Assembly (NCBI GenBank): GCA_030622515.1
Contig: JAUXGB010000004.1
Location: 1 to 33,295, forward strand
DNA length: 33,295 nucleotides
Origin: Candidatus Altarchaeota archaeon
GTDB taxonomy: Archaea > SpSt-1190 > DYHY01
Reading direction: 5' to 3'
In this document: positions 1 to 33,295 of the stretch, piece after piece
Position numbering within the stretch: the first letter of the stretch is position 1
Layout: every line of letters begins with the position of its first letter
Position numbers and translations under genes: made by a program
The notes under the pieces: model-generated
What the model saw: only the letters and a program-made list of their open reading frames with translations
Database searches by the model: none
Told to the model about the DNA's origin: nothing

Positions 1-379
1 TCTCAACCAACTTTTTAATCTCAACGAGGTTCTTCTTGGTGTAAAGTCTCAGGTCAACAGCAATCTGGTCGTTTCTTGAGCGGTAGGTATGGATTTTCTT
101 ACCTGCTTCTCCAAGGAATTTCTCAAGCTCGCTGTGAACATCCTCTTCCTCTATCTCGAATTCACCCTTCTCTGCCAGCTCAATAGCCTTCTTCAGGGAA
201 GCCTCTATCTTTTCAAACTCCTCCTTGCTCAGGACCCCCATCTTCTCAAGCAGCTTTCCATGGGCAAGCGAAGCCTTGGCATCGAAAACTACAAGTTCCT
301 TGTCAAGTGTCTTGTCCTTGCCAGACATGAACTCCTCAGCAAAGCTGTTCAACTTTGACTTTTTCAGCCATAGCGTCAT
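1..379 (-). CDS. argH: Argininosuccinate lyase, N-terminal part (truncated by window edge)
   Basis: Not in the ORF track because it has no stop inside the window. Minus-strand frame from ATG at 379: MTLWLKKSKLNSFAEEFMSGKDKTLDKELVVFDAKASLAHGKLLEKMGVLSKEEFEKIE...EEDVHSELEKFLGEAGKKIHTYRSRNDQIAVDLRLYTKKN; ArgH motifs (ASLAHGKLL, EDVH, YRSRNDQ) and position directly after argG. Confidence 0.9.
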   Translation of the reverse strand, partial: MTLWLKKSKLNSFAEEFMSGKDKTLDKELVVFDAKASLAHGKLLEKMGVLSKEEFEKIEASLKKAIELAEKGEFEIEEEDVHSELEKFLGEAGKKIHTYRSRNDQIAVDLRLYTKKNLVEIKKLVE

Positions 380-1556
380 CTCTCTCTCCTCCTACCATTG
401 ACCAGACCTTTTGCTGAAGCCCGTACAACTCAATAAAGCCTATCGCGTGCTTCTGTTTGACCGACTCATTGAATTCCGGATTGTAAAGAGAATACTTTGA
501 ATCTCTTCCAGCGACCTGAACTCCACCCTTGTAAAGTTTCAGCTTAACCCAACCCTCAACTCTCTCGTTTGCTTTTTCAATAAAGGCATTGAGGCTTTCA
601 ACCAACGGGTCAAACCACAATCCTGTATAGACAAGCTTCGCCCACTCGTTGTCAACAATCTTCTTGAAGTGGATTAGTTCTTTGGTAAGGACAAGCTTTT
701 CCAAATCTTTATGCGCCTTAATCAAACAAACGGCGGCAGGGCATTCATAAACCTCATGCGACTTAACCCCAACAGTTCTATCTTCAATACAATCAATTAT
801 CCCGACTCCCTGACTTCCAGCAACTTTGTTCAGGGTTTCAACAAGATTCTTCAAGGGCATCTTCTTCCCGTTGAGGGAAATTGGAACTCCCTTTTCAAAA
901 CCTATCTTCACATAAACTGGTTTATCTGGTGAATCCTCTGGAAAACAACTTAGCGTAAAGATATCCTTCGGCGGCTCTTTGGAAGCATCATTAATAGGAC
1001 CTTCCTCAGTGCTTTTCCCCCACATATTCTCATCAATTGAATATTTCTTTGCCTCTTCAGGAATAGGGATTTCTTTCTCCTTCGCATAAGCCTTTTCAAC
1101 ATCCCTTGTCAATTCGAACTCTCTTACGGGTGCAAAGATTTTCATCTTGGGAGCAAGAGCCTTTATTGAAAGCTCAAATCTCACTTGGACATTTCCTTTC
1201 CCAGTGCCTCCGTGAGCAATTGCTGTGCAGCCCTCCTGCTTCGCAATCTGGACCGCCTTTTCAACAATCAAATATCTTCCAAGGGCTGTGCTCAGCGGAT
1301 ATTCCCCTTCATAAAGGCCATTTGCCTTGATTGATTTAGAGATAAACCTGTCAGCAAACTCGTCGTTCAGGTCAGGAACAATACATTTCAAAGCTCCAAG
1401 CGCAAGTGTTTTCTCTTTTGCCGCCTCAATCTCCTCCTTAGGCTGGCCCAAATCAGCAAGGAAGCAGACAACATCAGTTCCGTATTTCTCCTGAATCCAC
1501 TTCACCATGACTGAGGTATCAAGGCCTCCCGAATAGAGTAGCAGTGTTTTTTCCAT
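336..1556 (-). CDS. argG: Argininosuccinate synthase
   Basis: MEKTLLLYSGGLDTSVMVKWIQ...AHGGTGKGNVQVRFELS...; SGGLDTS P-loop; start at the MEK methionine rather than the longer ORF. Confidence 0.95.
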   Translation of the reverse strand: MEKTLLLYSGGLDTSVMVKWIQEKYGTDVVCFLADLGQPKEEIEAAKEKTLALGALKCIVPDLNDEFADRFISKSIKANGLYEGEYPLSTALGRYLIVEKAVQIAKQEGCTAIAHGGTGKGNVQVRFELSIKALAPKMKIFAPVREFELTRDVEKAYAKEKEIPIPEEAKKYSIDENMWGKSTEEGPINDASKEPPKDIFTLSCFPEDSPDKPVYVKIGFEKGVPISLNGKKMPLKNLVETLNKVAGSQGVGIIDCIEDRTVGVKSHEVYECPAAVCLIKAHKDLEKLVLTKELIHFKKIVDNEWAKLVYTGLWFDPLVESLNAFIEKANERVEGWVKLKLYKGGVQVAGRDSKYSLYNPEFNESVKQKHAIGFIELYGLQQKVWSMVGGERDDAMAEKVKVEQLC

Positions 1557-1629
1557 ACCCTCCATTCCCCTGAAAAACATTTAAACTCGGAAGACCTTTC
1601 TAGAACAAAATAGGACAAAGGTGTTTCAA

Positions 1630-2211
1630 ATGGAACAAAAGGTGCCGATAGCCAAGAAGGTTGCAAGCTATGTGAGGGGCAAGCCTTACGTTCGGGAGGC
1701 TGTCGAGCAGGGAATTGTCAATTTTTCCGCACTTGCAAGGAAAATTGGTCATGAGATGCCGCGAACCAGCAAGGTAGCTATCAAGGCCGCCCTCTTAAGG
1801 GAGGCGAGAAAGCTTTCAAAGAAGAGGAAGAACAGAGAAAAAGCAGTTATCAGCCTCCTTCGCAACTCAAAGTTTTCAATCAGGAACAAAATGGCCGCAG
1901 TCAGGTCGAAAGAGCCGCTTCGCTGCAAGCCAATCGCCTATTCAAAGACCCCTAGCGGCTACGTCTACTTCCTTGACGAGGATGACGTCGCAGGCCAGAG
2001 GGCTTTGAAAAAACTTTCAATTATTCACATAAAAAGCTCGAACGAGATTGTTGAACTCCCCGGCGTTGCAGCATTTATTTTGTCAAGCCTTGCAGAGGAG
2101 GGAATAAATGTTTTCCACATGATGGACTGCAGGGAAGACACCTTTCTGGTTGTCAGTGAGGCCGACGCACCCTTCGCTTTCAAGGTACTTGCTGAAAGGT
2201 TAAGGCTTTAG
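1630..2211 (+). CDS. ACT-domain regulatory protein (hypothetical)
   Basis: C-terminal region resembles an ACT domain (IVELPGVAAFILSSLAEEGINVFHMMDCREDTFLVVSEADAPFAFKVL); basic N-terminal helical region; stop TAG. Confidence 0.65.
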   Translation: MEQKVPIAKKVASYVRGKPYVREAVEQGIVNFSALARKIGHEMPRTSKVAIKAALLREARKLSKKRKNREKAVISLLRNSKFSIRNKMAAVRSKEPLRCKPIAYSKTPSGYVYFLDEDDVAGQRALKKLSIIHIKSSNEIVELPGVAAFILSSLAEEGINVFHMMDCREDTFLVVSEADAPFAFKVLAERLRL

Positions 2212-2249
2212 GAAAAATCATTTTATACCGGAAGGAGAGATTTTAGACT

Positions 2250-2750
2250 ATGAAAAGGACGCTTAACAATGCGGTCATCACCTTGTTCCTTCTTTTGGGC
2301 TCAGGAACAACCCTCTTCAAGCTTCTTGAAGGGTGGGACTGGATAGATGCCTTCTACTTCACCGGCTCAACCATGCTGACAATCGGCTATGGGGATTTGG
2401 TTCCGACAACCCCCGCCGCAAAGGTCCTGACAGTTATCTACGCCATCATGGCGGTTGGCACAGCCCTCTACTCACTGAACATAATCTCCCACCACCAGTT
2501 CCAAAGGCACAGGGAAAGGGCAGCCCTGACAAAGAAGGATGCAATTACCGCCCTGAAGACGCTTACCCACACTGAGGAGAGGAAGCTGGAAAAGAAAGAG
2601 GAGAAACTGGACAAGAAAGAGGAAAAGCTTGAGAAGACGAAAAAGAAGTTTGAGAAGAAAGAGGAGAAGTTCGAGGACGTAGAGAAGAGGCTGAAGGCCG
2701 AGCTGAAGGAAGTCAGGAAAAAGATAAGGCTGAGGAAGAAAAAGAAGTAA
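2250..2750 (+). CDS. Two-TM potassium channel with C-terminal charged coiled coil
   Basis: Selectivity filter TIGYGDLVP between two hydrophobic helices; C-terminus of Lys/Glu heptads (KLEKKEE KLDKKEE KLEKTKK KFEKKEE). Confidence 0.85.
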   Translation: MKRTLNNAVITLFLLLGSGTTLFKLLEGWDWIDAFYFTGSTMLTIGYGDLVPTTPAAKVLTVIYAIMAVGTALYSLNIISHHQFQRHRERAALTKKDAITALKTLTHTEERKLEKKEEKLDKKEEKLEKTKKKFEKKEEKFEDVEKRLKAELKEVRKKIRLRKKKK

Positions 2751-2783
2751 GCTTTTTAACCCCAATTTCTGGGATTTTAACAC

Positions 2784-2860
2784 GCCTCCATAGCTCAGCC
2801 TGGTAGAGCGGCAGTTTCGTAAACTGCAGGCCGTGGGTTCAACTCCCACTGGAGGCTCCA
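2784..2860 (+). tRNA. tRNA-Thr (anticodon CGT), CCA encoded
   Basis: Acceptor GCCTCCA/TGGAGGC, D-arm GCTC..GAGC, anticodon arm GCAGT-TTCGTAA-ACTGC, T-arm GTGGG-TTCAACT-CCCAC, discriminator T then CCA; TATA-like CTTTTTAACC about 28 nt upstream. Confidence 0.95.
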
Positions 2861-2879
2861 CCAGCCAAAAGGTGATTGA

Positions 2880-3650
2880 ACGAAAAGGCTCCTCCTCGCC
2901 ATCGTGCTGCTCCTCATATTCCTTATCCCCACTGGGGAAACCGTGGTGGTTGCGTCCTTCAACATACAGGACTTTGGGCAGGCGAAGATGGCAAAGCCCG
3001 AGGTTGTTTCCATCTTGGCGGAGACTGTTCGCCAGTTTGACATAGTCGCCATTCAGGAAATCTCAGACAAGAGCCGGCAGACCCTTCCCGCTTTCCTCAG
3101 GGAGGTAAACAGCTTTGGCCCGCCATACTATTCCTACACAATAGGTCCGCGGCTCGGCACAACATCCAAGGAGCAGTACGCCTATTTTTATAGGGAAGGA
3201 ATTCTTTTGATAACCAACTTCACAGCCAAAGGCAGCTTCGAGCGACCCCCCTACATTGCCTGCTTCGTGAAGGACGAAACCGATTTCTGCCTCGCAACCA
3301 TCCACACCCCGCCGCCGGATGCTGTAGGGGAAATCAGGGAACTGGAAAAGGTAGCGACCGGGCTCTCAACCCTCGACAGCGACTGGCTAATCCTCGGCGA
3401 CTTCAACGCGGATTGCGACTATGCAAGCGAGGAAGGGCTTGGCCTTCAGGACTACAGCTGGCTCGTCCCATCAACAGCAGACACAACCGTCTCAAAAACC
3501 GACTGTGCCTATGACAGGATTGTTTCCTCCCCAACCATTAAGGTGAAGCGGTGGGGAATCTACCATTTTGACAGGGAGTTTGGTCTCAACTACACACAGG
3601 CCAGAGAGGTTAGCGACCACTACCCTGTCTGGGTTGAATTTTTAACCTAA
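2880..3650 (+). CDS. Secreted endonuclease/exonuclease/phosphatase (EEP, DNase I-like) family protein
   Basis: VVASFNIQDFGQAK, IVAIQEI, LILGDFNADC, SDHYPVW motifs. Start proposed at ACG 2880 (TKRLLLAIVLLLIFLIP signal peptide) after AAGGTGA; the ORF track start GTG 2904 is the alternative. Confidence 0.85.
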   Translation, partial: TKRLLLAIVLLLIFLIPTGETVVVASFNIQDFGQAKMAKPEVVSILAETVRQFDIVAIQEISDKSRQTLPAFLREVNSFGPPYYSYTIGPRLGTTSKEQYAYFYREGILLITNFTAKGSFERPPYIACFVKDETDFCLATIHTPPPDAVGEIRELEKVATGLSTLDSDWLILGDFNADCDYASEEGLGLQDYSWLVPSTADTTVSKTDCAYDRIVSSPTIKVKRWGIYHFDREFGLNYTQAREVSDHYPVWVEFLT

Positions 3651-3681
3651 AGAATAAAAAGGGGTCTGTCAAGAACCCACT

Positions 3682-4875
3682 ATGAACCCCGTTCTCGTCT
3701 GGCTGCTGTTTGTCATCGCTTTCCTCTACTGGAAAAGGAAGAACATAGAGAGGCACGGCATCATCTTTATGCTTAAGAACAAGGGGCTTGCCACCAAACT
3801 TTACAACTTCTCCAGCAGGCACCTGAAACGCATCAACCCCCTCTTCGACCTGGGGGTAATTGTAGGATTCATCGGCATGTTTTACGCGATTAAACTCCTC
3901 TTTGAGGGGGCAGTCGACATCTTCAAGGGCTTTCTCTTTGGTGAAGCGACGACAGCGCACGTCTCAGTCATTATCCCCGGTGTTGCTGTGCCGGGTTCGC
4001 CCCTTTTCCTCCCCCTCCTTGAAGGCATAATCGCCATCGCCGTCCTTGCAATTGTCCACGAGTTTTCCCACGCAATAGCAGCGTCGATTCAAGGCATGAA
4101 ACCAAAGGCAGTCGCCCTTGTCCTTCTTGCATTCATCCCTGCCGCAGGGGTTGAGCTTGACGAGAAAAAGGTGTCCCACCTCCGCCCAAGGGCGAGGCTG
4201 AGGATTTTTGCCGCAGGTTCCTTTGCAAACTTCCTGACAGCAGGGACCTTTATGATGCTCGCCGTCGTCCTTACCCTCCTCTTTGTAACCCCGACCGGCA
4301 TCGAGGTGCTTCGGGTTGAGAACGGCACAGCAGCCGATGGCATCCTGACCAACGGCACTGTTATCACAGCTATCAACGGAGTGCAGGCAATCGACTCAAA
4401 AGAGCTTGTAATGTCGACAACCGGCTTTTTCAACCCTGTGACAACAATCTCATTCTCAAGGATAGCATCCCAGCTCAGCCCTGGCGACAAGGTCATCCTC
4501 GAGACCTCGGAGGGGGAGGTCGAAGTGACCCTCGGCGCTTTCCCAGACAACCCAACCCGCGGCAGGATAGGCATAATTACCTCCCCAAAGATTGAGTTTG
4601 TTGATGTTGGCGACTGGCTGCCTTGGCTGCTTGGCTTAATTCACTGGATTATCATTCTCAACCTTGGTGTCGGCCTGATCAACCTGCTTCCGGCGCCGCT
4701 GTTCGACGGGGGAAGGATGGCACAGGACCTGATAAGCGTGGTTTTCCCCAAGGGGGCAGCAACAGCCACCAGAGCACTCTTCGCTTTTGCCCTCACCCTC
4801 CTGGTTGTCAACCTTCTGCCAACACTAATCGCGATAGTCACTGGCTTGATTTCGGCAATTGTCGGTATGATTTAG
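3682..4875 (+). CDS. M50 family site-2 protease with PDZ-like insert
   Basis: HEFSH zinc motif in a TM segment, NLLPAPLFDGGR second motif, multiple hydrophobic helices, PDZ-like region between them. Confidence 0.88.
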   Translation: MNPVLVWLLFVIAFLYWKRKNIERHGIIFMLKNKGLATKLYNFSSRHLKRINPLFDLGVIVGFIGMFYAIKLLFEGAVDIFKGFLFGEATTAHVSVIIPGVAVPGSPLFLPLLEGIIAIAVLAIVHEFSHAIAASIQGMKPKAVALVLLAFIPAAGVELDEKKVSHLRPRARLRIFAAGSFANFLTAGTFMMLAVVLTLLFVTPTGIEVLRVENGTAADGILTNGTVITAINGVQAIDSKELVMSTTGFFNPVTTISFSRIASQLSPGDKVILETSEGEVEVTLGAFPDNPTRGRIGIITSPKIEFVDVGDWLPWLLGLIHWIIILNLGVGLINLLPAPLFDGGRMAQDLISVVFPKGAATATRALFAFALTLLVVNLLPTLIAIVTGLISAIVGMI

Positions 4876-4960
4876 GGAAATGAATGTTTGACGAGTAGTA
4901 ACATTTTTATACTAAGAAGGGGCTAAGCTATTACTATTTGTACACAATGGGGTCCTTACC

Positions 4961-5464
4961 ATGAGAACATTCGATAATCCGTATAGCAAAGAGTACCTTG
5001 CCGAGCTCGGTGGGGCCAAAAGCATCGATATTGTCGGCCTTTTGAAGAGACACAAGGAAATTGACGAGTTTAAGCTTGCAGACAAGCTAAAAATGGATGT
5101 TAAGTCAATTAGGAAGATTCTCTACAAGCTTTATGAGAAGAAGCTGGTTTCCTTCAGGAAGACCCGTGACGAGGAAAGGGGCTGGTATATCTACATTTGG
5201 CGCCTTGAGAAGCATAAACTTGGCGAACTCCTTGAAAAGAGGAAGGACGAGGCCATTGACACACTTAGGGCCCAGCTTTCCTACGAGAAGACAAACCAGT
5301 TCTTCAAGTGCCAGAACGGCTGCATGAGGGTTCCCTTCGAGAGGGCTTTTGAGTTTGCATTCCTCTGCCCAGACTGCAAGGGCAAGCTTGATTTCTTTGA
5401 CAACACAATAATTGTCAGGCAGCTGAGAAGATACATCACCCAGTCTGCCAAGATTGGCGGTTAA
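4961..5464 (+). CDS. tfe: Transcription factor E (TFIIE-alpha-like)
   Basis: N-terminal winged helix followed by a zinc ribbon (CQNGCMRVPFERAFEFAFLCPDCKGKLDF); archaeal TFE architecture. Confidence 0.9.
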   Translation: MRTFDNPYSKEYLAELGGAKSIDIVGLLKRHKEIDEFKLADKLKMDVKSIRKILYKLYEKKLVSFRKTRDEERGWYIYIWRLEKHKLGELLEKRKDEAIDTLRAQLSYEKTNQFFKCQNGCMRVPFERAFEFAFLCPDCKGKLDFFDNTIIVRQLRRYITQSAKIGG

Positions 5465-6351
5465 GTAAAGATTCTCCACCCGCTTGATAGTGTCCCTGAC
5501 AAAAGAGAGCCTGTGATTCTTGAAGACATCTGCATAAACATTTCCTCAAAGCCGACCTGCTGTTCTATAACAATCGTCCTCGGGTTCTCAATCTCAGCCA
5601 GCTCGCCAGCCCGCGCGACAGCATCCTCAAGGTAGCCAACCCTGTCAGCAAGCCCGTTTTCAACATTCTGCTCCCCGACAAAAATCGCCCCCTTCGCAAG
5701 CGGCAGCATCTCTTCCCTTGTCATCCCCCTGTTTTCCGCCACCGCGTCAACAAACTGGAGATAAACATAATCGCTAAGCTCCTGCATCATTTCTTCCTCC
5801 TCAGCAGTCAGTCCCCTGCTCGGGTCGCCCATGTCCTTATACTCCCCGCTCTTAATCGTCGTCATCTCAATGCCAATCTTCTCGTACAGCCCGGACGCAT
5901 TGACAAACTGGGAATAGACCCCAATCGAACCAGTCATGGCGAGAGGGGAAACGAAAATCTCCTCCGCCTCTGAAGCAATCCAGTAACCGCCGGAAGCTGC
6001 AAGCTCGGGAACATAAGCCACAACCGGGACACTCTCCCTTGCCCGTTCAATTTCCTTTGCAATCAGTTCCGTCTCCGCTGCGGTTCCCCCACCCGAATCA
6101 ACCTCAATAACAAGCGCCCCAACCATTGGCGAGCTGAGCGCCTCGTCAATCATTTCTCTGACCTCTTCTGAAGTAATCGCTCCTGTTGAAAACATGCCGG
6201 TAGGCATGCCAATAGCCCCATGAATCCTGACGACAGCAACATCTGTCTTCATGTCAAAAATCTCTATCCCGCTCTTGGTCGCCATCCCGGCACCATAACT
6301 AAGCCCGAACAACAACCCAAGCATCACAACCGTTACAACTATCCTTTCCAC
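5461..6351 (-). CDS. sppA: Signal peptide peptidase SppA (S49)
   Basis: N-terminal TM, LVIEVDSGGG, ELAASGGYWIAS, MTGSIGVYSQ (catalytic Ser), SGEYKDMG (catalytic Lys). GTG start preceded by AGGTGA-TAAA. Confidence 0.9.
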   Translation of the reverse strand: MERIVVTVVMLGLLFGLSYGAGMATKSGIEIFDMKTDVAVVRIHGAIGMPTGMFSTGAITSEEVREMIDEALSSPMVGALVIEVDSGGGTAAETELIAKEIERARESVPVVAYVPELAASGGYWIASEAEEIFVSPLAMTGSIGVYSQFVNASGLYEKIGIEMTTIKSGEYKDMGDPSRGLTAEEEEMMQELSDYVYLQFVDAVAENRGMTREEMLPLAKGAIFVGEQNVENGLADRVGYLEDAVARAGELAEIENPRTIVIEQQVGFEEMFMQMSSRITGSLLSGTLSSGWRIFT

Positions 6352-6737
6352 TTTATCACCTTTGTATTGACAATAATTTCACTAATCCTCTGCGTCCTTC
6401 CGAACAGCAGCGGCAGACAATCAATCATGAGAATAGTTGTAAGGGGTTTTGCCATTGACCTGACAGCAGCCTGGGCAAAGCTTAGCTGGCCTTTGTCCCC
6501 AATCGTCTTTATCCCAAACAGCTGCTTGCCGGGACTCTGCCCAAACATCCTTTCAAAAGATGCCCAGTAGACAAAGCCCATCGCCATCGCGAGTGGCATG
6601 AGGAACTTAAGGCTTGTAACTGTTGGTTCAATCCCCATCGACAGGGCCATCGGCGTGAAGACAACAAAATCAATGACAAGTTGGTCCACAAAGTATGCGC
6701 CAACCCTTTGTCCTCTTCCTGCTCCAACAGCCACCAT
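6339..6737 (-). CDS. RDD family membrane protein
   Basis: RVGAYFVDQLVIDFVVF (RDD motif variant), SPGKQLFGIKTI, hydrophobic helices. Confidence 0.75.
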   Translation of the reverse strand: MVAVGAGRGQRVGAYFVDQLVIDFVVFTPMALSMGIEPTVTSLKFLMPLAMAMGFVYWASFERMFGQSPGKQLFGIKTIGDKGQLSFAQAAVRSMAKPLTTILMIDCLPLLFGRTQRISEIIVNTKVIKWKG

Positions 6738-6796
6738 CCCTAGTAAAAGCCGAAAGGGGTTTAAATATCTGTACTGATTCTCCCTCTTGGTAACCT

Positions 6797-8326
6797 ATGA
6801 AATTTGACCTCAAGGCCGAATTTGAACTCAGCAAATCGCTGCCTGCAAAGGCAAAAGCCCAGCTTAAGCAGCTTCTGAAAGAGGCCGACACCACCCTGTT
6901 CAAGCGGGGCTGCCCAAAAGGCAAGGAAGCCGAGGCAGGCCACCTCAAGTCATTCAAGCTGTCTGGCAGGAAGCTTCAACTTCACATAACATCGGGCCGC
7001 TACGTCCGCGCCCATGCCTGCGCTTCAAGGCTAAAAAACCTTCTTGCAAAAAATCTTGGCAAGGATTTCCATATAGGGCTCAAGAGTTTGAAAACAATTT
7101 CCTACTCCATCACCCTCCCTGCCAAAAAGAAAGCTGACCTCTCCCTCGCCTTTGTAAAAAAGCTTGAGTGGAAGAAAAAAGAGGCCATTCTCCACCTTGA
7201 GGAGCTTGACCTTGAAGAATATGAGGCACTTATCGACAAGCTTGTCAGCCTCTTCCACGAAAAGACTTCCGAAAAGCCGCAGGCCAAGGAGCACCAGCGG
7301 GAGGTCTGGTACACTGGCGAGAAGCCAATGGCCACGACCGAGAACATCTCCGAAACCCTTGAGCGAAAGGGCTGGGTAAAGCATTTTGCCGCAGGCATCT
7401 TCCACTACATGCCGCCCTACACAAAGCTCATGCGCTACATTGAAAATCTCATGCTTGAGGAAGTTGCAAAACCCCTCGGCTTTGAGGAAATTGTCCTCCC
7501 CAAACTAATCCCCCTTGAAGTGATGAGGAAGAAGGGACAGCTAACCGGCATCCCTGAGGAAATGTTCTACGTCTCCGAACCGGGGAAAAGGGATTTGAAG
7601 CACTTTGAAAAGTACACAGACTATGTCAAGCTCACCGGCGACGTCTCTCCTGAAAAACTCCAAACCTTCCTTCGACCTCCAAGGTACGCCCTCCCCTATG
7701 CCCAGTGCGAACCCTTCTACGAAATCTTCTCAAACAAGATTACCGACATCGACAAGTTCCCGTTCAAGTTTTTCGACCGCTCAGGTTTCTCCTTCCGCTA
7801 CGAAGCCGGCGGGAAGTCCGGCATGGAAAGGCTTAACGCCTTCACCCGAATCGAGCTTGCCTACATCGGGACACCCAAGCAGGTGAAGGAGCTCCGCGAC
7901 TCGGTTGTCGAGAAGCTCAAGCAGGTGCTTTCCAGCAAGCTTGGCATTGAGTGCAGGCTGGTAGAAACAACACCAGTCTGGTTAGCGCATTCTGACCCAA
8001 ACGCCGAGGTTCAAAAGACAGATGTCATCGGCACCTACGACATTGAAGCCTACATCCCGAACAGGGGAGGCCGCAAGGAAAGCGAGTGGCTTGAAATCTG
8101 CAACGCAAGCGTTTCCTTTGACAAGTACCACGCCCGCTACTCAATAAAGGAACGTGCCAGAAGGGAGGCTTGGACCGGCTGCTCCGGCATCGGCCTCGAG
8201 CGAGTCGTCTATGCATTTCTCTCCCAAAAAGGATTCGACATGAAAAACTGGCCGGCTGAGGTGAAACAAGCACTTGGCCAGCTGCCAGCCCCGCCTAAAA
8301 TGCTTGACTGGCCAAAGGAGACGTAG
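6797..8326 (+). CDS. serS: Seryl-tRNA synthetase, type 2 (methanogen-type)
   Basis: N-terminus MKFDLKAEFELSKSLPAKAKAQLKQLLKEADTTLFKRGCPKGKEAEAG...SGRYVRAH typical of the atypical archaeal SerRS N-domain; class II core with RYEAGGKSGMERLNAFTRIE and C-terminal GIGLERVVYAFL. Confidence 0.88.
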   Translation: MKFDLKAEFELSKSLPAKAKAQLKQLLKEADTTLFKRGCPKGKEAEAGHLKSFKLSGRKLQLHITSGRYVRAHACASRLKNLLAKNLGKDFHIGLKSLKTISYSITLPAKKKADLSLAFVKKLEWKKKEAILHLEELDLEEYEALIDKLVSLFHEKTSEKPQAKEHQREVWYTGEKPMATTENISETLERKGWVKHFAAGIFHYMPPYTKLMRYIENLMLEEVAKPLGFEEIVLPKLIPLEVMRKKGQLTGIPEEMFYVSEPGKRDLKHFEKYTDYVKLTGDVSPEKLQTFLRPPRYALPYAQCEPFYEIFSNKITDIDKFPFKFFDRSGFSFRYEAGGKSGMERLNAFTRIELAYIGTPKQVKELRDSVVEKLKQVLSSKLGIECRLVETTPVWLAHSDPNAEVQKTDVIGTYDIEAYIPNRGGRKESEWLEICNASVSFDKYHARYSIKERARREAWTGCSGIGLERVVYAFLSQKGFDMKNWPAEVKQALGQLPAPPKMLDWPKET

Positions 8327-8797
8327 ATGGAACCACTTCTCGAAGCTATCTTTCTCAGCGTCTTCCCCTTTTCAGAAGTAAGGGGCGGAATTCCCTATGC
8401 GCTCTATCAGGGAATTGACCCACTCCAGGCCTTCCTGATTTTAACAGCAGCCAACATCATAATCATCCCCTTCATCTTCCTCTTCCTTGACCACATCAAC
8501 AGCTTCCTCATGAGGATTCCCCTCTACAGGAATTTTTTCGAAAGGGTTGTTAAGCGAACAAGGAAAAAAGCAAGAGGGAAAATTGAAAAGTATGGCTACC
8601 TCGGCCTGACCCTCTTCGTCGCAATCCCCCTTCCCTTCACCGGAGCCTACACAGGAGCCCTTGCGGCGTGGATTTTCGGGATGAGAAAGAAAAGACGATA
8701 CCTTGCAATCGCCCTTGGTGTTCTAATCGCCTCGGTAATCGTGACAATTGTCTCCTATTATGGAATTTCTTACCTCTCAATCTTCACAAAAACATAA
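8327..8797 (+). CDS. Small multidrug export-like membrane protein (Sm_multidrug_ex-like)
   Basis: SVFPFSEVRGGIPYAL, YGYLGLTLFVAIPLPFTGAYTGALAAWIFGM; starts right after the serS stop (TAGATG). Confidence 0.8.
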   Translation: MEPLLEAIFLSVFPFSEVRGGIPYALYQGIDPLQAFLILTAANIIIIPFIFLFLDHINSFLMRIPLYRNFFERVVKRTRKKARGKIEKYGYLGLTLFVAIPLPFTGAYTGALAAWIFGMRKKRRYLAIALGVLIASVIVTIVSYYGISYLSIFTKT

Positions 8798-8824
8798 AAA
8801 CCCACCTATATTACCTGCACCATC

Positions 8825-10933
8825 ATGGGATACACCCTTCTAGTCGCCGAAAAACCATCCGCAGCCAAAAAACTTGCCGAGGCCCTTGCCGATGGGAAGC
8901 CGAAGATTCACAAACAGGGAAGAGTCTTCCATTTTGAGCTTACAAGGAAAGGGGAGCACATCTTTGTCGTCCCGGCAGTCGGCCACCTCTACGGCCTGAT
9001 TGAGGCAAACAAGAAGGGATGGAATTATCCCGTCTTCGAGACCAAGTGGGTTCCAATCTACGAGGCAAACAAGAGGGCTGAGTTCTCAAAAAAGTATCTT
9101 GACAACATGAGGAAAGTCGCCTCCGGAGCCGACAAGTTTGTCTCGGCAACCGACTACGATGTCGAAGGCTCGGTAATTGCCTACAACATTCTCCGCTTCG
9201 CAGCCGGGACAGAAAAAGCAAAACGAATGAAATTCTCCACCCTGACCAAGAAGGAACTCTGCGAAGCCTTCGACAACGCAATGCCTGAACTTGACTTCCC
9301 CCAAATCGAGGCAGGCCTGACCCGCCACCAGCTTGACTGGATTTACGGCATCAACCTCACCCGCGCGCTAACCCTTTCCATCAAGAAAGCAGGTCGCTGG
9401 GCCATCCTCTCCACAGGAAGAGTGCAAGGACCAGCCCTCGCCATCCTCTACAAGAGGGAGACGGAAATCAAGGCATTCAAGCCAGTCCCGTTCTGGCAGC
9501 TCGAGCTCCACACCCACAAAGGCAAGCAGAAGATACTTGCCCTCCACATTGAAGACAAGTTTTGGGAAAAAGAAAAGGCCGACACCGCCCTAAAGAATGC
9601 CAAGGGAGGAAAGGCCAAAGTTGACAAGATTGAAAAGAGACTATACAAGCAGGCTGTCCCAACCCCATTCAACCTCACATCCCTCCAGACAGAAGCCTAC
9701 CGACACTTTGGCTACACCCCACGAATCACCCAGCAAATCGCCCAGTCCCTCTACGAAAAAGCAATCATCTCCTACCCCCGAACATCCTCCCAGCAGCTGC
9801 CTCCAGCGCTCGGCCTTCGCGACATAATCCAGAAGCTCTACAAGCAGCCTAACTACACCGAGCTTGCCGGCAAGCTTCTTGAGCAGAAAGAGCTGACCCC
9901 AAACAACGGCAAGAAAACCGACCCGGCCCATCCAGCTATCCACCCTACCGGCGAAAAGCTAAAGCTCCTCACCGACCGGCAGAAAAAACTCTACGACCTG
10001 ATTGTCCGCCGCTTCCTCTCCGTCTTCGCCGAACCAGCCGAAAGGGAATCAATGAAAATAACCTTTGACGTCAATGGGGAAAAGTTCGCCGCCTCCGGAA
10101 GAAGAACCGTCTCCAAGGGATGGATGATATTTTACGGACCCTACGCCAAGTTTGACGAGCTTACCCTGCCAAAACTTTCCGAAGGAGAAACCTTGCCAAT
10201 CGACAACATCCTCATGCTTGACAAGGAAACCCAGCCACCCTCGCGCTACAACATGGCCTCCCTAATCAAAATCCTCGAGAAGGAGAATGTTGGAACCAAA
10301 GCAACCCGCGCAGACATTATCCAAACCCTCTACTCCCGCGGCTACGTCCGTGAGAAGTCAATCGAAGTCTCCGAGCTCGGCATCGCCGTCGTTCAGGCAC
10401 TCGAGAAGCACGCCCCGCAAATCGTCTCAATTGAGCTTACCCGCGATTTTGAAACCAAGATGGAAAAAGTTTCCGAGGGAAAAACGAAGAAAGAGGAAAT
10501 AATCGAAGACGCCAAGGCCATGCTTACCAAAACCCTCACCAAGTTCAAGAAGGAAGAGGAGCAGGTTGGCAAGGAACTGCTTTCAGCTTTGCAGATAACA
10601 CAGGACAAGCAGGCAACCCTTGGCAAGTGCCCTGCCTGCAAGGACGGGATGGTCAAGCGGCTCTTCAACCCGCGAACAAGGAAGCAATTCGCCGGCTGCT
10701 CAACCTATCCAAAGTGCAAGAACGGTTTCCCTCTCCCCCTCGGCGCCCTCATCGCAGCCACAGGCAAGACCTGCGACAAGTGCAACACCCCAATCATCAG
10801 GGTCATCCGCGCCGGCCGACGCCCCTTCACCATGTGCCTCGACCCAAAATGCCCGACCAAAGCCGACTGGGGCAAGAAAAAAAGAAAAGCAAAACCATCA
10901 AACGAAGTGCCGCTGAAGGACGTAAAGGGATAA
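8825..10933 (+). CDS. topA: DNA topoisomerase I (type IA) with C-terminal zinc fingers
   Basis: LLVAEKPSAAKKLAEAL TOPRIM start, ATDYDVEGSVI, SYPRTSSQQLP catalytic Tyr motif, C-terminal CPACKDG...C and CDKCNTP...C fingers. Confidence 0.95.
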   Translation: MGYTLLVAEKPSAAKKLAEALADGKPKIHKQGRVFHFELTRKGEHIFVVPAVGHLYGLIEANKKGWNYPVFETKWVPIYEANKRAEFSKKYLDNMRKVASGADKFVSATDYDVEGSVIAYNILRFAAGTEKAKRMKFSTLTKKELCEAFDNAMPELDFPQIEAGLTRHQLDWIYGINLTRALTLSIKKAGRWAILSTGRVQGPALAILYKRETEIKAFKPVPFWQLELHTHKGKQKILALHIEDKFWEKEKADTALKNAKGGKAKVDKIEKRLYKQAVPTPFNLTSLQTEAYRHFGYTPRITQQIAQSLYEKAIISYPRTSSQQLPPALGLRDIIQKLYKQPNYTELAGKLLEQKELTPNNGKKTDPAHPAIHPTGEKLKLLTDRQKKLYDLIVRRFLSVFAEPAERESMKITFDVNGEKFAASGRRTVSKGWMIFYGPYAKFDELTLPKLSEGETLPIDNILMLDKETQPPSRYNMASLIKILEKENVGTKATRADIIQTLYSRGYVREKSIEVSELGIAVVQALEKHAPQIVSIELTRDFETKMEKVSEGKTKKEEIIEDAKAMLTKTLTKFKKEEEQVGKELLSALQITQDKQATLGKCPACKDGMVKRLFNPRTRKQFAGCSTYPKCKNGFPLPLGALIAATGKTCDKCNTPIIRVIRAGRRPFTMCLDPKCPTKADWGKKKRKAKPSNEVPLKDVKG

Positions 10934-11030
10934 GACATAAAACCCCCAACCTGGAGTGTGACAGGGACAGAGTATCGGGCGTTCCCATAATTAAACCCGA
11001 AGCAAAATAATTTTATTAAATGGTGAAGAA

Positions 11031-12137
11031 ATGAAATACAGAAAAATAGTTTTCCCAAGGGATGGCGCAGCCCATAACAACATCATTGAGTGGTGGTATT
11101 TCAACGGGCACCTGAAAGATAGAAAAGGCAACAAGTACGCCTTCATGGATTGTCTCTTTAAGGCAAATCCCAAAAAAGTAAAGCTCCCTTTTTTGGAAAA
11201 AGTCCCACTCAAGAACACCTATTTTGCACACGTCCTTTTGTCTGATATTAAGAAAAAGAAGTTCTATTCGAATGTTCAGCCCCTAGCTATAGTTTCAAGA
11301 GACAGCTTCTCAAAACCACTATTTTTTGTGAATTATACCGCACCCTCCCTGCAAGGATACCTGAATTGTGAAATTGAGGAAATCGACAAATTCAACTACA
11401 GAATTAAGTCAGAGTTCTTTGATTTAACTCTGAAATCCACCAAAAAACCTTTGCTTGAGGGCGGACGCGGATTCATTGAATTGAATTCAAAAAAAAGTTT
11501 TTACTATTCATTGACCAACCTCAAAACCGAGGGGTACATTACAGTTAATGGCAAGCGAATCAGGGTAAAGGGTCAGTCATGGATGGACCACCAGTGGGCT
11601 GATGTTCCCTACTCGAAAGATAAATGGAGTTGGTTTTCAATCCAGCTGAATAACAACACCGAAATGGTCTGCTTTGAATATGATGACAAGAAAAAGAAAG
11701 TCTATCTTGCGAGCATTTCGTACCCGAACGGAAACACCACCCATACCGAAGACGTGTTGTTAACCCCTCTTGGGAAAGTGTGGAAAAGTAAGATAACTGG
11801 TGCCAAGTACCCTCTTTTATGGAAAATTCAAGTGCCATCTAAAAAGATAGACCTTGTCGTGAGCCCTTTAATGAAAGAACAGGAAATGATTTTCGGGCCA
11901 ATTAACTACTGGGAGGGACCGTTAAGAGTCAAAGGGAAAGTGAACAACAAGAATGTGACCGGCAAGGGTTTTGCAGAGCTTGTTGGCTACCCAACAAATA
12001 AGTTTTTTGTTGAGTTTTACAGGCCAGAACTAAAGAGACTTGAGAAAAAGATCAAAACGGACCTGAAAACATGGATTGGCCATAAGATAGGCAAGCAGTT
12101 TAAGGCGGCGACAAAACCATTAACTAAGACGAGCTAG
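11031..12137 (+). CDS. CrtC/AttH-like lipocalin-fold protein (carotenoid 1,2-hydratase family-like)
   Basis: EWWYFNGHL near the N-terminus, GQSWMDHQWADV, INYWEGPLRVKG, AELVGYP motifs of the CrtC/AttH superfamily; AT-richer than its neighbours. Confidence 0.7.
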   Translation: MKYRKIVFPRDGAAHNNIIEWWYFNGHLKDRKGNKYAFMDCLFKANPKKVKLPFLEKVPLKNTYFAHVLLSDIKKKKFYSNVQPLAIVSRDSFSKPLFFVNYTAPSLQGYLNCEIEEIDKFNYRIKSEFFDLTLKSTKKPLLEGGRGFIELNSKKSFYYSLTNLKTEGYITVNGKRIRVKGQSWMDHQWADVPYSKDKWSWFSIQLNNNTEMVCFEYDDKKKKVYLASISYPNGNTTHTEDVLLTPLGKVWKSKITGAKYPLLWKIQVPSKKIDLVVSPLMKEQEMIFGPINYWEGPLRVKGKVNNKNVTGKGFAELVGYPTNKFFVEFYRPELKRLEKKIKTDLKTWIGHKIGKQFKAATKPLTKTS

Positions 12138-12207
12138 GCGAGTCAGCAAAACACCCTTTATTCCCCTTGGCCACAACCTATAAAACCCCAAAGCCCTGAT
12201 TTCTCAC

Positions 12208-13299
12208 ATGGACATTGAAACCAAGCTTGACCTAATCACCTCAGCTCCAATAGAGGAAGTCATAACCCGAGACGAGCTAAAGCACATTCTTGAGACAAAC
12301 AACAGCCCAAGGGCTTACGACGGTTTCGAGCCTTCCGGCATCCTCCACATCGGCTCCGGTCTCATGAGAGCCATAAAAATCAAGGAGCTTCAGGAAGCCG
12401 GCATCCACTTTACCCTCTGGTTGGCTGACTGGCACGCCTGGCTAAACAACAAGCTCGGCGGCGACCTTGAATCAATGAGAAAAGTCGGCGAATACTTTAT
12501 TGAAGGCTGGAAAGCATTCGGCCTTGACACCTCCAAGCTGGAAATCCAGTGGGTATCCGACGCTGTCGAGGACCCGGGCTACTGGAAGCTTGTCATGCAG
12601 GTTGCAAAAGCCACCACCCTCAACCGCGCAAAAAGATGCCTCTCCATCATGGGCCGCAAGGAAGCGGAACTGAAGCAAACAGCCCAGCTCTTCTACCCCT
12701 GCATGCAGGTGGCTGACATCTTCTATCTCGACATAGACATCTGCCAGTTAGGAATGGACCAGAGACGCGCCAACATGCTTGCACGCGAGCTTGCACCGAA
12801 GCTTGGCCTAAAGAAGCCAGTAGCAGTCCACCACCACATGCTTGCAGGCCTCCAAAGCCCAAGCGCCATGGGCAGCGAGTTTGACGACGACTCGAAAGTT
12901 TCAAGCGAAATCTCAAACAAAATGTCAAAAAGCAAGCCAGACAGCTCCATCTACATCCACGACTCGCCGCAGGAGATTGAAAGAAAAATCAAGAAAGCCT
13001 TCTGCGAACCAAAGAACACCAAGTTTAACCCAATGCTTGAATATGCAAAATACATAATCTTCAAGTCCCAGAAAGATTTCACTATCGAACGGCCAAAGAA
13101 GTTTGGCGGGCCAGTTGCCTATTCCCAATTCAAGGACCTCGAGCAGGACTTTGCAGCAGGCAAGCTTCACCCGCAGGACCTAAAGGCAGGAATCGCAAGG
13201 GACGTGACCAAACTACTGGAGCCTGCCCGCAAGCACTTTGCCTCTGGCGAACCCAAGCGCCTCTACGACTTTGTCAAAGGCCTTCAGGTGACACGCTAG
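12208..13299 (+). CDS. tyrS: Tyrosyl-tRNA synthetase (archaeal type)
   Basis: GFEPSGILHIGSGLMRAIK class I signature, KMSKSKPDSSIYIHD (KMSKS), archaeal TyrRS length. Confidence 0.93.
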   Translation: MDIETKLDLITSAPIEEVITRDELKHILETNNSPRAYDGFEPSGILHIGSGLMRAIKIKELQEAGIHFTLWLADWHAWLNNKLGGDLESMRKVGEYFIEGWKAFGLDTSKLEIQWVSDAVEDPGYWKLVMQVAKATTLNRAKRCLSIMGRKEAELKQTAQLFYPCMQVADIFYLDIDICQLGMDQRRANMLARELAPKLGLKKPVAVHHHMLAGLQSPSAMGSEFDDDSKVSSEISNKMSKSKPDSSIYIHDSPQEIERKIKKAFCEPKNTKFNPMLEYAKYIIFKSQKDFTIERPKKFGGPVAYSQFKDLEQDFAAGKLHPQDLKAGIARDVTKLLEPARKHFASGEPKRLYDFVKGLQVTR

Positions 13300-13772
13300 G
13301 CCCTTTCGCACAGCTCGTGAATGTGCTTGAAAAAATATTTTGCATTCTCAACGCTTTCTTTTGCAGGTTCAACATTTGCCTGTGGCAGTGTCCTGTATGT
13401 AAACTTGCCTCTCTTTTTCTTTTCCTTCCAGAATATCCTCAGCAGGACTTCCGCACTTGCAAGCGCCTTACTGTAAATCTTAAGCAGCTCAACATCCACT
13501 TCGCCGCTGTCGACAAGCCTTCCGAAGGTCTCGTAAGATTTCCTGTGCTCCCCCGGCGGCCCTGTCCTTATGCCTTTTGTAAGCAGGTAGGCCTTTGCCG
13601 AATAGAAAACCGCATAATAGCAGTGGGAAATTACCGAGCTGTAATATGTCTCAGGCTCTTTTATCTCAAATACTTCCTTCTGGATTTCCAGGCTTTCACT
13701 TATCCTAAATATTATGCCGGCCAGCTTGATTTCATTTTCTGCCCTCTGAGCAAGGTACAAACCTGAATCCAT
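13296..13772 (-). CDS. HEPN-domain protein (toxin of MNT-HEPN pair 1)
   Basis: SHCYYAVFYSAKAYLLTKGIRTGPPGEH (R-x6-H), all-helical; directly downstream of and overlapping an MNT nucleotidyltransferase gene. Confidence 0.82.
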   Translation of the reverse strand: MDSGLYLAQRAENEIKLAGIIFRISESLEIQKEVFEIKEPETYYSSVISHCYYAVFYSAKAYLLTKGIRTGPPGEHRKSYETFGRLVDSGEVDVELLKIYSKALASAEVLLRIFWKEKKKRGKFTYRTLPQANVEPAKESVENAKYFFKHIHELCERA

Positions 13773-14373
13773 TTCTTATCCCCTCATCCAAGATTGAATA
13801 GAATATGGCCGGATTGTGTATTGCCAGATGTCTTCTTGCAATTTCTTTTCCAACGTTCCCCCGCCTGTCCTTAAGCATCTTAAGCATCTCGTCCCGCGTA
13901 AACACATGGGCATCTAGTCGAATTATGCATTTCAGCTCCGCCGAGTTCATCGCCGCCTTGCAGTTTTTCTTCTCCTTTCCAGAATTCACAAACAAAGCGA
14001 CATCCAAATCAGAGTCACCTTTCTGATTTCCCTCAGCATAAGAACCGAAAACTACCATAGACACGAAACTAATGTCTGCAATCTCCTCTATTACTCTTTT
14101 CAGGCACTTCCTTGCCACTGTTGGAAGCATTTCCCCTACAAGAATCCCGAAGTAGGCAAGCACACTTGCGTTCCCCAGATTGGTCCTGTAGAGAATAATG
14201 TTGCCTACCTTCCTCTTTCGCACAAGCCCTTCAGCAAGAAATCTAGATATTGCCCTCTGGACGACCGAGTTTGATTTCTCCCCTACATATCCCTTTATCT
14301 CCCCGTACGTCATCTCCCTGTACGGCCTCATAAGAAAGGCCCCAAAAATCCTTGTTTGTTTTGGCGTCAGCAT
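13732..14373 (-). CDS. wHTH-MNT nucleotidyltransferase (antitoxin of pair 1)
   Basis: N-terminal winged-helix region, then VVFGSYAEGNQKGDSDLDVALFV (GSxxxGxxxxSDxD). Confidence 0.87.
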   Translation of the reverse strand: MLTPKQTRIFGAFLMRPYREMTYGEIKGYVGEKSNSVVQRAISRFLAEGLVRKRKVGNIILYRTNLGNASVLAYFGILVGEMLPTVARKCLKRVIEEIADISFVSMVVFGSYAEGNQKGDSDLDVALFVNSGKEKKNCKAAMNSAELKCIIRLDAHVFTRDEMLKMLKDRRGNVGKEIARRHLAIHNPAIFYSILDEGIRNGFRFVPCSEGRK

Positions 14374-14376
14374 AAA

Positions 14377-14424
14377 CCTACCTCTTTTCAGGTATATCCC
14401 TACCTCTTTTCAGGTATATAAATA
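14377..14424 (-). promoter_or_regulatory. TATA box plus two tandem 22-bp-spaced palindromic operator repeats upstream of MNT pair 1
   Basis: CCTACCTCTTTTCAGGTATAT at 14377-14397 and again at 14399-14419; each contains TACCT-N6-AGGTA; minus-strand TATA ATATTTATATA overlaps the distal repeat. Confidence 0.75.
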
Positions 14425-14489
14425 TTTCTATTCCTAAAAAGTAAGGAACAACTTTTAAACCCCTGCTATGGAATCTTTCAGGTGACAAA

Positions 14490-14915
14490 ATGAGCTTGAA
14501 GACCGCCATAGGCTGCAGGGGGGTTATCATCCACGAAGAAAAGGTTCTCCTGACAAACGACCCCACGAAGAAAAGGGGCTGGGTTTTTCCCGGGGGAAAA
14601 ATGAAGGACGGCGAGCTGCCAGAGGCCTGCGTGAAGCGGGAGGTCAAGGAAGAAACCGGCATTGATGTGGACATTGGCGAGATTTTCCACACCCGCCTCT
14701 TCGACGAAAGAAACACCCCGACCTACAAGGCCGACTGGTTTCTGATGCTCTACTACATGGCAACCCCGAAGAGTCTCGAACTCAAGCCGGAGGAAGGAGA
14801 AGAAGCTGGATGGTTCACCCTCGAACAGGTCAAGCAGCTGAAGAAAACCTCAATCGTCCTCAAGACTGTCCTCCTCAAAGCAGGCTTCTGGAAAGAAGTC
14901 CAGACTACACTTTAG
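14490..14915 (+). CDS. NUDIX hydrolase
   Basis: Nudix box GKMKDGELPEACVKREVKEETGI; SD AGGTGA-CAAA-ATG. Confidence 0.92.
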   Translation: MSLKTAIGCRGVIIHEEKVLLTNDPTKKRGWVFPGGKMKDGELPEACVKREVKEETGIDVDIGEIFHTRLFDERNTPTYKADWFLMLYYMATPKSLELKPEEGEEAGWFTLEQVKQLKKTSIVLKTVLLKAGFWKEVQTTL

Positions 14916-15939
14916 ACTTCTTCCTGTCGCTCAAAACAGCCTCGTTGATTTTTTCCACATCAGCTACCTGATAGAACTGCCCCTCACCTATCAAAGCAAT
15001 AGCCCGACCGTTCTTCTCCCCATCCTTGTCAACACCAATCCCAATAACTGAAACGCTGACCTCAGCCTCCTTGCAGGCGTAGGCCTCCTCAAGCGCAGCT
15101 TCAAGCGGCTTCTTTCCCTCTGTCGGTATCCCGTCTGTAATCAGGATGATGTGCTTCCTGTTTTTCAAGCCAGACGAAAGCAGCAGGTTCCGCGCCTCTC
15201 TCAACCCAAGACCCAAATCAGTGGTTCCTGTCGGCGCCAGAGAGGCAACATTTTTCGAGAAGGAAAACAGGCTTTCCCCAAAGGAAACAACCCTGTGGCT
15301 CTTCTTGTTGAACGACAAAACACTTGTCCGGTCGCCTTCGTGAAGGGAGACAAAAGCCAGTCCAATGGCCGCCCTCTTACAAGCATCAATCTTCTTTCCC
15401 CTCATGCTTCCAGAAGAGTCAAGCGCAAAGACAAAGTCCACCGAGGTGTTCTTTCCTTTCTCCCAAGCAACCAAGTCACAGGCTTCAACAGAAGAGTGCC
15501 CCCTGCGCACAGCTTTTGCAACACTCTTTCTTGGCGAGATAGACCTGTAGCTCATCCCTTTCTCAAACGGCTTGGGTTCGATAGGAAAAACACTGCCCCC
15601 CTTCTCATGAGCCCGATGCTCCCCATAGCCAAGCTTGCCTAGCACGCGAAGCTCGTCATCAACCAAATCAAATGCAATAACATCAAGAGCAGAATCCGTC
15701 AGCCCGTCCCCATCAATCAACCCATCGTCCCTCATGCTCTTCAGCGTTGAATCAATAGACTGCTCAACCATCCTGATGGAGTCTGGCCTGTTTTTCAACT
15801 CGCCGAGCTGAACCAGCCTCATCCCAGTCAGCCCCTCAAGCAGCTCCGGGTCGAAAGAGGCTATCGCCTCCTTGTAATTCTCAACAATCTTCTTTGCAAA
15901 AAACTTGGCAGAGACTCCTTTCGTCCCCCTGTTCGCCAT
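14905..15939 (-). CDS. VWA-domain protein (ChlD/BchD-like C-terminal part)
   Basis: MIDAS motif DSSGSMRGKKIDACKRAAIGLAF, TDLGLGLREA, LITDGIPTEG; open frame continues upstream to 16041 without a canonical start codon. Confidence 0.88.
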   Translation of the reverse strand: MANRGTKGVSAKFFAKKIVENYKEAIASFDPELLEGLTGMRLVQLGELKNRPDSIRMVEQSIDSTLKSMRDDGLIDGDGLTDSALDVIAFDLVDDELRVLGKLGYGEHRAHEKGGSVFPIEPKPFEKGMSYRSISPRKSVAKAVRRGHSSVEACDLVAWEKGKNTSVDFVFALDSSGSMRGKKIDACKRAAIGLAFVSLHEGDRTSVLSFNKKSHRVVSFGESLFSFSKNVASLAPTGTTDLGLGLREARNLLLSSGLKNRKHIILITDGIPTEGKKPLEAALEEAYACKEAEVSVSVIGIGVDKDGEKNGRAIALIGEGQFYQVADVEKINEAVLSDRKKSKV

Positions 15940-16022
15940 CGAGCGAAGCAGGCTCTTCTTCCTGTTGTCAACCTTCTCCCCGGGCTTCTCTCCTTTCTTT
16001 TCCTTGACCCTTTCCTCAATTT

Positions 16023-16928
16023 CTAATTTTTTTTTACTATCTCACTTTTCTTGAGAATCTCACGAACGATTTCCTCAGCACTGGTCGCATACCGCGCCTT
16101 AGGGCTCAGCTTCATCCTGTGGGCAAGAACGGAAACGGCAACATCATACAAATCATCAAGGGCGGCTTCCTGCCTTCCGTGAAGGGTAGCATTAGTCTGT
16201 ACCCTCTCATAGAGACCAATCGATGCCCTGACTCCGGCAGGCCTCTCAATCCTCTCATCGTTCCTTGTCGCCCGCACAATCTCGACAATCTTGCCAAGAA
16301 GTTCACCTGAAACACTGACGCCAAGCTTCTTTCCTTTCTCAACAACAATTCCCCGCTCAGTCTTTACATCCTCAGGATATTCCATCTCAACAATGTCAAA
16401 CCTGTCCAGAAGAACCTCGCTCAGCCTCTCCGTTCCGACATATTCCGTCGGGTTCATTGTAGCGATGAAGACGAAGTTTGCAGGATAGTCAATATCAAAC
16501 CCGCCAATAGTTGCAACCTTTTCCTCAATGACCTGCAATAAAGCGTTCTGGAGACGCTCCGCACACCTGTTCAATTCGTCAAAGAAGACAACCCCGCCGT
16601 CAGCCTTCAGAAGCTTCCCGGGCGAGAAAGCCTCCTTCGAGTCAGGACCATACTTCAGCGCCTTGACCGGGTCAATGTCCCCCAACAGGTGCTCGACCTG
16701 CAGGTCTGGCGACCCCTGAAGTCTCATAAACTTCTTCCCTGGAAGCAATTTTGCAACCGATTTTGCCAAAGTGGTCTTCCCAACCCCGGGAAAACCGACA
16801 ATAATGACATTCCGTCCGGCAAGCAGGGCAGACGCCATCTGCCTTTTGGCATTCTCCTGCCCAATTATCTCTGGAAACAGCTCTTCACCCTTGGAAATCT
16901 TCCCCTTGAGTATCCCAGAGAGGTCCAT
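16023..16928 (-). CDS. MoxR/ChlI-like AAA+ ATPase (magnesium-chelatase-type)
   Basis: Walker A GFPGVGKTTL, Walker B GGVVFFDELNR, sensor ATMNPTEYVGTE, RPAGVRASIGLYERVQ; ends GTA AAA AAA AAT TAG. Confidence 0.92.
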   Translation of the reverse strand: MDLSGILKGKISKGEELFPEIIGQENAKRQMASALLAGRNVIIVGFPGVGKTTLAKSVAKLLPGKKFMRLQGSPDLQVEHLLGDIDPVKALKYGPDSKEAFSPGKLLKADGGVVFFDELNRCAERLQNALLQVIEEKVATIGGFDIDYPANFVFIATMNPTEYVGTERLSEVLLDRFDIVEMEYPEDVKTERGIVVEKGKKLGVSVSGELLGKIVEIVRATRNDERIERPAGVRASIGLYERVQTNATLHGRQEAALDDLYDVAVSVLAHRMKLSPKARYATSAEEIVREILKKSEIVKKN

Positions 16929-17009
16929 AGGAACCCGCCTACCGGGGCATTAAAATAGTTTCCCAATCCCTATTTTTTTAAAGGGTAATCTTCTCCGGAT
17001 TAAAGACAG

Positions 17010-17084
17010 GCGGCTGTAGTCTAGCGGTCAGGATCTGAGCTTCCCAAGCTCATGACCCGGGTTCAAATCCCGGCAGCCGCACCA
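17010..17084 (+). tRNA. tRNA-Gly (anticodon CCC), CCA encoded
   Basis: Acceptor GCGGCTG/CAGCCGC, anticodon arm TGAGC-TTCCCAA-GCTCA, T-arm CCGGG-TTCAAAT-CCCGG, discriminator A plus CCA; TTTTTTTAAAGG upstream. Confidence 0.95.
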
Positions 17085-17090
17085 CCTATC

Positions 17091-17111
17091 TTTTCTTTTC
17101 AAAAAAGAAAA
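17091..17111. terminator. AT-only inverted repeat, possible tRNA 3' end element
   Basis: TTTTCTTTT (17091-17099) and AAAAGAAAA (17103-17111) with a 3-nt loop just after tRNA-Gly. Confidence 0.3.
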
Positions 17112-17217
17112 TCTGTGGGTCACTTAAGAAAACAAATAGGCCTCTGCAAAACCCCAAAGCATATTGCGTGTCAAAGACATGCGTTTTGCTGAAGCTTTGC
17201 AAAAGGTTCAGCCGCAT

Positions 17218-18396
17218 CTAATCAATCAAATGTTCTTCCTCAACCCTTGAAACCAGTGAGAAGACAATAGCTATCGTCCCAATAATCATCAAGGTACCCC
17301 TGAGCGACCAGTCTATCATCATGCCGACAAACGGGTTTGAAATCCCAATGACAGCAACACTAAACATAGAAACAGCTGAAAGAACAGTCGCCCTCTTGGA
17401 TGAAGGAACAAACTTGTTCATGTAGCTTGTCATAAGGGGACGCCTTGTAAATCCAAAGCCAAGTGCCAATAGTGCTGAAAGAATAACAAGAGGCAGGTAG
17501 GAGGTTATGCTGGCAAGAATGAAAGCTACGCCAGTTACGAACGCGCTGAAGAAGAGATATCTTCTCTTCGAGCCAAGAATTTTTTCAAAGCGGCTGTAGT
17601 TGTTTATCACAACCATCTCCCCAAAGACCACAAGGGAAGTAACAAATCCAAAGTAAGCCAGCTCAAACCCAACATCCTTCAGCAGGGCCTGATAGGCCCA
17701 GAGCATAACATAACCAACCATATTTATGACAGCGAAGTCAACCGCAAGTATTCTAAGGACCTTGTGCTTGTAGAAGAACCTGACACCCGCCTTAAGGGTT
17801 TTGATGTAGTTTTTCGATTCTCTTCTCACCGTCTTTGGCTCCTTCATCGTTAGGGCTATGAGAAACGCAACAAAACAAGGAACCGCCATCAGAAGCATCG
17901 GCATCCTAAGCCCGAACATAGCCGCAATAACGCTTCCAAGAGGGGCTGCGATAAACAGTCCCATCAGATAGAAAATCTCAAGCCTGCCGAAAACAACTTT
18001 TGACTCCTTTGACTTTTTCATCCCCTTCAATGTGTCATAGGCAAAAGCCCCCTCAGCTCCCGACATAAGAGAATAGCCAAGAGCGAAGACGAACTCCCCA
18101 AGGAGAAAAACGTAGAAGTTAGGAATACTGGCGTAAATTATAGCCCCCGGAACTATAGCAAAAGCACCCAAGGCAAGAGAGATCTTCCTTCCAAAAACAT
18201 CTGCAATAGTTCCTGTAGGTATCTCAAGGAGAGCAATCCAGAGAAGAAACCATGACTGAAGAATCATTATCTGGGTGAAGCTCAGGTTTGCCCAGTCTGT
18301 GAAGAAAGGGACTATTATTCCTGCTACAAGGTGAAGGCCAATGAAGAACTTGAAAGCATAAAGCTTCCAGATATTTGCCCTAAACTCCGAATTCAT
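17218..18396 (-). CDS. MFS transporter
   Basis: About 12 hydrophobic helices; WIALLEIPTGTIADVFGRKISLALGA loop 2-3 MFS signature; start MNSEF (GTG at 18402 is the alternative). Confidence 0.9.
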   Translation of the reverse strand: MNSEFRANIWKLYAFKFFIGLHLVAGIIVPFFTDWANLSFTQIMILQSWFLLWIALLEIPTGTIADVFGRKISLALGAFAIVPGAIIYASIPNFYVFLLGEFVFALGYSLMSGAEGAFAYDTLKGMKKSKESKVVFGRLEIFYLMGLFIAAPLGSVIAAMFGLRMPMLLMAVPCFVAFLIALTMKEPKTVRRESKNYIKTLKAGVRFFYKHKVLRILAVDFAVINMVGYVMLWAYQALLKDVGFELAYFGFVTSLVVFGEMVVINNYSRFEKILGSKRRYLFFSAFVTGVAFILASITSYLPLVILSALLALGFGFTRRPLMTSYMNKFVPSSKRATVLSAVSMFSVAVIGISNPFVGMMIDWSLRGTLMIIGTIAIVFSLVSRVEEEHLID

Positions 18397-18516
18397 ACCC
18401 ACCTATTCTAAATTTCCTTTATAAATCCAATACCCGTTTAGCTCGTACGCAAAGGGCTTGAATCTCCCTTGGCCCCGCTTCAAATGCCCCGTTTTTTTGC
18501 ATTTGCCACCTTCAAA

Positions 18517-18566
18517 ACGATAAATTTATATACCCGTTTCTACGATAATACTATCGTGAAATCGTG
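18517..18566 (+). promoter_or_regulatory. TATA box and palindromic operator upstream of MNT pair 2
   Basis: TATA AAATTTATATA 18522-18532; inverted repeat ACGATA-ATAC-TATCGT 18542-18557; extra half sites ACGATAA 18517-18523 and ATCGTG 18561-18566. Confidence 0.7.
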
Positions 18567-19195
18567 TGGTTAAGGTAGAGTTTATTGACAAGATAATCGG
18601 GCAGTTTTTGCCGGAACTGAAGCAGAAATTCACTATAAGGAGGATTTCATTGCTTACCAAACTGTCTTATGATGCCACTTACAGGCATGTCCACTACCTT
18701 ATGAAGGAGGGTGCTCTTAAGGAAGAGAAGGTCGGCGCCTATTCCTATGTCAGCATCAACTTTGAGAGCGATTTCGCAAGAAAAATAATTGAAAGAATAA
18801 GTCTGAATAAAACCAGAAAGTTCTTAAAAAAAGATGTTGTGACAAAAAAACTGCTAGGGGAGCTTGTGGAGGAACTGAAAAAGGCCATTCCGAACGAGCT
18901 TCTTTCCCTTGTTCTTTACGGAAGCTACGCAAAAGGAACCCAAACAGAACACAGCGATATAGATGTCCTTGTCGTATCGTCAACCTTCAATGTCAGGGGG
19001 AGGGTGGAACAGGTATGCGGTGGTGTCGAAAAGAGATACGGAAAAGACATCTCCCCCCTGATTACAACGGCCGTCGAATTGAAAAAGATGATTCAATCAA
19101 AAAAACCAACAGTTGCCCAGGAAATACTGCTCGATGCCGTCGTCCTTTTCGGATACGAGAAATATTACTCAATTGCGTTCGAGGCGGTTAAATGA
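18566..19195 (+). CDS. wHTH-MNT nucleotidyltransferase (antitoxin of pair 2)
   Basis: N-terminal HTH (TIRRISLLTKLSYDATYRHVHYLMKEGALKEEKVG), LVLYGSYAKGTQTEHSDIDVLVVS NTase motif; GTG start. Confidence 0.87.
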   Translation: MVKVEFIDKIIGQFLPELKQKFTIRRISLLTKLSYDATYRHVHYLMKEGALKEEKVGAYSYVSINFESDFARKIIERISLNKTRKFLKKDVVTKKLLGELVEELKKAIPNELLSLVLYGSYAKGTQTEHSDIDVLVVSSTFNVRGRVEQVCGGVEKRYGKDISPLITTAVELKKMIQSKKPTVAQEILLDAVVLFGYEKYYSIAFEAVK

Positions 19196-19737
19196 TTAAA
19201 CATAAACTGAAAAAATTTGAAGCAAAGGGATTGTGCGGAAAAAAGCCGTTTATAAGAAGACTTGTCCCTCATTTCATGGAAAAAGCAAGGCATAACATCC
19301 TGTTGTGCAATGCTGTTTGGGATTTAAGCAACACCGAAGAGGCGAAAAAGATACTGAAACTTCCAGAAGACTTTTCAGCATTTGACTGGGTCATGATAAC
19401 CGCCTACTATTCAATGTACCATTCTGCTTTAGCGGCCTTGGCATCAGTCGGCTACAAAAGTGATAATCACACGGCCACAATAATCGCCCTTGAGGTTCAC
19501 TTTGTGAGGACAAACCTTCTGGAAAGGGAATTTCTTGATAAATTGAAACGGGCAAGGGGGCTTGAAGAGACATACATCCACAAGTTAAGGCGTGCGAGAC
19601 GGCAAAGAGAAACCGCACAGTATAGGGTTACAGAAGAAACAGGAAAGGAAGCGGCAAGGGCGCTACTAAAAGACGCAGGACATTTTGTTAACAGGATGGG
19701 AAGACTGGTCGATGAATTGAATAAGACAGCTAGGTGA
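19192..19737 (+). CDS. HEPN-domain protein (toxin of pair 2)
   Basis: DWVMITAYYSMYHSALAALASVGYKSDNHTATI HEPN-type helix; 4-nt ATGA overlap with the MNT gene. Confidence 0.8.
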   Translation: MIKHKLKKFEAKGLCGKKPFIRRLVPHFMEKARHNILLCNAVWDLSNTEEAKKILKLPEDFSAFDWVMITAYYSMYHSALAALASVGYKSDNHTATIIALEVHFVRTNLLEREFLDKLKRARGLEETYIHKLRRARRQRETAQYRVTEETGKEAARALLKDAGHFVNRMGRLVDELNKTAR

Positions 19738-19741
19738 GATA

Positions 19742-20092
19742 ATGGACAAACTTCAACAACTCCTTGAAAAGATAAAGGCGTTCCGCGACGAGCGGGACTG
19801 GATACAGTTCCACAACCACAAGGACATGGCGGCAGCCATTTCCATCGAAGCTTCCGAGCTGCTTGAGCACTTCCTCTGGAAAGACAGGGATGAGCTGAAC
19901 AGCCTTTCCGAGGAAACCATGGGTGAAATCAAAGACGAGATAGGCGACATTATGATTTTCTACATTGAGCTTTGCGACAATCTCGGAATTGATCCAATAG
20001 ACGCTGCAACCCGGAAGCTGGAAAAGAACAAGCTCAAGTATCCTGTTGACAAGGCAAAGGGACGCCACACAAAGTACACTAAACTTCAATAA
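19742..20092 (+). CDS. MazG-like nucleotide pyrophosphohydrolase
   Basis: AAAISIEASELLEHFLWKD and EIKDEIGDIMIFYIELCDNLGID (ExxE...ExxD all-alpha NTP-PPase motifs); SD AGGTGA-GATA-ATG overlapping the HEPN stop. Confidence 0.9.
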   Translation: MDKLQQLLEKIKAFRDERDWIQFHNHKDMAAAISIEASELLEHFLWKDRDELNSLSEETMGEIKDEIGDIMIFYIELCDNLGIDPIDAATRKLEKNKLKYPVDKAKGRHTKYTKLQ

Positions 20093-21686
20093 ACTTAAGG
20101 ACGTCTTTGTCCTCAACAACCTCAAGAAGCTTGTCTTTCGACTTGAACGGCCTCTTCCTAACGATAGTCGCCGCCCTCTTCGCACCAACGCCGGGAATCT
20201 CCTGAAGAAGTTTTAAGGAGATTTCATTCACCTTGACCTTTGGCAGGCCCGTCACCGAACGGAAGCCGTAATCAATTACCCGCAGGCTGCGCCAGTGGCC
20301 CAACGGCAGCACCATCGGCACCCCGACCAAGAGGGGATAGCTGCCCAATTGTCTTCCAAAGGTAACGTCGCCGTCATGGAATTCAGCAAAAACGTTCTTA
20401 AGAAGGGTGCCCCTTGGTGCAACGAGACGGAGCATTGGCCTGTCAATCTTCTCCCTGACCTTCTTTTTGAAGCTTAGGAAACGGGAGTGATGCTTGTTCA
20501 CAGCCTTGCTCTTCACCCTCACCTGCAGCAGCTGACGCAGGTTAATCCTGCGGACAAGCAGCTTCCTCTTGAGAACCTCTTCAAGAAAAGCAAAGTTAAG
20601 GTTAAAGGTGGCCTTGGTCTGGCCGGGAAGACCTGCGATAAAGTTTAACCCCGGCAGCAGCTTCGGAAGGGAATCACCATTGCGGGCCGAGCCAACCTTG
20701 TTCAAAAGCCCAATAGCTTCCAACGCCTCTTCCCCTGAGCACTTCAGGTTGTTCTTCTTTATGACGACCGGGTCAACCGACTCGACGCCAAAGGCTGCAA
20801 CGTCTCCCGGTGTATTGTACCTGACAATCGTCTTTGCAATCTTTAAGCTCTCTTTAGGCCAGTGAACAATTGTCCCCGGGTTGACATTATCTAGGTGAAG
20901 CACTCTCAGCTCCGGCGCAACATTCCTAATCCCTTTGTAAAGCCTTTCGATTTGTTCAGGAACCGGCTGGGGAAACTGTTTTTCACCAACACCCTTGGCC
21001 CAGTAGGCGAAAAGGTCTGGCTGGGCCCCAATCCGAAAAGCCCTAACCCCTATCCTGTAAAGAAGCTTAACTTCTTCGACAACATCCTTAACCTCCCTGA
21101 ACTTGGGTTTCCCCTTTAGTGGCTCGCTGCAGAAGCTGCAACCGCCTGTTATGTACCTTGCACAGCCGCGGTAGGTCTCAATCTCAGCCAGCAGGTAACC
21201 AAGCTCAAAATTGGGATGCTGCCCGGCTATCGCTGCCCCTCTGGCCGCCCACCTTGGATTGATAGGCCCCTCAAGCTTCGCTTTTGGATCAACCTTGTCA
21301 ACATTAAACCGGGCCTCAACAAGCTGCTCAAGACAGGCCTCAAGGTCTCCTCGACAGACCAAGTCAAAGGCATCGCTTTTCGCAAGCTTGGCCTCCGGCC
21401 CCCCAAGAACAGTTACAGCGTCAGGCCATTGCCTTGCAAAACCCTCAAGCTCGCTCAGGGTTGCCGGAACACCGCCAACATACTTCCCCGGCACAGTTGT
21501 CCCGCCAATGAAGACAATCACGCCAAAGTTCCTAAGCAGGTTTGGCTTTGCCCTAATCTGGTCAATTGTGAAGTAGGTAGCTTCCCCAAGAATTCCTGCA
21601 GCATAACGGGAATAAGGACAGAGGTACGGCGGTACCCCAAGCATTGATGGCTCGTCAATATAGCCGTCGACAATAGCAGCATTCAT
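20079..21686 (-). CDS. Radical SAM protein with C-terminal helix-hairpin-helix (COG1031-like)
   Basis: ETYRGCARYITGGCSFCSEP cluster motif, GVESVDP, FIAGLPGQT, C-terminal HhH EIPGVGAKRAATIVRKRPF. Confidence 0.85.
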   Translation of the reverse strand: MNAAIVDGYIDEPSMLGVPPYLCPYSRYAAGILGEATYFTIDQIRAKPNLLRNFGVIVFIGGTTVPGKYVGGVPATLSELEGFARQWPDAVTVLGGPEAKLAKSDAFDLVCRGDLEACLEQLVEARFNVDKVDPKAKLEGPINPRWAARGAAIAGQHPNFELGYLLAEIETYRGCARYITGGCSFCSEPLKGKPKFREVKDVVEEVKLLYRIGVRAFRIGAQPDLFAYWAKGVGEKQFPQPVPEQIERLYKGIRNVAPELRVLHLDNVNPGTIVHWPKESLKIAKTIVRYNTPGDVAAFGVESVDPVVIKKNNLKCSGEEALEAIGLLNKVGSARNGDSLPKLLPGLNFIAGLPGQTKATFNLNFAFLEEVLKRKLLVRRINLRQLLQVRVKSKAVNKHHSRFLSFKKKVREKIDRPMLRLVAPRGTLLKNVFAEFHDGDVTFGRQLGSYPLLVGVPMVLPLGHWRSLRVIDYGFRSVTGLPKVKVNEISLKLLQEIPGVGAKRAATIVRKRPFKSKDKLLEVVEDKDVLKFIEV

Positions 21687-21753
21687 CAGAAGCCTTTGGC
21701 AACCAGCTTTTAAAACGCTATCTTTTAATAAGGGGAAAGGCGGCTAATCTTTT

Positions 21754-24090
21754 GTGGATAAGCAGGCACTTAGGAAAAATTTCAAGGAAGACGACTACAA
21801 AGTCGAACTTTTCGCCAGCCACAACTTCACCCGCAGGAAATGTCCCAAGTGCGGCACAGCCTTCTGGTCAATCGAGAAAGAGACCTGCGGCGACACAGCC
21901 TGCGAGGGAGGCTACCACTTTATCGGTCATGGAAAACACAACTGGTCCTTCCCGGAAACAATAGACAAGTGGCACAATTTCTTTGGCGACAACGGCCACA
22001 CCGTCATAAGGGACTACCCTGTCGTTGCCCGATGGCGTGACGATATAGCATTCACCATTGCATCAATAGCAGACTTCCAGCCGTGGGTTGTCAACGGGAC
22101 GGTTGACCCGCCAGCAAACCCCCTTGTCGTCGCCCAGCCCTGCCTGAGGTTTAGCGACATAGACAATGTCGGCAAGTCAGGCCGCCACCACACCCTCTTC
22201 ACTATGGGGGGCCAGCACGCATTCACATCCGAACGGCTCAGTGGCTACTGGAAAGACAGGTGCATTCACCTTAACTTCAACTTCCTGACCAAGGTAATGG
22301 GCATTGAACCGAAGGAGATAACCTACCGGGAAGATGTCTGGCTAGGCGGAGGCAACTGCGGTCCCTGCCTCGAGAGCTTCGCCAAGGGATTGGAAATAGT
22401 CAACTCCGTCTTTATGCAGTATGCCATCACCCCGAAAGGACTCAAGCAGCTGCCGCTAAAAGTTATCGATGTCGGCTGGGGCGTTGAGAGGATTGGCTGG
22501 TTCGCTACAGGGCTTCCAACCACCTACGATTTCACTTTCGGTCCAATGATGCACCACCTCAAGGCCGAAACCGGGGTTGAGGCTGACGAGGAGCTGCTGT
22601 CGCGCTATTCCAAGGCTGCCGGCCTCCTTAACGTGGATGAAATTGAATCTTTTGACAAGACCCATGCAGAGATAGCTAAGATGCTTGGCATAACACCAGA
22701 CGAACTCGAAGAGGAGCTTGGCCAGATTCAGGCCCTCTACACAATCGCCGACCACGCCAAGGCCTTGGTCTTCGCAATAGCTGACGGGGCGTTGCCCTCC
22801 AATGTCGGCGGGGGCTACAACCTGCGCAACCTCTTGAGGAGGATGGTCGCACTTGACCAGCGTCATGACTTCAAGCTCGACTTTGTTGACATCTGCAGGA
22901 TGCACATTAAGCATCTTGCAAAACCCTACCCCCGCCTAAAGACGGCCGACAGGGTGCTTGAGCAGGTTATCCCAATAGAGATTAAACGATTTGAACAAAC
23001 CCTTTCCAAGGGAAAGAAACTTGTCAATTCACTTATCGAGTCGAAGGCCTTGAGCGTCAACAAGATGGTGGAGCTCTACGACTCCCATGGCATCAACCCT
23101 GAGATGGTTGAGGAGATTGCCCACGAGCGGAGCGAGAAAGTTAAGATTCCAAAAGACTTCTACTCCCAGCTTGAGGAAAGGCATGCGAAGCAGAGGAATC
23201 ACAAGGCAGCATTTGTAGACGACCTTGATGAGTTGCCCCCGACCGAACCGGAATACTATTCAAAACCATATGAGTACAACTTCAGTGGAAAAATCACTGC
23301 AAGGCCTGAACCAAACCAAGTCGTCCTTGACAAGACCCTCTTCTATCCAAAAAGCGGGGGTCAGGACTGCGACCTCGGAACACTCAACGGAGTAAAAGTG
23401 ACTTCAGTTGAAAAACACGGGAAAGCAATAATCCACATTCTTGAAAAACCAATAGATGGCGACGACGTTGAGGGGGTTGTTGATGCCAAGAGGCGGGAGA
23501 CGCTTCGCCGCCACCACACAGCAACCCACATAATCAACGCGGCCGCACGAAAGGTGCTCGGTCCCCATGTCTGGCAGAACTCAGCCAACAAGACAGTGAA
23601 GGAGGCCCGCCTTGACATAACCCACTTCAGGGCTCTGACAAGAGAGGAAGAAAAAGCTATCGAGGCCGAGGCAAACAGGATGGTTGACCAGAAAATTCCA
23701 ATCAAGTCGCAGGAACTCTATCGAACCGAAGCTGAAGCACGCTATGGCTTTTCCCTCTACCAAGGCGGTGTAGTCCCGGGCGCTTACCTAAGGGTTGTAT
23801 CTATTGGAGAAAAAATTGACGATGAAGCCTGCGGTGGAACCCACTGCCATAACACAAGCGAGGTCGGCCCGATAGTTCTCCTCAAGTCGGAAAGGATTCA
23901 GGACGGAGCCGTTCGCCTTCGGTTTGTTGCAGGCGACGTTGCCAAAGCCTACCTGCAAGGCAAGGCCGACCTCTTTGACAAAGTATCCCAAATGCTTGGC
24001 GTAAAGGAAATGGCAGTCGGGGATATTGAAAAAATTTTCAAAAAGTGGAAACAGCTCAGGAAGGAGTTGAAAAAATGGAAAAAGAAGTAG
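21754..24090 (+). CDS. alaS: Alanyl-tRNA synthetase (archaeal type, apparently lacking C-Ala)
   Basis: GHTVIRDYPVVARWRDDIAFTIASIADFQP class II core, C-x2-C...C zinc element near the N-terminus, editing-domain HHTATH and CGGTHCHNT; ends KELKKWKKK. GTG start. Confidence 0.95.
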   Translation: MDKQALRKNFKEDDYKVELFASHNFTRRKCPKCGTAFWSIEKETCGDTACEGGYHFIGHGKHNWSFPETIDKWHNFFGDNGHTVIRDYPVVARWRDDIAFTIASIADFQPWVVNGTVDPPANPLVVAQPCLRFSDIDNVGKSGRHHTLFTMGGQHAFTSERLSGYWKDRCIHLNFNFLTKVMGIEPKEITYREDVWLGGGNCGPCLESFAKGLEIVNSVFMQYAITPKGLKQLPLKVIDVGWGVERIGWFATGLPTTYDFTFGPMMHHLKAETGVEADEELLSRYSKAAGLLNVDEIESFDKTHAEIAKMLGITPDELEEELGQIQALYTIADHAKALVFAIADGALPSNVGGGYNLRNLLRRMVALDQRHDFKLDFVDICRMHIKHLAKPYPRLKTADRVLEQVIPIEIKRFEQTLSKGKKLVNSLIESKALSVNKMVELYDSHGINPEMVEEIAHERSEKVKIPKDFYSQLEERHAKQRNHKAAFVDDLDELPPTEPEYYSKPYEYNFSGKITARPEPNQVVLDKTLFYPKSGGQDCDLGTLNGVKVTSVEKHGKAIIHILEKPIDGDDVEGVVDAKRRETLRRHHTATHIINAAARKVLGPHVWQNSANKTVKEARLDITHFRALTREEEKAIEAEANRMVDQKIPIKSQELYRTEAEARYGFSLYQGGVVPGAYLRVVSIGEKIDDEACGGTHCHNTSEVGPIVLLKSERIQDGAVRLRFVAGDVAKAYLQGKADLFDKVSQMLGVKEMAVGDIEKIFKKWKQLRKELKKWKKK

Positions 24091-24245
24091 AAGAACTGAA
24101 GAGGAAAACCGACTTGCTTAGGACGGCCTCAAGCGCCCTCAGCGTCACCGACTCCCAACTGCCGAAAACAATCGAACGATTCCTGAAGGAAAGCGAAGAG
24201 ATGGAGAAAAAGATAGAAAAACTAAAACGCCACTCAAAATCCTAA
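24075..24245 (+). CDS. Small coiled-coil protein resembling the AlaRS C-terminal helical segment
   Basis: MEKEVEELKRKTDLLRTASSALSVTDSQLPKTIERFLKESEEMEKKIEKLKRHSKS; SD-like GGAGTTGA-AAAA-ATG; overlaps the alaS end in the -1 frame. Confidence 0.65.
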   Translation: MEKEVEELKRKTDLLRTASSALSVTDSQLPKTIERFLKESEEMEKKIEKLKRHSKS

Positions 24246-24812
24246 GTTTCCAACAAGCTTCTCAAAGCCCCTTGCAAGATGAAGGCCCAGCTCCCTGGAG
24301 TAACTCGCCTCATAAACAGTCAGCGCCTCCCAGTTTGTCCTCTTCTCCTTCATCTTATGAACCTCATAACCAAGCGCCTCAATGTCTTCAGGAAGAACTG
24401 GCGAAAAGCTTGAAAGAAGGAAAATGATTTTCCCGTTTCCGTAAAGGTGGGTTCTCGCTTCCTTAAAAAATCTCTTAATTACCTTCCCGCCACGCCCGGC
24501 CGCATACCTCAGGTCCCCATCGTCCTCTGGAAGATACGGCGGGTTGAAAACAATCAAGTCAAACCGCCCTTTAACATTCCTGAAGAGGTCGCTAAGCACG
24601 AACCTACAGTTTTTTACACCCTTCACCCTTTCACGCGCCAGCGGGTTTATGTCAACAGCAATAACTTCCTTAAAGCTTTTCGAAAGGGTTCTTGCAAGCA
24701 TCCCGCTTCCCGTCCCCATATCAAGCGCACGAATGCCAGCATATCCTCTAAGGCATCCCTCGATAAGGAAACTGTCCTCGGAAGGCTCGTAAATTTGCTG
24801 CATACGATTCAA
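24234..24812 (-). CDS. HemK2/Mtq2-like class I methyltransferase (release-factor glutamine methyltransferase family)
   Basis: YEPSEDSFLIEGCL N-terminal motif, ALDMGTGSGMLA SAM motif, FDLIVFNPPYLP (NPPY). Confidence 0.88.
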   Translation of the reverse strand: MNRMQQIYEPSEDSFLIEGCLRGYAGIRALDMGTGSGMLARTLSKSFKEVIAVDINPLARERVKGVKNCRFVLSDLFRNVKGRFDLIVFNPPYLPEDDGDLRYAAGRGGKVIKRFFKEARTHLYGNGKIIFLLSSFSPVLPEDIEALGYEVHKMKEKRTNWEALTVYEASYSRELGLHLARGFEKLVGNLGF

Positions 24813-24893
24813 TCCTAGTCAAGGCCCTATAAAGGTATTACTGGCAACCCCCTCTCCAAACCCCCATATACTATCCTTTGGCAAGTAAACCTG

Positions 24894-25109
24894 ATGAGAA
24901 CCGTTATCTGCACCCAGTGTGGCAATAGCTGGTTCGATGATGGGTCATGTGGGAGCCGGGTCAGGTTTTACCAGTGCCACCGTTGCGGAACCCTAGTAAC
25001 AGTTGAACCTAGGCGAGGCCAGATAAAGCTCTCGGTCTTCGTTCCAAAACAGGTGGAAGAGGTGGTGGCCCCACCCCCCTTTTTTTCAATTCTCAATCCT
25101 AAAGGATAA
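24894..25109 (+). CDS. Small zinc-ribbon protein
   Basis: MRTVICTQCGNSWFDDGSCGSRVRFYQCHRCGTLV: two CxxC knuckles. Confidence 0.65.
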   Translation: MRTVICTQCGNSWFDDGSCGSRVRFYQCHRCGTLVTVEPRRGQIKLSVFVPKQVEEVVAPPPFFSILNPKG

Positions 25110-25133
25110 AAACCAGACGGGCAACCTTCACCT

Positions 25134-26579
25134 ATGGGAGAAATTCCGCTAAAGAAACTTGAGGAAACCCTTTGGGAAATCCCCCTCGGCTCCAACCCTG
25201 GCATGAAGGTCCCCGGCTGGCTCTTTTCTTCCGAACCCCTGATAGCAAAAATCAGGAAGGACAGGACCCTTAACCAGCTCCTCAACATGACACAGTTGCC
25301 CGGCATCTACCGCGCAGGACTCGCAATGCCTGACGCGCACGAGGGATACGGCTTCCCAATCGGCGGCGTAGCAGCTCTCGACTTTGAGGAAGGCGGCATC
25401 TCCCCCGGGGGAATAGGCTTCGACATAAACTGCGGCGTCCGGGTTTTGTCAACCAGCATCCCGGCCTCCGAGGTTAAGCCCAAGATAAAAACCCTCCTTG
25501 AAGAACTTTTCAAAGCAGTCCCAAGCGGCGTTGGCCGCCATTCCCAGCTCAGGCTTGGCAAGTCTGAGGTTGACGAGGTGCTGAAGATTGGTTCACAATG
25601 GGCAGTCGAGCACGGCATGGGTGTTGAAAGGGACATTGAGCACACTGAGGAGAGGGGGCGAATGCCGCAGGCTGACCCCTCGAAAGTTTCCGACACAGCC
25701 AAGCGTCGCGGCTCACCTCAGGTGGGAACTTTAGGCGCAGGCAATCACTTCCTTGAGATTCAGGAGGTTGGAAAAATCTTCAATCCGGCAATTGCAAAAA
25801 CATTCGGCCTTGTCGAGGGCAACACAACCATTATGATTCACTGCGGCTCGCGAGGCCTTGGCCATCAGGTCTGCACCGACTACCTGAGGAGGATGGAAAA
25901 AGAGCACCCTGAAATCCTCGAGAAGATTCCAGATAGGGAACTTGTCTACGCCCCGGCCGGAACCAGGCTTGCGAGCGACTACCTGGCCGCAATGGCAGCA
26001 TCAGCAAACTATGCATGGGCAAACCGCCAGACAATTATGCATCAGGTTCGAAAGGCTTTCGCCAAGGTTTTTGAAACCGACTGGGAAAAACTTGAAATGA
26101 ATTTAATTTACGACGTCTGCCACAACATCTGCAAGGTCGAGACCCATAACATTGGCGGCGTCAAAAGAAAAGTCTATCTCCATCGCAAGGGAGCCACCCG
26201 TGCCTTCCCGCCGGGAAGCAGCGAGATACCAGCAGCCTATCGAGAGGTCGGCCAGCCAGCCATCCTCCCCGGCTCGATGGGAACCGCATCCTACATCATG
26301 AACGGTGTCCCGGAGGGCGAACGAGCATTCTACTCAACAGCCCACGGAGCCGGCCGGGCGATGAGCCGCTCGGAAGCCTCCCGCAAGAACCGCGGCGAAA
26401 GCGTAGCCAAGCAGCTTGAAGAGCAAGGCATCCTTGTCAAATGCCAGAGCTGGCGAGTCCTCTCGGAGGAGGCCCCAAGCGCCTACAAGAACGTTGACGA
26501 CGTGGCACAGGTTGCCGACGCCGCAAAGCTTGCAGCCCTTGTCGCCCGCCTCAGGCCGCTCGGCGTCGTGAAGGGATGA
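25134..26579 (+). CDS. rtcB: RNA-splicing ligase RtcB
   Basis: MPDAHEGYGFPIGGVAALD, GGIGFDINCGVRVL, GTLGAGNHFLEIQ, HCGSRGLGHQ, GSMGTASYIM, HGAGRAMSRS. Confidence 0.96.
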   Translation: MGEIPLKKLEETLWEIPLGSNPGMKVPGWLFSSEPLIAKIRKDRTLNQLLNMTQLPGIYRAGLAMPDAHEGYGFPIGGVAALDFEEGGISPGGIGFDINCGVRVLSTSIPASEVKPKIKTLLEELFKAVPSGVGRHSQLRLGKSEVDEVLKIGSQWAVEHGMGVERDIEHTEERGRMPQADPSKVSDTAKRRGSPQVGTLGAGNHFLEIQEVGKIFNPAIAKTFGLVEGNTTIMIHCGSRGLGHQVCTDYLRRMEKEHPEILEKIPDRELVYAPAGTRLASDYLAAMAASANYAWANRQTIMHQVRKAFAKVFETDWEKLEMNLIYDVCHNICKVETHNIGGVKRKVYLHRKGATRAFPPGSSEIPAAYREVGQPAILPGSMGTASYIMNGVPEGERAFYSTAHGAGRAMSRSEASRKNRGESVAKQLEEQGILVKCQSWRVLSEEAPSAYKNVDDVAQVADAAKLAALVARLRPLGVVKG

Positions 26580-26581
26580 CA

Positions 26582-27226
26582 ATGAAACTCACCATCGTCT
26601 ACGATAACGAGGCCTACAACAAGGAGCTTGACGCTGACTGGGGATTCTCCTGCCTCATAGAAGCCTGCGGCAGGAGGATTCTTTTTGACACAGGTGCCAG
26701 CGGCCCAATACTTCTCGGCAATATGAAAAAGCTTGGCATTGACCCGCGTTCTATTGACGAGGTCTTCATCTCCCACAGCCACTTCGACCACACAGGCGGG
26801 CTTTCCAGTTTTCTCAGGGCAAACCCAAAAGCTACCACTTATGTCCCAGCCTCGTTCCGACCCCCAGCTGCAGGAAATATTGTCAGCGTTAAGGAGCCAG
26901 GCCAGCTTCACCCAAACCTCTTTTCAACCGGCGAACTTGGGGGCATAGAGCAGTCCCTTGCGGTGAAGGTGGAGGGGGAACTGGTTGTAATTGCTGGCTG
27001 CTCCCATCCCGGCATAGGCAACATCATGAGGGCAGCATCGCAGTTTGGAAAGGTATCTGCCCTTGTCGGCGGCTTTCACAGCTTCAGCGAGCTGAGGCTT
27101 CTGAAGGAGCTGAGGCTGGTCTGCCCCTGCCACTGCACCCAGCGCAAGGCTGAGATAAGGAAGGCTTATCCCCTTAGCTGCGTGGAGGGCGGGGCAGGAA
27201 AAGTAATAGAGGTGTGGCCCGGATGA
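26582..27226 (+). CDS. MBL-fold metallohydrolase (COG1237-like)
   Basis: DWGFSCLIEACGRRILFDTGASG, HSHFDHTGG, CSHPGIGNI, GGFHSF, VCPCHCTQ. Confidence 0.85.
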   Translation: MKLTIVYDNEAYNKELDADWGFSCLIEACGRRILFDTGASGPILLGNMKKLGIDPRSIDEVFISHSHFDHTGGLSSFLRANPKATTYVPASFRPPAAGNIVSVKEPGQLHPNLFSTGELGGIEQSLAVKVEGELVVIAGCSHPGIGNIMRAASQFGKVSALVGGFHSFSELRLLKELRLVCPCHCTQRKAEIRKAYPLSCVEGGAGKVIEVWPG

Positions 27227-28056
27227 TTGTTGAAACCCTGTTTGAAACCCTGAAGATTCTCTTCATAGTCTTCATCCTGATGACGCTCGTTGAGTACTTC
27301 ATGCTCAGGTACGAGACCGCGATAAAGAAGCGCATCACAAAAAAGCCACTCACTCAGTACGTTATGGCCTCCGGGCTTGGGGCAATCCCGGGATGCGTTG
27401 ACGCATTTTTCATCGTCTCGTTATACACCAAGGGAATAGTCAGCTTCGGCGCCCTTGTGGCAGTAATGCTCTCCACAGCCGGCGACGAGGCGTTTGTCAT
27501 GCTTGCGATGATTCCGGATGCCGCATTGAAGATTTTCATGCTCTGTGCCGTTCTTGGTGTGCTTGGCGGCTTCCTCGCAGACAAGTTTGTCAAGGTCTTC
27601 AGGCTGAAGCTCCATAGGAAGTGCAGGGTTGTTGTGCACAGGAAGGAAAAGCAGCAGGGCATGGAGCACTTCCTTCGTGAGCATGTCTGCGGTCACATTA
27701 TCAGGAAGCACATCCCGACCCTCTTCCTCTACCTCTTCTCCACCCTCCTCGCAATAAACTGGCTCTCACAGCGGTTCGACCTGCAGACGCTCCTGCCACA
27801 GAACCACCTTATGCTGCTGGTCTTCGCAGCATTGATAGGGATAATCCCCGAGTCAGGCCCCCACCTGATTTTTGTAGTCCTCTTCTCCCAGGGCCTGATA
27901 CCATTTTCAGTTCTGCTGGTAAACACCCTGAGTCAGGACGGCCACGGTCTCCTCCCCCTCATCTCCCACTCACTCAAGGACACAATCCACGTCCAGATAT
28001 TTACAACTCTCTTCGCCCTGGCTGTCGGGCTGCTCCTCTTTGCCATAGGCCTATAG
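27223..28056 (+). CDS. Putative 10TM heavy-metal exporter (ArsP_2-like)
   Basis: GLGAIPGCVDAF, STAGDEAFVMLAMIPDA, GIIPESGPHLIFVVLFSQG, LSQDGHGLLPLISHS; ATGA overlap with the MBL gene. Confidence 0.82.
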   Translation: MIVETLFETLKILFIVFILMTLVEYFMLRYETAIKKRITKKPLTQYVMASGLGAIPGCVDAFFIVSLYTKGIVSFGALVAVMLSTAGDEAFVMLAMIPDAALKIFMLCAVLGVLGGFLADKFVKVFRLKLHRKCRVVVHRKEKQQGMEHFLREHVCGHIIRKHIPTLFLYLFSTLLAINWLSQRFDLQTLLPQNHLMLLVFAALIGIIPESGPHLIFVVLFSQGLIPFSVLLVNTLSQDGHGLLPLISHSLKDTIHVQIFTTLFALAVGLLLFAIGL

Positions 28057-28098
28057 AGGCGGAAAGGGAATAAACCTGCCACGTGAAAGGAACTTGTT

Positions 28099-28668
28099 AT
28101 GGACAAGCTTGACGCAATCGTCAGGGAGATAAAGAACTGCAAGAAGTGTGGCCTTTGCAGGAGCAGGAAGACCCCTGTCCCCGGCTCAGGCAGCCCAAAT
28201 GCAGCCATCCTTTTTGTCGGGGAAGCGCCGGGATACAACGAGGACCTGAGTGGGCTCCCCTTTGTCGGCGCTGCCGGAAAGGTGCTTGACGAAATGCTCG
28301 CAGCCATCAGCCTGAAGCGAAGCGAGATATACATCGCCAACATTCTGAAGTGCAGGCCGCCAAACAACAGGGACCCGACTGCTGAGGAGATGAAAGCCTG
28401 CACCCCTTACCTTGACAGGCAGATTAGTGCAATAAACCCGAAGGTGATATGCCCCCTTGGCAATTTCGCTGCAAATTACATTCTCACCAAGTTTGGCATG
28501 AGGGCCAGCAAGATAGGCGCCATCCACGGCAAAGTCTTCAGTCTCAACACCCTCACCCAACACCTGAGAATAATCCCGATGTATCATCCTGCCTCTGCAA
28601 CCTACAACTCAGACATGAAACCGGTTTTGAGGGATGACTTCAGGGTGCTGGCCTCCTTGGCGTTGTAA
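28099..28668 (+). CDS. Type-4 (Fe-S) uracil-DNA glycosylase
   Basis: CKKCGLC N-terminal Fe-S ligands, FVGEAPGYNED, GLPFVGAAGKVL, YIANILKCRPPNNRDP, MYHPA. Confidence 0.93.
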   Translation: MDKLDAIVREIKNCKKCGLCRSRKTPVPGSGSPNAAILFVGEAPGYNEDLSGLPFVGAAGKVLDEMLAAISLKRSEIYIANILKCRPPNNRDPTAEEMKACTPYLDRQISAINPKVICPLGNFAANYILTKFGMRASKIGAIHGKVFSLNTLTQHLRIIPMYHPASATYNSDMKPVLRDDFRVLASLAL

Positions 28669-28700
28669 AGGGTTAAAAACACAAGCCATTTTATCACCCT

Positions 28701-29588
28701 ATGAAGCGCCTCACGCTTCTCATATTCTTCCTCCTCCTGCCAGCTCTTTCCCTTGAACTAAGCTCAGTTTCCATAGACGCATCCTTCAACCCGGACCTCT
28801 CCCTGACCCAATCCGTCTCCTTCCAGTTCTCCTCACACACACCCATCTCAACCCTTTCCTACACCATACCGACCGACTCGGTTGTGGAAAAGGTAACTAT
28901 GGACTCAATCGAGACCGACTACTCCTTCAAGGAGGGCAGCCTCTCAATTTTCTTCACCGAAAGGAAAGAGGGAAAGATAGAGATAACCTTCTCCTCCACC
29001 GCCTTCTCCGAGGCCGACGGCAACGCCCTCACCTTCTTCACCGACTACAAGGCCCCCTCAAACCTGCCCTTCTTCTCCCTCACCCTCGAAATCCCGGAAG
29101 ACTATTCCCTCTACGCGCCCGAGGGCCCTGAGCTGATTCCATCCGCAATCATATCCTCTTCCTCCGGCAGGACAACCATCACCTGGCAGACTTCCCTTGA
29201 GAAAGGGGAGAGGTACTACATCTATGCCAGCTTTGTAAAGGAGCAGCAGCCTTTCACCCTCTACATCCTTGCCCTCCTCTTGGCGGTTGCCGCCTTTCTC
29301 GCAGGAACAAAACTCAGCAGCAAGCCCGGCAGGGTCAGGATAGTTACCCAAAACCCGGACCACACAAGGATTCTCCAGATTGTGAAAGCTTCCCCCGGCC
29401 TGACCCACAAGGATGTTGCCAAAAAGACCGGTTTCTCAAAAGCCAAGGTCAGCCGCCTTGTAAGGACGCTGGTCTCAGGCGGCCTTATCTACCAGAAAGG
29501 ACGCGGCCGAAGCAAGAAGCTTAACCTCTCCCGAAAGGACGAATTGGTTTCACAAAGTGAAACTGTTTCAGGCAGCAAAGATAAATAA
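28701..29588 (+). CDS. Membrane-anchored wHTH regulator (signal peptide, ectodomain, TM, cytoplasmic winged helix)
   Basis: N-terminal signal sequence, Ser/Thr-rich beta-like ectodomain, TM LYILALLLAVAAFLAGT, C-terminal ILQIVKASPGLTHKDVAKKTGFSKAKVSRLVRTLVSGGLIYQKGRG winged helix. Confidence 0.82.
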   Translation: MKRLTLLIFFLLLPALSLELSSVSIDASFNPDLSLTQSVSFQFSSHTPISTLSYTIPTDSVVEKVTMDSIETDYSFKEGSLSIFFTERKEGKIEITFSSTAFSEADGNALTFFTDYKAPSNLPFFSLTLEIPEDYSLYAPEGPELIPSAIISSSSGRTTITWQTSLEKGERYYIYASFVKEQQPFTLYILALLLAVAAFLAGTKLSSKPGRVRIVTQNPDHTRILQIVKASPGLTHKDVAKKTGFSKAKVSRLVRTLVSGGLIYQKGRGRSKKLNLSRKDELVSQSETVSGSKDK

Positions 29589-29619
29589 CCCCCTCTTCTA
29601 TGGGCCTAAGGTAGATAAA

Positions 29620-31320
29620 ATGAAAGAAAAATTGGCAGTACTGTTTGCCATTTTCTCCCTCCTCCTTGTGCCAATGTCGGCGCAGGAACTGGGGGAAACA
29701 GGCGGCAGCGAAACGGTGGAAGCAGTTATTCTTGCAACCACCATCAACTATCCCGACGCTCTTGTCGCAGGGGCCGCTTAGGGAAAAACAGGTTATCCGG
29801 TTCTGTTCACAGAGCCGTCAGAGCTTTCAAATGAAACTTTGGAATCTCTTGAAGAGCTCTCTCCGGAAACCGTGTACATCTTTGGAGGACCGGTTGTAAT
29901 AGAGGACGCAGTGGAGGACCAGCTTTCCGAACTCAACTACACCACAGTAAGGCTGTGGGGTGAGACTAGGATAGGGACCTCGACTGAAGTTGCAAAATAC
30001 TTCTGGACGGAAGGCGCCGACTTTGTCGTTCTTGTGGCAGACAACCTTGAGCTTCCCGAAGACGGAAGATTTACCGACGTTGCCGAGGCAGCAGCCTTTG
30101 CAGCAGCCCACAAGGTCCCGGTAATCATTTCCCTGACCGACACCCTGCCGCAGGATGTTGAAGAGACCCTTGGGGTTCTAAACGCCGAAACTGTCCGGCT
30201 TGTCGGCCAGTTCGAGGACGCCGTCAGGACAGCCCTTGAAGCTCTTGGGCTTGAAGTCAGGCCAATCAGCAGGGAAGAGATTCAGGAAGAAATTGCAGAA
30301 CGCTCGGACAAGAGCATGATTGTCCTTGTCGCAGCATCTGCAAAGAACTTTACCAACGTACTTTACTCCGCGGCAGGCGAGCCCGGAAGGGCCTCCTACA
30401 TAGTTTCCAGCGAGGATGAAATCTCCGACGCTGTTGCCTATGTCAAGGACAACGGCCCGTTCGACAGGATTAAAGTCGTCGGCCAGCCTGAACTAAGGGC
30501 AAAGATTGCAGCAGCCCTCGACGCAGAAGGAATAGAATACGATGCCTCAGGAAATTCCCTTGCGGCTCACGCAAAGCAGCTGGCCAACCAGCAGCGCGAG
30601 AAGTTCGCCAGAAGGATAAGGGAGTTCAAGGCCAATCAGGAGAGGCTTAAGGAAAAGATACAGGCCGGAGCAGACCGGCTTATCGAGTCTGCAACAGCTT
30701 CCATTGAGCGTGCCAACGACGCACTTGCGCGGGCAAAGGAGCTGACCGAGTCCCTGAACGAAACCTACGACTTCTCCGCACAGGACGCAGCAATGAGTTC
30801 CGCGGAAACCCTGCTTGCTGAAGCTGAGGTTGACCATGAAGCCGGCCGCTACATAATGGCTTCAAGAAACGCAGCCCTTGCAAAGAACAAGGCCCACTGG
30901 GTAATCTACTCCCTAAGGCCTGTGCTTGGTTCCGAGTTTGACGCCTTTGTCGCAGAGGAAACCCAGAACATGAACCAGCTCAGGGCGCGTGCAGAGCAGC
31001 TTCTCCAGAGAGCAAACCAGTTCAAGGCGCAAAACCCGAGGGTAAATGCCTTTGTCGAGACGACAAAGACCAAAATACGGCAGGCGCTGGCCGACAAGGA
31101 GTATGGAAAGGCCTTGGGAATAGCAAAGCAGGCTGAGGAGATTGCAAGGAAAGAAATCGCCAAGAGGCGCGGAGAAAGAGTCTTCGAGCAGCCGGAAGGA
31201 TTCAGAGTGAGGGCGACAGCAATAACAATTGCGCGCGAGCGGCTTCTCCAGCAGGAACGGCTCGGAGTAAACGCAACCCTCCCGATTGACCGGGTCCTTG
31301 ACAGGATAAGGAACAGGTAA
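29620..31320 (+). CDS. Secreted CWB2-domain surface protein with coiled-coil C-terminus, interrupted by in-frame TAG at 29779-29781
   Basis: MKEKLAVLFAIFSLLLVPMSAQ signal peptide; VILATTINYPDALVAGAA[TAG]GKTGYPVLFTEPSELSN...VYIFGGPVVIEDAVEDQL...RLWGETRIGTSTEVA matches the cell-wall-binding repeat 2 pattern across the stop; frame is continuous. Confidence 0.85.
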
Positions 31321-31331
31321 GGTAAAGATGT

Positions 31332-31356
31332 GGCAGGCACGAGCCTGCCGCCTTTT
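31332..31356 (+). terminator. Intrinsic terminator-like hairpin between convergent genes
   Basis: Perfect stem GGCAGGC-ACGA-GCCTGCC (31332-31349) followed by GCCTTTTT. Confidence 0.7.
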
Positions 31357-31364
31357 TCTATTTT

Positions 31365-32642
31365 TTATTCACCAAAGACCATAGAGTACCCTTCAAGGCT
31401 CTTCAGCGTCTTCTCTATCTCCCCAACCTCGCAAACCTTGTAAAGAGTGTCCCTCCGGGTCGCGTCAAACCTGTTAATGTAGAAACCATAACCCTTGTTG
31501 CAGTCAGGATGGGCCTTCATCCTCCCAACCTTATCTGGAGAAACGTCCCGCCTCACACCAAAAGCAACCTCGCCATCATCCATCTCAAGAATCTGGACAT
31601 CGAACTTGTCCCTGTGGGAGTTCCAGGCGGCCTGCTGAGAGAACTTACCCTGCCCAAGAACAGTTTCCCTTCCGGGATATTCAAGGACAATCCCATAGGG
31701 CTCGAAAGGACCACCCCTGAGCTTTTTATCTTCAAGAATGGTCGCAGCATTTCTTGCTTTGGCCCCCATAATCCTAGTATGGTTACTCTCACCCCCCTTG
31801 TAAATCTCAAACCTTGCCTTTCCCTGCTTGACCATTTTGAAAAGATCGTCTTCTATAACCCAAGGACTGTCGTGCAGCAGCCACAGGTCGACATCAGCAA
31901 GATTTTCTCCCTTCAGGTAGATTTTTTCTAATGCTTCCCTAGCCAGCCCTTCGTCAGCCACAGGAAAGTCATTTATCCCCGGGAAGAAAATCCTTGGCAT
32001 CGCACTCTTCTTCAGTCTTGTTCTGAAGTCAATTCTTGGTTTGTAGACCTGCTCGTCCAACGGGACCTCATGGATAACTTCTTCACGCGCCTTTCCAAGG
32101 GCAGCCATAGCCATAAAGAAATGGTCGTCAGGAAGAAAGGCATCATCCCCTTTCAAACCAAGCACATGATAATCCCTGCAGTCGCACCTGAAGGAGAATT
32201 TTTCTGAAAGCACCTCTCCCTGCAGGGGAATGTTGTTGCACCCGACCCGATGCCTCGCAAGCCTCCCTTTCCTCCCTCCCATTTTTGAAAGAACAGAGAA
32301 GTTAAAATTGTACTTGCCTGAGTACGGCCCTCTCCTTACATAGTTCCTTTCTGTATGAACTCTCTTGACCCCTTTCTTCCTCCTTGTAACAAACCTTATG
32401 GGGGTCTCTTTGGTAAACATATTCTTGCTGCCTTCCTTTTTCCTGACAGCCTTAACTAAGGAATCATAATCACCTCCAACAATTCCCCTCTTCTCTTCCC
32501 TGCCGGCAGCACTGAAGTGGCCAATCAGCTCCTCGGTCGGTGAAAGAAACACGTTTTTCCCGTTAGGGAATCTTACCATAACGCCGTAGGCCCTTGCTTT
32601 AACAAAACCAATCTCTCTATCCCTGAAATCAAGATTACTCAT
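31365..32642 (-). CDS. Unrecognised protein, paralogue A (about 215-aa unique N-terminal part plus shared C-terminal domain)
   Basis: Long ORF; C-terminal half shares LExxY...DVDLxLL, KxxxxGxARF, FSQQxxxNxxRxKxxVQIL, GVRR, FDAxRR and LEKTL-type patterns with the next ORF. Confidence 0.75.
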   Translation of the reverse strand: MSNLDFRDREIGFVKARAYGVMVRFPNGKNVFLSPTEELIGHFSAAGREEKRGIVGGDYDSLVKAVRKKEGSKNMFTKETPIRFVTRRKKGVKRVHTERNYVRRGPYSGKYNFNFSVLSKMGGRKGRLARHRVGCNNIPLQGEVLSEKFSFRCDCRDYHVLGLKGDDAFLPDDHFFMAMAALGKAREEVIHEVPLDEQVYKPRIDFRTRLKKSAMPRIFFPGINDFPVADEGLAREALEKIYLKGENLADVDLWLLHDSPWVIEDDLFKMVKQGKARFEIYKGGESNHTRIMGAKARNAATILEDKKLRGGPFEPYGIVLEYPGRETVLGQGKFSQQAAWNSHRDKFDVQILEMDDGEVAFGVRRDVSPDKVGRMKAHPDCNKGYGFYINRFDATRRDTLYKVCEVGEIEKTLKSLEGYSMVFGE

Positions 32643-33295
32643 TCCATCTCCTTCCCTTTCTCCTCATACCAGTCAAAAACCCCAAGAGTCTTTTCAAGAT
32701 TTTCAGGACGGCAGTTCCTGTAGAATGTCTTCCGTCCCCCAATAGCATCGAACGGCAAGGTCTGGACAGCATAGTCGGAAGGGTTTGGTTCCCCCTCAGC
32801 ATATCTTTCAAAAATGTCCTCCTTCCTCTGGACAAGCCCCAAGGGGACAATCCTCCTCACACCAAGACAAAGGTTCCCCGCGTCAGACTTGAGAATCTGC
32901 ACCTCATCCTTCCTCCTCCTCAGGTTACGGCAGCCCTGCTGGGAGAATGTGTCACGCCTTTCCCTTGGGAAATCGCTGCTCCCGTCCCCGGCAACCCACC
33001 TGTACTCCTCCATTGGCATCTTGCCAAAAAATTCAAGGACATAACTATCTTGGACAAAACCCTTCTCCTCAAGCTTGGCAACCGTCTCGAAAAACTCCCT
33101 GCCGTTTTCTGTGCAGTAGCCAAGAACACCAAACCTTGCCAAACCTCTCGTAACTTTTCCTTTAACTGAGACGCGAAGAAGGTTTTTGTATTCTTTCAGG
33201 AGATACAGGTCAACATCGAAGGCGTCCTCCTCATCGACGTAAAGTCTTTCCAAAGTCTCACGGATAGCCCCCGTATTATTGGTAAAGCTCTTAAA
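32639..33295 (-). CDS. Unrecognised protein, paralogue B (N-terminus beyond window)
   Basis: ORF track start is a TTG at 33253, but the frame stays open to the window end (FKSFTNNTGAIRETLERLYVDEED...), where it still aligns to paralogue A; 4-nt ATGA overlap with A. Confidence 0.75.
   Translation of the reverse strand, partial: FKSFTNNTGAIRETLERLYVDEEDAFDVDLYLLKEYKNLLRVSVKGKVTRGLARFGVLGYCTENGREFFETVAKLEEKGFVQDSYVLEFFGKMPMEEYRWVAGDGSSDFPRERRDTFSQQGCRNLRRRKDEVQILKSDAGNLCLGVRRIVPLGLVQRKEDIFERYAEGEPNPSDYAVQTLPFDAIGGRKTFYRNCRPENLEKTLGVFDWYEEKGKEME

Follow-up and report, generated by a model that had tools for sequence, protein, structure and literature searches.

The frameshifted Mg/Co-chelatase gene, fs-chlD, is among the closest described counterparts of the locus presented here, and is reportedly also the subject of a 2020 study by Antonov. 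The cluster of chelatase genes with a frameshift was found in Methanocaldococcus, Methanococcus, and bacteria (Antonov et al. 2013, PMC3711429), and the chlD cassettes placed in E. coli supported a -1 shift of 10% with an A7 run, 40% with A9, and 63% with A11 (PMC3711429). The +1 shift is rarer than the -1 shift among the chlD cases (Kuznetsov et al. 2022, PMC9227772). In the archaea, a 2021 review of recoding lists the -1 shift of the Sulfolobus fucA1 gene, which occurs on the heptamer A_AAA_AAT, a suggested -1 shift in the methanogen chelatase, and +1 frameshifting only in a haloarchaeal virus (PMC8211752). Among the open-access papers that were searched, none was found to describe +1 frameshifting of a cellular gene in archaea. 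The bacterial prfB site has a characteristic layout, in which a Shine-Dalgarno (SD) sequence is followed by three nucleotides and by CTT TGA C (PMC12421855), and the codons CTT, CCC, CCG, and GCG are known from other systems to be prone to +1 slippage when they precede a stop or a slow codon (PMC5009743).

The ATPase and VWA frames in the window

The stretch of DNA analyzed here (the window, 33,295 nucleotides of a contig of a Candidatus Altarchaeota archaeon) contains, on the minus strand, a 301-aa ORF of the ChlI/MoxR type (16023-16928), which matches PF07726, PF07728, and PF17863 above the cut-off. These matches (Pfam AAA_3 / AAA_5 plus AAA_lid_2) place the product among the MoxR-like AAA+ ATPases, and its motifs include a Walker A (GFPGVGKTT), a Walker B (VVFFDELNR), a sensor-1 (ATMNP), an Arg-finger-like LLDRFD, and the AAA_lid_2. 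The VWA frame, on the same strand, is open over positions 14905-16041, with its stop at 14905, and comprises 373 aa, linker included, counted from Leu 302 of the predicted fusion. It matches PF00092 (E 1.8e-17) with an intact MIDAS (DSSGS / TGTT / TDG), and active motifs are retained in both halves (Walker A/B in the ATPase and MIDAS in the VWA). Two HEPN and nucleotidyltransferase (MNT) pairs of the toxin-antitoxin type flank the ATPase-VWA gene, at 13296-14373 (minus strand) and 18566-19737 (plus strand), and a protein with a CWB2 (cell-wall-binding 2) domain is encoded at 29839-31320 (plus strand) of this archaeal genome.

The 3' end of the ATPase reads ...AGT GAG ATA GTA AAA AAA AAT TAG on the minus strand. 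The original prediction placed an A9 run beside the ATPase stop, with the VWA frame open in -1 from position 16041, and this arrangement was borne out. The run, at 16027-16035 and read in the 0 frame as GTA AAA AAA AAT, adjoins the TAG stop (16023-16025), and its region holds two slippery heptamers, A_AAA_AAA (16029-16035) and A_AAA_AAT (16026-16032). A GTGAG that was thought to resemble a partial SD is indeed present 5 nt to the 5' side of the run (16041-16045, minus strand), at roughly the place where the +1 relatives described below have their strong SD, but it is weaker, with a match of just 4 nt. The A9 run is the only run of at least nine of any base within the window, and shuffled sequences of the same composition hold around three A9 runs against the one seen here. 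The rarity of the run was therefore dropped as evidence, and its position and phase alone are counted: by our own estimate from the shuffles, the chance that the lone A9 of the window would fall in the shift phase, within the last ten bases before the stop, is around 1-2 in 10,000. No significant stimulatory RNA structure was found downstream of the junction in the window (z -0.1 to -0.7).

Between the slippery run and the first ATG of the VWA gene lies a charged linker of 29 codons, LEIEERVKEKKGEKPGEKVDNRKKSLLRS, at 15940-16026 of the minus strand, for which the -1 (VWA) frame is the only open one. As the original prediction had it, none of these codons is an ATG, GTG, or TTG, and the VWA frame, open from 16041, has no such codon ahead of 15939. 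The codon score of the linker is +13.0 in the VWA frame, as opposed to -12.2 and -20.0 in the remaining frames. For comparison, 28-codon reference windows taken from real genes average +10.7 +/- 4.3 when read in the correct frame and -16.7 +/- 8.4 when read in a wrong one; the log-odds come from 32 genes of the window, and the reference windows were drawn from these training genes, which somewhat flatters their means. The ATG at 15939 is the sole conventional start near the beginning of the VWA frame, and was correctly described as lacking a GGTGA-type SD. Its best match is one of 3 nt at a spacing of 13, unlike several genes neighboring the locus, which do carry SDs of the GGTGA type.

The residues around this codon, SLLRS-MANRG, align with the GPLLRQ-MNNRG of an in-frame fusion (L003, in genome G001, from the same taxonomic family as the window), and the Methanopyrus-like fusions have ARVLRQ-LLNRG at the same place, with a leucine where the window has a methionine. 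Judged from these alignments, the ATG at 15939 is most likely an internal codon rather than an old start, because the residues that precede it align with those of the in-frame fusions, and the methionine itself is replaced by leucine in the Methanopyrus-like proteins.

Part of the ATPase gene was also recovered in a contig binned as Thorarchaeota (L031), in which positions 4002-4549 are identical over 548 nt to 16128-16675 of the window, with no other sequence in common. This contig is probably chimeric, and it was rejected as a second copy of the junction, given that the sequence ends before it.

Junction states among the relatives

The run of A residues and its -1 phase were expected to be conserved across the homologs, and the comparison of the family gave a different result, in that most of the relatives join the two halves in +1, at another kind of site. 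The ATPase is joined to the VWA in +1 in 82 of the 94 distinct loci of the family (L034-L110 and others, in the Woesearchaeota and Nanoarchaeota). These loci come from metagenome-assembled genomes, in which single-base errors occur, but errors cannot account for a +1 frame on which 82 loci agree. Two loci initially classed as -1 (L057 and L074) proved to have the +1 arrangement at the junction, their VWA frame being disrupted downstream of it or masked.

In the layout of the +1 sites, an SD, GGTGAT or close to it, is followed by three bases, a shift codon, a stop, and a C, as in the Woesearchaeal examples AAAGGTGATTTACTTTGACAG and GGTGATTACCGGTAGC. The last codon before the stop is limited to eight codons in all 80 of the +1 loci in which it was scored (CGG in 27, CTT in 17, CCC in 13, GGG in 13, CCG in six, ACC in two, and also GCG and TTT), whereas one of these eight is found at 8% of 496 control ORF ends from the same loci. 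The stops of these 80 sites are TAG (48), TGA (27), and TAA (five), a C follows the stop in 68, and the modal spacing between the SD and the shift codon is 3 nt (47 of 80). An SD match of at least 5 nt is present in 59 of the 82 +1 loci, in comparison with 19 of the 496 controls, and the SD, codon, and C occur together in 63 of 82, as opposed to four of 496. At least 27 codon changes and 20 stop changes can be placed on the tree at this site, with the codons staying within the set, which indicates that the site has been maintained, rather than reflecting shared ancestry alone. The 25 codons past the stop have a dN/dS of 0.10 when read in the VWA frame, in contrast with 0.92 and 2.8 in the other frames, pooled over 127 overlapping, non-independent pairs.

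The genes adjoining the Woesearchaeal loci also show some regularity. In most loci, a calcineurin-like metallophosphoesterase is encoded around 0.5 kb downstream of the VWA on the same strand (its cluster is common to 49 of 73 loci), and may be a functional partner; a CCA-adding enzyme and membrane/lipid genes are shared upstream. The locus in the window is without these neighbors, and they were dropped as a clue to function.

Other junctions are found within the same family. The fusion in G001 is uninterrupted and has 746 aa, and four Methanopyrus-like genomes also encode in-frame fusions; no A run was found at the junction or in the ORF of the three fusions examined (G001, G018, and G040). 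In G003, a genome of the same class as the window, the VWA follows in -1 after an A10 run (GCA AAA AAA AAA CAA GCG TGA), although a GTG overlapping this stop might serve as a separate start. The -1 state thus rests on two members of the family, the window and G003. A fused Woesearchaeote (L102) has an A9 run at the homologous junction (TTT AAA AAA AAA GAT), and in both other frames a stop comes soon past the run, two codons later in -1 and after a few codons in +1. In a single-contig genome (L119, G087), the VWA lies in -1 after TTG GGG TAA, with no start codon; this could reflect -1 slippage at the GGGG, or else a +1 site that recently acquired an indel. The proteins differ also in an insert of around 40 aa between the Walker A and QGSPDL, which has four cysteines (CxxxC...CxxC) in G001 and G003; an insert of this length is found in 66 of 92 family loci, whereas the window and 25 other loci lack it.

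Given the sequence patterns at these junctions, the Woesearchaeota and Nanoarchaeota very likely carry a conserved programmed +1 frameshift in cellular genes, with an SD-N3-shift codon-stop-C site that would operate at UGA, UAG, and UAA. The +1 site, the -1 A run, and the in-frame fusion would interchange within one family, as if both the ATPase and the ATPase-VWA protein were kept by selection. If true, the family adds a widespread cellular case of +1 frameshifting in the uncultured DPANN archaea, and its sites form a natural series (eight shift codons, three stops, and at least 27 codon changes) for the study of which P-site codons permit +1 slippage. Automatic gene calling would cut such genes into two proteins.

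Proposed mechanism and competing explanations

What the sequence itself shows are the reading frames, the cassette, the coding nature of the linker, and a conserved +1 site; slippage in vivo and its rate are inferred, as are the assembly of a ring and a client. A single mRNA would quite probably provide both subunits of an AAA+/VWA machine, that is, the 301-aa ATPase and a predicted fusion of 674 aa (301 + 373), through a -1 slip at the A9 run. Some of the ribosomes that reach the A9-TAG would terminate, which would release the ATPase, and others would slip back one base on A_AAA_AAA or A_AAA_AAT, and read the linker into the VWA, which would yield the fusion. Most likely, a sizeable share of the ribosomes passing the run slip in this way, and the rate of slippage would set the ratio of ATPase to fusion. 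As the analogous BchI/BchD and CobS/CobT suggest, the two products probably co-assemble in one ATPase ring, of which the VWA MIDAS domain would recruit a client that is probably not a tetrapyrrole.

The production of the ATPase alone and of a fusion by a -1 shift at the A9 was the core of the original prediction, and is supported by the occurrence of the same cassette, in the same phase, in methanogen chlD, which belongs to the reporter-tested cluster (PMC3711429). The uninterrupted protein of G001 lends further support to the fusion product. The plain fusions of G001 and G018/G040, whose junctions are free of A runs, count against the two-product model, given that no close second ATPase copy was seen in these three genomes, and a separate ATPase is thus not required in every member of the family. 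The absence of a convincing structure downstream and the weakness of the SD upstream of the run in the window also count against it.

The same two products would arise if the fusion were made by RNA polymerase slippage at the A9, with A10 transcripts, which is the main rival to ribosomal slippage, and is nevertheless unlikely. Runs of nine A residues are known slippage sites for RNA polymerase. The correlation between run length and efficiency in the published cassettes (PMC3711429) fits either mechanism, but most of the relatives join at sites that contain no homopolymer, and these are explicable only by a +1 shift of the ribosome. Homopolymers are also error-prone in assembly, and the A9 may represent a true A10 (or A7) in a plain in-frame fusion, as in G001 from the same family, with the sole other copy found (the identical 548 nt of L031) stopping short of the junction. 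This error is very improbable, however, as the phase of the run and the stop right behind it match the methanogen chlD cassette, and G003 has an A run in the -1 arrangement; an A10 in a plain fusion would, in any case, be slippery too.

The reading of the locus as two separate genes, with the VWA starting at the ATG of 15939 or being coupled to the ATPase by reinitiation past the TAG, is the least probable of these explanations. The ATG is present, and many MoxR systems keep their ATPase and VWA genes apart, but the codon lacks an SD and is preceded by 29 codons that score as coding in the VWA frame, the LLRS is homologous to the fused protein, with leucine at the methionine position in the Methanopyrus-like fusions, and, in the +1 relatives, strong purifying selection acts on the linker that begins right behind the stop of the ATPase (dN/dS 0.10). 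For these relatives only, a separate VWA protein might be initiated internally, at the GTG inside the GGTGAT, given that GGTGAT/GGTGGT puts a VWA-frame GTG at -11 in most of the 80 +1 loci. This initiation is improbable, as nine of the 80 offer no candidate start codon ahead of the stop in the VWA frame, loci of the L095 type (GGCGATTACCGGTAGC) retain the shift codon and the stop with the GTG absent, and neither the restriction on the last codon nor the C behind the stop would be explained by it. The -1 slip of the ribosome in the window and the +1 slip in its relatives are the preferred readings.

Comparison with known systems

The locus resembles fs-chlD in the order of the domains (AAA+ and then VWA), in the overlapping ORFs, in the -1 phase, and in the use of an A run as the shift site, with the A9 cassette in the same phase. 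The small and medium subunits produced from a single fs-chlD gene are a parallel for the two products of the window. All 13 of the methanogen-type genes retrieved here from the true ChlD family, with their halves in two frames, are -1, and 12 of these junctions have xxA AAA AAA AAy with A9 or more (L167-L178), the other having A7. Several of the ends read VKKN* or LKKN*, as in the window.

The identity of the gene as a chelatase (ChlI/ChlD), which formed part of the original prediction, is not supported. The two proteins of the window reach 74.9 and 43.9 bits against TIGR02442, far below the curated cut-off of 779, and the family forms an ATPase-VWA clade apart from that of fs-chlD: a maximum-likelihood tree built on the ATPase domain separates the window family from the ChlD sequences, both fused and -1, as two clades (support 100/100) set apart by a very long branch. 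The family is also mostly +1, rather than -1, and CobN/ChlH (PF02514) was not found in the window genome (G000, 84% complete), G001, or G003, whereas the control genomes gave the expected matches. If the A9 cassette was gained separately in the ChlD and window clades, this would be a case of convergence; alternatively, one very old A9 site may have been retained in both.

The +1 relatives are comparable to the bacterial prfB (RF2) in the internal SD and the 3-nt spacer, with an exact CTT_TGA_C in 14 of 80 (PMC12421855), while the others have different codons or stops in the same layout. They differ in being archaeal and in not encoding a release factor, and they use TAG and TAA besides TGA, and CGG, CCC, GGG, CCG, ACC, GCG, and TTT besides CTT. 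Archaea are known to have one release factor, because of which autoregulation of the RF2 type is not expected in these relatives, unlike prfB. This suggests that an element of the prfB layout works without it.

The archaeal fucA1 of Sulfolobus shares with the window its heptamer, which is the same as the second one at the A9 (PMC8211752), but is an unrelated enzyme with a single functional product and a putative stem-loop. The arrangement of L102 appears to follow, in turn, the logic of the E. coli dnaX, with a full-length product by default and a slip that would terminate. In dnaX, an A-rich slip site gives an ATPase with and without its C-terminal domains, whereas the default in the window is the short product. 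As in the MoxR-VWA, BchI-BchD, and CobS-CobT systems, an AAA+ ring would be combined here with a VWA/MIDAS partner, which points to a two-subunit AAA+/VWA machine.
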